Positions 1 through 64,000 of a DNA stretch of 64,000 bases are shown in pieces. Source of the DNA: Clostridiales bacterium. Its GTDB lineage: Bacteria > Bacillota > Clostridia > Lachnospirales > Lachnospiraceae. How positions within the stretch are numbered: position 1 is the first letter of the stretch; the number at the start of each line of letters is the position of its first letter. Position numbers and translations under genes: made by a program. The stretch lies in NCBI GenBank assembly GCA_029006795.1, contig JAQXGQ010000044.1, positions 1 to 64,000 on the forward strand. Reading direction: 5' to 3'. The notes under the pieces are model-generated. The model was given only the letters and a program-made list of their open reading frames with translations, did not search any database and was not told the origin of the DNA.

Positions 1-4
1 TTAC

Positions 5-709
5 ATGAAACCATTTGTATCATTTGAACATGTCGGAAAAGTTTATAAGACCGGAGAGGTGGAAATTCCAGCGTTAAAGGATGTTAATTTTGAGATTGAA
101 AAAGGAGAGTTCTGTGTGATTGTGGGTGCTTCCGGTGCCGGAAAGACCACCATTTTGAATATTTTAGGAGGGATGGACAATCTCACTACAGGGCAGGTCT
201 TTTTAGATAATCAGGAAATATCAGCATATGATAAAAAACAGTTGACCTCCTATCGCCGCTATGATATCGGTTTTGTATTCCAATTTTACAATTTGGTGCA
301 GAATCTGACTGCTGTGGAAAATGTAGAGTTAGCGGCTCAGATTTGCAAAGACCCCCTAGATGCAGTGACAGTGTTAGAGGAAGTGGGACTAAAAGAGCGT
401 CTTTCCAATTTTCCGGCACAGTTATCCGGCGGGGAACAGCAAAGGGTGGCAATCGCCAGGGCGTTAGCGAAAAATCCAAAGCTGCTCTTGTGTGATGAGC
501 CAACCGGAGCCTTAGATTACAATACCGGCAAGGCGGTGTTAAAACTTCTTCAGGATACCTGCCGCCAAAAGGGAAAGACTGTGGTGGTGATCACTCATAA
601 CCAGGCGATTACAGCTATGGCAGACAGAATAATTACCGTAAAAAACGGAACGGTTGTTAAAATGGAAAAAAATGAACACATTGTAGATATTGCAGATATT
701 GAGTGGTAA
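5..709 (+). CDS. ABC transporter ATP-binding protein (MacB/LolD-like)
   Basis: Walker [10 protein letters not shown], signature [15 protein letters not shown], Walker [13 protein letters not shown]; followed by FtsX-type permease. Confidence 0.95.
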
Positions 710-725
710 GCATAAGAGGAACAAC

Positions 726-3700
726 ATGAAATCAACCATATGGAAATCAACATTTCGGGAAATTAAACAGAGTTTAGGCCGTTTCGTGGCAATTCTTGCC
801 ATTGTAGCATTAGGCGTAGGATTTTTTGCAGGATTGAAAATTACCCAGACAGCTATGATAAAGACTACCACCAATTATTTTTTGGAAACGGACTTTTACG
901 ATTACCGTCTGCTTTCCACCGTAGGCTTTTCGAAGGATGATGTGGAAGTTTTTGAGAAGCAGGAGGATGTAGAGGCAGCAGAGGGTTTTGTTTCTTTTGA
1001 TATTTTGTGCAGCGGCAGTAACGGAAACGAAAGGGTTCTCAAGGCTTGCAGCATACCGGAGCAGGTAAACCGTATTGTGGTAGTGGAAGGGCGGTTGCCG
1101 GAAAAGGACAATGAATGTGTCGTAGATGCAAATTTATATGGAGATTCCATCATTGGAAAAAAGATAAAATTATCAGAGGAAAATGAGGAAGGAGATTTAG
1201 AACATTTTACCTATCGGGAATACGAAGTGACGGGACTGGTGCAGTCACCTCTTTATATTCAGTTTGAGCGTGGAACAACCTCCATCGGAAACGGAAAGAT
1301 TTCAGGATTTGTGTATCTTTTGCCGGAGGGCTTTACGGTGGATTATTACACGGAGATATATGTAAAATTTATGGAAGATTTCCCTATGTATAGTGACGAC
1401 TATGAGGACTACATAGAGGTGAAAACAGATAGTTGGGAGAACCTGACGCAGGAGGTGGCAGAAGACCGTTATGATACAGTAATAGCCGATGCGAAAAAAG
1501 AATTAGCTGACGGGAAAGCAGAGCTGGCGGAGAAAAAAGGCGAAGCGCAAGAGAAATTAGCCGATGCCAAAGAAAAGTTAGAGGAAGCGGCAGCAGAAAT
1601 AACGGACGGGGAAAAACAGCTGAATGAAGCGAGGAAAAAATTAGAAAAGGCTCCGAAAGAGATTGAGGAAAAAGAGGCGGAGTTAGAACAGGCAGAAGCA
1701 ACGCTTGCAGAAAAGGAAACGCAGTTAGACCAGGCAGAAATTGCGCTTGGTATCGGGTACTCTATGGGTATGGGACAACTGTCAGAGGCGTTAAATAATA
1801 CCGGGGATATATTAGGGGGCGGCACGGCGTCCGCAGGCGGGGATTCTGCAGGAAGCAGTATGTTTTCCGGAGATTCTATGGAAGATGCCATGAGTCAGGT
1901 GGCCGATGCCAAGCAGCAGATTGCAGACGGAAGAACTCAAATAGAAGAGGCAAAAAAACAGTTAGCGGCAGGTAAGACGGCGATTGCCAATGCGAAGAAG
2001 CAGTTAGAAGAAGGAGAGAAGGAGCTAAAGGAAAAAGAAAAGGAATTTGAAGAGGGAAAAGCAGAGTACGAAGAGGGTAGGGAGGAATATGAGGAAGCCA
2101 ATGAGAAATTTGAGAAGGAAGTAGCAGAGGCAGAGAAGAAAATTGCAGACGGTGAAAAGGCATTAGCAGAGTTAGAGGAGCCGGAAAGCTATGTGTTAGG
2201 AAGAAACACCAATGTGGGATATGTCTGCTTTGAAAGTGATTCCGGCATTGTGGACGGGATTGCAAACGTCTTTCCGGTATTCTTTTTTCTTGTGGCGGCA
2301 TTAGTCTGTATGACTACCATGAACCGGATGGTGGAGGAACAGCGGACACAGATTGGCGTCTTAAAGGCGTTAGGCTACAGCCAGTGGAGCATAATGGGAA
2401 AATATATTTTCTATTCCGGAACAGCTGCGATATTAGGCTGTGTTTTGGGATTTTTTGGAGGAACCATTGTATTCCCAAAGGTAATCTGGTATGCCTATGG
2501 AATGATGTACCGGGTGGACGATTTGGTCTATGTATTTGACTGGCGTTTAGCCGCAATTTCTCTGGTGGGATCCCTGCTTTGTTCTGTGGGAACCACGTAT
2601 GTTTCCTGTCGGTATGAACTTGCGGAAATGGCTGCAGAACTGATGCGCCCGAAGGCACCGAAGGTGGGAAAACGTGTCTTTTTAGAATATCTGCCGTTTA
2701 TATGGAAAAGACTGAAATTTTTACAGAAGGTCTCCCTTAGAAATATTTTCCGATATAAAAAGCGATTTTTTATGATGATTGTAGGCATCAGCGGCTGTAG
2801 CGCCTTGTTAGTGACAGGCTTTGGTGTCCGTGATTCTGTGACAAATGTGGCGACTCAGCAGTATACAAAGATTCACACCTATGATATCAGCATGACCTGC
2901 CAGAAACCGGTAAATGGGGGAATGGAGCAGGAATTAGAAAAAATGATGCCGGAAGAAATTACCGGATATGGCTTCGCTATGGAAAAAACAGTAGATTTAG
3001 AGGCAGACGGAAAGATAAAATCCGTTTATCTTGTGGCGGCGGAATCCGGGGAAGCTATGGAGCCGTTTTTAGATTTACATACCACGAAAAAAGAGACCAT
3101 TCTTTATCCTGATAAGGGGGAGGCGGTTATTTCCCATAAAATTGCAGAAGAATATGATGTGGAAGTGGGAGATACGATACTTCTGCGGGAGGAAGACAGA
3201 AAAGAAATAAAGGTAAAGGTGTCGGGCATCTTCGAGAACTTTGTGTACAACTATGTTTATGTGACAGCGGAAACCTATGAGGAGCAGACAGGAACGGCAC
3301 CGGAATATAAGACGGTCTATCTTAATGTGGCAGAGGGACAGGACGGACATCTGTTAGGTACATCTCTTATGAATATGAAGAATGTGGCAGCAGTCAATGT
3401 CAATCAGGACTTTTTAGAGCGTTTTTCAAGCATGATGGAAAGCATGAACCTGATTGTTCTTGTGATTATCCTCTGTGCGGCAGGGCTAGCATTTATTGTA
3501 TTGTATAACCTGACGAATATTAACATTACGGAACGGGTGCGTGAAATTGCCACCATCAAGGTACTGGGATTTTATGAAAATGAGACATCATCCTATGTGT
3601 TCCGGGAGAATTTGATGTTGACATTTCTTGGAGCATTAGTAGGTCTGGTATTGGGAAAATTTCTCCATATTTTTGTCATGGGGCAGATAAAAATAGATAT

Positions 3701-3845
3701 GGTTGCCTTTGATGTGCAAGTGTTGCCGGAAAGCTATCTGTACAGTGTATGTTTAACGATGGTATTCGCATTTCTGGTAAACAGGATGATGAAGAAAAAA
3801 ATTGAGCATATCAGTATGACAGAGTCTTTAAAGAGTGTGGATTAG
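726..3845 (+). CDS. FtsX-like ABC transporter permease with long extracytoplasmic coiled coil
   Basis: N-terminal TM, long Ala/Glu/Lys-rich heptad region, two FtsX-like TM blocks; start moved from 690 to the internal ATG (MKSTIWKSTFREIKQ). Confidence 0.9.
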   Translation: MKSTIWKSTFREIKQSLGRFVAILAIVALGVGFFAGLKITQTAMIKTTTNYFLETDFYDYRLLSTVGFSKDDVEVFEKQEDVEAAEGFVSFDILCSGSNGNERVLKACSIPEQVNRIVVVEGRLPEKDNECVVDANLYGDSIIGKKIKLSEENEEGDLEHFTYREYEVTGLVQSPLYIQFERGTTSIGNGKISGFVYLLPEGFTVDYYTEIYVKFMEDFPMYSDDYEDYIEVKTDSWENLTQEVAEDRYDTVIADAKKELADGKAELAEKKGEAQEKLADAKEKLEEAAAEITDGEKQLNEARKKLEKAPKEIEEKEAELEQAEATLAEKETQLDQAEIALGIGYSMGMGQLSEALNNTGDILGGGTASAGGDSAGSSMFSGDSMEDAMSQVADAKQQIADGRTQIEEAKKQLAAGKTAIANAKKQLEEGEKELKEKEKEFEEGKAEYEEGREEYEEANEKFEKEVAEAEKKIADGEKALAELEEPESYVLGRNTNVGYVCFESDSGIVDGIANVFPVFFFLVAALVCMTTMNRMVEEQRTQIGVLKALGYSQWSIMGKYIFYSGTAAILGCVLGFFGGTIVFPKVIWYAYGMMYRVDDLVYVFDWRLAAISLVGSLLCSVGTTYVSCRYELAEMAAELMRPKAPKVGKRVFLEYLPFIWKRLKFLQKVSLRNIFRYKKRFFMMIVGISGCSALLVTGFGVRDSVTNVATQQYTKIHTYDISMTCQKPVNGGMEQELEKMMPEEITGYGFAMEKTVDLEADGKIKSVYLVAAESGEAMEPFLDLHTTKKETILYPDKGEAVISHKIAEEYDVEVGDTILLREEDRKEIKVKVSGIFENFVYNYVYVTAETYEEQTGTAPEYKTVYLNVAEGQDGHLLGTSLMNMKNVAAVNVNQDFLERFSSMMESMNLIVLVIILCAAGLAFIVLYNLTNINITERVREIATIKVLGFYENETSSYVFRENLMLTFLGALVGLVLGKFLHIFVMGQIKIDMVAFDVQVLPESYLYSVCLTMVFAFLVNRMMKKKIEHISMTESLKSVD

Positions 3846-3914
3846 AAAGGAAATTGCGCAGAAATAGAAAAAATGCTATAGTGATAGCAGCAGAGAAACA
3901 GGAGGGAATGGCCT

Positions 3915-4517
3915 ATGGCAAAAATTATTACGATTGGCAGGGAATTTGGCAGTGGCGGACGTGAGATAGGAAAGCGTTTATCAGATAAGCTGGGCATTGC
4001 CTATTATGATAATGAAATCATTACAGAGATTGCAAAGAGAACAAAACTGGCAGAGGGCTATGTGGAGCATGTAATGGAAAACAGCCCTTCGAATCTGATA
4101 CCGATTACGATTGGCAGAACTTTTTATATGGGTGTTGATCCGGTGATGGAGCAGAACAATGCTATTTACAGAGAACAGAGTCTTTTAGTGAAGGAGTTAG
4201 CAGACAAATCGGATTGTGTGATTGTAGGACGAAGCGCAGATTATATTCTTCGGGAAAAACATCCCCTCCGTCTGTTTATCTATGCAGACCTTGAGAGCCG
4301 TATGGCACGCTGCAGAAAACGTGCACCGGAGCAGGAGCATTTTACCGATAAAGAATTGAAACGCCATATTTTAGATGTGGATAAGAAAAGAGGAAAATAT
4401 TATCAGTTTTTTACCGGACAGAACTGGGGTGAGCGGCTGAACTACGATTTGTGCATCAATACCTCTAATGCAGATATTGAAGAAGTGGTGGATGCCATTG
4501 CAAAGTTAGCGAAATAA
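3915..4517 (+). CDS. cytidylate kinase-like family protein
   Basis: MAKIITIGREFGSGGREIGKRLSDKLGI...YYDNEII, typical of cytidylate kinase-like proteins. Confidence 0.85.
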   Translation: MAKIITIGREFGSGGREIGKRLSDKLGIAYYDNEIITEIAKRTKLAEGYVEHVMENSPSNLIPITIGRTFYMGVDPVMEQNNAIYREQSLLVKELADKSDCVIVGRSADYILREKHPLRLFIYADLESRMARCRKRAPEQEHFTDKELKRHILDVDKKRGKYYQFFTGQNWGERLNYDLCINTSNADIEEVVDAIAKLAK

Positions 4518-4552
4518 GATACAAAAAATCAGGATAAAAGGAGAGAAGACCA

Positions 4553-4783
4553 ATGATGAACCCATCCGCAATTATGAAAATGATGAATGCTAAAAATAAG
4601 TTTACAGAGAATCATCCGAAGTTCGTGGCATTTTTAAATGCTGTATTTTCCAATGGTATTACCGAGGGAACGGTTATTGAGATAACAGTCACCAAACCCG
4701 GACAGGAACCGATTACCACTAATATGAAGGTGAAGCAGTCCGATTTAGATTTGATGCAGGAATTACAGGAGTTAGCAAAATAG
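4553..4783 (+). CDS. conserved hypothetical small protein (76 aa)
   Basis: ORF with upstream aaaggagagaag RBS between two solid genes. Confidence 0.7.
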   Translation: MMNPSAIMKMMNAKNKFTENHPKFVAFLNAVFSNGITEGTVIEITVTKPGQEPITTNMKVKQSDLDLMQELQELAK

Positions 4784-4816
4784 CGTTTGTAAAATAAAAG
4801 AAGAAAGGTAAAAATT

Positions 4817-7066
4817 ATGCTTGGAAAGAAAATTTCATATCAGGTAAATGGAAATGAAATTCAAATACAATTTGAAAAAGGGGAGGCATCCCTGCGTGTT
4901 TTGACGGCTGAGATTATGAATGTCTTTTTGCCGAAGGAAACGAAGGACCACCGTTCAAAGGCAATTGAAGGGGAAAAAGCACAGTCAGTGTCTTTTACCG
5001 TAAAAGAAGAGGGGGAGGCACTCTGTATTACTACGGAAAAACTTATCGCAAAAGTGTATGATGATTTCTTTGTGGATTTTTACAAGCCGGATGGGACTTT
5101 GCTTTGTGCCGACGATAGAACGGGACGTGTGTTTACCGAGCAGATTAGTGAGCGCTTTATTGAGTTTTTAAAGGCAGAAGGACATGAGGTGCCGGATGCA
5201 AGCGATTTTCACTATCCTGTGGAAGTGGTAAAGAAAATGGACGGTGACGAGAAATTTTACGGCCTTGGAGATAAAACGGGATTTTTAAATAAACGGGACT
5301 ATGAATATGAGAACTGGAATTCCGATATTCCACAGGCACATACGGAAGGCTACCGGGCATTGTACAAATCCATTCCATTTTTAATTACCTTGAAAAAAAC
5401 AGGGGTTTACGGTCTGTTTTTTGACAATACTTATAGGTCTTACATTAATTTGGGAAAGGAAAATGAAGGCTATTTTTATTATGGAGCAGATGCCGGAAAC
5501 TTAGACTATTATATGATAGCCGGAGAAAAGATGACGGATGTTGTCTCCGGGTACACCTATCTGACAGGAAGAACACCGTTGCCTCAGCTTTGGACATTAG
5601 GATATCACCAGTCGAGATGGGGATATGAATCGGCTGAACAAATTCGGGGTATTGCAGAAAAATACAGGGAACTTCAAATCCCTTGTGATACCATTCATTT
5701 TGATATTGATTATATGGATGGCTACCGGGTATTTACATGGAATGAAAAAGACTTTGGCAAGCCGGGAGAAATTATTGCGGAGATTGCAGAAAAAGGATTT
5801 AAAACGGTCTGCATTATTGATCCGGGTGTAAAATTAGACGAGGGCTATGAGAAATACGATGAGGGTATTGCCAATGACTATTTTGCAAAGACACCGGAAG
5901 GTGAGGTTTATGTCAATGCGGTGTGGCCGGGAGATGCTGTTTACCCGGATTTTGGAAAACCTGCTGTGAGAAACTGGTGGGGAGAAAATCAGAAATACCT
6001 GACGGATTTAGGAGTGCGAGGCACCTGGAATGATATGAATGAACCGGCAAGTTTCCGGGGAGAACTGCCGAAAGATGTCATGTTTACGGACGAGGACAGA
6101 CCTCTGCCACATGCGGGAATGCACAATATTTACGGACATCTGATGTCAAAGGCGACTTACGAAGGGTTAAAGAAAGCCGACGGAAAACGTCCTTTTGTTA
6201 TCACCAGAGCCTGCTATGCGGGAACGCAGAAGTATTCTACGGTATGGACAGGGGATAATCAGAGCCTCTGGTCACATTTACAGATGGCAGTGCCGCAGCT
6301 TTGTAATCTCGGTATGAGTGGATTTGCCTTTGCCGGAACGGATGTGGGAGGTTTTGGAGCTGACTGTACGCCGGAATTATTATGCCGCTGGGTGCAGGTG
6401 GGAGCATTTTCTCCACTGTTTCGAAATCATTCTTCAAAGGGAAGCACCTATCAGGAACCGTGGCAGTTTGATGAAAAGACGATTGCCATTAACCGGAAAT
6501 TTATCAGTTTAAGATATCAGCTTCTTCCTTATTTTTATGATTTGTTCTATCAGTGTGAAAAGACAGGTCTTCCGGTGATAAGACCTCTGGTACTTCATTA
6601 TGAAAACGACCCGGAGACATGGAACTTAAACGGAGAATTTTTAGTGGGAGAAAATCTTTTGGTAGCGCCGGTAGTAGAGCAGGGAATGACGAAAAAATTA
6701 GTGTATCTGCCGGAGGGCACCTGGTATGATTTTGAGACGAAAAAACCATATGCAGGAAAGCAGTATTATATGGTGGAAGCACCGATTGACACCTGCCCAA
6801 TGTTTGTCAAGGAAGGAAGCATTATTCCGACCTACGAGCCAATGCAGTATGTTGGAGAAAAGCCGCTAGATGTGTTGAAATTAATGGTATTTCCAGGAAC
6901 AGGACGCTATGAACATTATCAGGATAACGGTACGGATTTTGCTTATCAGAATGGGGAGTACAATCTGTATGAGTTTATCCATGAAGAAGGCTGTGATGCG
7001 GAAGAAATTGAGATAAAGATGCTTCACGAAGGTTATACCCGTTACAAAAAAATTCAGGTGTTGTAG
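4817..7066 (+). CDS. glycoside hydrolase family 31 (alpha-glucosidase-like)
   Basis: GH31 motifs: YHQSRWGY, FDIDYMDGYRVFTW, GTWNDMNEPASF, WTGDNQSLW, GTDVGGFGADC. Confidence 0.95.
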   Translation: MLGKKISYQVNGNEIQIQFEKGEASLRVLTAEIMNVFLPKETKDHRSKAIEGEKAQSVSFTVKEEGEALCITTEKLIAKVYDDFFVDFYKPDGTLLCADDRTGRVFTEQISERFIEFLKAEGHEVPDASDFHYPVEVVKKMDGDEKFYGLGDKTGFLNKRDYEYENWNSDIPQAHTEGYRALYKSIPFLITLKKTGVYGLFFDNTYRSYINLGKENEGYFYYGADAGNLDYYMIAGEKMTDVVSGYTYLTGRTPLPQLWTLGYHQSRWGYESAEQIRGIAEKYRELQIPCDTIHFDIDYMDGYRVFTWNEKDFGKPGEIIAEIAEKGFKTVCIIDPGVKLDEGYEKYDEGIANDYFAKTPEGEVYVNAVWPGDAVYPDFGKPAVRNWWGENQKYLTDLGVRGTWNDMNEPASFRGELPKDVMFTDEDRPLPHAGMHNIYGHLMSKATYEGLKKADGKRPFVITRACYAGTQKYSTVWTGDNQSLWSHLQMAVPQLCNLGMSGFAFAGTDVGGFGADCTPELLCRWVQVGAFSPLFRNHSSKGSTYQEPWQFDEKTIAINRKFISLRYQLLPYFYDLFYQCEKTGLPVIRPLVLHYENDPETWNLNGEFLVGENLLVAPVVEQGMTKKLVYLPEGTWYDFETKKPYAGKQYYMVEAPIDTCPMFVKEGSIIPTYEPMQYVGEKPLDVLKLMVFPGTGRYEHYQDNGTDFAYQNGEYNLYEFIHEEGCDAEEIEIKMLHEGYTRYKKIQVL

Positions 7067-7093
7067 TGCCTTAGAACTTTTACACGTACCGGA

Positions 7094-7120
7094 ACAACAG
7101 GGAAAAATTGTCATATGATA
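7094..7120 (+). promoter_or_regulatory. candidate sporulation (sigma-K/E-like) promoter upstream of RD-repeat protein
   Basis: AC (7094-7095), 16 nt, CATATGATA (7112-7120), matching a CATANNNTA-type -10. Confidence 0.4.
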
Positions 7121-7148
7121 TAGGGAAGTTACCTATAAGGAGTATAGT

Positions 7149-7664
7149 GTGGACTATAATCAGGAACAATTTTTCCGGATGCAGCAGGAAGTGCCGAAAA
7201 TGCCTTTTTATATGAGCTATCCCATGCAGAATTTATATCTGACGGAAATGGAATATGAAAAAGATTTAGAGCGCATGAAAGAACTGTACCCGAAAGAAGT
7301 GAAACAAATCTTGGAAGTCGTGGAAGATGAGTGTGATAAGATGGAATATGAGGGAAGCCTTATGTTTGACGAATATCCGGATCGTCTCATGCTTGAACAG
7401 GTGGTAGACAAAATTTACCGGAAGGTGATCGGAGAAGACCCTGATATGGAGGCAGAACAGTACTGGGGTGGAAATGTTCCACCGTCATCGGGCAGAGACA
7501 GAGATCGCGACAGAGACAGGAATCGTGACAGGGACAGAGACCGCGACCGTGATAGAGACCGTGACAGGGACAGAAGAGGAATGCGCCCCTTAATTGGTGT
7601 TCTTTTAAATAATGAAATGTATCGCAGAAGATGCAGACACAGAAGATGCAGACGCTGGTGGTAA
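7149..7664 (+). CDS. candidate spore-coat-like protein with (Arg-Asp)n repeat and Arg/Cys-rich tail
   Basis: GTG start after taaggag RBS; acidic/Met/Tyr-rich N-terminus; RDRDRDRN...RDRDRR tract; C-terminus YRRRCRHRRCRRWW. Confidence 0.7.
   Translation: MDYNQEQFFRMQQEVPKMPFYMSYPMQNLYLTEMEYEKDLERMKELYPKEVKQILEVVEDECDKMEYEGSLMFDEYPDRLMLEQVVDKIYRKVIGEDPDMEAEQYWGGNVPPSSGRDRDRDRDRNRDRDRDRDRDRDRDRDRRGMRPLIGVLLNNEMYRRRCRHRRCRRWW
7494..7576 (+). repeat. degenerate 6-bp tandem repeat encoding Arg-Asp
   Basis: agagacagagatcgcgacagagacagg... hexamer repeats inside the CDS. Confidence 0.9.
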
Positions 7665-7730
7665 TTTTATTAAGAAAAAAGAAAGATTCATATTTAATTA
7701 TTGCGGATTTACGAAAAAATGAATACAATA

Positions 7731-7764
7731 TAGCTATCGCATTTTTGCGGTAGCTATTTTGTTT
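7731..7764 (+). terminator. rho-independent terminator
   Basis: TAGCTATCGC-attttt-GCGGTAGCTA followed by ttttgttt. Confidence 0.85.
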
Positions 7765-7799
7765 ATAGGAAAGATTGTGTTCTTACAGGAGGGACAGCC

Positions 7800-10322
7800 G
7801 TGCAGAAAAGTGCAGTAAAAGCAGCGGTTTTAAGTATTATATTTGTTGTGTCAGTGATGATATTTGGAATGTTGACAAACCATGTAAATGAAGATCTTAC
7901 TACAGAGATGCCGGAAGCAACATTGCCGGTTATTTCTTTGTTTTCCGGTGAGACGGAGATAAATGAACTTTATGGATATAAAAAAGAGATGAATGCGGCA
8001 TATATGAGGGATACCATCACGCCGGTGGATGACAGCCGCAGACTGCCAATTCAGATACGAACTTATCAGAAAAAGATTGACGGTATTTCCTACGAAATCA
8101 GAAGCCTTAACGGAGAGCGGCTCATAGCCAATGCGGACGTTACCGACTATGAGGAAAAGGCGGGGAGCATCAAAGCAGAGTTAGAAATACAAAATTTACT
8201 GCAGGAGGGAGAAGAGTATCTTCTGCTGATAAAGTTAGCATGTGGTGATGAGAATATTTCATATTATACCAGAATTATGGAACCGATAGGTTGTCATGTG
8301 GAGGAGTGCTTAGCATTTGTAAAGGAAATCAATGAAAAAACCTTCAATGAGGAAACCTCCGGTACATTGGCAACTTATATGGAAAAACCTACGGGAGATA
8401 ATACTACCCTTCAGTTTGTATCATTAAATTCTTCCTTAAAGCAGATGGCATGGGCAAATTTTAAAGGAGAACCCATTACCACGCCGGTGCCTTCTGTTAA
8501 AGAAATTACGGATACGTACAATGTCATTGTACTGGAATATGTGGTGGCGAGTATCGGAGAAAACGGTGAGAGTGAATACTTTAATGTGGAGGAATATTAT
8601 CGTGTCCGTTACACTTCAAACCGCATTTATCTGTTGAATTTTGAGCGTACCATGAATGAGATTTTCCGCGGAGAAAATGCAGAGTTTTATGAGAATTATA
8701 TTCAGCTGGGGATTCGCTCAAAGGATGTGGAATATCAGGCAAATGAGGCAGGAAACATCGTGACGTTTGTACAGGAGGGAGAACTCTGGTGCTATAATGA
8801 AACGGAAAATAATCTGGCAAAAGTATTCAGCTTCCGTGGATATGAAGGAATTGATTCTAGGGAAAACAATGGGGAGCATGAAATAAAAGTAGTCAGCATT
8901 GATGAGGTTGGAAGTGTGGACTACATTGTATATGGCTATATGAACCGTGGTAATCACGAAGGAGAAGTGGGAATTTCTGTTTATCATTATGATAGTCTTG
9001 CGAATACTAACGAAGAACTGGTATTTCTTCCTTCTGATAAATCTTATGAAATAATGAAATCGGAATTAGGACAGTTAATGTATGTTAATGAAGGCGGTGT
9101 ACTTTACATTATGGTGGACGGAAGCGTCTATGGTATTGACTTAAATACCTTAGAAATCCGCGAACTGGTAAAGGGATTACAGGATGGAAAGTATGCTATG
9201 TCGGAATCGAATGGTCTGTTTGCATGGGTAGATGAGGATACCGGAAGCGATACGATACATGTGATGAATTTTACAAATGAGAAGATAACGGATATTACGG
9301 AGAGTGGAGAAAAATATGTAAAACCATTAGGTTTTATGCAGGAAGATTTTGTGTATGGTGTCGCTAATGTTTCCGATGTTTTTGAAGATGCAGCAGGTAA
9401 TGTTACAGTACCGATGTATCAGATTAAGATTGTGGATGTCTCGGGCAAAGAGCAGGAGATACTGAAGGTATATGAGAAAGAGGGATATTTTGTTTCAAGT
9501 ATTGAGATAGAAGATTATACGATGTATCTAAACCGTATCCGGTACAATGGAACTGCTTATGTGGAAGCAGACAGGGATATGATTATGAACCGGGAAGGAG
9601 ACAGCCTTAAAGTGGTGGATGTACACACCAGCAGCTCCGAGATAAAACAGACACAGGTGCAGTTGTCTTTAGCAAATCAGGTCAGTGAAAAACAACCGAG
9701 ACTGCTGACTCCGAAAGAGACGATTTTAGAAGATGACAGAACCGTGGCATTAAATAATAACAATGACACTGAGAGATATTATGTCTATGTTAAGGGAGAT
9801 GTGATTGCTACCAGTGAATCCGTAACGGAGGCAATTAAGGTGGCAAATGAAAAAATGGGTGTGGTTATCAGTGACAGTCAGCAATATGTCTGGAAACGTT
9901 CCAGAAAGGCACAGCAGGGAGTATTGCCGGATATTGTGGTCGGAGTGGAGGACGCGAACGCCGGAAGTATCGCCCAGTGTATTAATGCGATGTTAGAGAA
10001 AGAAGGGATTAATATCAGCGTTAGTGCGTTAATTGCAGGAGGGGAGACACCAAAAAACATTCTGAAAAATACTATGAAGGATGCAAGGATACTTGATTTG
10101 ACAGGCTGCAGTATTGAGGAGGTTCTTTATTACGTCAGCTGCGGAAATCCGGTATTTGCTATGACAGGAAGCAGCGATGCGGTGCTGTTAGTCGGATATG
10201 ATGCCAATAATGTAATTGTTTTTAATCCGGTAGAAAATACTACAGGCAGACAAAGTATTTCGGATGCAGGAGAAGTATTTGCAGATGCAGGAAATGTTTT
10301 TTTCACTTACTTAGAGAAATAA
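7800..10322 (+). CDS. membrane-anchored protein with beta-propeller-like middle and degenerate C39-peptidase-like C-terminus
   Basis: GTG start after aggaggg RBS; N-terminal TM; C-terminal ...VLLVGYDANNVIVFNPVENTTG resembling C39 folds. Confidence 0.7.
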   Translation: MQKSAVKAAVLSIIFVVSVMIFGMLTNHVNEDLTTEMPEATLPVISLFSGETEINELYGYKKEMNAAYMRDTITPVDDSRRLPIQIRTYQKKIDGISYEIRSLNGERLIANADVTDYEEKAGSIKAELEIQNLLQEGEEYLLLIKLACGDENISYYTRIMEPIGCHVEECLAFVKEINEKTFNEETSGTLATYMEKPTGDNTTLQFVSLNSSLKQMAWANFKGEPITTPVPSVKEITDTYNVIVLEYVVASIGENGESEYFNVEEYYRVRYTSNRIYLLNFERTMNEIFRGENAEFYENYIQLGIRSKDVEYQANEAGNIVTFVQEGELWCYNETENNLAKVFSFRGYEGIDSRENNGEHEIKVVSIDEVGSVDYIVYGYMNRGNHEGEVGISVYHYDSLANTNEELVFLPSDKSYEIMKSELGQLMYVNEGGVLYIMVDGSVYGIDLNTLEIRELVKGLQDGKYAMSESNGLFAWVDEDTGSDTIHVMNFTNEKITDITESGEKYVKPLGFMQEDFVYGVANVSDVFEDAAGNVTVPMYQIKIVDVSGKEQEILKVYEKEGYFVSSIEIEDYTMYLNRIRYNGTAYVEADRDMIMNREGDSLKVVDVHTSSSEIKQTQVQLSLANQVSEKQPRLLTPKETILEDDRTVALNNNNDTERYYVYVKGDVIATSESVTEAIKVANEKMGVVISDSQQYVWKRSRKAQQGVLPDIVVGVEDANAGSIAQCINAMLEKEGINISVSALIAGGETPKNILKNTMKDARILDLTGCSIEEVLYYVSCGNPVFAMTGSSDAVLLVGYDANNVIVFNPVENTTGRQSISDAGEVFADAGNVFFTYLEK

Positions 10323-10471
10323 TATTCTTAGAAATATATTGAAAAAACGCATAAAAAAAAAAAGAAGTTTCGAAATTCTTCGGTGAACTTTAACAATTTT
10401 ATCTTAGGCATATTGCAAATTATCTTATTATAGGTTATATTTTGAGAAGTACTTGAAAAGAGGAGTATGAT

Positions 10472-10726
10472 ATGAGCAGAAAAGAAGTAGTAATTTCAAA
10501 TGTTTCTGAAGAACACAATAATCCGATTGCTGAGTTGGTTCAAGTGGCATGTCGTTATGACAGTGAAATTATACTTGAAAGTAATAACAGACGAATTAAT
10601 GCGAAGAGCATCATGGGAATTATGGCATTCAATCCCTCAAAAGGAATGACAGTAAATATTGTGGCAGAGGGTGAAGACGAAGAAGAGGCATTAAATGCAA
10701 TGGAGAAGTTTTTAGTGTGTGAGTAA
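10472..10726 (+). CDS. HPr-family phosphocarrier-like protein (non-canonical)
   Basis: 84 aa; His at position 15 and SIMGIM with Ser46 conserved; GLHARP motif replaced by EEHNNP. Confidence 0.85.
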   Translation: MSRKEVVISNVSEEHNNPIAELVQVACRYDSEIILESNNRRINAKSIMGIMAFNPSKGMTVNIVAEGEDEEEALNAMEKFLVCE

Positions 10727-10756
10727 TTTTTTATCTTAGAGGGAGGAAATTTTATT

Positions 10757-11263
10757 ATGGATTTCAACAAGAAGATGGCAAAAGCAAACGAAACAAAAGC
10801 AGCTGTGAAAGCAAATGAAATTAAAAGTACAGCAAAAGAGACCGTTACTACGGCAAAAAATGTTGTAAAAGAGACAGCAGCAGAAACGAAAGCAACTGTA
10901 AGTGCGAAAGTGGAAGAGACCAAAGCAGCAGTAGGTGCTAAAGTAGAAGAGAAAAAGGCAGTAGTTGCGAAGGAAGTAACAGAGAATAAAGAGGCTGTAA
11001 AAGCAGCAAAACCGGAAAAAGAGAAGAAACTGGCAAAAGCAGCCAAAGAAGTAAAGGAAGAGTTAAAACCGGAAGTATTTGTACAGTATCAGGGAAGAGA
11101 AGCTGTAATCGCAGATGTTGTTGAAAAAGCAAAAGGTGAATTTGTGGCAGCAGGTCACAGAGTATCCTCTATCAAATCTCTTCAGGTATACTTAAAACCA
11201 GAAGATTATTCTGCATATTATGTAATTAACCAGAAATTTGCTGGAAGAGTAGATTTATTCTAA
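10757..11263 (+). CDS. Ala/Lys-rich low-complexity protein with C-terminal DUF6465-like domain
   Basis: ORF with aggGAGG RBS; KETKAAVKA-type repeats followed by EVFVQYQGREAVIADVVEKAKGEF...; DUF assignment from memory. Confidence 0.7.
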   Translation: MDFNKKMAKANETKAAVKANEIKSTAKETVTTAKNVVKETAAETKATVSAKVEETKAAVGAKVEEKKAVVAKEVTENKEAVKAAKPEKEKKLAKAAKEVKEELKPEVFVQYQGREAVIADVVEKAKGEFVAAGHRVSSIKSLQVYLKPEDYSAYYVINQKFAGRVDLF

Positions 11264-11272
11264 ATATACATA

Positions 11273-11318
11273 AAAAGGAGCTGTGACACTAGATATTAGT
11301 GCACAGCTTCTTTTTTTA
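11273..11318. terminator. rho-independent terminator, possibly bidirectional
   Basis: aaggagctgtgacactagatattagtgcacagcttcttttttt stem-loop with T tract. Confidence 0.85.
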
Positions 11319-11324
11319 TACACA

Positions 11325-11400
11325 GAGGCGCGTAAGGAAATTAGCCGCAAGCGGCACCGCGCCTCGCGCGGCGGGTAGGGGACTAGGACGCTCCCCACTC
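11325..11400. repeat. GC-rich dyad element
   Basis: GAGGCGCG...CGCGCCTC (8 bp) enclosing GCCGC-aa-GCGGC, then GGGGA...TCCCC, in an otherwise AT-rich intergenic region. Confidence 0.6.
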
Positions 11401-11402
11401 GA

Positions 11403-12584
11403 TTATTTATTCTGCTCTGCTTTGTATTTGGATACCAGACGCTCGATTCTGTCATAAGGATTTAACAAATCACTGATAGAAGAATCGTGGTTTAAGGTGT
11501 CAATGATATAAGCGATATATTTACTCATATCACAGTTGATATAGTATGGTTTCGCAAGTAATTCCGGTGTCTGGTAGGTAAGGTTTGTGGTAACAACTTT
11601 ATAAATTGTACCGTTAGCAACCGCCTCGTCAAATTTTTCCAGACCGTTGGTGAACAGACCGAAAGTCGCTACGACAAAAATACGGTTTGCTTTCCGTTTC
11701 TTTAATTCAGTAGCAACATCAATCATACTTTCGCCGGAAGAAATCATATCATCAATGATAATCACATCCTTACCCTCTACAGAAGAACCTAAAAACTCGT
11801 GGGCGACAATCGGGTTACGTCCATCTACTATTTTGCTGAAATCACGTCTCTTATAGAACATACCCATATCCAGACCTAATACATTTGCCAAATAGATAGC
11901 ACGGTTTGTACCGCCCTCATCCGGGCTGATAATCATCATGTGGTCAGAGTCAATCTGAAGATCAGGAACATTCTTTAAAATACCTTTGATAAACTGGTAA
12001 GCAGGCTGTACGGTTTCAAAACCTTTTAGAGGGATGGCATTCTGTACACGAGGGTCGTGTGCATCAAAGGTAATAATATTATCAACACCCATAGTGGTAA
12101 GCTCCTGTAATGCTAAAGCACAGTCTAAAGACTCACGGGAAGTACGTTTGTGCTGACGGCTTTCGTATAAGAAAGGAATGATAACAGTGATACGTCTTGC
12201 TTTACCGCCTACAGCAGCAATAATACGTTTTAAGTCAGCATAGTGGTCATCCGGAGACATGTGGTTCTCGTGACCGCAGACAGTATAGGTGAGGCTGTAG
12301 TTCGTGACATCTACCATTAAATATAAGTCATATCCACGAACCGATTCTAAAATCACAGCTTTTGCTTCACCTGTTCCGAAACGCGGAGTTGAGGTGGAAA
12401 CAATATAAGAGTCACGGCGATAACCTTTAAAGGCAGGGTCGTTTTCGTGCTGGTGCTGTCTCTTTTCACGCCAACTGGCTAAATACTTGTCCACTTTAAT
12501 ACCTAATTCTTTGCAACTTTCAAGTGGGATAAGTCCGAGAGCTCCATCAGGAATGGTTTCTAGGTTTCTTTCATCGTTTGGCAT
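11403..12584 (-). CDS. prs: ribose-phosphate pyrophosphokinase (long form, 393 aa)
   Basis: PRPP-binding DVIIIDDMISSGESMIDVA; FDAHDPRVQNAIP; IPFLYESRQHKRTSRESL. Confidence 0.92.
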   Translation of the reverse strand: MPNDERNLETIPDGALGLIPLESCKELGIKVDKYLASWREKRQHQHENDPAFKGYRRDSYIVSTSTPRFGTGEAKAVILESVRGYDLYLMVDVTNYSLTYTVCGHENHMSPDDHYADLKRIIAAVGGKARRITVIIPFLYESRQHKRTSRESLDCALALQELTTMGVDNIITFDAHDPRVQNAIPLKGFETVQPAYQFIKGILKNVPDLQIDSDHMMIISPDEGGTNRAIYLANVLGLDMGMFYKRRDFSKIVDGRNPIVAHEFLGSSVEGKDVIIIDDMISSGESMIDVATELKKRKANRIFVVATFGLFTNGLEKFDEAVANGTIYKVVTTNLTYQTPELLAKPYYINCDMSKYIAYIIDTLNHDSSISDLLNPYDRIERLVSKYKAEQNK

Positions 12585-12660
12585 TGAATGATTCCTCCAT
12601 AAAAAATTGTTTACATGTATTTCAATAGATTGCTCTAATTGAATGCAGATTAAATGTTTT

Positions 12661-13647
12661 TTAGCGGTTACGCTTTAAGATGCGGATATCCGCCCCAAAC
12701 AGCTTGATTATGGTATAATTGCTTGAAATACGGGAAAGAACACGTTCAGAATAAATGTCTGCAACCTGATTCATCCCCAGGTTTGTGGAAATAATCGTGG
12801 ATTTCTTTCTCAAAATCCGTTCATTTAAACATAAAAACAACTGTGACGAGGTAAAAGAGCTGCTAAGCTCTGTTCCTAAATCATCGATAATGAGCAAATC
12901 GCTTGTAAAAATATTCTGGTGAGTGGCAATGGCATCTTCATCCTTGTCAAACACACCCTTACTTAATATATCAAATAATTGAAAAGCTGTAAAATAAATA
13001 ACGGAATGTCCACTGTCAAGTAGCTCTTTGGCTACACAATTTGACAAAAAAGTCTTTCCAATGCCGGTGTCTCCATAAAAATAAAGGTTGGAGAAAGAAG
13101 CCGTGTCATCAAAATGATTGATGAAATCATGGCATTTTGCCACAGCATCCTTTACAGTGGCAAGGGAACTCATGCCGGTAGCCGGATTGATATCCTCATC
13201 AGAATAATAATCATAGGAAAAAGTCGAAAAATTCTCCCGGATTAAAGTATTCTTCAGATTAGACTGAGTGTAAACGAGGTCGATGGCAGCTTGTTTAAAA
13301 CAGTGGCAGCGTTTTCCGTTGATAAAACCAGTGTCTTTACAGTCCTTGCAGGTATATGCCGGTTCGAAATAATCATCGGGAAATTCATAGCGGGCTAATA
13401 AATCGCTGCGTTCTTTTCGGTAAGTGGCAATCTGCTCTTTTAAAGCGGACAGGGCAGTTTCATCTCCGTCTAGCATTTTTCTTGCCTGAGAGACGGAGGC
13501 AGAGGCAATGGCATCATCAATTTCTTTCAGACGCGGCACCTTTAAGTAGGCATGGCGAATGCGCTGCTCTAATTCATGTCGGTTTTTCAGTTGTCTCGCA
13601 TCATAAGTGCGGATAAGTTCGTCGTACTGCGAATTATTTAGTGACAT
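12661..13647 (-). CDS. dnaI: ATP-binding helicase loader (DnaC/DnaI-like)
   Basis: CxxC...CHC zinc motif, GDTGIGKTFLSNCVAKELL, LLIIDDLGTE; adjacent to DnaD-like gene. Confidence 0.88.
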   Translation of the reverse strand: MSLNNSQYDELIRTYDARQLKNRHELEQRIRHAYLKVPRLKEIDDAIASASVSQARKMLDGDETALSALKEQIATYRKERSDLLARYEFPDDYFEPAYTCKDCKDTGFINGKRCHCFKQAAIDLVYTQSNLKNTLIRENFSTFSYDYYSDEDINPATGMSSLATVKDAVAKCHDFINHFDDTASFSNLYFYGDTGIGKTFLSNCVAKELLDSGHSVIYFTAFQLFDILSKGVFDKDEDAIATHQNIFTSDLLIIDDLGTELSSSFTSSQLFLCLNERILRKKSTIISTNLGMNQVADIYSERVLSRISSNYTIIKLFGADIRILKRNR

Positions 13648-13662
13648 AAAAACCTCCGGAAA

Positions 13663-14772
13663 TTACTGCACATTTGTGGTGAGCAGCATCTTTTCTAGCT
13701 GGTCATAATCGTAGGAGCGCTGTTTAAAATTGTTAAACTTGTTTTTGGAAGTGTTCCCAGAAGAAACAAAAGTATTCTCTGAAGCCTTTTTGCTTTGATG
13801 CTCCTGCTCAAGTCTGTTGATATCGGAAATATTATGTACCTGCTGCTTTTTCCAGTTTTTTAAAATGGAGTCTGCATAAGGAAAACTGGGTTGGTGGACA
13901 GACTGAATGGTTCTTTCGCATGCTGCAGAAATAATTTCTAAGGAGAAGCCATAATCGGACTTCCATTTTTCAATAAAGTCTGTCTCGGAAGAGACTAAAT
14001 CTCTGCCGGAAATGCCAAAGGCTTTTTTGACAGCAAAATAAGCCTGACTGTGCAGCTGAGCTTCCCTCTTGGCATCTGTTACGGTTTTGATGTTCTGCTC
14101 TGCCCATTTTAGGGCAGTAGCCTGGATGTAACGAATACTGATATGTCCTTTGGTGACACAATACTCTACCAGGTACTCAATCAGGTCTGTGGAAAATCCA
14201 AGACCGTCATAAAGGTAAAGCAGGGTATCGATGTCTGTCGGGGACAGTGTACGACCTAAGTAGCGCTCTGCAATAAAGAGAAGTTCAGCAACCTGCTCCT
14301 TTTCCCGAAATGCTTTGATATCATCAGCGGAATAATTCTTTTTTTCGGGAATAGGAAACGATTGTGCATCATCATTTGTGATGGAAACGTTTTTATCCAC
14401 AGGGGCTTTTCCTGGTACGAAGGATTGTACCTTTGTATCCTCAGCTTGCAGGGAAAGCGCATTTTCTCCACGGGGGAGAGAATTTAACAGATAGACGCCG
14501 GTTAAATTCTGATTGTCATCGTACTCTAAACGAAGCAAATTCATACGCTCCCAGTAGCTTAGGGCGCGTTTGACATCTTTTTCGGTATGTTCAAACTTGT
14601 CCGCAATGGCAGAAAGAGAAACAGAGGCATCCGGTGCGTTCATCAGCCGCAGCAGATACAGATAAATCTTCACAAATTCGCCGTTGGCATCTGACATATA
14701 TTCATCAATAAAAATATTAGAAACACTAGTGGCAGAGCAATCACTGTCACTGTGTATAGCAATCTTCGACAT
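13663..14772 (-). CDS. DnaD-domain replication initiation protein (DnaB/DnaD-like)
   Basis: Winged-helix-like N-terminus and DnaD-like YLVEYCVTKGHISIRYIQATALKWAEQNIKT. Confidence 0.88.
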   Translation of the reverse strand: MSKIAIHSDSDCSATSVSNIFIDEYMSDANGEFVKIYLYLLRLMNAPDASVSLSAIADKFEHTEKDVKRALSYWERMNLLRLEYDDNQNLTGVYLLNSLPRGENALSLQAEDTKVQSFVPGKAPVDKNVSITNDDAQSFPIPEKKNYSADDIKAFREKEQVAELLFIAERYLGRTLSPTDIDTLLYLYDGLGFSTDLIEYLVEYCVTKGHISIRYIQATALKWAEQNIKTVTDAKREAQLHSQAYFAVKKAFGISGRDLVSSETDFIEKWKSDYGFSLEIISAACERTIQSVHQPSFPYADSILKNWKKQQVHNISDINRLEQEHQSKKASENTFVSSGNTSKNKFNNFKQRSYDYDQLEKMLLTTNVQ

Positions 14773-14823
14773 AAGGTATCAACCTACTTTCCATATTACG
14801 TAAGGTTCTTATTTACGCTCCAA

Positions 14824-14832
14824 ATTATAGCA
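14824..14832 (-). promoter_or_regulatory. extended -10 promoter for dnaD-dnaI operon
   Basis: Minus strand reads TGCTATAAT (TGn-TATAAT); weak -35. Confidence 0.5.
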
Positions 14833-14898
14833 CAGGAATTTTCAAAAGAGAAGTATATTTTTTGGTACAAATCCAGTAAAATCAAGGGATTCTAGAAA

Positions 14899-14916
14899 TG
14901 TGGATAATGTGGATAA
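14899..14916 (+). promoter_or_regulatory. two abutting perfect DnaA boxes
   Basis: TGTGGATAA TGTGGATAA, reverse complement of TTATCCACA. Confidence 0.85.
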
Positions 14917-15062
14917 AAAGTGGGTATTCTTTCTGCATAAAATTATGGAAACTAGTAAAATTGTTTTGGCGTCCAATGTTTCGTAGATTTTCTGAAAAGT
15001 GGGAAATGGGTTATGTAAACAAAAAAATCCACATTTAAAAGTTGAAGTTTTCCCCAATTAAA

Positions 15063-15080
15063 TGTGGATAATGTGGATAA
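15063..15080 (+). promoter_or_regulatory. two abutting perfect DnaA boxes
   Basis: TGTGGATAA TGTGGATAA directly downstream of the murC stop. Confidence 0.85.
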
Positions 15081-15081
15081 C

Positions 15082-16464
15082 TTATTGCCCTAAGAGATGT
15101 TCGCCGACAGTTACAATGTCTCCGGCTCCCATAGTTATCAACAAGTCGCCGTTCATACAATTTTTTAATAAAAATTTTTCTATTTCTTCAAAAGACGGGA
15201 AATAATGACAATCTGTTCCTGTTTTTTTGAGCTGTTCTAATAAATCCTTAGAACTGATGCCATAAGTATTTTTCTCACGGGCGGCATAGATGTCGGCGAG
15301 AACTACCATGTCAGCTAGGGATAAAACATCTGCAAAATCATTCAGAAAAGCCTTTGTTCTTGAGTAAGTGTGGGGCTGAAACACCAGTACTAGACGATTG
15401 TGCGGATAATTTTTTGCGGCTGTTAGTGTGGCGCGGATTTCCGTTGGATGATGAGCATAATCATCGATGATGGTAACTCCGTCCACAGTTCCTTTATATT
15501 GGAAACGACGGTTTGCACCGCCAAAAGCGGCAAGACCGGCAAGGATGAACTCTTTTGGAAGCCCTAAATCGAGGGAAAGGGCAATGGCAGCAAGCGCATT
15601 GGACACATTGTGCATTCCTGGGACATTTAGAGAAACCTTCATAACCGGTGTATCATGGTACATGGCAGTAAAGGTGCCGCAAGCCTTTTCGTTGAAAACA
15701 ATGTCGGCAGGGTGGTAATCGCAGGCATCGGAAAGACCAAATGTGATTACCTTTCTTTCTAAGCCGTCCGTAAGTTCACGATAGTTTTCAATTTCACCGT
15801 TTATGAGGATGACACCATCTTTTTTTGTATTGGATAAAAACTGGCGGAATGAATGACGGATATCGTGAATATCTTTAAAAAAGTCTAAATGTTCTGCTTC
15901 CACATTTAAGACGATACTGTATTTCGGGTAAAAATGCAGGAAACTATTGGTGTATTCGCATGCCTCGGAGACAAATATGTCGGACTTGCCCACTCTTAGG
16001 TTGCCATTTAATGATTTTAAAATACCACCTACTGTAATAGTAGGGTCTGCTTTTGCATTCAAAAGAATCTGACTAATCATGGAAGTAGTAGTCGTTTTTC
16101 CATGGGTTCCGGCAACGGCAATGGAGTTTTTATAATTGGCCATAATTTGACCAAGAAGCTCAGCACGGCTTATCATGGGGATACCTGCTTCTTTTGCACG
16201 CATAAGTTCAGGGTTGTCTTCGCAAATTGCAGCAGTATATACCACAAGGTCAATGTTCGGAGTAATATTTTCTGCTGTTTGTCCATAAAATACAGTGACC
16301 CCCATATGCTCTAAATGTCTCGTAAGTTCAGACTCTTTAGAATCAGATCCAGAGACAGTAAAATGTTCTTCTAAAAGAATTTCAGCAAGACCACTCATGC
16401 TGATACCGCCGATACCGATAAAATGGATATGTATCGGATTTTCAAAGTTAATATTATACATCAC
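15082..16464 (-). CDS. murC: UDP-N-acetylmuramate--L-alanine ligase
   Basis: HFIGIGGISMSGLAEIL, AGTHGKTTTTSMI, DDYAHHPTEIRATL. Confidence 0.97.
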   Translation of the reverse strand: MMYNINFENPIHIHFIGIGGISMSGLAEILLEEHFTVSGSDSKESELTRHLEHMGVTVFYGQTAENITPNIDLVVYTAAICEDNPELMRAKEAGIPMISRAELLGQIMANYKNSIAVAGTHGKTTTTSMISQILLNAKADPTITVGGILKSLNGNLRVGKSDIFVSEACEYTNSFLHFYPKYSIVLNVEAEHLDFFKDIHDIRHSFRQFLSNTKKDGVILINGEIENYRELTDGLERKVITFGLSDACDYHPADIVFNEKACGTFTAMYHDTPVMKVSLNVPGMHNVSNALAAIALSLDLGLPKEFILAGLAAFGGANRRFQYKGTVDGVTIIDDYAHHPTEIRATLTAAKNYPHNRLVLVFQPHTYSRTKAFLNDFADVLSLADMVVLADIYAAREKNTYGISSKDLLEQLKKTGTDCHYFPSFEEIEKFLLKNCMNGDLLITMGAGDIVTVGEHLLGQ

Positions 16465-16749
16465 TATATTACCTGCCTGTTTTATATTTTGGCAAAACTC
16501 TGTAGGGCAGAACTTTGCTTTAAAGCTAATTATAACCTTATATTACTAATTTGCAAATTCTTTTGGGATATTTTTTTACGACAAAACCAGGCAACAAAAG
16601 AAGATAATTGATAGAAATTGTATAATATGACAAAAAAAAAAGAAAAAAATAAAAGAAATTGTGAAAAATGATGTACATAAAGGAGAGAATATGTTATAAT
16701 TTGAAATACCAAAGGAAATATATTAACATTGACTAGGAAATGACGAGAG

Positions 16750-18033
16750 GTGATTGACGTGATTAGAAAAGAAATGATAGCAATGCTATTAGCTGGAGGG
16801 CAGGGAAGCCGCTTGGGCGTGCTCACAGCAAAGGTTGCAAAACCGGCAGTTGCTTTTGGCGGTAAGTATCGTATCATCGATTTCCCCCTGAGTAATTGTA
16901 TTAATTCAGGAATTGATACGGTAGGTGTTTTAACTCAGTATCAGCCATTGCGTCTGAATACACATATTGGAATTGGTATTCCGTGGGATTTAGACCGCAA
17001 CAATGGTGGTGTAACAGTGTTGCCGCCTTATGAGAAGAGCGACAATAGTGAATGGTACAGTGGAACCGCAAATGCGATTTTCCAGAATATGAATTATATG
17101 GAGAGTTATAATCCGGAGTATGTGTTAATTTTATCCGGAGACCATATTTATAAGATGGATTATGAAGTGATGCTTGATTTCCATAAGGAAAATAATGCGG
17201 ATGTTACGATTGCCACAATGCCGGTTCCTATTGAAGAGGCGAGCCGTTTTGGTATTGTAATTACAGATGAAAATAAAAAAATAGAGGATTTCCAGGAAAA
17301 ACCAAAGGAGCCAAAAAGCAATCTTGCTTCTATGGGTATCTATATTTTTAGTTGGAAAGTATTAAAAGAAGCCTTATATGCAATGAAAGACCAGAGTGGA
17401 TGTGACTTTGGAAAGCATATCATTCCATATTGCCATGAAAAAGGGCAGAGATTGTTTGCATATGAGTGCAATGGATACTGGAAGGATGTTGGAACTCTTG
17501 GCTCTTACTGGGAAGCAAATATGGAACTGGTAGACTTGATTCCAGAGTTTAATCTTTATGAAGAATATTGGAAGATTTATACCAAGAGTGACATTATTGA
17601 ACCACAGTATTTGTCTCCGGAATCTGTGACAGAGAAGAGTATTATAGGGGAAGGCTCTGAAATATATGGAGAAGTTTATCATTCTGTCATTGGAGCTGGT
17701 GTCACAATTGGAAAGGGTACGGTTGTTCGTGATTCGATTGTAATGAAAGGTACGTGTATAGGAGAGGGTGCCACTATTGACAAGTCAATCATTGCAGAGA
17801 ACTGCCAGATTGGTGACAGAGTAGTTCTTGGAGTAGGAGAAGAGAAACCAAACAAGTTAAATGCAAGTATATATTCTTTTGGACTGGTAACTATTGGAGA
17901 AAAATCTGTGATACCGGAAGGTGTGTCTGTAGGTAAAAATACAGCAATTTCAGGAGCTACAGTAAAGGCAGATTATCCGGATGGAATTCTCGACAGCGGT
18001 GAAGTAATTATTAAGGCAGGTGACTCATTATGA
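16750..18033 (+). CDS. glgC: glucose-1-phosphate adenylyltransferase
   Basis: [41 protein letters not shown] start (16750 or 16759). Confidence 0.97.
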
Positions 18034-19148
18034 AGGCAATAGGTATTATTTTAGCTGGCGGTAATAACAGCCGTATGCAAGAACTATCCAATAAAAGAGC
18101 GATTGCGGCAATGCCCATTGGCGGAGGCTACAGGAGCATTGACTTTGCATTAAGTAATATGAGCAATTCCCATATCCAGACCGTGGCAGTATTAACACAG
18201 TACAGCGCACGTTCTCTGAATGAGCATTTAAGTTCTTCAAAATGGTGGGATTTTGGTAGAAAACAAGGTGGACTTTATGTGTTCAATCCAACGGTAACGG
18301 TGGATAACAGTTGGTGGTATCGGGGTACTGCCGATGCGATGTATCAGAATATCGCTTTCTTAAAGAGACGCCATGAGCCTTATGTCATCATCACCAGTGG
18401 GGACTGTGTGTATAAGATGGATTACAATAAGGTATTAGATGCTCATATTGAGAAAAAAGCAGACATTACAGTCGTTTGTAAGGATGTACCGGCGGGAGAA
18501 GATGTCAGCAGATTCGGTGTGGTTCGCATGAATGAAGATTCCAGAATCATTGAGTTTGAAGAGAAACCGATGGTTTCCCATTCAAACACCATTTCCACAG
18601 GTATCTATATTGTAAGGAGAAGGCAATTAATTGAGATGCTTGAGAGAAGTGCCGAAGAAGAGCGTTGGGATTTTGTAACGGATATTTTAATCCGCTATAA
18701 AAACATGAAGCGAATTTATGGATATAAGATGAAAGAATACTGGAGTAATATAGCAACGGTAGAATCTTATTATCAGACAAATATGGATTTTCTGAAACCG
18801 GAAGTGCGGAAATACTTTTTCAGGGATGAGCCGAAGATTTACTCAAAGGTGGATGATCTTCCACCGGCAAAATATAATGTCGGTTCAGATGTGCGCAACA
18901 GTTTGGTTGCTAGCGGATGTATTATTAACAGTAAGGTGGAAAATTCCATTCTCTTTAAGAAAGTATTTGTTGGTAAGAACTGTGTTATTAAGAATTCTAT
19001 TATTCTCAATGATGTATATATTGGTGATAATACGCACATTGAAAACTGTATCGTGGAGAGCCGTGATACGTTGAAAGCCAATACATATTACTGCGGCGAT
19101 AATGGAATTAAAATAGTGGCAGAGAACAACGAGCGCTATGTGATTTAG
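18030..19148 (+). CDS. glgD: glucose-1-phosphate adenylyltransferase subunit GlgD
   Basis: GlgC paralog lacking some catalytic residues; 4-nt ATGA overlap with glgC. Confidence 0.93.
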
Positions 19149-19193
19149 TGGAAGAACGACAGCAGAATTACACCATAAAGGGGGCACAAAAAT

Positions 19194-19460
19194 ATGCAGA
19201 TTACGGACGTGAGAATTAGAAAAGTAGAAAAAGAAGGTAAAATGAAAGCAGTGGTATCCATTACCATCGATGAAGAATTTGTGGTACATGATATCAAAAT
19301 CATTGAAGGGGAGAAGGGATTGTTTATCGCGATGCCAAGCCGCAAGGCAGCAGATGGGGAATACCGCGATATTGCACATCCGATTAACTCAGATACCAGA
19401 GAGCGCATTCAGAAACTCATATTAGAGAAATATGAGGAAACCTTAGCTACGGAAAGCTAG
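19194..19460 (+). CDS. spoVG: septation regulator SpoVG
   Basis: [51 protein letters not shown]. Confidence 0.97.
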
Positions 19461-19537
19461 ATATTGTGCCGGTACGTGAAGGTATTTTTATGAAGTTACA
19501 TATTTGGGGTTAGCAAGTGAAAGAATAAAAGACGGAG

Positions 19538-19580
19538 GCGGCTGTATCAGTATGTGTTGTACTGATACAGCCGCTTTTTT
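19538..19580 (+). terminator. rho-independent terminator
   Basis: GCGGCTGTATCAGTA-tgtgttg-TACTGATACAGCCGC + tttttt (perfect 15 bp). Confidence 0.95.
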
Positions 19581-19582
19581 GG

Positions 19583-19618
19583 GAAAATCACAACGCAATG
19601 CAGTTGTGATTTTTGTTT
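19583..19618 (+). terminator. second tandem terminator
   Basis: AAAATCACAAC-gcaatgca-GTTGTGATTTT + T-rich tail. Confidence 0.75.
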
Positions 19619-19632
19619 TTTTCACGTATACT
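19604..19632 (+). promoter_or_regulatory. sigma-A-like promoter for the glmU leader
   Basis: TTGTGA, 17 nt, TATACT; -35 lies in the right arm of the preceding terminator hairpin. Confidence 0.6.
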
Positions 19633-19638
19633 ATACAG

Positions 19639-19853
19639 TAGCAACGAAGAATCGTAACAGAGGGATACCGCAGAATGCAGAAGTACGGAGTGTGCTTTTA
19701 CAAAAAAGAGTGTCTTGTAAAATCCCAAAACTTCTGTAAAATAAGAGATAGTCTGCCGGTATACGAGTAAATGGGAAATAGGATTACCGGCAAGAGTTTT
19801 GGCAAAAGAAATCTTACAAAACCTAAGAATTTATAGAAACGGAGAAAATAAAG
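19639..19853 (+). ncRNA. unidentified structured 5' leader of glmU-pth-mfd
   Basis: Perfect 8-bp helices: TTTTACAA/TTGTAAAA, CCAAAACT/AGTTTTGG and nested TGCCGGTA/TACCGGCA. Confidence 0.5.
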
Positions 19854-20603
19854 ATGGAACAGTTAAAAGCAGTAATACTTGCAGCAGGAAAGGGAACCAG
19901 AATGAAATCTGACCTGCCGAAAGTTGTACATACGATTGAGGGAAAGTGTTTAGTGGATTATGCCATTGATGCTGCAATGGGAGCCGGAGCAGAGGATATC
20001 TGCTTAGTGCTCGGTTATAAATATGAAGTAGTCCATGAAATGATAGAGCATAAGAATGTGAAATTTGTGCTTCAAGAGCAGCAATTAGGCACTGGTCATG
20101 CCGTGCTTTGTGCGAAGGATTTCTTAGGGGATGAGGGTCAGACCATGATTTTATTCGGGGATACTCCACTTATTACGGCAGACACCTTAAAACGCCTCAG
20201 AGACTATCATGTAAAACAAAAAAATACTGTTACCGTATTATCTGCAATGATTGACGATCCCACCGGCTATGGAAGAATCATCCGGGATGCAGACGGTAAC
20301 TTCCTAAAGAGCGTAGAGCATAAGGATGCCAATGAACAGGAATTGAAATCCCATGAGATTAATTCCGGCATGTATATTTTTGATACCGCAGAACTGAAAG
20401 AAGCCTTAGGAAAAATACAGCCGAACAATGCTCAGGGTGAATATTATCTGCCGGATACGCTCACAATTATCAAAGAAAAAGGCTTGAAAGTAGATGCCTT
20501 TGCCTTAGATGACCCGGAGGACATCACCGGAGTCAATGATCAGGAGCAGTTGAAGTCCGCAGCGATTGTCATCCGCAGAAGACGCGCTGCGGCAAAACAT
20601 TAA
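19854..20603 (+). CDS. UDP-N-acetylglucosamine pyrophosphorylase (GlmU N-terminal domain only, 249 aa)
   Basis: LKAVILAAGKGTRMKSDLPKVVH; QLGTGHAVLCA; FGDTPLI; no left-handed beta-helix acetyltransferase domain. Confidence 0.9.
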   Translation: MEQLKAVILAAGKGTRMKSDLPKVVHTIEGKCLVDYAIDAAMGAGAEDICLVLGYKYEVVHEMIEHKNVKFVLQEQQLGTGHAVLCAKDFLGDEGQTMILFGDTPLITADTLKRLRDYHVKQKNTVTVLSAMIDDPTGYGRIIRDADGNFLKSVEHKDANEQELKSHEINSGMYIFDTAELKEALGKIQPNNAQGEYYLPDTLTIIKEKGLKVDAFALDDPEDITGVNDQEQLKSAAIVIRRRRAAAKH

Positions 20604-20705
20604 GGATTTGCTGAGAAAATGAGAATAGAGTTGCTTCGCAAAATAAAAGGCAGGTTGCCACTTAAGGGACAAAAGTGTCTGCCGGAAGAAGAACAGGAGA
20701 ACATC

Positions 20706-21281
20706 ATGTTTTTAATAGTTGGACTTGGAAATCCGGGGAAGCAGTATGAGCACACCAGACATAATGTGGGATTTGATGTCATGGATGCCATTGCGGATAA
20801 ATATAATATTAGTATCGCTGAGAAAAAGCATAAAGCACTTTGTGGAAAAGGCGTCATAAACGGCAGTAAAGTTGTTTTAGCAAAGCCTCAGACTTTTATG
20901 AATTTAAGCGGGGAGAGTGTGGCAGAACTGCTGAGTTATTATAAACTAGACCCGGAGAAGGAAATGATTATCATTTATGATGATATCAGCCTTGCGCCGG
21001 GAAATTTACGCATTCGTAAAAAAGGAAGTGCCGGCGGGCATAATGGTATCAAAAATATTATTACCATGACAGGAACCCAGAATTTCATGCGAATCAAAGT
21101 GGGCGTGGGAGAAAAACCGAAGGGTTGGGATTTGGCAGACTATGTGTTAGGACATTTTGATGCGGCGGAACGGGCAGAAGTTGAGGAAGCAATCGGTCAT
21201 GCCGTTATTGCAGCGGAACAGATGATTGCTGGGGAGACGGATGCAGCGATGAATCAATTTAACAGTAAAAAGAAGGAATGA
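20706..21281 (+). CDS. pth: peptidyl-tRNA hydrolase
   Basis: MFLIVGLGNPGKQYEHTRHNVGFDVMD; start moved from 20619 to 20706. Confidence 0.97.
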   Translation: MFLIVGLGNPGKQYEHTRHNVGFDVMDAIADKYNISIAEKKHKALCGKGVINGSKVVLAKPQTFMNLSGESVAELLSYYKLDPEKEMIIIYDDISLAPGNLRIRKKGSAGGHNGIKNIITMTGTQNFMRIKVGVGEKPKGWDLADYVLGHFDAAERAEVEEAIGHAVIAAEQMIAGETDAAMNQFNSKKKE

Positions 21282-21282
21282 T

Positions 21283-24200
21283 ATGGAGACATTCAAAAAC
21301 CCCATGCAGGGTTTAAAGGAGTTTGAAGATTTAGAACAGGTCTTGCAGAAAATGCAGACCGGAAAAAAAGGAATTTTACAGGTGTCGGGCTGTATTGATG
21401 CCGCAAAACCGCATATGATGTATAGTGTGGACAATGGTGCGAAAAATCGCATCATTGTTACTTTTCACGAGCAGAAAGCGAAGGAACTGCAGGAGGAGTA
21501 TCTTTTTTTTGATAAGAGAACCGCCTATTATCCCGCAAAAGACATTCTGTTTTATCAGTCTGATATCCGGGGAAATGTGCTGACGGGGGAGCGCATCAAT
21601 GCCTTGAAAATGATTGCAGAGGAAGAACCCTGTACTATAATAACTACATTCGACGGACTAATGAACCCGATGCCGGTGCCGGAAAAATTTCTTCATGCCG
21701 CAAGGAAAATAGCGGTGGGAGATGCGGTGGAGTTAGATGAGTTTACCAGACATCTGGTGGAATTAGGATATGAAAAGAACTATCAGGCACAGACCATGGG
21801 GGAGTTTTCTGTCCGTGGTGGTATTATAGATGTATTTCCTCTGACGGAGGACAATCCTATCCGAATCGAACTCTGGGGAGACGAGGTGGATTCCATCCGT
21901 TCTTTTGATGCGGAGAGCCAGCGCTCCATCGAAAATTTAGAGGAAGTAAGTATCTATCCTGCCTGCGAGCTGGTGCTAAGCAAGGAAGAACGGGAAATGG
22001 GAATTAAGCGGATGTTAGCGGAAGCAGAAAAGACATCTGCAAAATTCCGAAAGGAAATGAAAACCGAGGAAGCGTATCGGGTGAAGTCTGCGGCTGAACA
22101 GGTGGCAGAAGAAGCGGGAGAATTTGGCATCAGTGCAGGCTTAGATGCCTACCTTTCTTATTTTTGTGAGAACAGGGTATCACTGCTTGATTATTTTGAC
22201 AGGGACGATACACTGGTATTTTTGGATGAGGCAGCGCGAACTGTTGAGAGGGGAATTGCCACCGAAACAGAATTTTCCGAGAGCATGAAGCAGCGGTTAG
22301 AAAAAGGGTACATCCTGCCGGGGCAGATGAAAGAGCTTTTCTCCTACAAGGAAATCATAGGAAAACTGGAAAGTTATTGTTGTATTTCTCTGGTTGCATT
22401 GGATTTAAAAAATAAGCATCTTGATATCAAAGAGAGATTTCATATCGAGTCTAAGACAGTAAATCCTTACAATAACAGCTTTGAACTTTTGGTGAAGGAT
22501 TTAAACCGTTATAAGAAGAATGGTTACCGTACTGTACTGCTGTCAAGCTCAAGAACCAGAGCGAAACGTCTGGCAGAAGACTTGATGGAAGAAGGATTAA
22601 ATACATTTTATTCCGAGGACTTTGACCATGAGGTAAAACCCGGGGAGATTATGACTGGGTATGGCAAAATTAAAAAAGGTTATGAATATCCGCTGCTAAA
22701 ATTTGTGGTGATATCCGAAAGCGATATTTTTGGAGGAGAAAAGAAGAAAAAGAAACACCGCCGTACCTACGAGGGAGAGAAAATTGCCAGCTTCACAGAC
22801 CTTAATATCGGAGATTATGTGGTGCATGAAAATCATGGACTGGGAATTTATCGCGGAATTGAGAAAATTGAAGTAGATAAAACGGTCAAGGACTATATTA
22901 AGATTGAGTATGCCGGAGGGGGCAACCTTTACATCTTAGCTACCCAGTTAGAATTGATTCAGAAGTATGCAGGTGCAGATGCGAAAAAACCGAAACTCAA
23001 TAAATTAGGCGGACAGGAATGGAATAAAACGAAAACAAAAGTTCGGGGAGCAGTCAAAGAGATCGCACAGGATTTAGTGCAGCTTTATGCGGCACGCCAG
23101 AGCAAAGAGGGGTTTGTGTATGGGCCGGATACCGTATGGCAGAAGGAGTTTGAGGAGATGTTTCCTTTTGAGGAAACGGAAGATCAGGAACTTGCCATCG
23201 AAGCTACCAAGAAAGATATGGAAAGCACAAAAATCATGGACCGCCTGATTTGCGGTGATGTGGGTTACGGTAAGACCGAAATTGCAATCCGGGCAGCATT
23301 TAAGGCTGTGCAGGATGGAAAACAGGTGGCATTTTTAGTACCAACTACCATCTTGGCACAGCAGCATTACAATAACTTTGTCCAGCGTATGAAAGATTTC
23401 CCGGTAAATGTCGATTTGCTTTGTCGTTTCCGAAGCCCTACAGAGCAGAAAAAAACGATAGAAGGATTAAAAAAAGGCAGTGTGGATATTGTGATTGGAA
23501 CGCACCGTCTATTGTCAAAGGATGTAGTCTATAAGGATTTAGGACTTTTGATTATAGATGAAGAGCAGCGTTTTGGCGTTGCCCATAAAGAAAAGATTAA
23601 GCAGTTAAAGAACAATATTGATGTACTGACACTGACCGCAACACCAATTCCGAGAACACTCCATATGAGCCTTATCGGTATCCGAGATATGAGTGTATTA
23701 GAAGAACCGCCTATGGACAGAATACCGATTCAGACCTACGTTATGGAATTTAATGAGGAACTGGTGCGAGAGGCGATATCAAGGGAGCTTGCAAGAGGCG
23801 GGCAGGCATATTATGTCTACAACCGTGTGAAAGAAATTGCTGATGTGGCGACAAAGATTGCAGAACTGGTGCCGGAGGCAAATGTTGCCTATGCTCACGG
23901 TCAAATGAGGGAGACGGAGCTTGAAAACATCATGTATCGTTTTATCAATGGGGAGATTGATGTGTTAGTTTCTACCACCATCATTGAGACAGGACTTGAT
24001 ATTTCAAATGTTAATACGATGATTATCCATGATGCGGATAATATGGGACTGTCCCAGCTTTATCAGCTGAGGGGACGTGTGGGGCGTTCTAACCGTACTG
24101 CCTATGCCTTTTTGATGTACAGGCGGGATAAAATGCTAAAGGAGATTGCGGAGAAGCGCCTTGCGGCAATTAAGGAATATACAGAGCTTGGAAGCGGTTT

Positions 24201-24861
24201 TAAAATTGCCATGCGTGATTTGGAAATCCGGGGGGCCGGAAACCTTTTGGGCGCCGAGCAGCACGGGCATATGGAGGCTGTCGGTTATGACCTGTACTGT
24301 AAGATGTTAAATGAGGCAGTTAAGGAGGCAAAAGGAGTGAAGGTGGAAGAGAACTTTGACACTTCCATTGATATTGATATTGATGCCTATATTCCTATGG
24401 GTTATATTCCAAACGAATTTCAAAAGTTAGATATTTATAAGCGCATTGCGGGAATTGAGACGGAGGAAGAGTCTGAGGAAATTTTAGAGGAACTCATTGA
24501 CCGTTTTGGTGATTTGCCCAAATCGGTGGAAAATCTGCTCTCTATTGCAAAAATAAAAACGATGGCACACAGGGCATATTTTACCGAGGTGGCGCAGAAA
24601 GGTGAAACCTTAAAATTTACGTTATATGAAAAGGCAAAAATTGATGTGGCAAAGATACCGGAGTTTGTGGCATCCTACGGGAACAATCTGAAATTTGCTG
24701 CAGATGCAAAAGCGCCTTATTTTACCTATTTCTTAAAGAAAAACTCCAGAGAAAAGAGCGTGGATGCCTTAGAAATCTTAGAGAAATTTTTATCGTCAGC
24801 CGGAGAAGTGCTACTTTTCCCTGAGAAGACAGAAGAGAATATGACTGTGAAAAATATGTGA
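21283..24861 (+). CDS. mfd: transcription-repair coupling factor
   Basis: [47 protein letters not shown]; 1192 aa. Confidence 0.98.
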
Positions 24862-24958
24862 AACTTAAAAAAATCTTGCGGTGGGTGACAAAAAGCACTA
24901 TAATGTAACAAGTAATTGTCCCGGAAAGCTGATGTTTGCGGGATGACAGGAGGAACAT

Positions 24959-26023
24959 ATGAAATTAAAAAGAATAACCACTCTTTTGTTGAGTACCATG
25001 ATAGCAGCGTCTCTTTTTGCAGGATGCGGTGGTGTGAATAAAGACAAGACAGTAGCAACTTTAAATGGGGAACCGGTAAAGCTGGGAATTGCCAATTTTA
25101 CCGTAAGGCTGCAGCAGGCAAATGCGGATGACTTTTACAGGCAGCTCTTTGGAGATACTGTTTGGACATCTGATATGTACGGAACAGGCATGACTACAGA
25201 GGATAGCTTTAAAGAGGATGCCATAGCGTCTGTTCAGGAGATGTATACCTTGCAGCTCCATATGGAGGATTATGGTGTCAGCTTAAGTGATGAGGAGAAA
25301 GATGCCATTGCAAAAGCAGCCGAGACTTTTATGAGTGATAATAAAAAAGATGCCATTGAAGCTCTTGGAGCAACCACAGATATTGTGGAAGAGTATCTGA
25401 CATTAACTACCATTCAGAACAAGATGCATGATGCCATCATAGCTGATGTGGATACGAATGTTACGGATGAGGAAGCAAAGACTAGCTCCTATAGTTATGT
25501 AGTGATTTCTAAAACCAGTGAGGAAGAGGTTCAGAGCACGGAAACAGCGGAGAGTACAGAGACAGCAGATGAGACTTCTGATAGTGTTAAGACTCAGGCG
25601 GGCGAGTTTGCAAAAGCGGCTCAGACGGACGGATTAGAGACAGCGGCAGAAGCATATGGATATACCGTAAGCAGCGGAACCTTTACGGCAGATGATACCG
25701 GTCTGGATGCAGAAGTATTAGAAACATTGCAGAAGTTAAAGGAAGGCGGAGTATCCGGCTTGATTGATACAGAAAGTTCCTACTATGTAGTTCGTCTGGA
25801 TGCGGAAGTGGATGAGAAAGCTACAGAGGAGAACCGAAAGAGTATTATTTCCGAACGCCAGGAGAATCATTACAATGAGGTATTAGACGGTTGGAAAGAG
25901 ACGGATAAATGGGAATTAGATGAAAAAGTATGGGCTTCCGTTAGCTTCGACAATCTATTTACCCTGATAGAAGAAAGTACAGAATCTGCGGTTGATACGG
26001 AAACAGCAACCGAATTACAGTAA
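24959..26023 (+). CDS. lipoprotein, SurA/PrsA-type foldase-like
   Basis: Lipobox LFAGCGG; SurA-N-like region. Confidence 0.7.
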   Translation: MKLKRITTLLLSTMIAASLFAGCGGVNKDKTVATLNGEPVKLGIANFTVRLQQANADDFYRQLFGDTVWTSDMYGTGMTTEDSFKEDAIASVQEMYTLQLHMEDYGVSLSDEEKDAIAKAAETFMSDNKKDAIEALGATTDIVEEYLTLTTIQNKMHDAIIADVDTNVTDEEAKTSSYSYVVISKTSEEEVQSTETAESTETADETSDSVKTQAGEFAKAAQTDGLETAAEAYGYTVSSGTFTADDTGLDAEVLETLQKLKEGGVSGLIDTESSYYVVRLDAEVDEKATEENRKSIISERQENHYNEVLDGWKETDKWELDEKVWASVSFDNLFTLIEESTESAVDTETATELQ

Positions 26024-26028
26024 AGCGG

Positions 26029-26070
26029 CAAGGTACCTGAAATGTTTCGGGTGCCTTGTTTTGTTGTTTC
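26029..26070 (+). terminator. rho-independent terminator
   Basis: CAAGGTACC...GGTGCCTTG + ttttgttgttt. Confidence 0.85.
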
Positions 26071-26116
26071 ATAGGGGATACCTTGTATTTTAAAAGGATA
26101 AACAGGAGAGAGTTTT

Positions 26117-26623
26117 GTGAAAAAGAGTAATATTGTGTTGATTGGTATGCCAGGGGTAGGGAAAAGTACCGTTGGTGTAGTGCTTGCAAAGGTATTAGGC
26201 TATCAGTTTATTGATGCAGATTTAGTGATACAGGAGAAAGAAAAAAAGTTATTGTGTGAAATTATTGCTGAGGTGGGAGCCGAGGGTTTTATTGAGGTGG
26301 AAAACCGCATCAATAGCGAAATTATGGCAGAACATGCGATTATTGCCACGGGAGGCAGCGTGGTTTATGGAACGGAAGCAATGGCTCATTTGAAAGAAAT
26401 CGGAACAGTTATTTATTTAAAACTGCCTTATGATACCTTAGAAAAGCGTTTGAATGATATCAGGGGCAGGGGAGTTGTACTAAAAGAAGGACAGACTCTG
26501 CGGGGACTGTATGAAGAACGAGTCTCTTTATATGAAAAGTATGCGGATATAATTGTGGATGAGAATCAGCTGAATGTGGAAGAGACGATTGATAAAATAT
26601 TAGAGTTGAAGGATAGATTCTGA
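26117..26623 (+). CDS. aroK: shikimate kinase
   Basis: IVLIGMPGVGKSTVGVVLAKVLGYQFIDADLVI; IIATGGSVVY. Confidence 0.9.
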   Translation: MKKSNIVLIGMPGVGKSTVGVVLAKVLGYQFIDADLVIQEKEKKLLCEIIAEVGAEGFIEVENRINSEIMAEHAIIATGGSVVYGTEAMAHLKEIGTVIYLKLPYDTLEKRLNDIRGRGVVLKEGQTLRGLYEERVSLYEKYADIIVDENQLNVEETIDKILELKDRF

Positions 26624-28179
26624 TGCAGAAGATAACATTTTCCAGAAAGGCGGCTTTAGGTGCCGCAGCAGTAGGAACTCTGCTGTTACTTTTATTGCTG
26701 ATTTCTGTTTCAAGGGAAATCAGTATCGGACAAACCTACAAGTGTGTGGAATTGGATGGTCAGGTTGTGGGTTATGTTCCTGCAGATGTAGATATAAAGG
26801 GGATTTTTTGTGCAGCACGCAGGGAACTGGCTTTAGAAACTGACAAAAAACTATGTATGGATTACGACTGGAATGCAGATACTGTAAGAAAGCCTTTTGT
26901 GGAACTGATGCAGGAAGAGGAATTGAAAGATGCACTAAAAGAAGCATTGAACCATAAGGTTTTGTCTACCGGTGAGCAGGTCTATACGGTGGCAATTGAA
27001 GATTACCGCGGAAATTTTACCTCATTACAGGAGGTGGAGACTTTTTTGAATAAGGTGAAGGACCGCATTGAGGGTGGGAATCTATACACAACAACTTTTC
27101 ATGATGATGCTTCTCATGTCAGCGGCTTGATGTGCGCACAGTTGACAGAGAAGGATGCGAAGGGAGAAAGAGCTTTACAGGATGATGGCGTATCTGGCAC
27201 GGATATGGGAGTGACAGCCGGAGCCTGTACCGTGGCTGTAGAGCAGTTAGGACGGCAGGAGGATGTAGCCGATTCTTATCGGACGGGTGTGCTTGACATG
27301 AAATTCGTGGAGCATGTAGAGATTTATGAAAACTATGTGCCGGCGGATAACATTGATTCGGTTGATGAAGAGGTTATTGAAGTAACAAAAGAAAAGGAAT
27401 CGAATAAAATATATGTAGTGGAGAGCGGTGATTGTCTTTCTGTCATCGCACTGGACAATAACACTACAGTGGCTTCTATCATGGCATTAAATGGTATGGA
27501 GAGCGCAGACGCCATTATCAGAGACGGGCAGGAATTGATCATTGCTGTGCCGGAACCGGGTTTAAAAATCCGTGTTACTATGGGGGAGGTATATGAGGAA
27601 GATTATGCAGCGGATCCGGTAATAATTGAAAATGATTCCTGGTATACCACCAAAGAAGTAGTATTAGAAGAAGAAACCACAGGACACAGGGAGAGAAATG
27701 ATGTGGTAGTGTATGAGAATGGTGTGGAAGTGAGCCGCGATATGGTGCAGCAGAAAGTAATGACAGCGTCAAAAGCTGCAGTCATTGAGCGGGGAACCAT
27801 TATACCGCCGACATACATCAAACCGATTGCAGGGGGAAGATTTACCTCCGGTTTTGGACGCAGATGGGGTCGCATGCACAAAGGAGTGGATTGGGCATGT
27901 CCGGTAGGAACTACCGTTTATGCTTCCTGCGGGGGAACGGTAATTCAGGCATCCTACAATGGAGGATACGGAAACAATGTAGTCATCAGCCATCCGGATG
28001 GCAGAATGACAAGATATGCGCATAATAGCAAATTGTTAGTAAAAGTAGGGCAGAAGGTGGAGCAGGGAGAACCGATTGCACTCAGTGGAAATACCGGGCG
28101 TTCTACGGGGCCGCATGTACATTTTGAAATTTATATAAACGGTGTTGCGGTGAACCCATTGAAATACATTAGTAATTAA
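26623..28179 (+). CDS. M23 family metallopeptidase with LysM and G5-like domains
   Basis: LysM YVVESGDCLSVIALDNNTTVASIMALNG; M23 FGRRWGRMHKGVDWA...HVHFEI; ATG overlaps aroK stop. Confidence 0.93.
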   Translation: MQKITFSRKAALGAAAVGTLLLLLLLISVSREISIGQTYKCVELDGQVVGYVPADVDIKGIFCAARRELALETDKKLCMDYDWNADTVRKPFVELMQEEELKDALKEALNHKVLSTGEQVYTVAIEDYRGNFTSLQEVETFLNKVKDRIEGGNLYTTTFHDDASHVSGLMCAQLTEKDAKGERALQDDGVSGTDMGVTAGACTVAVEQLGRQEDVADSYRTGVLDMKFVEHVEIYENYVPADNIDSVDEEVIEVTKEKESNKIYVVESGDCLSVIALDNNTTVASIMALNGMESADAIIRDGQELIIAVPEPGLKIRVTMGEVYEEDYAADPVIIENDSWYTTKEVVLEEETTGHRERNDVVVYENGVEVSRDMVQQKVMTASKAAVIERGTIIPPTYIKPIAGGRFTSGFGRRWGRMHKGVDWACPVGTTVYASCGGTVIQASYNGGYGNNVVISHPDGRMTRYAHNSKLLVKVGQKVEQGEPIALSGNTGRSTGPHVHFEIYINGVAVNPLKYISN

Positions 28180-28228
28180 TGGAAAGATATGTTTATTTAC
28201 AAAGAAATGGAATATGTGATATAATTGC

Positions 28229-28258
28229 TTGACAGATGCACATAATAGTTACTATAAT
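28229..28258 (+). promoter_or_regulatory. sigma-A-like promoter for murA
   Basis: TTGACA, 18 nt, TATAAT; lies downstream of the ORF-track start, supporting the 28296 start. Confidence 0.7.
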
Positions 28259-28295
28259 TATGTGTTTGTATGAAAGTGTTCATAGAGGTGTGCTT

Positions 28296-29588
28296 ATGGA
28301 TCAGTATGTGATAAAAGGGGGAAATCCTTTAGTGGGTGAGGTAGAAATCGGAGGCGCTAAGAATGCGGCTCTGGCTATCATTTCTGCTGCAGTCATGACG
28401 GATGAAACCGTTACAATAGAAAATATTCCCAATGTCAGGGACATTAATGTATTGTTGAATGCGATAGAGAGTATTGGAGCAAAGGTAGATAGGATAGATG
28501 CTCATACCGTAAAGATGAATGGATCTTTTATTCGCAATTTTGTGGTGGACAATGAATATATCCGCAAGATTCGCGCGTCCTATTATCTGTTAGGTGCATT
28601 GCTTGGAAAATATAAACATGCGGAAGTGGCGCTTCCGGGTGGTTGTGACATTGGAAGCCGTCCGTTCGATTTGCATTTAAAAGGTTTCCGTGCATTAGGA
28701 GCTACGGTAGATATCAGTCACGGAATGGTAGTGGCAACAGCGGAAAAATTAAAAGGTACCCATATTTACTTAGATAAAGTGTCTGTGGGAGCTACGATTA
28801 ACATTATGATGGCAGCAGCATTAGCAGAGGGAAAGACCACTATTGAAAATGCTGCAAAGGAACCACATGTGGTAGACACGGCAAACTTCTTAAACAGCAT
28901 GGGAGCAAATATCCGTGGAGCCGGAACAGATGTCATTCGTATCGTGGGCGTGGAAAAACTCCACAAAACAGAATATTCTGTTATTCCGGATCAGATTGAG
29001 GCAGGCACTTTTATGCTCGCAGCAGCAGCTACAAAGGGTGACGTAACTGTGAAAAATGTGATTCCGAAGCATTTAGAGGCAATCAGTGCCAAATTGCTTG
29101 AGATTGGTTGTGAGGTAGAAGAGTTTGATGATGCAGTTCGTGTCGTGTCATCAAAACCAATGCACCATACACAGGTGACAACGCTGCCTTATCCTGGTTT
29201 CCCTACCGATATGCAGCCGCAGATGGCGGTTGTGCTTGGTATTTCAGAGGGAACAAGTACAGTGACAGAGAGTATTTTTGAAAACCGTTTTAAATATGTG
29301 GGTGAGCTGGCACGTATGGGAGCTAGTATTAAAGTAGAGAGTAACATTGCTATTATCAGCGGTGTAGAAAATTATACCGGCGCTAGAGTCAATGCACCGG
29401 ATTTGCGTGCAGGTGCGGCGTTAGTAATTGCAGGTCTTGCCGGGGATGGCATTACGGTGGTAGATGATATTTATTATATTGAGCGTGGATATGAAGAATT
29501 TGACAAAAAACTAGCTTCTTTGGGCGCTTTGATTGAAAAAGTGAGTACGGAAAAAGATATTCAGAAGTTTTCATTAAAGGTATCATAA
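28296..29588 (+). CDS. murA: UDP-N-acetylglucosamine 1-carboxyvinyltransferase
   Basis: MDQYVIKGGNPLVGEVEIGGAKNAALAIISA; GGCDIGSRP; DLRAGAALVIAGL. Confidence 0.96.
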   Translation: MDQYVIKGGNPLVGEVEIGGAKNAALAIISAAVMTDETVTIENIPNVRDINVLLNAIESIGAKVDRIDAHTVKMNGSFIRNFVVDNEYIRKIRASYYLLGALLGKYKHAEVALPGGCDIGSRPFDLHLKGFRALGATVDISHGMVVATAEKLKGTHIYLDKVSVGATINIMMAAALAEGKTTIENAAKEPHVVDTANFLNSMGANIRGAGTDVIRIVGVEKLHKTEYSVIPDQIEAGTFMLAAAATKGDVTVKNVIPKHLEAISAKLLEIGCEVEEFDDAVRVVSSKPMHHTQVTTLPYPGFPTDMQPQMAVVLGISEGTSTVTESIFENRFKYVGELARMGASIKVESNIAIISGVENYTGARVNAPDLRAGAALVIAGLAGDGITVVDDIYYIERGYEEFDKKLASLGALIEKVSTEKDIQKFSLKVS

Positions 29589-29598
29589 GATAGTGTAA

Positions 29599-29656
29599 AA
29601 AAATAACCCAAAAGGTTTTTCAGGTAGATTTGAAAAACGCTTTTGGGTTATTTTTG
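29599..29656. terminator. terminator between convergent genes (probably bidirectional)
   Basis: aaataacccaaaag...cttttgggttattttt. Confidence 0.85.
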
Positions 29657-29680
29657 CATTATGAAAGAGTGATTGAAAAG

Positions 29681-30790
29681 TTATAAAATAGACTGGATAT
29701 GTAAATCATTTCTCGTAGATAAATCAATGCACTGACCATCATCAAACTGGACAATCGGTTTAGAAAGATGATTCTGATTTAACATAACGATAGTGCCGCT
29801 TCTTCCGTCATTTAACATAATACGGTTATTCTGGTAAGTCTGGGCAATGTGTTTCAGGAAAACCAGAATAAATTTAGGATGATATTTCTGCAAACCGTCT
29901 TTTTCAAATAAGTCGATTACCTGAAAAGGACAAAGGGGTGGACGATGAGGGCGTGCTGCTGTCATGGCGTCATAGACATCTGCAATGGCAACAATTAAAG
30001 CATAACTGTCAATGTCCTTTGATTGTCCCATAGGATAACCGGAGCCATCGCAACGTTCGTGATGAAGCAGGGCGGCGATTTTAATATGAGGATCACCAGG
30101 AAGGTCTTTTAACAGCTCGTAGCCATAACGGGTATGTTTCTTGACCAATTCAAACTCTTCATCTGTATACTGACCGGGTTTATTTAAGATTTCTCCGGGG
30201 ATTAGCAGTTTGCCAATGTCGTGAAGCAGACCGCATAAAGTCAATGTGTCTAATGCCTGCTCGTCGACTTTGAGCCATTTTCCAAAACGGCGGCAGATTA
30301 AAGATACGTTCAGAGAATGCGCATAAGTGCTGTCGTCATAAGAACGCATATTGTTTAACATATCAAATAAGTCTAAAGATGTTTTGCAGGAATCAAATAA
30401 AGTCTTAACCTGGGCTAACAGGTTGTCCACATCTAAAGGCTGTTTCTGAAAAACATAACCCTCAAAACTGTTTTTGATAGAGTTTAGCACAAAAGAGTGA
30501 TCAAACTGGAATGTCTGAAATTGTTGGGAAGATTTTACTTTTTGAGAATAAGCGGGAGTGTAGGTCGGTTTTGCAGGCGCTGTTTCCCCTTCTTGCTCCT
30601 CCTTACAGGTAGGTTCGCCTTCCACATAGATGTCCTGTATATTGTAAAAAGAAAGACGCAAAATTGATTGCCGGTCTAAGGTGATCCCTTTTTCCATAAT
30701 TATCTGTCCACTTTTTGTCTTGACGGCATCGGCAGTAACCATGCCGGCTTCTAGGTAGTTAAGATTCACTTTTCTCATAAAAAACCCCAT
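29681..30790 (-). CDS. HD-GYP domain protein (candidate c-di-GMP phosphodiesterase)
   Basis: LLHDIGKLLIPGEILNKPG, HHERCDGSGYPMG intact; start may be 30778. Confidence 0.93.
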   Translation of the reverse strand: MGFFMRKVNLNYLEAGMVTADAVKTKSGQIIMEKGITLDRQSILRLSFYNIQDIYVEGEPTCKEEQEGETAPAKPTYTPAYSQKVKSSQQFQTFQFDHSFVLNSIKNSFEGYVFQKQPLDVDNLLAQVKTLFDSCKTSLDLFDMLNNMRSYDDSTYAHSLNVSLICRRFGKWLKVDEQALDTLTLCGLLHDIGKLLIPGEILNKPGQYTDEEFELVKKHTRYGYELLKDLPGDPHIKIAALLHHERCDGSGYPMGQSKDIDSYALIVAIADVYDAMTAARPHRPPLCPFQVIDLFEKDGLQKYHPKFILVFLKHIAQTYQNNRIMLNDGRSGTIVMLNQNHLSKPIVQFDDGQCIDLSTRNDLHIQSIL

Positions 30791-30858
30791 TCTGCAAAGT
30801 TTTAACGTATTTATAGTAATAGTATAGTTTCTAAATAATGGAAAGTCAATAAAAAACC

Positions 30859-30887
30859 TTGACAGATAGAGGAAAAGAGTGTATCTT
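30859..30887 (+). promoter_or_regulatory. sigma-A-like promoter of the SAM riboswitch/metK transcript
   Basis: TTGACA, 17 nt, TATCTT. Confidence 0.65.
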
Positions 30888-30930
30888 ATATCGCGTAGAT
30901 TTTAACAATTTCATAAGTTGGCTAAATTTT

Positions 30931-31079
30931 CTTATTCAGAGTGATGGAGATACAAAGGATCTGTGAAGTCACGGCAACCCCTATAGGGAAGGTGCCAGCC
31001 TGAGCGAGCAAAGAGAAAATGCGGAATACTTTTAAAGAGAGATTTTTGGGTGTTCCGGAAGTTCGAACAATAAGAGGAT
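30931..31079 (+). ncRNA. SAM-I (S-box) riboswitch
   Basis: CTTATTCAGAGTGATGGAGA...TGAAGTCACGGCAACC...GGTGCCAGCCTGAGCGAGCAA...AATAAGAGGAT, upstream of metK. Confidence 0.88.
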
Positions 31080-31103
31080 TTGATATATTTAGAGCTGTCA
31101 TAT

Positions 31104-31132
31104 CCACTTGTTTTTCGCAAGTGGTTTTTTTT
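31104..31132 (+). terminator. riboswitch expression-platform terminator
   Basis: CCACTTG-tttttcg-CAAGTGG + tttttttt; AAGAGGAT (31072-31079) can pair with ATCCACTT (31102-31109) as antiterminator, one mismatch. Confidence 0.88.
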
Positions 31133-31197
31133 ACCTAATTTTAGGGAAAAATGAGATAAGGGGAAAAGCCAATTTACCAATGCAAAGGAGTGTAAAA

Positions 31198-32379
31198 ATG
31201 GAAAAGAGATTATTTACCTCAGAGTCTGTAACGGAAGGACATCCTGACAAGGTTTGTGATGCGATTTCAGATGCGATTTTGGATGCCTGTATGGCAGAAG
31301 ATCCAATGAGTCGTGTGGCATGTGAAACTGCAAGTTGTACCGGATTTGTACTGGTAACCGGTGAGATTACGACAAAGGCACAGTTAGATGTGCCGGCAAT
31401 TGTCCGCAAGACGGTAAACGAAATCGGCTATAATGATGCTAAAACCGGATTTGACGGAAATACCTGTGCTGTTATGGTAGCATTAGATAAGCAGTCGCCA
31501 GATATCGCTATGGGTGTGGATAAGGCATTAGAGGCGAAAGAGGGGGCGCTGAAAGATGACCTTGATACGGGAGCCGGAGATCAGGGAATGATGTTTGGAT
31601 ATGCAACCAATGAAACACCGGAATATATGCCATACCCGATTTCTTTAGCACACAAGCTGGCACTGCAGCTGACTAAGGTGAGAAAAGACGGTACTTTAAG
31701 CTATTTAAGACCGGACGGAAAGACACAGGTTTCTGTGGAGTATGATGAGAACGATAAACCGATTCGTTTAGAAGCAGTGGTTCTTTCTACACAGCATGAC
31801 GAGAATGTGACTCAGGAGCAGATTCATGCGGATATTAAGAAATATGTGTTTGATCCGGTTCTTCCGAAAGAAATGGTGGATGAACAGACCAAATTCTTTA
31901 TCAATCCGACTGGACGATTTGTTATCGGTGGACCACAGGGAGATGCAGGCTTGACAGGACGTAAAATTATCGTAGACACCTATGGTGGCTATGCACGTCA
32001 CGGCGGCGGAGCTTTCTCAGGAAAGGACTGCACCAAAGTAGACCGTTCCGCAGCATATGCGGCACGTTATGTGGCAAAGAACATTGTGGCAGCAGGGCTG
32101 GCAGACAAGTGTGAGATACAGTTATCTTACGCGATTGGTGTGGCACAGCCGACTTCTATTATGGTGGACACTTTTGGAACCGGAAAACTTTCCTCTGAAA
32201 AGCTGGTGGAAATCATCCGCGAGAACTTTGATTTGCGTCCGGCTGGAATTATCAAAATGTTAGATTTAAGACGTCCGATTTACCGTGAAACGGCAGCATA
32301 TGGACACTTTGGACGTACCGATTTAAACCTTCCGTGGGAAGCAACGGATAAGGTGGATATTTTGAAAAAGTATCTGTAA
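31198..32379 (+). CDS. metK: S-adenosylmethionine synthetase
   Basis: [46 protein letters not shown]; start moved from 31108. Confidence 0.98.
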
Positions 32380-32453
32380 ACATAAAAGATATATTTATGA
32401 AAAGTTTAGATAATTTTACATAAAATAAATGGGATTCCAGGCTTTTCGTGCTA

Positions 32454-32488
32454 TAATAGGTCATAAGATAGAGTCTTATGACCTATTA
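32454..32488. promoter_or_regulatory. perfect palindrome overlapping extended -10 of the two-component operon
   Basis: TAATAGGTCATAAGA-tagag-TCTTATGACCTATTA; TGCTATAAT at 32449-32457. Confidence 0.6.
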
Positions 32489-32531
32489 TTATGTACTTGA
32501 CACATGAGGCAGGGAAAATGTCTGATAGTGT

Positions 32532-34061
32532 ATGAACATAGAGGGAAAGGAACATGGAATGAAATTTAAGAATAAGATTATTATTTCATTTTGTATTATT
32601 ATATTTGTGCCAATCTTTCTGTCGGTTTTGACAATATTTAGCGTTCAGAAAATTCAGATGAAAGCAATTGAGCGAACCTACGGAATTGTGGATGATAATT
32701 ACAATTATCTGTCAAATACCACACAGTTGTTTTATCGCTTCACCAAAGGCTCTTTTGAAGATTTAAAAAAGGTGGCGAAAGAAAATCCAGAGAAATTTGA
32801 AGATACTACTTATCTAGAGGATACCAATGCTGAATTGGAGAAAAAAAGTTCTTATCTGGTGGTGCGCAAGGACAGTGCGCTAGTATACATTGGAAAGGAC
32901 GGGGGGAGTTCTCTTTTGACGCAGTTGCCGCCATATGGGGACAACACGGATAATGCCTATTCGGGAACATATATTGATGGGGAGGAACAGGCCCTTTTAA
33001 AACAGGTGGATTTTGTTTATCCTGATGAGAGTAAGGGCAGCGCTTTTATTGTCACGGTGTTAGAGTCAAGTGTACCGGAATTAAAAAAAATGGCGGTAGA
33101 CATAATGATTGCTGTTCTACTGATTCTGGTTTTGACTGCCTGTATGCTGACAATATGGATTTATACTAGCATGATTAATCCGATTAAAAAACTGCAGGCG
33201 GCAGCACAGAATATTAAAGAGGGGAATCTTGATTTTACCGTTGAAGTGGAAAATGATGATGAAATCGGAGAACTGTGCAGAAGCTTTGAAGAGATGCGTC
33301 AACGCCTTAAGGATAATACGGAAGAAAAGATCGAAAGCGAAAGGGAAAATAAGACGCTAATCAGCAATATTGCCCATGATTTAAAAACACCAATTACGGC
33401 GGTGAAAGGGTATGCGGAAGGACTAATGGATGGAGTTGCCGATACACCGGAAAAACGGGACAAATATATCCGAACCATTTACAATAAGGCGAATGAGATG
33501 GATACCCTTATTAACGAGCTGACCCTTTATTCTAAAATTGATACGAACCGAATCCCTTACAATTTTGCTAAAATTAATGTTTCTGATTACTTTATGGACT
33601 GTGTAGAAGAATTGGGATTAGATTTGGAGGCAAAAAATATCGGGCTTGGTTATTTTAACTATGTGGATGAGGATGTGCAGATTATTGCAGACCCAGAGCA
33701 GCTCAGGCGGGTTATCAACAATATTGTCGGCAATTCCATCAAATATTTAGACAAACAGAAGGGATTTATCAACATCCGAATTAAGGATGTGGGAGATTTT
33801 ATTCAGGTGGAGATTGAAGACAATGGCAGGGGCATTTCTGCAAGGGATTTACCTTATATCTTTGATCGGTTTTACCGGGCGGATGCATCAAGAAATTCTG
33901 CTACCGGAGGCAGCGGTATCGGATTGTCTATTGTGAAAAAAATTATTGAAGACCACGGTGGAAAAATCTGGGCAACCAGTAAAGAAACCATCGGCACGGT
34001 AATGTATTTTGTAATTCGTAAATATCAGGAGGTATATAATGAGCAGAGTATTGATAATTGA
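32532..34061 (+). CDS. sensor histidine kinase (HAMP, HisKA, HATPase)
   Basis: Two TMs, HAMP, SNIAHDLKTPITAVKGYAEGLMDG, GGSGIGLSIVKKIIEDHGG; start could be 32559. Confidence 0.95.
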   Translation: MNIEGKEHGMKFKNKIIISFCIIIFVPIFLSVLTIFSVQKIQMKAIERTYGIVDDNYNYLSNTTQLFYRFTKGSFEDLKKVAKENPEKFEDTTYLEDTNAELEKKSSYLVVRKDSALVYIGKDGGSSLLTQLPPYGDNTDNAYSGTYIDGEEQALLKQVDFVYPDESKGSAFIVTVLESSVPELKKMAVDIMIAVLLILVLTACMLTIWIYTSMINPIKKLQAAAQNIKEGNLDFTVEVENDDEIGELCRSFEEMRQRLKDNTEEKIESERENKTLISNIAHDLKTPITAVKGYAEGLMDGVADTPEKRDKYIRTIYNKANEMDTLINELTLYSKIDTNRIPYNFAKINVSDYFMDCVEELGLDLEAKNIGLGYFNYVDEDVQIIADPEQLRRVINNIVGNSIKYLDKQKGFINIRIKDVGDFIQVEIEDNGRGISARDLPYIFDRFYRADASRNSATGGSGIGLSIVKKIIEDHGGKIWATSKETIGTVMYFVIRKYQEVYNEQSIDN

Positions 34062-34728
34062 GGATGAAGTGTCAATCGCAGAATTAGAAAAGGATTATTT
34101 GGAGCTCAGCGGGTTTCAGGTGGAGACTGAGAATGACGGTACCGTAGGATTAAAGCGGGCGTTGTCCGAAGATTTTGATATGTTTATCTTAGATTTGATG
34201 TTGCCGGGAGTTGACGGCTTTGAAATCTGCAAGCAGATTCGGGAAGAAAAGAATACGCCGATACTGATGGTTTCAGCAAAGAAAGATGACATTGACAAAA
34301 TACGAGGTCTGGGACTTGGCGCAGATGACTATATTACGAAACCTTTTTCCCCAAGTGAACTTGTGGCAAGGGTCAAGGCGCACCTTGCACGTTACGAGCG
34401 ATTAATCGGAAGTAACGTGATGGAAAATGATATTATTGAAATTCGTGGTATCAAAATTGATAAGACAGCAAGACGCGTCTGGGTTAATGGAGAGGAAAAA
34501 CAGTTTACGACAAAGGAATTTGACCTTTTGACATTTCTTGCAGAAAATCCGAACCATGTATTTACCAAAGAGGAATTATTTAGGAGAATCTGGGATATGG
34601 AATCTATCGGAGATATTGCTACCGTAACGGTGCATATTAAGAAGATTCGTGAAAAAATCGAGATGAATACCAATAAACCGCAGTATATTGAGACTATCTG
34701 GGGCGTTGGATACCGCTTTAAATTATAG
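34039..34728 (+). CDS. OmpR-family response regulator
   Basis: Receiver (FILDLMLPGVDGFE) and winged-helix C-terminus (IETIWGVGYRFKL); overlaps the kinase gene. Confidence 0.97.
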   Translation: MSRVLIIEDEVSIAELEKDYLELSGFQVETENDGTVGLKRALSEDFDMFILDLMLPGVDGFEICKQIREEKNTPILMVSAKKDDIDKIRGLGLGADDYITKPFSPSELVARVKAHLARYERLIGSNVMENDIIEIRGIKIDKTARRVWVNGEEKQFTTKEFDLLTFLAENPNHVFTKEELFRRIWDMESIGDIATVTVHIKKIREKIEMNTNKPQYIETIWGVGYRFKL

Positions 34729-34743
34729 GATAAGGCAGTGATT

Positions 34744-35397
34744 ATGAATTTGGAAATTTTGTATGAGGATGAGGCAGTGATTGTCTGTAAAAAGCCCGCC
34801 GGGGTTGCAACTCAGACGAAACGTCTTGGGCAGGCGGATATGGAAAGCCTTTTGAAAAATTATCGTGTGGGAAAAGGGGAAACGCCTTACATTGGTGTGG
34901 TACACCGTCTTGACCAGCCGGTAGAAGGTGTGATGGTCTTTGCCAAGACAAAGGAGGCAACGGCGGATTTGAGCCGTCAGATTGCTACAAAGGCAGCGGA
35001 TAAATATTATTATGCCGTGACAGATGGCGTGCCGGCAAAGAAAAAAGGAAATCTGGAAGATTATCTGCTGCGAGACGGAAAAACCAATACATCAGAGGTG
35101 GTGACAAAGGGAACGCCGGAAGCAAAAAGGGCGGCGCTTTTCTTTGAAGTATTAGAGCAGGACGGAAAAAACGCCGTTTTGAATATCCGGTTAGAAACCG
35201 GAAGACATCATCAGATACGTGTGCAGCTAGCTCATGCCGGTTTTGCCATAGTAGGAGATAAGAAATACAATTTTAAAGAAAATATCACTCCGTCAGGGAA
35301 AAAACTAGAACTTTGTTCCTATAAGATAGGTTTTAAGCACCCTGTTACCCATAAGAAACTGGAGTTTGAAATTGACAAGCCCTACCATTTATCATAG
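34744..35397 (+). CDS. RluA-family pseudouridine synthase
   Basis: GVVHRLDQPVEGVMVFAKTK; RLETGRHHQIRVQLAHAG. Confidence 0.93.
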   Translation: MNLEILYEDEAVIVCKKPAGVATQTKRLGQADMESLLKNYRVGKGETPYIGVVHRLDQPVEGVMVFAKTKEATADLSRQIATKAADKYYYAVTDGVPAKKKGNLEDYLLRDGKTNTSEVVTKGTPEAKRAALFFEVLEQDGKNAVLNIRLETGRHHQIRVQLAHAGFAIVGDKKYNFKENITPSGKKLELCSYKIGFKHPVTHKKLEFEIDKPYHLS

Positions 35398-35416
35398 AAT
35401 AAACAGTAGGGCTTTT
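35377..35416 (+). terminator. rho-independent terminator overlapping end of the CDS
   Basis: AAGCCCTAC...GTAGGGCTT + tt. Confidence 0.75.
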
Positions 35417-35519
35417 CTGCTCTGTAGGAAAAATCTTATTGCTGTAAGGCGTGAAAGAAATGTTTCCTAATAGAGCAAAAAGTGTTCCGTGCAGATAGAA
35501 GTAAGGAGAACAGAAAGTT

Positions 35520-36959
35520 ATGGCAAAGGACAAGAAATTAGTCGAGGCAATTACCCCTATGGAAGAGGATTTTGCCCAGTGGTATACAGACGTTGTAAAG
35601 AAAGCTGAATTGATATCATACTCTTCGGTAAAAGGGTGTATGATTATCCGTCCGGCAGGATATGCAATCTGGGAGAATATTCAGAGCGAGCTAGACCGCC
35701 GCTTCAAAGAGACAGGTGTGGAGAACGTTTATATGCCGATGTTTATTCCGGAGAGCCTCTTAGAAAAAGAGAAAGACCATGTAGAGGGATTTGCACCGGA
35801 GGTAGCGTGGGTGACTCATGGAGGATTAAATGAATTACAGGAGCGTCTCTGTGTCAGACCAACTTCCGAGACTCTGTTCTGTGATTTTTATAAAGATATT
35901 GTACAGTCTTACCGCGATTTGCCAAAAGTATATAATCAGTGGTGCTCTGTCGTAAGATGGGAGAAAGAGACACGTCCGTTCTTACGTTCCAGAGAATTTT
36001 TATGGCAGGAGGGGCATACTGCTCATGCAACCGCAGAGGAAGCAGAGGAGAGAACAGTGCAGATGTTAAACCTTTATGCAGATTTCTGTGAGGAGGTTTT
36101 AGCAATGCCGGTCATCCGTGGACAGAAGACTGAGAAGGAGAAGTTTGCAGGAGCAGAGGCAACTTACACCATTGAAGCATTAATGCACGATGGAAAGGCA
36201 CTGCAGTCCGGTACCAGCCATAACTTTGGTAACGGATTTGCAAAAGCGTTCGGTATTCAGTATACCGATAGAGACAATAAATTGCAGTATGTTTATCAGA
36301 CTTCCTGGGGTATGACAACCCGTCTGATTGGAGCTATCATTATGGTACATGGCGATGATTCTGGTCTGGTACTGCCGCCAAGAATTGCACCGGTGCAGGC
36401 AATGGTAATTCCAATCCAGCAGCAGAAAGAAGGTGTATTAGACACCGCAAAAGAAGTCTGTGAACGCATTGGAAAGGTCTGTCGGGCAAAATTAGATGAT
36501 TCTGATAAGAGTCCGGGTTGGAAATTCTCTGAGCAGGAGATGCGTGGAATTCCGGTTCGTATTGAACTTGGTCCGAAGGATATTGCAGCAGGAAAATGTG
36601 TGGTAGTACGTCGTGACACCAGAGAAAAGATAGAAGTGGCATTAGATGCGTTAGAGACAGAAATTCCGAAACTGTTAGAGACGATTCAGAAGGATATGTT
36701 TGAACGTGCAAGGGCTCATCGTGATGCGCATATCTGGGATGCACATAACTATGAAGAATTCAAAACAATCGCGGCAGAAAAACCTGGTTTTATCCGTGGT
36801 ATGTGGTGTGAGGATCAGGCCTGTGAGGATAAAATAAAAGAAGATCTAGCAGTGACATCTCGTTGTATGCCATTCCATGATCAGGAGCAGATTGCATCAA
36901 CCTGTGTCTGCTGTGGAAAACCGGCACATAAATTAGTATATTGGGGAAAAGCATATTAA
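35520..36959 (+). CDS. proS: prolyl-tRNA synthetase (short, archaeal/eukaryote-like class)
   Basis: [59 protein letters not shown]. Confidence 0.97.
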
Positions 36960-37169
36960 TAGTTATCGTGCTTCTTGAGGAATGAATGCCGGAAGTACTT
37001 GTTATTTCCGGCTGACTATCCCAATGAAGCGGTATATTAATATAAGATAAAAGGTACCGTGACAGATTTTGAAGAAGGTTGGTATGATAGATAGCAAAGA
37101 ATAAGTTATTTTTTTACACAAAAATGGTAACGTTTCCGGTAGCGTTTTTATATTTAAGGGGGAAGGTAT

Positions 37170-40100
37170 ATGGAGAAATATTATAATGGAGTGGTGGAAC
37201 AGCTGTTAGCCGGTCTGGGGAGTACGTCGTATAACAGTTTTCTGGTTCGGTATGGAGGGGAGTTTTCCATCCGCAATCTAGGGATTGTGGCAGAACTGGA
37301 AAAAAGGAATGATATTTATTTTTCTGTACATGAATTTTGCAGTGGGGAGATTGCCGGCGGATATGAGCCGTATCTTTCTATTATCTGTGATATGTTCCGC
37401 AAACATATGACGGGAGATTTTGAAGATTTTTTGGAAGAGTGTGATGTATATTATCTGCATCGCCCGGTTATTTTAAGCTATTTTAATACCGGTGTCTGTG
37501 AGAGGGAAGAACCGGTACTGTTAGACGAAGCAGCTTATGAACAGGAGCGTATGGCAAATGCGTTAGAGAATATGCTTCTTCGTTTGGCAAAAGAATGTCC
37601 CATTCTCATTCTTTTGAATCGATTTCAGTTTGCGACAAGAAGTACGATGGTATTGACTTATCGTCTTATTTCAGGCGGTAACAAAAACATTGGTTTACTT
37701 TTGGGCATCAATGACATGCTTTCCATGCCGGAGTTTTTAACGGCGGAGTGGGAGGCTATTTACGAGAAACTGGATGACGGAAGCAGGGTTTATCATATCG
37801 GTAATTCGGGAAAGAAAAGTGACCGGACTCCTGAAAATACGGAAAATGGTGAGTATGGCAACAGAGAGACGTATCAGAAGCTGAGTAATATGGTGGAGCT
37901 TTTGGATTTTGAGCAGGCGTCTTATCTGCTGCGTAACATAGAGCGCAGAATAAAGTTTGACAATCTTAAAGTAGAGGATGAAGTCAAATATAAGATGATG
38001 CGTCTGTTAGCCCATGTTTCCATCTTAATACAGGATATTTCTAAAGCATTGGAAATTTGTGAGGATTTAGAGAAAATCCATCTGCCCCAAAAAGAATGGG
38101 AATGCCGATTTGAACAGGATTACCTGGTTGCCACGGCATATATGTATCAGGGAAAGCTGCCGGAGGCATTAGGTTATGCGAAGATGGCATTAGAAGCAGC
38201 AGAAAAGTTACAGGATGATTACCGAATCTTTTTGGCGGAATTGATGGAAGCAGAGATACAGATGTCCGGCTGGTATAATATCTTTTTCTGTGCCCAGGAT
38301 GTGAAGGTCAGTGATAATCTGATTGAAAAATTGATGAAATACAATTTTAAAAATCATCTGGCGCATGTTTACGTTTATGCCTATGATAATAAGCCGGAGA
38401 TTGTGGCGAAAGCATACCGTTCGGAGGAACTGCTTTTATATTTCAGCAAGGGGATTCGGATTGCAAAAGAGATTGGAAACGAACATCTGATTAATATGGC
38501 TTACCAGAAGAATATTATGCTTGCATCCACCAATGGTATGTATGAAATTTCTCTGCTTTATTCCATACGGACATTTGAGGCGTTGCGCAACAAGGCTTCC
38601 GTAGAGGCGGGAAGAATTTATTCCGGTGTTGCGTATAATCTATGTGCTATAGGAGAAAATGAAAGAGCAAAGAAATATTACGACAAAGCAATCTGCCTGT
38701 TTTACCAACTGCGCAAATCGGAGGATATTGCTGAAGTACAGTATAACAAAGCATTAAACTGCATTATGTGCGGGGAATACAGCGAGGCGGAAACCTATCT
38801 GACGTGGTGTATGAAGGCAGTGGAAAAACTGCATTTAAACAGTCTGCGCGTCTGCAATTTGTCAAAACTGTATGGGCTTTTGGCACTTGTTTCTATTTTA
38901 CAGGAAAACAGATTCCACTGTGAGCGGTATCTTGATAACTGCAGACAGTTTCTGAATTATGTGTTAGAAAAGGAGAAACTCGGTGGAGATATCGGCGCGG
39001 TACATGATTATGCAAAAATTGATGATGATATGTTCTTATTTACTTTCTCTAAAGCGTTGTTAGCTCATTATGATGGCGAGGAGGAGCGGGCAGCAGAGCT
39101 GTATGAAAAGGCAGAGGAATATTTAAAACATTCCGAGGGAAATCAGTTTTTTAGTCAGGCGCTATTTCGCAGATGCAGGATGGAATGCTTTTTTGCCCTG
39201 AAAAAAGAGCAGCTTTATGAAGAAGAGAAGACAGTATTGCAGCAGTATGAGGAGTCGCAGCGTAGTACCTTTGGAAGTCTGATGGAGGAAATTATTAGAA
39301 AGCTGCCGCCTGTAGAGGAAACTCTAAAGAAGATTACCATACAGGAATTAGATGAGCTGTTATGGCAGGAAAGCATGGTGTTAGCATATAAGAGTAAAAA
39401 AAGACAGTTGGACTTTATTTCCACATGGCAGAATTTGATTGACGTGACAGGAGTCAGTGCAAAGGAAATGATGGAAGCTGTGATGAAAACTTTCCTCAAC
39501 CACTTTAATGTGGATTGCGCCGTTTATGTACGCTATATAGAAAGAAAACCACAGGTGCTTTTTAATAATACCGGAAAGGAAATGAAACCGGAGATATTAG
39601 AGGAACTAGAATTCTCCTTAAAGCAAAATGCAGGGGGCTTTGTCATTTCTAAAATCAGCAGTAATTATGCGGAGCATCAGGATGTTGCATCTCTGTTTGG
39701 AGAGGATGATGTCTGCTCTATGGTGGCAGTGCCTTTTTTTAATAATGAAAAAATAGAGAGTTTTCTTATTACCTATGTGCTTATGAAGGATAACTGGCAT
39801 TCTTCTGTTAACCGTTACATGCTAGACGAAGATGATCTGAGTATGTATCAGCTGTTATTCCGTGAGGTAAAGTATTCTTTGAATAGAATCGATGCTTATG
39901 ATAAAATATATGAGATGAACACCAGACTATATCTCTCGGCAGTGACAGACCAGCTTACCGGTATCTACAACCGTGAGGGGTTCTACCGGAAGTTAAATTC
40001 CATGTTAGGAGAGTTTGAACGCGGGGAGAGAAATTCCCAACTTGGGCTGATGTTTATTGACCTCGATAACTTTAAGCATTATAATGATACTTTCGGACAT

Positions 40101-40472
40101 GATGTGGGCGATTTGATTCTGATAAAAATGGCAGAGATTTTCAAAGAATTAAGCGAAGACCGTGGATTTGTCTGCCGTTATGGCGGTGATGAGTTTATTA
40201 TTGTATTCTATAATGCGGATAAGCTGTTGTTAGAAAAATGGGCAAAGCAGATTTATACCATGATTGCAGAAGCAGAGGGCTTTGAAAAGGAAATCTCGGA
40301 GAGTCTGGGGAAAAAGGTTTCCATTGCGAAAGAACAGAGGATTTCCTGTTCCATCGGAATTGTGGCAAAAGAAAACATCGGGGACGAAGATGAGATTAAT
40401 ACGCTGATTAAGCAGGCAGATAACTTGCTTTACACAATAAAAACATCAACCAAAGGAACGTACCGTATATGA
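37170..40472 (+). CDS. diguanylate cyclase with TPR-like and GAF-like regions
   Basis: GGDEF domain DQLTGIYNREGFYRKL...RYGGDEFIIVFYNADK; helical repeats upstream. Confidence 0.9.
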   Translation: MEKYYNGVVEQLLAGLGSTSYNSFLVRYGGEFSIRNLGIVAELEKRNDIYFSVHEFCSGEIAGGYEPYLSIICDMFRKHMTGDFEDFLEECDVYYLHRPVILSYFNTGVCEREEPVLLDEAAYEQERMANALENMLLRLAKECPILILLNRFQFATRSTMVLTYRLISGGNKNIGLLLGINDMLSMPEFLTAEWEAIYEKLDDGSRVYHIGNSGKKSDRTPENTENGEYGNRETYQKLSNMVELLDFEQASYLLRNIERRIKFDNLKVEDEVKYKMMRLLAHVSILIQDISKALEICEDLEKIHLPQKEWECRFEQDYLVATAYMYQGKLPEALGYAKMALEAAEKLQDDYRIFLAELMEAEIQMSGWYNIFFCAQDVKVSDNLIEKLMKYNFKNHLAHVYVYAYDNKPEIVAKAYRSEELLLYFSKGIRIAKEIGNEHLINMAYQKNIMLASTNGMYEISLLYSIRTFEALRNKASVEAGRIYSGVAYNLCAIGENERAKKYYDKAICLFYQLRKSEDIAEVQYNKALNCIMCGEYSEAETYLTWCMKAVEKLHLNSLRVCNLSKLYGLLALVSILQENRFHCERYLDNCRQFLNYVLEKEKLGGDIGAVHDYAKIDDDMFLFTFSKALLAHYDGEEERAAELYEKAEEYLKHSEGNQFFSQALFRRCRMECFFALKKEQLYEEEKTVLQQYEESQRSTFGSLMEEIIRKLPPVEETLKKITIQELDELLWQESMVLAYKSKKRQLDFISTWQNLIDVTGVSAKEMMEAVMKTFLNHFNVDCAVYVRYIERKPQVLFNNTGKEMKPEILEELEFSLKQNAGGFVISKISSNYAEHQDVASLFGEDDVCSMVAVPFFNNEKIESFLITYVLMKDNWHSSVNRYMLDEDDLSMYQLLFREVKYSLNRIDAYDKIYEMNTRLYLSAVTDQLTGIYNREGFYRKLNSMLGEFERGERNSQLGLMFIDLDNFKHYNDTFGHDVGDLILIKMAEIFKELSEDRGFVCRYGGDEFIIVFYNADKLLLEKWAKQIYTMIAEAEGFEKEISESLGKKVSIAKEQRISCSIGIVAKENIGDEDEINTLIKQADNLLYTIKTSTKGTYRI

Positions 40473-41809
40473 AAATCATTTTGCCGGAAAAAGTAAGCTA
40501 TATCATAAAAACCTTAGGAGAACAAGGTTATGAAGCATATGCCGTGGGTGGCTGTGTGCGGGATACCATGTTAGGAAGGACGCCGAAGGACTGGGATATT
40601 ACCACTTCGGCGAAACCGGAGCAGGTAAAGGCACTTTTCCGGCATACCATTGACACCGGTATCCAGCATGGAACGGTGACGGTCATGTTAGAGCATGAGG
40701 GCTTTGAGGTGACAACTTACCGTATTGACGGAGAATATGAAGATGCAAGGCATCCGAAGGAGGTACGCTATACCTCTGATCTGTTAGAGGATTTAAAACG
40801 CCGGGATTTTACTATCAATGCCATGGCATATAATGAGTCAGAGGGACTTGTGGATGCATTTGACGGGACAGGAGATTTAAAAAGAGGCATTATCCGCTGT
40901 GTGGGATGCGCAAAAGAACGTTTTTCAGAGGATGCTTTAAGAATGCTTCGGGCAGTGCGTTTTTCAGCGCAGCTGGGCTTTTCTGTGGAGGCTGCTACAA
41001 GGGAAGCAATTTCAGAGCTTGCCCCCAATATTGCAAGGGTCAGCGCCGAGCGAATCCAGGTGGAACTGGTAAAACTTCTCATTTCAGATTATCCTGAAAA
41101 AATAAGGGATGCTTATGAAACAGGTCTCACAAGAATATTTTTGCCTGAATTTGATGAGATGATGAATACGGCACAGGAGAATCCACATCATTGCTATACA
41201 GTGGGAGAGCATACGATAGAAGCATTAAAGAAAATTTCGGCGGATAAGGTGCTGCGTATTACAATGCTGTTACATGATGTGGCAAAACCACTTTGCCGCA
41301 CCACAGACGAGAATGGAATTGATCATTTTTACAATCATCCGGTATTAGGCAGTGAAGTGGCGAAAAAAATTTTGCGGCGGTTAAAATTTGATAATGACAC
41401 GACAAATAGGGTCTGCACGCTGATACGATGGCATGACGACAATCCGGAGCTTAACGAGCGCTGTGTCAGACGAGCGATAAGCCGCATTAATGTAGATTAT
41501 TATCCTGATTTATTTGAGGTAAAAAAGGCAGATATCTTAGCGCAGAGCACATTTCGCAGAGAAGAAAAATTAGCCTACATTGAGGGCTATGAAAAGATAT
41601 ACCGGGAAATTTTAGAAAAACAACAGTGTCTTACCATAAAACAACTGGCAGTAACGGGAAGCGACCTTATTGCAGAAGGCATGAAGCCGGGAAAAGAAAT
41701 CGGAGTCATGCTGAAAAAATTATTAGAACAGGTATTAGAACAGCCGGAATTGAATACAAAAGAGAATTTGCTGAAACTGGTTCATAATTTAGATACCCCT
41801 CTCATATGA
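40469..41809 (+). CDS. cca: CCA tRNA nucleotidyltransferase
   Basis: YAVGGCVRDTMLGRTPKDWDITTSA; RRDFTINAMAYN; HD motif LLHDVAKP. Confidence 0.95.
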   Translation: MKIILPEKVSYIIKTLGEQGYEAYAVGGCVRDTMLGRTPKDWDITTSAKPEQVKALFRHTIDTGIQHGTVTVMLEHEGFEVTTYRIDGEYEDARHPKEVRYTSDLLEDLKRRDFTINAMAYNESEGLVDAFDGTGDLKRGIIRCVGCAKERFSEDALRMLRAVRFSAQLGFSVEAATREAISELAPNIARVSAERIQVELVKLLISDYPEKIRDAYETGLTRIFLPEFDEMMNTAQENPHHCYTVGEHTIEALKKISADKVLRITMLLHDVAKPLCRTTDENGIDHFYNHPVLGSEVAKKILRRLKFDNDTTNRVCTLIRWHDDNPELNERCVRRAISRINVDYYPDLFEVKKADILAQSTFRREEKLAYIEGYEKIYREILEKQQCLTIKQLAVTGSDLIAEGMKPGKEIGVMLKKLLEQVLEQPELNTKENLLKLVHNLDTPLI

Positions 41810-41855
41810 TGAATAGACACGGTGGAAAACCGTGGAAACATCATATTGGAGGGGT
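41795..41855 (+). promoter_or_regulatory. hairpin sequestering the cotS Shine-Dalgarno
   Basis: ACCCCTCTCATATGATG / CATCATATTGGAGGGGT (one mismatch, one G-U) with inner CACGGT-ggaaa-ACCGTG. Confidence 0.7.
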
Positions 41856-41860
41856 TCCTT

Positions 41861-42838
41861 ATGTATAATCGTCCGGAACAGATATTAGAACAGTATGACC
41901 TGGAATTAGGTTCCATTTCGAAGGGTCGGGAAAGCTATCATTGTGATACGAATCAGGGACAGAAGGTCTTGCGGGAATATAGAGGTTCAAAAGAGAGAGC
42001 GGAGTTTTTGACGGAAATGCTATCTTACCTAAGAGGACAGGGACTTTTAGTCCCCACTGTGATAAGGACAAGGGAAGAAAGTCCTGTTGCGGTAGATGAG
42101 GATGAAACAAAATACATGCTGACGGATTTATTTACCGGAGCAGAATGTGATACCAAAAGCAGAGAAGATATGCTAGAGGCGGTGCGCTGCCTTGCCAAGT
42201 TACATAATGTGTCGGAACAGTATGGCGGAGAAGTGCCAGAGTTTGTAAAGACAGAGCCGAATTCGCTTTTACAGCTTTATGAAAAGCACAACAGGGAACT
42301 TCGGAAGGTGCGGAACTATGTTCACGACAAGAAAAAGAAAAATGAGTTTGAGATGCTGTTTGCGGGGCAGTATGCAGGATTTATGGAAAAAGCAGGAGAG
42401 ATTACAGCTTTGCTAAGGGAGATACAGCCGGAAGAAAGAACTTTTGGTTTCTGTCACGGAGACTATAATCAGCACAATGTAATTTTTTCGAGACAAGGAA
42501 TTGCTATTGTGAATTTTGACTGCTTTTCCTATCATGTCAGAGTCAGTGATCTTGCGAATTTCTTGCGAAAAATGATGGAAAAAAACAATTGGAATACCGG
42601 ACTTGGAATGGATTTTATCCGGGCTTATGACGAAGTACGCAGACTTTCTGGGCAGGAGCTGCGTTATTTGTATCTCTATCTGGCTTATCCAGAAAAGTTC
42701 TGGAAAATTGCCAACCGTTATTATAATTCCCATAAAGCATGGCTTTCCGGCAGAAATATTGAAAAGCTAGAGAAGGTTATTGCGCAGGAAGGGGCAAGAG
42801 AGCAGTTCCTTCAGATGCTCTTTCACTTTACCGCTTGA
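41861..42838 (+). CDS. CotS-family spore coat protein (kinase-like fold)
   Basis: FCHGDYNQHNVIFSRQGIAIVNFDCFSYHVRVSDLANFLRKMMEKN; start moved from 41822. Confidence 0.9.
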   Translation: MYNRPEQILEQYDLELGSISKGRESYHCDTNQGQKVLREYRGSKERAEFLTEMLSYLRGQGLLVPTVIRTREESPVAVDEDETKYMLTDLFTGAECDTKSREDMLEAVRCLAKLHNVSEQYGGEVPEFVKTEPNSLLQLYEKHNRELRKVRNYVHDKKKKNEFEMLFAGQYAGFMEKAGEITALLREIQPEERTFGFCHGDYNQHNVIFSRQGIAIVNFDCFSYHVRVSDLANFLRKMMEKNNWNTGLGMDFIRAYDEVRRLSGQELRYLYLYLAYPEKFWKIANRYYNSHKAWLSGRNIEKLEKVIAQEGAREQFLQMLFHFTA

Positions 42839-42903
42839 TAAAATTCATGTATAATAAATAAGCGTAAATAATTTGGTTTGACAGAGAAAAGCAGGTGGGT
42901 ACA

Positions 42904-44289
42904 TTGAAGATAAAAAAAATGCTGGTAGTTTCCGTCCTTTTTCTTACCGTATTGCTTGCGGCATGCGGAAACGAAAAAAAGAGAGTGGTAACAGGGCAGT
43001 ATTATAATCCGAACCAAGTGGAGAAGGAGACGGAGGAGACAGAAACGGAAGAACCGGATGCGGCAGAAAATGCAGATAGCATTGCCACACTAGGCACAGA
43101 CCAGTTTATGATTGTAAATAACGATATGACGAAAGAAAGTCTGGTGCTAAAGCAGCTTGTTTCCGGAAAAGAGTATGTTTACAATTATACGCTTGCTACC
43201 CGGTTCCTGGACAAATACGGAAATCGTGCAACGGTATTTTATTTTGAACCGGGCAGGGTGATTTCGGTTCGGGAAAAAGACAATCAGGGAAAAGTGATGG
43301 AAGTACAGATTTCCGATAAGGTTTGGGAATATTCGGATGTGACACATTATTCTTATGATGAGGAGAGAGGGATTTTTCAGATAGGTGAAGACAGGTATTC
43401 CTATGATGAAAATCTTTTTATTCATGCAGACGGTGATGTGAAGAAGTTAGCAGACTTAACCGAGATGGATACCATCCGTCTAGTGGGAGTTGGAAAAGAA
43501 CTGATTTCTGTTGCCGTTACCACCGGACACGGAGAACTGGTTTTGAAAAATACGGAGCTGTTTGAAGGCAGTTTTATTCAGGTAGGCAGTAAAATTTTTG
43601 CGGAAATCACACCGGATATGACACTGGAAGTTCCGGAGGGAACTTATACGGTGACGGTGGCAAATAACGGATATGGCGGAAGCACAGATGTTACGATTGA
43701 AAGTGGGAAAAAGAAAAAGCTAGATTTGGATAAATTAAAGGGAGAAGGCCCTAAAACAGGAAATATTCTTTTTGCAGTAGATGTAGAGGGGGCTATTTTG
43801 CAGATAGATGGAAAGGTAATGGATTACAGCGAACCGATTCCGCTGCAGTATGGGGTACATACGCTGACGGTTACTGCAGATGATTATGATACTTTCAGCA
43901 AAAAGCTGTTTGTCAATTCAGAGGAGGCAACCATTGTTATTGGGCTTTCGGGGCATGAGGGGACATCTTCGCAGGAACAAACGGCAGATACCTCTGAAAA
44001 TACAGAGCAGGAGAATACAACGGCAGGCAATGTGGAACCGGGTTCTCTTGCAGGCTCTTCGGCAGGAACGCTTGCAGGAAGCCAGACTTCGGGTACAGCG
44101 GAGACGGGAAGCGGCACTTCTACGGGAACAACCGACAGTACTTCTACGGGAACAAGCGACAGTACTTCTACAGGAACCGATACTTCTACGGGAAGCAGTA
44201 CTTCCACAGGAACAAGTACGGACAGCAGCACGGATTATCTGTCCACATTGTCAGAGTTACTATCCCTTTTGACTGGCGAGAGTCAGTAG
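42904..44289 (+). CDS. PEGA-domain lipoprotein with Ser/Thr/Gly-rich C-terminal tail
   Basis: Lipobox LLAACGN; PEGA-like VPEGTYTVTVANNGYGG; TTG start after aggtggg preferred over the 42895 GTG. Confidence 0.8.
   Translation: MKIKKMLVVSVLFLTVLLAACGNEKKRVVTGQYYNPNQVEKETEETETEEPDAAENADSIATLGTDQFMIVNNDMTKESLVLKQLVSGKEYVYNYTLATRFLDKYGNRATVFYFEPGRVISVREKDNQGKVMEVQISDKVWEYSDVTHYSYDEERGIFQIGEDRYSYDENLFIHADGDVKKLADLTEMDTIRLVGVGKELISVAVTTGHGELVLKNTELFEGSFIQVGSKIFAEITPDMTLEVPEGTYTVTVANNGYGGSTDVTIESGKKKKLDLDKLKGEGPKTGNILFAVDVEGAILQIDGKVMDYSEPIPLQYGVHTLTVTADDYDTFSKKLFVNSEEATIVIGLSGHEGTSSQEQTADTSENTEQENTTAGNVEPGSLAGSSAGTLAGSQTSGTAETGSGTSTGTTDSTSTGTSDSTSTGTDTSTGSSTSTGTSTDSSTDYLSTLSELLSLLTGESQ
44115..44232 (+). 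repeat. degenerate in-frame tandem repeats encoding (D)STSTGT-type units
   Basis: acttctacgggaacaaccgacagt-like units repeated about five times. Confidence 0.85.
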
Positions 44290-44386
44290 AAAGAGAATTG
44301 TACAAAATTCAGAGGAAATAGTACTTGAAAAAACAAGGCAGCAAAGATAATATAAACATAAAGAGAATATAGGAGGAACGGAAAGA

Positions 44387-46120
44387 ATGGGATACAAAGA
44401 AAATTATGAAGCATGGCTGAATAATCCATACTTCGACGAAGCAACCAGAGCAGAACTTAAGGGCATTGCGGGAGACGAAAAAGAGATTGAGGAACGTTTT
44501 TATATGGATCTCGAATTTGGTACTGCTGGATTAAGAGGTATTATCGGAGCAGGAACCAACCGCATGAACATCTATACGGTTCGTAAGGCAACACAGGGAC
44601 TGGCGAATTATATCTGCAACGTAAAAGGACAGAAGAAAGGGGTTGCAATTGCCTACGATTCCAGAAGAATGTCACCGGAATTTGCGGATGAAGCAGCACT
44701 CTGCCTTGCAGCTAATGGCATTAAGGCGTATGTATTTGAGAGCTTAAGACCTACACCAGAGCTTTCTTATGCAGTGCGTAAGTTAGGATGTATTGCAGGT
44801 ATTAATATTACGGCAAGCCATAACCCGCCGGAATACAACGGTTATAAGGTATACTGGGAGGACGGAGCACAGATTACACCTCCTCACGATACCGGCATCA
44901 TGGATGAGGTAAAAAAAGTAACCGATTATGCCACTGTAAAAACCATGCCTTTAGAGGAGGCAAAAGCAGCAGGCTTGTATCAGGTCATTGGAGCGGATAT
45001 TGATGATCCATACATCGCAGAATTAAAAAAATTAGTACTGCACCAGGACTGCATTGACAAAGTAGGCGCTGACATGAAAATCGTATACAGCCCGCTTCAC
45101 GGAACCGGAAATATTCCGGTGCGCCGCGTGTTAAAGGAGCTTGGCTTTAAAAATGTTTATGTTGTACCGGAACAGGAACTTCCTGATGGTGAATTCCCTA
45201 CGGTAAGCTATCCGAATCCGGAAGCTGCGGAAGCATTTGAATTAGGACTTGCTTTGGGTAAAAAGGTGGACGCAGACTTAATTCTTGCCACAGACCCGGA
45301 TGCAGACCGTCTTGGTGTATACGTAAAGGATTCTAAGACCGGAGAATACCACAGCCTTACCGGAAATATGTCAGGCTGTCTGATTGGTGATTATGTGATT
45401 GGACAGAGAAAAGAGATTTCAGGATTGCCGAAGGATGGTGCGTTTATCCGTTCCATCGTATCTACGAACATGGCAGATGCCATTGCAGAATACTACGGCA
45501 TTGAATTAGTGGAAGTCCTTACCGGATTTAAGTTTATCGGTCAGAAGATATTAGAGTTTGAAAAGACAGGGAAAGGCACGTACCTCTTTGGTATGGAGGA
45601 AAGCTATGGCTGCCTTACCGGAACCTATGCCAGAGATAAAGATGCCATTGTAGCATCCATGACCTTATGTGAAGCAGCAGCTTATTATAAGACAAAGAAT
45701 ATGACTCTTTGGGATGCAATGCTTGCCATGTATGAGAAATATGGTTACTATAAGGATGATGTAACCTCCATTACCTTAAAGGGTATTGAAGGTCTAGCAA
45801 AGATACAGGAGATTATGAATACCTTAAGGGAGAATGCACCGGCAGAAATCGGTGGTTATAAGGTAACTGCGGTTCGTGATTACAAGAAAGATACGATTAC
45901 AGATACTGCAACAGGAGCAGTGAAACCTACCGGACTTCCGTCTTCTAATGTACTTTACTATGAAATGAACGATGGGGCGTGGGTATGCGTCAGACCGTCC
46001 GGTACAGAGCCGAAGGTAAAATTCTATCTTGGTGTTAAGGGTACTTCTTTAGAGGATGCCGATAAGAAGTCAAAAGACCTGTCGGAAGCAGTTCATGCGA
46101 TGATTGATAAAATGTTATAG
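44387..46120 (+). CDS. phospho-sugar mutase (phosphoglucomutase/phosphomannomutase)
   Basis: ITASHNPPEYNGYKVYWEDGAQ; DPDADRLGVYV; GMEESYGCL; RPSGTEPKVKFYL. Confidence 0.96.
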   Translation: MGYKENYEAWLNNPYFDEATRAELKGIAGDEKEIEERFYMDLEFGTAGLRGIIGAGTNRMNIYTVRKATQGLANYICNVKGQKKGVAIAYDSRRMSPEFADEAALCLAANGIKAYVFESLRPTPELSYAVRKLGCIAGINITASHNPPEYNGYKVYWEDGAQITPPHDTGIMDEVKKVTDYATVKTMPLEEAKAAGLYQVIGADIDDPYIAELKKLVLHQDCIDKVGADMKIVYSPLHGTGNIPVRRVLKELGFKNVYVVPEQELPDGEFPTVSYPNPEAAEAFELGLALGKKVDADLILATDPDADRLGVYVKDSKTGEYHSLTGNMSGCLIGDYVIGQRKEISGLPKDGAFIRSIVSTNMADAIAEYYGIELVEVLTGFKFIGQKILEFEKTGKGTYLFGMEESYGCLTGTYARDKDAIVASMTLCEAAAYYKTKNMTLWDAMLAMYEKYGYYKDDVTSITLKGIEGLAKIQEIMNTLRENAPAEIGGYKVTAVRDYKKDTITDTATGAVKPTGLPSSNVLYYEMNDGAWVCVRPSGTEPKVKFYLGVKGTSLEDADKKSKDLSEAVHAMIDKML

Positions 46121-46149
46121 ACGCCATTTGTGGAAAATAGCAAGCAAAA

Positions 46150-46186
46150 TCAAGAAAAATGCCCTAAAAATGGGGATTTTTCTTGA
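46150..46186. terminator. stem-loop/terminator overlapping the HU promoter -35
   Basis: TCAAGAAAAATGCCC-taaaaat-GGGGATTTTTCTTGA, 14/15 arm match. Confidence 0.6.
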
Positions 46187-46211
46187 CAAAGAAGAGAAAA
46201 ACAAGTATAAA
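46183..46211 (+). promoter_or_regulatory. sigma-A promoter for HU gene
   Basis: TTGACA, 17 nt, TATAAA. Confidence 0.75.
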
Positions 46212-46281
46212 TAATGAAGTAGGTTTTATCACAAAACCAAATTCAAATTTATTGTGAAAATCCAGAGGAGGAATTTTTAAC

Positions 46282-46557
46282 ATGAACAAAGCAGAATTAG
46301 TTGCAGCAATGGCTGAAAGAACTGAATTAAGCAAAAAAGACGCTGAAGCAGCATTAAAAGCATTCACAGATGTTGTTGCTGAGGAATTAAAAAAAGGTGA
46401 GAAAATCCAGTTAGTAGGATTCGGTACATTCGAAGTAGCTGAGAGAGCTGAGAGAACAGGTAGAAACCCACAGAGCGGTGCAGAGATGGTTATTCCGGCA
46501 TCTAAAGCTCCTAAGTTCAAAGCAGGTAAAGCATTAAAAGATATGGTAAACGCATAA
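46282..46557 (+). CDS. HU-family DNA-binding protein
   Basis: [32 protein letters not shown]...[21 protein letters not shown]. Confidence 0.98.
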
Positions 46558-46577
46558 GTTTTTATGAATGTTATCAG

Positions 46578-46616
46578 GGCGGATTTCGTAGTAACGGAAT
46601 CCGCCTTCTGTTTTTA
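46578..46616 (+). terminator. rho-independent terminator
   Basis: GGCGGATTTC...GGAATCCGCC + ttctgttttt. Confidence 0.85.
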
Positions 46617-46681
46617 AACTATTAACAGCTATCTTGAGTGGATAGATAAAATATATGCAAAAAAAGGAAAGGTATGACAAC

Positions 46682-46924
46682 ATGAGATTAGACAAATATT
46701 TAAAGGTATCTCGATTGATTAAACGCCGTACTGTGGCAAATGAAGCATGTGATGCAGGACGTGTCACTGTAAATGGTAAACCGGCGAAAGCCTCCGTAAA
46801 TGTTAAGGTGGGAGATATTATTGAAATCGCATTCGGTACAAAAACGGTAAAGGTACGGGTGCTTTCTATTCAGGATACGACTAAGAAGGATGAAGCAAAG
46901 GATTTGTTTGAATATATAGCATAA
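46682..46924 (+). CDS. rqcP: S4-domain RNA-binding protein RqcP (YabO)
   Basis: MRLDKYLKVSRLIKRRTVANEACDAGRVTVNGKPAKAS; syntenic with yabP. Confidence 0.95.
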   Translation: MRLDKYLKVSRLIKRRTVANEACDAGRVTVNGKPAKASVNVKVGDIIEIAFGTKTVKVRVLSIQDTTKKDEAKDLFEYIA

Positions 46925-46931
46925 ATGGAGA

Positions 46932-46976
46932 ACCCTCCTAATATACTTAAGAAAGTATGGATGATGTCAGGAGGGT
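46932..46976 (+). promoter_or_regulatory. hairpin sequestering the yabP Shine-Dalgarno
   Basis: ACCCTCCT (46932-46939) / AGGAGGGT (46969-46976) perfect; inner ATACTT/AAGTAT. Confidence 0.7.
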
Positions 46977-46982
46977 ATCAAA

Positions 46983-47273
46983 ATGGATGAAAGAAACAGC
47001 AGTGTGGCAAAGTCTCACAAAGTACTTTTGGTAAATCGCAGCAGCGGCGCATTTTCCGGTGTGGTGGATGTACTGTCCTTTGATGTGGCAGAGATTTTAC
47101 TAGAGACAGAGATGGGAATGCTTCTGATAAAGGGACATGACCTTCATGTAAATAGATTAAGTCTGGAAAAAGGCGAGATTGATATTGAAGGAAGAATTGA
47201 CAGTCTTACTTACTCTGAGGTAAAGAATGCCGGAAAGCAGGCAGAGTCCTTGTTAGGAAGGTTGTTTAAATAA
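46983..47273 (+). CDS. yabP: sporulation protein YabP
   Basis: VAKSHKVLLVNRSSGAFSGVVDVLSFDVAEILLETEMGMLLIKGHDLHVNRLSLEKGEIDIEGRID; synteny. Confidence 0.93.
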   Translation: MDERNSSVAKSHKVLLVNRSSGAFSGVVDVLSFDVAEILLETEMGMLLIKGHDLHVNRLSLEKGEIDIEGRIDSLTYSEVKNAGKQAESLLGRLFK

Positions 47274-47725
47274 TGAGCGTCAGTGAAACCATTGGACAGG
47301 AAGCAGTACTTTTGGGAACTTCCATATTGTTAGGTGCAGCGCTGTTTCTGGTGTATGATGTGTTACGGATTTTAAGACGTGTCGTGCCTCATGGAAATCT
47401 GTGGATTGGTTTGGAGGATTTTATTTACTGGCTGATTTGTACCGCAGCTGTTTTTGTGTTACTTTATCGGGAAAATGATGGTATGGTGCGCGGATTTGCT
47501 TTCGGAGGAATTGTTATCGGAATGCTGCTTTACTATGTCATTTTAAGCCGGTGGATGATTAAGGTAAATGTTTTTGTTTTAAGCAGGGTGTGTGGACTGT
47601 TTAAAAAGATTTTAGGGGGGATTTTCGGTCCTCCTGCAAAAATTGGGAAGAAATTCACAGTTTTTTTGATAAAACGATTGAAAAAAGTATGGCGAGCGGT
47701 TAAAATGGGCTTATGTAAACTCTGA
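47273..47725 (+). CDS. yabQ: spore cortex biosynthesis protein YabQ
   Basis: LVYDVLRILRRVVPHGNLWIGLEDFIYWL; 1-nt overlap with yabP. Confidence 0.9.
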   Translation: MSVSETIGQEAVLLGTSILLGAALFLVYDVLRILRRVVPHGNLWIGLEDFIYWLICTAAVFVLLYRENDGMVRGFAFGGIVIGMLLYYVILSRWMIKVNVFVLSRVCGLFKKILGGIFGPPAKIGKKFTVFLIKRLKKVWRAVKMGLCKL

Positions 47726-47741
47726 AAGAAGGGAAATGGCT

Positions 47742-48044
47742 ATGGCAGGTTCTAGGCGTAGAAGAAAAAACAATAATCGGGCAGGAAAGCTCTGTATAGG
47801 CATGATTGTTTTTGCATTTGTGGCAGTGATGTCTGTTCAGATTGTCAGGATTTCTCAAAAGGATAAGGAATATCAGGAAAAACAGGCAGTTTTAGAGAAA
47901 CAGTTAGAAGAAGAGGCAAAGAGAGCCGAGGAACTTGAGGATTATGAAGCTTATACAAAGTCCCAGGAGTATGTGGAAGATACGGCGAAGAGTAAGTTAG
48001 GACTTGCATATGAAAACGAAATTATTTTCAAAGAAGAAGAATAA
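47742..48044 (+). CDS. divIC: FtsB/DivIC-family septum formation initiator
   Basis: Short N-terminal TM plus coiled coil, ending YVEDTAKSKLGLAYENEIIFKEEE; synteny. Confidence 0.9.
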   Translation: MAGSRRRRKNNNRAGKLCIGMIVFAFVAVMSVQIVRISQKDKEYQEKQAVLEKQLEEEAKRAEELEDYEAYTKSQEYVEDTAKSKLGLAYENEIIFKEEE

Positions 48045-49386
48045 CACTTATGACAGGCAAATTATAAAAGCAGCAGTGAACATGGCATGGCCGTCTATTT
48101 TAGAGTCCTTTTTTATTGCCTTTGCAGGTTTAGTGGACTCTTTTATGGTGAGCAGTATCGGCGCTGAGGCAGTGGCAGCTGTTGGATTAACGACCCAGCC
48201 TAAATTTATAGGTATGGCGTTTTTTATTGCAATGAATGTCGCTCTTTCGGCATTAGTGGCAAGACGTAAGGGAGAGGGAAACAGAGACAGGGCGAATGTC
48301 CTTCTCTTGACTGCATTGTGTATGGTTTTTGTGGGAACCATCATTATCAGTACAGCCTTTGTGGCAGGTGCAGATTGGATTATAGAACTGTGCGGTTCTA
48401 CTGTTGATACCCATGATACAGCGGTGGTCTATTTTCGCATTATTATGGGAGGCATGTTTTTTAATGTAGTGCTGATGGCAATTAATGCTGCTCAGCGAGG
48501 TGCGGGAAATACCAAAATTACTATGACCACCAATTTGACATCAAGTGTGGTGAATATTGCGGCAAACTATCTTTTGATTGAGGGACATTTAGGCTTTCCG
48601 GCACTGGGGATTTGCGGTGCGGCCATTGCAACGGTGACAGGCTCTGTTGTTGGCTGCATGATGAGTATCTGCTCTATCTGCAGGAAGGATGGCTATATCA
48701 ATGTTTCCTATATGCTAGAACGTAAATTAAAGCCTCTTGTAGTGGCATTAAAAAACATCTTTAAGGTAGGGTATAGTGTTTTTTTTGAACAGATTTTGAT
48801 GCGTATTGGTTTTATGATGACGGCGGTAATGGCGGCACACCAGGGAACCAATGCAATGGCCGCACATCAGGTGGGCATGAATATCATGGCATTATCTTTT
48901 TCCTTTGGGGATGGACTTCAGGCGGCGGCAGTGGCACTTATCGGCTATAGCTTAGGAAGAGGGGATAAAGAACTGGCAAAGGCATATGGAAAAACTTGCC
49001 GCATGTTAGGGGCAGGGATTGCTGTAATCCTGACGCTGATTTATTTCTTTGGAGCGAGGGGGCTTTATCAACTGTTTTTTGAGGAAGAGGAGATTATTGA
49101 AATTGGTGTCAGTATTATGAACGTGATTATTCTGGTGGTAATCTTTCAGATTTCCCAGGTGATTTATATGGGCTGCCTACGGGGAGCAGGAGATACGCTT
49201 TATACGGCTGTAGCATCTACTATCAGCGTAACGTTAATTCGGACATTAGGTTCTTATGTCTGTGGATATGTTCTTGAACTTGGGATTGTGGGAATCTGGA
49301 TGGGAGTTCTTTTTGATCAGGTATCCCGTTTCATATTTGCTTCCACCCGGTTTAGGGCGGGAAAATGGACGCAGATTAAGATATAA
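48004..49386 (+). CDS. MATE family transporter
   Basis: 12-TM-like protein; MAWPSILESFFIAFAGLVDSFMVSSIGAEAVAAVGLT; NAAQRGAGNTK. Confidence 0.94.
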   Translation: MHMKTKLFSKKKNNTYDRQIIKAAVNMAWPSILESFFIAFAGLVDSFMVSSIGAEAVAAVGLTTQPKFIGMAFFIAMNVALSALVARRKGEGNRDRANVLLLTALCMVFVGTIIISTAFVAGADWIIELCGSTVDTHDTAVVYFRIIMGGMFFNVVLMAINAAQRGAGNTKITMTTNLTSSVVNIAANYLLIEGHLGFPALGICGAAIATVTGSVVGCMMSICSICRKDGYINVSYMLERKLKPLVVALKNIFKVGYSVFFEQILMRIGFMMTAVMAAHQGTNAMAAHQVGMNIMALSFSFGDGLQAAAVALIGYSLGRGDKELAKAYGKTCRMLGAGIAVILTLIYFFGARGLYQLFFEEEEIIEIGVSIMNVIILVVIFQISQVIYMGCLRGAGDTLYTAVASTISVTLIRTLGSYVCGYVLELGIVGIWMGVLFDQVSRFIFASTRFRAGKWTQIKI

Positions 49387-49452
49387 GTATGAATTTCTTA
49401 AAAAAGGTGAGACAATTTTAAGTCCCTCTAAAAGACATAGAAAATGGAATTT

Positions 49453-49517
49453 TGGCGAAAAGTTTTTTAAAAGTATTCCCTGCTTTGACAAAGATTTTCT
49501 CTTTGGACTCCTATAAT
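49453..49517 (+). promoter_or_regulatory. Spo0A-type spoIIE promoter
   Basis: TTGACA (49485-49490), 21 nt, TATAAT (49512-49517); 0A-like boxes TGGCGAA (49453-49459) and TGACAAA (49486-49492). Confidence 0.7.
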
Positions 49518-49602
49518 GGGTTTCACTCACGTTTTGAAAACCAACTTTTGGGCAACGAAAAACGATGGGGTAAAACTTGAAAAGGAAAGAAGGAGAGAAA
49601 AC

Positions 49603-51444
49603 ATGAAGAAGACAAATGCAAAACAAATGATACTTGGCGTGTTAGGAAGTTTTGTCTGCGGGGGGAGTATCATGGGATGCTATCCGCTGGTACCAGCATA
49701 TTTTGCCGCATTATATTTAGAACATGTCAGTGGCTTGTTGTTGTTAGGTTTTATGTACATAGGAATGCTTTTTTTCATGCCCCTGACTGCAGCGGTAAAA
49801 TATGGGGTGGTCTTGTTAGTGATTGCCGGAGCAATCCGGTTAGTAGAGTGGGCGCAGGAGGGGTGTCCTGCGTTTCTTGCAGGAATTTTAGCGGCGGTGT
49901 CTACCCTTATTTTGTCCTTTTGCGGCAGTCTGCTAGAATGGAAAAATCAACCAGACACGGCAGCAGTGTTTTTAGAAACGCTGTTTATTTTTGGGGCAGT
50001 GGTTTTATTGAACCGCATCTTTCACGGTTTGATGGAATACCGACCGCCGGAGAGTATACCGGAGAAAACGAAAGAACGTGGGAACGAGGAAAGATTGATG
50101 AATTACGCAGAGTCTTTTCAGGGGTTGTCCCACATTTTTTATACGATGAGCCAGAAAAAAAACAGGTATACGGCAGAGGAATTAGGTCAGATACAAAATG
50201 AACTGACAGGGAAGATGTGTACTTCCTGTGAATCCTGTGCAATCTGTTGGGAGAGAGATGCCACACCTCTCTATGGGATTCTTTCGGAAATAATATCTTC
50301 TATCTGGCATGCGGGGGTGCCGGGAGAGGAGCAGGAGAAGGAATTAAGCCATTACTGTCCGAAAAGCAGGGATATGGTGGAGGAAGCCGTCCATGTATTT
50401 GAGAGGGTGAATTTGAACCGGGCATGGTACAACCGCCTGCTTGAAAACCGCCAGGTGATAGCAGAGCAGTTAGATGCTATGGCATATATTATGAAAGATT
50501 GTGCCAGAGAGGAAAAGGTGTTAGACAGGGAAGAGCGTGGTGCCTTAGCAGAAATCCGGTATCGGGCAAAGGAACACGGTATCGTGATTGAGGACATGCA
50601 CCTGATAGAGACGGTGGAGGGAAAGTTAAAGTTAGAATCATCCTTAAGAAGCCGGATGGGAGGATGTATTTCCATGAAAACCTTTGCTGCAGCAGTTAGT
50701 CGTGCGTTGGACAAAAAGATGAGACTTCCTGCGGATACAAAGACTTTCATTTCCAAAGAGGCTGCAGAGTTTGTATTGTATGAGGATACGCTATACCGTA
50801 ATGTGCAGGGCATTGCCCGGCTGAAAAAGGACGGAGCTAAAATTTCCGGGGATAATTTTTCTTTTTTGGAATTAGAACGTGGAGACCTGGTGTTAGGGCT
50901 TTCTGACGGTATGGGCTCTGGCAGCAGTGCCTGCAAGGAAAGCGAAATGGTACTGGATTTACTGGAACGTTTTTTGGAGGCGGGTTTTTCTGTGGAGACA
51001 GCTATCCGTATGATGAATTCTGCGATGGTAATGCGGGGGGACAATGACCTTTATTCTACTGTTGACTTGTGTAAAGTGAACTTGTATACAGGTATGGCAG
51101 ATTTTTATAAAATCGGAGCGGCAGCAACCTTTATCAAACGTGCTGATGAAGTGGAATGTATTACATCATCGAGTCTTCCGGTGGGAGTGGAGACACAGTT
51201 TGAAATTGAAAAGGAACAGCGAAAATTAGAAAACGGCGATTTTGTTGTCATGGTGACAGATGGTGTGTTAGAATACTTACATGTTCCAAAACCAGAGGAA
51301 ACGATGCAGGAAATCATAGAGGGCATACAGACAAACAATCCAGGTATTTTGGCAAAGCGGATTATGGAACGGGTCATGCTTTTTACGGGAGGAAAGGCAG
51401 CGGATGATATGACGGTGCTTACTACCTGCATTTGGGAGAAATAG
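49603..51444 (+). CDS. spoIIE: stage II sporulation protein E (short form), PP2C-type phosphatase
   Basis: N-terminal TMs; C-terminal LVLGLSDGMGSGSSACKESEMVLDLLERFLEAGF...VVMVTDGVLEYL...DDMTVLTTCIWEK; AGGAGAG RBS before 49603. Confidence 0.92.
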   Translation: MKKTNAKQMILGVLGSFVCGGSIMGCYPLVPAYFAALYLEHVSGLLLLGFMYIGMLFFMPLTAAVKYGVVLLVIAGAIRLVEWAQEGCPAFLAGILAAVSTLILSFCGSLLEWKNQPDTAAVFLETLFIFGAVVLLNRIFHGLMEYRPPESIPEKTKERGNEERLMNYAESFQGLSHIFYTMSQKKNRYTAEELGQIQNELTGKMCTSCESCAICWERDATPLYGILSEIISSIWHAGVPGEEQEKELSHYCPKSRDMVEEAVHVFERVNLNRAWYNRLLENRQVIAEQLDAMAYIMKDCAREEKVLDREERGALAEIRYRAKEHGIVIEDMHLIETVEGKLKLESSLRSRMGGCISMKTFAAAVSRALDKKMRLPADTKTFISKEAAEFVLYEDTLYRNVQGIARLKKDGAKISGDNFSFLELERGDLVLGLSDGMGSGSSACKESEMVLDLLERFLEAGFSVETAIRMMNSAMVMRGDNDLYSTVDLCKVNLYTGMADFYKIGAAATFIKRADEVECITSSSLPVGVETQFEIEKEQRKLENGDFVVMVTDGVLEYLHVPKPEETMQEIIEGIQTNNPGILAKRIMERVMLFTGGKAADDMTVLTTCIWEK

Positions 51445-53007
51445 ATGACAGAACGTGTGATGAAATGGATAAAAACAGAAGCTTTGATAGCAGAAGGAGA
51501 TTGTGTGATAGCAGGTGTTTCGGGGGGGGCAGACTCCGTGTGCCTGCTGCTTCTTCTGTTAGAGCTGCAAGAGAAACTACAGTTTAATCTCTGTGTGGTT
51601 CATGTGGAGCATGGAATCCGGGAACAGGAGAGCAGGGAAGATGCTGCTTTTGTAGAAACATTGTGCGAAAGATACCAGATACCCTGTCACACCTATGCCG
51701 TGGATGTGCCATCCTATGCGAAGAAAAAGGGCTTAGGCTTAGAGGAAGCCGCAAGAATCAAGCGGTATGAATGTTACGAAAAGGAAATTGCACGGTTCAA
51801 AGGGCAATTTGAAAGGATTAAAGTGGCACTGGCACATCATGCAGATGACAATGCGGAAACCTTGTTGTTTCAGATGGTGCGGGGAAGCGGAATCGAAGGA
51901 CTTGCAGGAATGCGGGCAAAGCGGCCTTTTGTATCCGGGGCTGAGATTATCCGCCCGCTTTTAAACGTGCAAAGGCAGGAGATTGAAGCATATCTGAAAG
52001 AGACGGGGCAGGAGTATCGGACAGATTCCACGAATTTGGACACGGATTACAGCAGAAATCGTATTCGCCATGAGATTTTGCCGGAGCTTTCCAAGGTGAA
52101 TGTAAAGGCAGTCAGTCATATAAACCAGAGTGCGAGACTGCTGCAGCAGGTAGCAGATTATTTAAAAGAACAGACGAAAGCGGCGGAGAAAGAGTGTTGC
52201 CGTTTCGAGGAAACGTTTTCAGACGGAGAGAAAACGTTTGCACCGGAAAATGGCTCCGATGGGAAGAAGTATCCTTCGTATGAGAAGAAGTGTGTAAGGA
52301 TTGAAGCAGACAGCTTCTTGAATTATCCCGAGCTGATACAGACGGAATTGCTTCACAGACTTCTGGGAAAAATATCCGGCAGCAGTAAGGACATCGGGGC
52401 GGTGCATGTGGAGGCTGTGAGGAAACTGTTTTATAAACAAGTTGGCCGAAGTATAAATCTGCCCTATGGAATAGAGGGGAAACGGATTTATGAAGGTGTC
52501 TGTCTGGTAAATAATCGCGTGGGATTAGATGCCAATGTTTCTCAAAAAGAAAAGTCCCGGAAAATAGAGAAAGCGGAGGAAATATACTGTCTGACACAGC
52601 AGGAATGGTGTAAGTTAGAGGCGGGAGAGACCGTTACGATTAACCTTCCTGACGGACAGATGTTTTTCCGCATTCTGAATGTTTCCGGAGAAATTGGGCA
52701 AATTCATAAAAAAAAGTATACGAAATGGCTGAATTATGATAAGATAAAAGGTGATTTGCAGGTGAGAAGGCGCAGGGAAGGAGATTATCTGACCGTAGAC
52801 CTGCAGGGGCATAGAAAGAAACTGAAAGAATATTTTGTGAATGAAAAAATTCCCCGGGAGAAACGGGAGACTATGTGGCTGCTGACAGCAGAGGCTCACG
52901 TTATCTGGGTGATTGGCGGGCGTATCAGTGCATGTTATAAAATAGACGAAGAAACAAAAAGAATCTTAGAAATACAGATGGTCGGAGGAAATTATAATGA
53001 AAATTAA
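51445..53007 (+). CDS. tilS: tRNA(Ile)-lysidine synthetase
   Basis: VIAGVSGGADSVCLLLLL; HHADDNAETLLFQMVRGSG; RNRIRHEILPEL. Confidence 0.95.
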   Translation: MTERVMKWIKTEALIAEGDCVIAGVSGGADSVCLLLLLLELQEKLQFNLCVVHVEHGIREQESREDAAFVETLCERYQIPCHTYAVDVPSYAKKKGLGLEEAARIKRYECYEKEIARFKGQFERIKVALAHHADDNAETLLFQMVRGSGIEGLAGMRAKRPFVSGAEIIRPLLNVQRQEIEAYLKETGQEYRTDSTNLDTDYSRNRIRHEILPELSKVNVKAVSHINQSARLLQQVADYLKEQTKAAEKECCRFEETFSDGEKTFAPENGSDGKKYPSYEKKCVRIEADSFLNYPELIQTELLHRLLGKISGSSKDIGAVHVEAVRKLFYKQVGRSINLPYGIEGKRIYEGVCLVNNRVGLDANVSQKEKSRKIEKAEEIYCLTQQEWCKLEAGETVTINLPDGQMFFRILNVSGEIGQIHKKKYTKWLNYDKIKGDLQVRRRREGDYLTVDLQGHRKKLKEYFVNEKIPREKRETMWLLTAEAHVIWVIGGRISACYKIDEETKRILEIQMVGGNYNEN

Positions 53008-53527
53008 GAAGATTCATGTTCATCTTTCAGAGGAAGAAATCGAAACAAGAATAAAGGAATTAGGCGCACAGATTAGTGCAGAATATGGAGATGAGCCGGT
53101 ATGTCTCATCTGTATTTTAAAGGGCTCTGTATTTTTTACCTGCGAGCTGGCAAAGCGCATTACTTCGCCGGTAGAAATCGAGTTTATGTCTGTTTCAAGC
53201 TACGGCGCAGGTACTTCATCAAGCGGTGTCGTAAAGATTGTGCAGGATTTATCTACCAGCATCGAGGGAAAGAATGTATTAGTAATTGAAGATATCATTG
53301 ATTCAGGAAGAACCTTGAATTATTTGCTGCAAAATTTGAAAACAAGAAATCCAAAGAGTCTGAAATTATGTACCCTGTTAGATAAGCCGGATCGTCGCGT
53401 TGTACAGGTAGATGTGGATTATGTTGGTTTTGTAATTCCAGATGAATTTGTAGTGGGATATGGTTTAGACTATGATCAGCATTATAGAAATCTGCCATAT
53501 ATTGGATTTGTGGAGATAGAGGAATAA
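52997..53527 (+). CDS. hpt: hypoxanthine phosphoribosyltransferase
   Basis: VLVIEDIIDSGRTLNYLLQNL; CILKGSVFFTCELAKRI; overlaps tilS. Confidence 0.97.
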   Translation: MKIKKIHVHLSEEEIETRIKELGAQISAEYGDEPVCLICILKGSVFFTCELAKRITSPVEIEFMSVSSYGAGTSSSGVVKIVQDLSTSIEGKNVLVIEDIIDSGRTLNYLLQNLKTRNPKSLKLCTLLDKPDRRVVQVDVDYVGFVIPDEFVVGYGLDYDQHYRNLPYIGFVEIEE

Positions 53528-53539
53528 AGGAGAAGCGGG

Positions 53540-55360
53540 TTGAATAGGAAAAGTAGTTTTAAAGGATTTGGAATTTATCTTATATTGATTTTGGCTGTGG
53601 TAGCAATCTGGTATTGGTTAGATGGCACTTCAGCAACCAACAATTACACGAGAGAAAAGTTTGAAGAGGCGGTAGAATCCGGCAGCGTGGCGCAGGTTCA
53701 TGTTGTGCCCAACAGAGAGGTGCCGACAGGAAGCGTGCAGATTACCTTTACCGACGGAACGAGTCAGGTGCTTCTGGTATCGGACGTGGCAGAGATTGAA
53801 GAGTATATGCGGGAACAGGGAATAAAAGATTATACCGTGCAAAATCCCCCGGAAGAGAGCTGGATTATGACGCTGCTTCCGTATCTGATTATTTTTGCAG
53901 CTATGTTCATTTTCTTTATGATTATGACGAATCAGGCTGCGGCAAATTCAGGTGGCGGCAACAAGATGATGAATTTCGGAAAGAGCCGTGCGAAAATGAT
54001 GATGGATGACCCGGAGAAACGGGTGACTTTTGCTAATGTGGCAGGATTAAAAGAAGAAAAAGAGGAATTGGAAGAAATCGTAGATTTCCTACGGGCTCCG
54101 AAAAAATATACCAAATTAGGGGCAAGAATCCCCAAAGGCGTACTTTTAGTAGGCCCTCCGGGAACAGGTAAAACCCTTCTTGCCAAAGCGATTGCGGGTG
54201 AAGCAGGTGTGCCGTTTTTTAGCATCTCCGGTTCCGATTTTGTGGAAATGTTTGTCGGTGTCGGTGCTTCCCGTGTGAGAGATTTGTTTGAAGAAGCGAA
54301 AAAGAATGCTCCCTGTATCGTGTTTATCGACGAGATTGATGCTGTGGCAAGACGTCGTGGAACCGGTATGGGCGGCGGACATGACGAACGTGAGCAGACC
54401 TTAAACCAGATGCTAGTAGAGATGGACGGTTTTGGTGTCAATGAGGGGATTATCGTCATGGCGGCGACAAACCGTGTGGACATCTTAGATCCGGCAATTA
54501 TGCGTCCGGGACGTTTTGACAGAAAAGTGTATGTGGGACGGCCGGATATCGGAGGCAGGGAAGAAATTCTTCATGTCCATGCAAAGAATAAACCTTTAGG
54601 GGATGACGTGGATTTAAAACAGATTGCCCAGACAACAGCAGGATTTACAGGGGCAGATTTAGAGAACCTGTTAAATGAGGCTGCTATCGTGGCAGCAAAA
54701 GAAGATCGTGCTTTTGTTACGCAAGAAGATATCAAAAAATCCTTTGTTAAGGTTGGAATCGGAGCAGAGAAAAAGAGCCGTGTTATTTCTGAGAAAGAAA
54801 AGCGGATTACCGCATTCCATGAATCAGGCCATGCAATATTGTTCCATCTGCTTCCTGATGTGGGGCCGGTTTATACGGTATCTATTATTCCGACTGGTAA
54901 CGGAGCAGCAGGTTATACCATGCCATTGCCGGAAAAGGACGAGATGTTTAATACGAAGGGGAAGATGCTGCAGGATATCATTGTTTCCTTAGGCGGTCGT
55001 GTGGCAGAAGAACTGGTATTTGATGATATTACCACTGGTGCTTCCCAGGATATTAAACAGGCGACAAAGATGGCAAAAGCGATGGTGACACGCTATGGTA
55101 TGTCTGATAATATCGGTCTTATCTGTTATGATAATGATGATGATGAGGTATTTATCGGACGTGATCTTGCCCACACCAGAGGATATAGTGAGGGCGTTGC
55201 TAGTGCCATTGACCAGGAAGTGAAACATATCATCGATGATTGCTATCAGAAGGCAAAAGAGATGATTACGGAAAACAGAAGTGTATTAGATGCCTGTGCA
55301 AACCTTTTATTAGAAAAGGAAAAAATCGGTCAGCAAGAGTTTGAAGCACTGTTTGAGTAA
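53540..55360 (+). CDS. ftsH: ATP-dependent zinc metalloprotease FtsH
   Basis: [51 protein letters not shown] protease motif; TTG start. Confidence 0.98.
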
Positions 55361-55556
55361 ATAATTGTGCAATATTTCTTTGAAATATGTATACAAGGGA
55401 AAAAAGTACCGTACAGACTGCACAGTTTAAAACGGAAAAATTTGTGAAGTTTGTGCAGACTTATTTGCAGGGACATGCTATTATAATACCTGTAAAAACC
55501 CCCCAATACATTATATATAGTTTTTGCTATACCCCATAGTAAAAATACCTTCTCCT

Positions 55557-55589
55557 AAAAACAGCAGTCAGATTTGACTGCTGTTTTTG
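55557..55589 (+). terminator. rho-independent terminator
   Basis: AAAAACAGCAGTCA-gatt-TGACTGCTGTTTTT. Confidence 0.9.
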
Positions 55590-55656
55590 TATGCTTTTTA
55601 CACTTCTTGTATACATCTAATAGTTTCCAGAAAATGAAAAAAATTTCAATAACCCC

Positions 55657-55716
55657 TTGACACAATATATAACTTCATGTATATTTCATAGTAAGCCGCT
55701 AGGAATTATATGAAAT
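55657..55716 (+). promoter_or_regulatory. sulfate operon promoter and overlapping inverted repeat
   Basis: TTGACA (55657-55662), 17 nt, TATATT (55680-55685); ATTTCATA (55683-55690)/TATGAAAT (55709-55716). Confidence 0.65.
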
Positions 55717-55734
55717 CGAAAAAGAGGAACGGTT

Positions 55735-56820
55735 ATGAGGAGAAAAAAATTTATAAAAAAGAGAATAATGATATCGATGTTAGGACTGTTCCTTACAGCA
55801 GGGATGATGGGATGCGGAGTTACGGATACAGCAGCGAATGGTGGAAAGCTGGAACTTGTCAATGTTTCCTATGACCCGACGAGAGAATTTTATGAGGAAT
55901 ATAATCAGCTGTTTGCCGAGCACTGGAAGGAAATGACCGGACAGGAGGTTACTATAATCCAGTCCCACGGAGGTTCCGGAAAGCAGGCATTAGAGGTTGC
56001 CAATGGGTTAGATGCTGATGTGGTAACACTGGCTTTAGAAGGAGATGTGCAAACGATTGCAGACGCAGGTCTGATAGAACCGGGATTTACAGAGGAATTT
56101 GAAGGAGATAGTTCACCTTATACCTCCACTATTGTCTTTCTGGTGAGAAAGGGAAACCCGAAGAATATTCAGGATTGGAATGATTTACTTCGAAGTGATG
56201 TGGGAGTTATTACACCGAATCCTAAGACCTCCGGTGGTGCGAGATGGAATTATTTAGCAGCATGGTATTACTTTGAACTGCAGGGTCAGAGTGAAACAGA
56301 GATTAGAGAGAGTATGAAAACGTTATACCGGAATGTACTGGTATTAGATTCCGGTGCCAGAGGCGCCACTACCACCTTTATGGAGAATGGACAGGGAGAT
56401 GTATTGATTGCATGGGAAAATGAAGCGTTTCTTTCTATGGAGGAAGCACAGGGAGAATATGAGATTATAGTACCTTCCGTATCTATTCTTTGTCAGCCGA
56501 CAGTAGCGGTAGTGGATGAGGTGGCAGACCGGAGAGGCAGCAGAAAAGCAGCAGAGGAATATCTGAATTTTCTTTATTCCGATGAGGGACAGAGGTTAGA
56601 GGTAGAGAATTATTACCGTCCATCGAATGAAACGATTTTAGATGAGTATGTGAAAGAAGACGCTGGGAATTTGATTTCGGAACTTCCGGCTGATGGAAAA
56701 TGGATTGTTGATGATGTCACGCTGACGGATATTAATCATTTCGGAGGATGGAGCGAGGCTGGAACAAAGCATTTTACAGATGGTGGCATTTTTGACAGCA
56801 TTTATGAGAAAACAGAGTAA
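55735..56820 (+). CDS. sbp: sulfate ABC transporter substrate-binding protein (lipoprotein)
   Basis: Lipobox GMMGCGV; LVNVSYDPTREFYEEYNQLF...QSHGGSGKQALEVANGLDADVVTLALEGD. Confidence 0.95.
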   Translation: MRRKKFIKKRIMISMLGLFLTAGMMGCGVTDTAANGGKLELVNVSYDPTREFYEEYNQLFAEHWKEMTGQEVTIIQSHGGSGKQALEVANGLDADVVTLALEGDVQTIADAGLIEPGFTEEFEGDSSPYTSTIVFLVRKGNPKNIQDWNDLLRSDVGVITPNPKTSGGARWNYLAAWYYFELQGQSETEIRESMKTLYRNVLVLDSGARGATTTFMENGQGDVLIAWENEAFLSMEEAQGEYEIIVPSVSILCQPTVAVVDEVADRRGSRKAAEEYLNFLYSDEGQRLEVENYYRPSNETILDEYVKEDAGNLISELPADGKWIVDDVTLTDINHFGGWSEAGTKHFTDGGIFDSIYEKTE

Positions 56821-56832
56821 GGGAGGAGCGGA

Positions 56833-57681
56833 TTGCTTGTGAAGGAAAAGAGAAGAAAAAATAAAAGAGTCATACCGGGTTTTGGATTGTCATTAGGAAT
56901 TACCATAACCATGTTAGGACTGATTGTTATTATTCCGTTATGTTCACTGGTGATATTTTCGGCAAAACTTTCTCTTTCCGAGTTTATCGCTACCGTGACA
57001 AGACCAAGAGTTTTAGCCAGTTATGCTGTAAGTTTTGAGACTGCTGCTATCGCGGCAGTGATAGATGCGGTGATGGGAATGATGATTGCATGGGTGTTAG
57101 TGCGGTACGATTTCCCAGGAAAAGCCTTTATGAATGGCATTATAGAGCTGCCCTTTGCGTTGCCTACAGCGGTAGCGGGTATTGCCCTGACACATTTGAC
57201 TAGCACAAAGGGCTGGGTGGGAGCCTTATTTGAGCAATTTGGAATTGAAATTGCTTACACAAGGCTTGGAATTACCATTGCATTAATTTTTGTCGGTATT
57301 CCGTTTGTGGTGAGAGCAGTGCAGCCGGTACTGGAAAAATTAGATGTCCAGTATGAGGAAGCAGCAAATATTCTTGGGGCAAACAGCCGTCAGACAATGT
57401 TTCGGGTCATTTTACCGGAAATCGCGCCATCCCTTATTGCAGGATTTACGATGTCCTTTGCAAGAGGGCTTGGGGAATACGGAAGCGTGGTATTTATTGC
57501 CGGAAACACACCTTATGAGACGGAAATTGCGCCACTTATGATTATGTCGGAGCTTCAGGAATTTGATTATGCCAGTGCGACATCCATTGCGTTGGTGATG
57601 TTGTTTGCAGCCTTTGTGATTTTATTTGTGAACGCAGTTGTTCAGAGCCGTGCTTCTAAGATTGTCAACGGTATTGCATAA
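56833..57681 (+). CDS. cysT: sulfate ABC transporter permease CysT
   Basis: ELPFALPTAVAGIALTHL; EEAANILGANSRQTMFRVILPEIAPSL; order after sbp. Confidence 0.95.
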   Translation: MLVKEKRRKNKRVIPGFGLSLGITITMLGLIVIIPLCSLVIFSAKLSLSEFIATVTRPRVLASYAVSFETAAIAAVIDAVMGMMIAWVLVRYDFPGKAFMNGIIELPFALPTAVAGIALTHLTSTKGWVGALFEQFGIEIAYTRLGITIALIFVGIPFVVRAVQPVLEKLDVQYEEAANILGANSRQTMFRVILPEIAPSLIAGFTMSFARGLGEYGSVVFIAGNTPYETEIAPLMIMSELQEFDYASATSIALVMLFAAFVILFVNAVVQSRASKIVNGIA

Positions 57682-57722
57682 ATCGTGAAAACGTTTTAGC
57701 GGCAGGCAGAAAAGAGGTAATT

Positions 57723-58541
57723 ATGGAGATTAGGAAAAATTCTGGAGTCGGAAAATGGATATTGATTGGGGTCAGTACGGTTTTTCTTGTGGTGATGTTA
57801 ATTCTTCCGCTGGTGTATGTCATGGCAACTGCATTTGGGGAGGGAATCAAAGTTTTTATGGCGGCAGTAACGGATGAATACGCACTGAAAGCCATTGGAC
57901 TTACCATAAAAGTTACGGTAATCGCAGTGGCGGTCAATACTATTTTTGGTATGTTTGCTTCCTGGTGTATCACAAGATTCCAATTTAAAGGGAAGAAAGT
58001 GATTTCCACTTTGATTGATTTGCCACTGACGGTATCGCCTGTCATTGCAGGCCTTATCTATGTATTGACCTTTGGAAGGCAGAGTATCTTGTATCCTTAT
58101 TTACAGAAAGCAAATATGAAAGTTATTTTTGCAGTGCCTGGAATTGTGCTTGCCACAATATTTGTTACCTTTCCTTTTATTTCAAGGGAGATTATTCCAG
58201 TGCTGAATGCACAGGGAACTGATGAAGAGGAAGCGGCGGCACTAATGGGGGCAAAAGGCTTTACAATCTTTAGAAAAGTAACATTTCCCCATATAAAATG
58301 GGCATTGCTTTATGGTATCGTTCTATGTACCGCAAGGGCGATGGGAGAATTTGGGGCGGTGTCGGTGCTTTCCGGACATCTGCAGGGAAAGACAAGTACG
58401 ATGCCTCTCTATATTGAGATGTTGTATCAGGGATATGAATATACCGGAGCGTTTGCAGTTTCAGCTATTCTGGTGCTGATGGCAGTTATTATTCTGATTT
58501 TAAAGAGTGTACTTGAATACAAAGGAAAGAAAGAAGCATGA
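57723..58541 (+). CDS. cysW: sulfate ABC transporter permease CysW
   Basis: IDLPLTVSPVIAGLIYVL; EEEAAALMGAKGFTIFRKVTFPHIKWALLYGIVLCTARAMGEFGAVSVLSGH. Confidence 0.95.
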   Translation: MEIRKNSGVGKWILIGVSTVFLVVMLILPLVYVMATAFGEGIKVFMAAVTDEYALKAIGLTIKVTVIAVAVNTIFGMFASWCITRFQFKGKKVISTLIDLPLTVSPVIAGLIYVLTFGRQSILYPYLQKANMKVIFAVPGIVLATIFVTFPFISREIIPVLNAQGTDEEEAAALMGAKGFTIFRKVTFPHIKWALLYGIVLCTARAMGEFGAVSVLSGHLQGKTSTMPLYIEMLYQGYEYTGAFAVSAILVLMAVIILILKSVLEYKGKKEA

Positions 58542-58548
58542 AGCGGGA

Positions 58549-59661
58549 ATGAGGAAAAATATGGCGGAGCGGAATAAACATTATGTTGAGTTAAAGCATA
58601 TTAATAAAAATTATAAAAATTTCAAAGCCTCGAAGGATATTAATTTTGAAATTGAAAAAGGGAAATTAATCGCACTTTTAGGCCCCAGCGGAAGTGGAAA
58701 AACTACCATTCTTCGCATGATAGCAGGATTAGAGACAGCAGATTCCGGTGACATCATTATCGATGGGAATGTGGTGAATGATGTGCCGGCAAGTGAGCGT
58801 GGAATTGGTTTTGTGTTTCAGAATTATGCACTGTTTCGTTATATGACCGTGTATGACAATATTGCCTTTGGGCTTACGGTAAAGAAATGGAACAAATCCG
58901 ATATCAAACGCAGGGTAGATGAACTGGTGGAGCTAGTCGGACTAAAGGGGTTTGAAAAGCGCTATCCAAACCAGCTTTCCGGCGGGCAGAGACAGAGGGT
59001 GGCATTTGCGAGGGCGTTAGCACCGAATCCAGAGTTGTTATTGTTAGACGAACCCTTTGCCGCCATTGACGCCAAAGTTCGGCAGGAACTGCGCAGCTGG
59101 CTTCGGGAAATGATTACCAAAGTGGGAATTACCAGTATTTTTGTCACCCATGACCAGGACGAGGCAATTGAGGTGGCGGATGAGATTATCATTACCAATC
59201 GTGGACGAATTGAGCAGATAGGAACACCGATAGATATTTACAGTAAGCCGGAAACACCTTTTGTGGCAGAATTTATGGGAAATCCCACACGTATTGCAAA
59301 TATCAGCCAGTTCCGGGGATATGAGGAATTAGATCCGAAACTTCATGCAGTCATAAGGCCGGAAAATGTCAGTGTAACAAAGAAGGAGGAGCAGAGCCGT
59401 TATTCTTCTTCCGTGGAGGAAGGTGTTGTAGAACAGGTGCTGTTTCGAGGCAGAGAAGTAGAACTCCTTGTCAGAGTCAATGACGCGCTGCTGACGGCAA
59501 ACCGCAGATTAGAGGAGCCGCGGATTGAAAAGGGAGAGAAAGTCAATGTCTTTATTTACCGCGTGTTTGCTTTTTCGGAAAGTTCAGAGGAAAAGAAACC
59601 GTCGGAGGTATTGATTGTGGATAATGCCAATGTCGAGACAGAAAAACTGTTCTATATTTAA
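58549..59661 (+). CDS. cysA: sulfate ABC transporter ATP-binding protein CysA
   Basis: LLGPSGSGKTTILRMIAGLE; LSGGQRQRVAFARALAPNPELLLLDEPFAAIDAKVR; TOBE-like C-terminus. Confidence 0.95.
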   Translation: MRKNMAERNKHYVELKHINKNYKNFKASKDINFEIEKGKLIALLGPSGSGKTTILRMIAGLETADSGDIIIDGNVVNDVPASERGIGFVFQNYALFRYMTVYDNIAFGLTVKKWNKSDIKRRVDELVELVGLKGFEKRYPNQLSGGQRQRVAFARALAPNPELLLLDEPFAAIDAKVRQELRSWLREMITKVGITSIFVTHDQDEAIEVADEIIITNRGRIEQIGTPIDIYSKPETPFVAEFMGNPTRIANISQFRGYEELDPKLHAVIRPENVSVTKKEEQSRYSSSVEEGVVEQVLFRGREVELLVRVNDALLTANRRLEEPRIEKGEKVNVFIYRVFAFSESSEEKKPSEVLIVDNANVETEKLFYI

Positions 59662-59727
59662 AAAAATGTGGCTGTGGCAGAAAGAGATTCGAAAACTGCA
59701 GGTTACGGAAAGGTATGGTTCATACAT

Positions 59728-61440
59728 ATGAAAACAGAAACGATTGTTGCGGATGTGCTGATTATCGGAGGGGGAACCTCCGGCTGCTATGCCGCACTTA
59801 CCATAGCAGAAACGCAGCCGGATATCAGGGTTGTGATTGCGGAAAAGGCAAATATTATAAGAAGCGGCTGCCTTGCAGCGGGAGTCAATGCGTTAAATGC
59901 CTACATTACCGAGGGCAGGAAGCCTGAGGATTATGTGGAATACGCAAAAAAGGATGCCGCAGGCATTGTGCGGGAGGATTTGCTCCTCTCAATGTCCAAA
60001 GGATTAAACAGGGTGACGGAAAAGTTAGAAGATTTAGGGCTTGTGATTTTAAAGGACGAGAACGGGAAATACGTTACCAGAGGAAACCGAAACATTAAGA
60101 TAAACGGAGAAAACATCAAACCATTGCTTGCAGAAGCAGTAAAGAAACAGAAAAATGTTACAGTTATCAATCATGTAAACATTACGGACTATATTGTCAA
60201 TGAGGGTAGAGTAAGCGGAGCTTATGGCTTCGATGTCAACGAAAAGAAAGCCTATATTTTTACCGCAAAGGCAGTGCTTTGTGCCACCGGTGGAGCTGCG
60301 GGGCTTTACCGTCCAAACAATCCGGGATTTTCCAGACACAAAATGTGGTATTCCCCTTTTAATACGGGAGCCGGATATGCGATGGGTATCTTAGCAGGGG
60401 CGGAAATGACCACCTTTGAGATGCGATTTATTGCATTGCGGTGTAAGGACACCATTGCCCCCACAGGAACCATTGCCCAGGGCGTCGGTGCAAAGCAGAT
60501 TAATTCTTTAGGCGAAAATTACGAAGAAAAATACGGAATTACCACGCAGGAGAGAGTATACGGTACGGTAGCGGAAAATCAGGAGGGCAGGGGCCCCTGT
60601 TATCTGCATACGGAAGGCATTTCAAAAGAACAGGGAGAAGACCTGCTAAAGGCGTACTTAAATATGGCGCCAAGCCAGACCTTAAAATGGATTGAGAGCG
60701 GTAAAACACCGGATGAGCAGGATGTGGAAATCGAGGGAACAGAGCCGTATATCGTGGGCGGTCATACTGCCAGCGGCTACTGGATTGACGATAAGAGACG
60801 CACTACATTAAAAGGCTTATATGCCGCAGGGGATGTGGCAGGAGGATGTCCCCAGAAATATGTTACGGGTGCCTTAGTGGAAGGCGAAATTGCCGCAAAA
60901 ACCATTTTAGAGGATATTGTTCAGGCAGAAGCAAAAACAGAAAAATTTGCGTCAGATTTCGGAGAGATGACAACCAAATTAAATCAGCAGGTGGAAACAG
61001 AATATGAAATCTATTTCTCAGCAGAACCATCGTTCTTTTCCATAGAACAGCTAGAAGAAGCAATGCAGAAGGTGATGGACACCTATGCCGGAGGAATCAG
61101 TACTAATTACAGATACAATGAAAAACAGCTTCGGATTGCCGATGAAAAAATTCGAATGCTGCAGGAGATGGCAGAAAGGCTTCATGCAGAAGATATGGAT
61201 GATTTGCTTCATATTTACGAATTGCGGGAGCGGTTGGTGGTATGCCGGAGCGTCATTGCCCACTTAAAAGCAAGAAAAGAGACGCGCTGGCAGGGATTTT
61301 CTAAGAATATGGATTATCCGAAGCAGAGCGAAGAGTGGAACAAATATGTAAATTCCGTATTACAGGATGGAGAAGTCAAAATAATCATCAGAGAATTAGG
61401 CGGTGTCGAGGACATCAGGACGGAGGTGGGCAGAGCATGA
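59728..61440 (+). CDS. adenylylsulfate reductase alpha subunit-like FAD protein (AprA-like)
   Basis: DVLIIGGGTSGCYAALTIAE; RSGCLAAGVNALNAYI; GAGYAMGILAGAEMTTFEMRFI; followed by ferredoxin-like gene and cysD. Confidence 0.88.
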   Translation: MKTETIVADVLIIGGGTSGCYAALTIAETQPDIRVVIAEKANIIRSGCLAAGVNALNAYITEGRKPEDYVEYAKKDAAGIVREDLLLSMSKGLNRVTEKLEDLGLVILKDENGKYVTRGNRNIKINGENIKPLLAEAVKKQKNVTVINHVNITDYIVNEGRVSGAYGFDVNEKKAYIFTAKAVLCATGGAAGLYRPNNPGFSRHKMWYSPFNTGAGYAMGILAGAEMTTFEMRFIALRCKDTIAPTGTIAQGVGAKQINSLGENYEEKYGITTQERVYGTVAENQEGRGPCYLHTEGISKEQGEDLLKAYLNMAPSQTLKWIESGKTPDEQDVEIEGTEPYIVGGHTASGYWIDDKRRTTLKGLYAAGDVAGGCPQKYVTGALVEGEIAAKTILEDIVQAEAKTEKFASDFGEMTTKLNQQVETEYEIYFSAEPSFFSIEQLEEAMQKVMDTYAGGISTNYRYNEKQLRIADEKIRMLQEMAERLHAEDMDDLLHIYELRERLVVCRSVIAHLKARKETRWQGFSKNMDYPKQSEEWNKYVNSVLQDGEVKIIIRELGGVEDIRTEVGRA

Positions 61441-61751
61441 GTATTGTTATCAATCAGGAAAAGTGTGTGAAATGCAGGCGGTGCATGGAAGTCTGTCCCG
61501 GTAATCTGATTAAGGCAGATGAAACAGGCAGAGCCTACATCAGGGAGCCAAAGGACTGTTGGGGCTGTACCTCCTGTGTGAAGGAATGCAGGGCAGAAGC
61601 TATCTCATTTTTCTTGGGAGCAGATATGGGCGGACGGGGCAGTCGTCTTACCACCAGAGAAGAAGGGGATTACCGTTACTGGACGATTACAAGTCCGGGA
61701 GGGCAGCAAAAAAACATTACCATCAATAAAAAGGATGCTAATAAATATTAA
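61437..61751 (+). CDS. 4Fe-4S ferredoxin-like protein (AprB-like)
   Basis: Two clusters CVKCRRCMEVCP and CWGCTSCVKECR; start moved from 61335. Confidence 0.9.
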   Translation: MSIVINQEKCVKCRRCMEVCPGNLIKADETGRAYIREPKDCWGCTSCVKECRAEAISFFLGADMGGRGSRLTTREEGDYRYWTITSPGGQQKNITINKKDANKY

Positions 61752-61769
61752 AAAGAAGGAGAGAAGAGT

Positions 61770-62669
61770 ATGAGTGGATTATCACATTTAGATGAGTTAG
61801 AAGCAGAGGCGATTTACATTATCCGTGAAGTGGCTGCGGAGTGCGAAAAGCCGGTAATGCTTTACTCCATAGGAAAGGACAGTTCGGTAATGCTGCATCT
61901 TGCGTTAAAGGCATTTTACCCGGAGAAGCCGCCCTTCCCGTTCTTACATATTGATACTACATGGAAATTCAAAGAAATGATAGAGTTTCGTGATCGCATT
62001 GCAAAGGAAAACGGGATTGAAATGTTAGTACATTCCAATCAGGAGGGCATTGATGCCGGAATTAATCCTTTTGACCACGGTGCGGCATATACGGACATTA
62101 TGAAAACCCAGGCACTCAAACAGGGACTGAAAAAATATGGATTTACCGCAGCTTTTGGTGGAGGACGCCGTGACGAGGAAAAATCCAGAGCAAAAGAGAG
62201 AATTTTCTCTTTCCGTAATGAAGCTCAGGCGTGGGATCCGAAAAACCAGAGACCGGAAATGTGGAAACTCTACAATACCAAGATTAATAAAGGTGAGAGC
62301 ATTCGTGTATTCCCGATTTCTAACTGGACGGAAAAAGATATCTGGCAGTACATCAAGAGAGAAAATATTGAAATTGTGCCTCTTTATTTTGCAAAAGAGC
62401 GTCCTGTTGTATACAGGGACGGCAATATCATCATGGTGGATGATGACCGCTTTAAATTCCGGGAAGGGGAAAAGGTGGAAATGAAAAAAGTACGTTTCCG
62501 TACGTTAGGATGTTATCCGCTTACCGGTGGTGTGGAGTCAGATGCCGTGACGTTAGATGAAATCATCGAGGAGACGCTTAGTGCGGTTTCTTCTGAGAGA
62601 ACTAGCCGTGTCATTGACAACGAGGCGGCAGGCAGCATGGAACGAAGAAAAAGGGAGGGATATTTCTAA
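61770..62669 (+). CDS. cysD: sulfate adenylyltransferase subunit 2
   Basis: [65 protein letters not shown]. Confidence 0.97.
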
Positions 62670-64000
62670 TGAAAGGTTTATTAAAATTTATTACCTGCGG
62701 AAGTGTTGATGATGGAAAATCCACTCTGATAGGACATATTTTATATGATGCAAAGCTGCTTTATGCAGATCAGGAAAAAGCATTAGAGCTTGACAGTAAG
62801 GTGGGTAGCCGCGAGGGAGCCATTGATTATTCGCTGCTGTTAGACGGACTGATGGCAGAGAGGGAACAGGGTATTACCATTGATGTGGCATACCGTTACT
62901 TTACTACGGATCACCGCAGCTTTATCGTTGCCGATACACCGGGACATGAGGAATACACCCGAAATATGGCAGTTGGAGCGTCTTTCGCAGACCTTGCTAT
63001 TATCCTTGTGGATGCAAAACAGGGCGTATTAGTGCAGACGAGACGCCATGCCCGTATTTGTTCCCTGATGGGTATCCGTTACTTTGTATTTGCAGTAAAT
63101 AAAATGGACTTAATCGGCTACGACAAGGAAAAATTTGCCAAGATTGAAAAGCAGATTAAGGAGCTTTCTGAAGAATTATCCTTAGAGAGTGTGAAAATTA
63201 TTCCGGTTTCTGCAACAGAAGGGGATAATGTTACGAAGAAATCCGAAAATATTACATGGTATGAGGGTGAACCTATTTTAACCTACTTAGAGCAGGTGGA
63301 TGTGACCGAGAAATCAAAGGAAAAGGGATTTTATCTGCCGGTACAGCGTGTCTGCCGCCCGAATCATACCTTCCGTGGTTTTCAAGGGCAGATTGAGGCA
63401 GGAGAGATCCATGTGGGAGACGAGATTACAGCGCTGCCAAGCAATGAGAATGCAAAGGTAAAGAGCATTTTAGTCGCAGGTAAGGAAGCAGATCATGCAG
63501 TTACCGGAAATCCTGTGACAATCCAGTTAGACAAAGAGGTGGACGTGTCAAGAGGATGTGTGCTCACGAAGGACAGCGATATCACTGTTGCCCAGAAATT
63601 TACCACAACCCTGCTTTGGATGGATGATGCAAAACTGTCTGTGGGAAGTGACTATCTTGTGAAGCTCGGCACAAAACTGATTGCAGGAACGGTGACGGAA
63701 ATCCGCTATAAAGTGGATGTGAATACCGGGGAGCACTTGTCTACAGACACCTTAAATAAAAATGAGATTGCTGTCTGCGACGTGGTTCTTGACGAGAAAA
63801 TTCCACTGGATGAGTTTAAGAAACATAAGACCTTAGGGGAACTGATTCTCATTGACCGTGTTACAAACATGACATCTGCCTGCGGTGTAGTAGAGCAGTT
63901 TGTGACTGGAGATGAGTTAGAAGACCCTGTATTCTATTATGAAAATCTGACCGCAAGAGGAGATATCTTTGAAGAGTTCTATTACAATATGGAAAAATCT
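62669..64000 (+). CDS. cysN: sulfate adenylyltransferase subunit 1 (truncated by window end; absent from ORF track)
   Basis: Manual translation [29 protein letters not shown]...; ADTPGHEEYTRNMAVGAS; ATG overlaps cysD stop (TAATG). Confidence 0.95.
   Translation, partial: MKGLLKFITCGSVDDGKSTLIGHILYDAKLLYADQEKALELDSKVGSREGAIDYSLLLDGLMAEREQGITIDVAYRYFTTDHRSFIVADTPGHEEYTRNMAVGASFADLAIILVDAKQGVLVQTRRHARICSLMGIRYFVFAVNKMDLIGYDKEKFAKIEKQIKELSEELSLESVKIIPVSATEGDNVTKKSENITWYEGEPILTYLEQVDVTEKSKEKGFYLPVQRVCRPNHTFRGFQGQIEAGEIHVGDEITALPSNENAKVKSILVAGKEADHAVTGNPVTIQLDKEVDVSRGCVLTKDSDITVAQKFTTTLLWMDDAKLSVGSDYLVKLGTKLIAGTVTEIRYKVDVNTGEHLSTDTLNKNEIAVCDVVLDEKIPLDEFKKHKTLGELILIDRVTNMTSACGVVEQFVTGDELEDPVFYYENLTARGDIFEEFYYNMEKS

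Follow-up and report, generated by a model that had tools for sequence, protein, structure and literature searches.

The question raised by this locus is why the short gap between murC and the dnaD-dnaI operon of a Clostridiales bacterium from the family Lachnospiraceae carries two tandem pairs of DnaA boxes, and what the initiator might do there. The locus lies in the window, i.e., the whole analysed stretch of 64,000 nucleotides (contig JAQXGQ010000044.1, positions 1-64,000) of the assembly GCA_029006795.1, which is a draft genome of 2.58 Mb in 181 contigs with 86.7% completeness. Based on the comparative genomics approach, we consider it fairly probable that the gap serves this helicase-loader operon as a DnaA-responsive control region, with looping like that proposed for incC of Bacillus subtilis. 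A sequence-only reading of the window had suggested that DnaA controls the supply of the loader, and this proposal gained from the conservation, orientation and promoter phasing of the boxes, all of which is comparative evidence.

The murC-dnaD gap, its boxes and their conservation

The genes and elements of the locus are as follows:
12661-13647, minus strand: dnaI/dnaC-like helicase-loader ATPase gene (PRK06835, 379.5 bits, the best NCBIfam model)
13663-14772, minus strand: dnaD-like primosomal gene (TIGR01446 / PF07261), start at 14772
14393-14401, plus strand: isolated perfect DnaA box inside dnaD, a fifth perfect box
14824-14832, minus strand: extended -10 element TGCTATAAT of dnaD-dnaI, separated from the near edge of module B by 66 bp
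14870-14891, minus strand: dyad motif AATCC-CTTGATTTTACT-GGATT, between module B and the promoter
14908-14916 and 14899-14907, minus strand: module B, an abutting pair of perfect DnaA boxes that precedes the dnaD promoter
14943-14952, minus strand: GTTTCCATAA, a second motif related to GTTTACATAA, recurrent and strand-specific
15011-15020, minus strand: GTTTACATAA motif, which directly follows the terminator T-run and recurs in relatives
15021-15069, minus strand: murC rho-independent terminator (15058-15069 pairs with 15027-15038; T-run 15021-15027; fold -17.5 kcal/mol)
15072-15080 and 15063-15071, minus strand: module A, an abutting pair of perfect DnaA boxes that immediately follows the murC stop
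15082-16464, minus strand: murC (TIGR01082, 508.8 bits), the gene upstream of the element, whose stop codon (15082) is the element's left border

The earlier gene calls of murC and of the dnaD-dnaI operon were confirmed by NCBIfam and Pfam profiles (TIGR01082, TIGR01446, PF07261 and PRK06835); the models of the DnaI and DnaC loaders also match the ATPase, more weakly. The distance from the murC stop to the dnaD start, which had been put at about 310 bp, measures 309 bp, and both genes lie on the minus strand. The gap holds four perfect TTATCCACA boxes as two abutting pairs, both on the minus strand; the 18-mer pair TGTGGATAATGTGGATAA occupies 14899-14916 and 15063-15080, the same two positions at which the gap carries TTATCCACATTATCCACA, and the box sequence and the coordinates that had been given for both pairs proved exact. 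The crowding of up to 20 perfect copies of TTATCCACA around dnaA at the oriC of relatives (L126, L323 and L327) supports it as the recognised DnaA box of these bacteria. The box inside dnaD is probably incidental. A 71-aa ORF at 14842-15057 was taken to be non-coding because the conserved parts of the gap are the boxes, the hairpin and the promoter, and a known RNA family or riboswitch was ruled out since no Rfam match was found. The murC-dnaD-dnaI genes are head-on to replication in seven of the nine genomes with both positions known (G215, G085, G035, G191, G102, G138 and G127), the exceptions being G046 and G185. Such an orientation is unusual for essential genes.

The genome-wide counts and pair enrichment that had been proposed as a check were clear-cut: the 18-mer is present in two copies in the draft genome, both in this gap, compared to none of its reversed pattern and 0.001 abutting pairs expected genome-wide. 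Single boxes number 82 in the genome versus 25 for the reversed 9-mer, and at this density 0.01 boxes would be expected in the gap, where four were seen (P(≥4) about 4e-10). A DnaA-box cluster is described as at least three boxes with an average spacing below 100 bp (as quoted in PMC7561715), and the gap has four perfect boxes within 182 bp, enriched over the genomic background. A chance origin of the boxes was ruled out by the genome counts, the reversed controls and the conservation in the family.

This conservation was followed among dnaD relatives gathered from 200 genomes (one per genus of Lachnospiraceae) and 31 congeneric genomes. The first 29 relatives to be examined (L004-L032) all showed the synteny murC-dnaD-dnaI. 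Of the 88 genera with a readable gap, 82 have one or more perfect boxes between murC and dnaD, and the pairs were kept, as the gap alignment suggested earlier would require, in 68 of the 88 (at most one mismatch per box) and in 29/29 congeneric gaps. A pair at most 12 bp from the murC stop, i.e., module A, was found in 57/88 genera and 28/29 congeneric species, and module B was found in 48/88 genera. Across the 88 genera, the gaps contain 204 boxes on the dnaD strand and nine on the other, compared to 0.7 in dinucleotide shuffles. When exact tandem pairs were counted throughout the genomes of 69 genera, 67 of 123 lay at most 1.4 kb upstream of dnaD, every one of them (67/67) on the dnaD strand. 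A scan of 85,462 species for the module A signature (box-box-N(8-36)-TGTGGATTTTT) returned at least 120 matches, and the record titles among the matches listed were Lachnospiraceae or vaguely named Clostridia. The spacer, for which 8-36 bp were allowed, was 28-32 bp in 120/120 of the matches listed and exactly 30 bp in 83/120. All 80 of those that were checked fell at the murC-dnaD junction, a count that includes matches with one neighbour cut off or incompletely aligned.

Some genera have module A alone or a compact three-box array (L040, L043 and L053), and the two modules are not obligatory. The compact array was also noted in L074 and L083, besides L040 and L053, and in some of these the hairpin that follows murC is a different one (CAGGTTTTTATCCACAAAAAACCTG) and holds a box in its loop. 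In the 40 other Clostridia families, of which one belongs to the same order, so that the order depth is thinly sampled, perfect boxes upstream of the dnaD homologue were absent in 39, and murC lay upstream of it in 0/40. The sole case with boxes (L287, family f42) has two perfect copies 72 bp apart and a dnaD homologue without an adjoining murC.

Promoter phasing and candidate DnaA looping

The extended -10 that had been assigned to dnaD-dnaI was located at 14824-14832 on the minus strand, and TGCTATAAT recurs on the dnaD strand in 63 of 116 gaps with no copy on the other strand. As is expected of a DnaA-regulated promoter, the boxes are kept in a fixed position relative to it: module B lies 82-87 or 93-95 bp from the extended -10 in most loci, and these distances are phased (R=0.80). 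The distances between modules A and B cluster near 77, 88, 99, 109, 120, 131, 142, 155, 166, 176, 189 and 199 bp. With one genome per genus (n=37), their best period was 11.2 (R 0.66), and a jitter null with a free period gave p of about 0.0005. The sequences are partly dependent, as gene neighbours inherit spacing, but the unique A-B distances alone were still phased (p about 0.002). The period was 11.15 between module A and the promoter and 10.45 between module B and the promoter, while no phasing at such periods was seen in the distances to the dnaD start codon (R 0.1-0.2). In vivo looping assays typically give apparent helical repeats of about 11. That both sites and the promoter are kept on the same face of the helix points to DnaA looping and suggests that the initiator may loop DNA to control its own helpers.

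Further motifs recur in the gap. In the relatives, TTTACATAA was found on the dnaD strand of 32/116 gaps and never on the other, and TTTCCATAA was found in 8/116. A CTTGATTTT-type motif is present in 24 gaps, either 54-56 bp (20 loci) or 44-45 bp (four loci) upstream of the extended -10. The dyad has the form AAACCC-TTGATTTTACT-GGGTTT in relatives and is inverted in L107, which makes it a candidate operator of some protein; the copy at 14870-14891 is probably such an operator. A CodY-like sequence with a 13/15 match was noted by eye, and a Spo0A-type TTCGACA was set aside, being present in only 11 of the 116 gaps.

From these arrangements we infer DnaA occupancy, the formation of a loop and an effect on the promoter. 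DnaA would bind the two tandem pairs, all of which are oriented toward dnaD, module A being fused with the murC terminator and module B lying some 80-100 bp upstream of the dnaD start point. Bound to the same helix face, DnaA on modules A and B would make contact across a short DNA loop, the loop would tune the dnaD promoter to how much DnaA is present or to its ATP state, and the supply of the loader would thereby be coupled to initiation. When the start point is taken 7 bp after the -10, module B falls at about -95 to -105; this position, together with an extended -10 promoter that lacks a good -35, favours activation, and the predicted effect of DnaA on the dnaD promoter leans that way. DnaA could also repress the promoter by spreading from the loop.

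The strongest competing explanation is that the boxes form a titration or DnaA-state locus, which soaks up or resets DnaA at a fixed distance from oriC, with any effects on dnaD being secondary. Four to six perfect boxes suffice for a high-affinity cluster, and the locus lies 0.04-0.23 of the genome length from dnaA in the closed chromosomes with both positions known. Moreover, deletion of six DnaA-box clusters in B. subtilis leads to early initiation (PMC5295017). However, titration needs neither phasing with a promoter, nor orientation toward dnaD, nor a fixed genic context, and all three are conserved; we regard it as rather unlikely as the explanation of the array, although the boxes could titrate DnaA alongside a role at the promoter. 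The strict orientation, the fixed anatomy of module A, the phasing and the incC precedent count for a DnaA-looping control region instead.

The terminator arm of module A

Directly 3' of murC, the hairpin consists of the arm ATCCACATTTAA (15058-15069), a loop and the arm TTAAATGTGGAT (15027-15038), followed by the T-run. The second box of module A is the 5' arm of this hairpin, and hence one DnaA box doubles as a terminator arm. The weaker inverted copy AAATCCACA (15025-15033), which had been read as a site of its own, is in fact the 3' arm. A consensus terminator scan missed this terminator because its loop limit is 8. A stem-loop, a T-run after the gene and compensatory changes were all observed, as in rho-independent terminators. 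In gaps that were picked without the pattern, the spacing from box 2 to the arm was 28-31 bp in 71 of 84. The inner stem pairs 1-3 were paired in 90-95% of cases compared to 40-51% in shuffles, and all six pair types occur among them. This inner part of the stem varies freely while its pairing is kept, so the hairpin is real.

It is improbable that DnaA on module A serves mainly as a roadblock or insulator, backing up murC termination and keeping murC transcription, often head-on to replication, out of dnaD. The boxes do abut the murC stop and are shared with the terminator, and the operon faces the fork head-on in 7/9 genomes, but such a role leaves module B, the A-B phasing and the phasing of module B with the promoter unexplained. 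Even less probable is that the boxes simply belong to conserved terminator or hairpin sequences and are unrelated to DnaA. One module A box is indeed the terminator arm and the stem covaries, yet the outer (box) arm stays TATCCACA while the inner stem varies freely. A third box, TTWTNMACA, 3 bp after box 2 is kept on the 5' side only, as would be expected for a protein site and unlike a stem; it was found in 19 of the 84 gaps picked without the pattern, which makes it common but not universal, and module A of the window itself has no good copy of it. This reading was rejected because module B in full (fold 0.0 kcal/mol) and box 1 of module A lie outside any hairpin, yet are equally exact. The hairpin/box element of module A appears to be under two selections at once, for stem pairing and for the box sequence. 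In the open literature that was searched, no description of a terminator doubling as a DnaA site was found, nor anything relevant on DnaA boxes in Lachnospiraceae or in terminators.

The resemblance of the tandem boxes to box 6/7 of B. subtilis incC might suggest a (second) origin of chromosome replication in the gap. This can be dismissed, since dnaA with oriC-type box arrays lies elsewhere in relatives, and in the closed congeneric genome G215 the locus, at 403 kb, is surrounded by GC skew of positive sign throughout. In this genome, dnaA is at position 22; every skew sample between 0 and 1.57 Mb was positive and those between 1.73 and 3.3 Mb were negative, so that the sign switches at dnaA and again somewhere from 1.57 to 1.73 Mb. 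Neither a skew minimum nor proximity to dnaA/dnaN, both expected of oriC, was found at the murC-dnaD gap. The earlier judgement that oriC was less likely here aligns well with these data, and dnaA itself is missing from the assembled contigs of the 86.7%-complete draft genome.

Relation to known DnaA systems and meaning for the family

At incC of B. subtilis, the action of a distal DnaA box on the abutting boxes 6/7 shows helical phasing, which was interpreted as a DnaA loop (Richardson et al. 2019, PMC6669920). The murC-dnaD gap shares with the incC/BUS region of oriC the abutting same-strand pair whose orientation matters and a phased distal DnaA site. In contrast to incC, the putative target here is the promoter of an operon, which lies 403 kb from dnaA in the closed congeneric genome. 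A second tandem pair, joined to a terminator, takes the place of the distal box, and inspection by eye showed no DnaA-trio array. At DnaA-regulated promoters such as those of B. subtilis sda and others or E. coli dnaA and nrdAB, DnaA activates or represses transcription (PMC4447404, PMC8203912). These also have several boxes upstream of the promoter, whereas here the candidate target is the dnaD-dnaI loader operon, a strict two-module geometry is kept family-wide and the boxes are fused with the terminator of the upstream gene. The DnaA-box clusters of B. subtilis are likewise intergenic and outside oriC, but comparable phasing is not described there (PMC5295017). The E. coli datA and DARS are fixed DnaA-box loci away from oriC as well; they, however, act via IHF/Fis and nucleotide exchange or hydrolysis, without promoter phasing. 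The earlier suggestion that the dnaB-dnaI operon of B. subtilis is a DnaA target was not confirmed in the sources compared, where neither dnaD nor dnaB operons appear among the DnaA-bound loci that are named.

Exact tandem box pairs were also observed upstream of hpf, which encodes a ribosome hibernation factor, in several genera (L317 at 2023-2137, L318, L319, L320 and L326), and in three of them two pairs lie exactly 97 bp apart. In L321, L322, L324 and L325, a pair with a third box about 53 bp away lies upstream of a gene near mecA that encodes an NlpC/P60-SH3 hydrolase, its domains having been scanned in L324 and L325. In three closed genomes, this site is some 40-66 kb away from dnaA. The genome under study has two perfect boxes and one near-box between NlpC/P60 and WecG/TagA-type genes (G000:C25:17009-17078, L314), possibly its second DnaA-box cluster.

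Taken further, the locus may be a family-specific, phased DnaA looping switch with the terminator as a docking site, an initiator-loader feedback circuit whose origin would date to the ancestor of Lachnospiraceae or close to it, at the time when murC became the neighbour of dnaD-dnaI; we see the case for this fuller reading as evenly balanced. In a study of C. difficile, the regulation of DnaA activity in clostridia was described as unknown (PMC7561715). For a dominant gut family, the control region that we propose amounts to a specific circuit that can be tested, in which the initiator would control the genes of its helicase loader, and the series of whole-turn spacings across genera forms a natural helical-phasing experiment that supports DnaA looping outside oriC. 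If this is true, the start of replication and the synthesis of the loader would form one feedback circuit.
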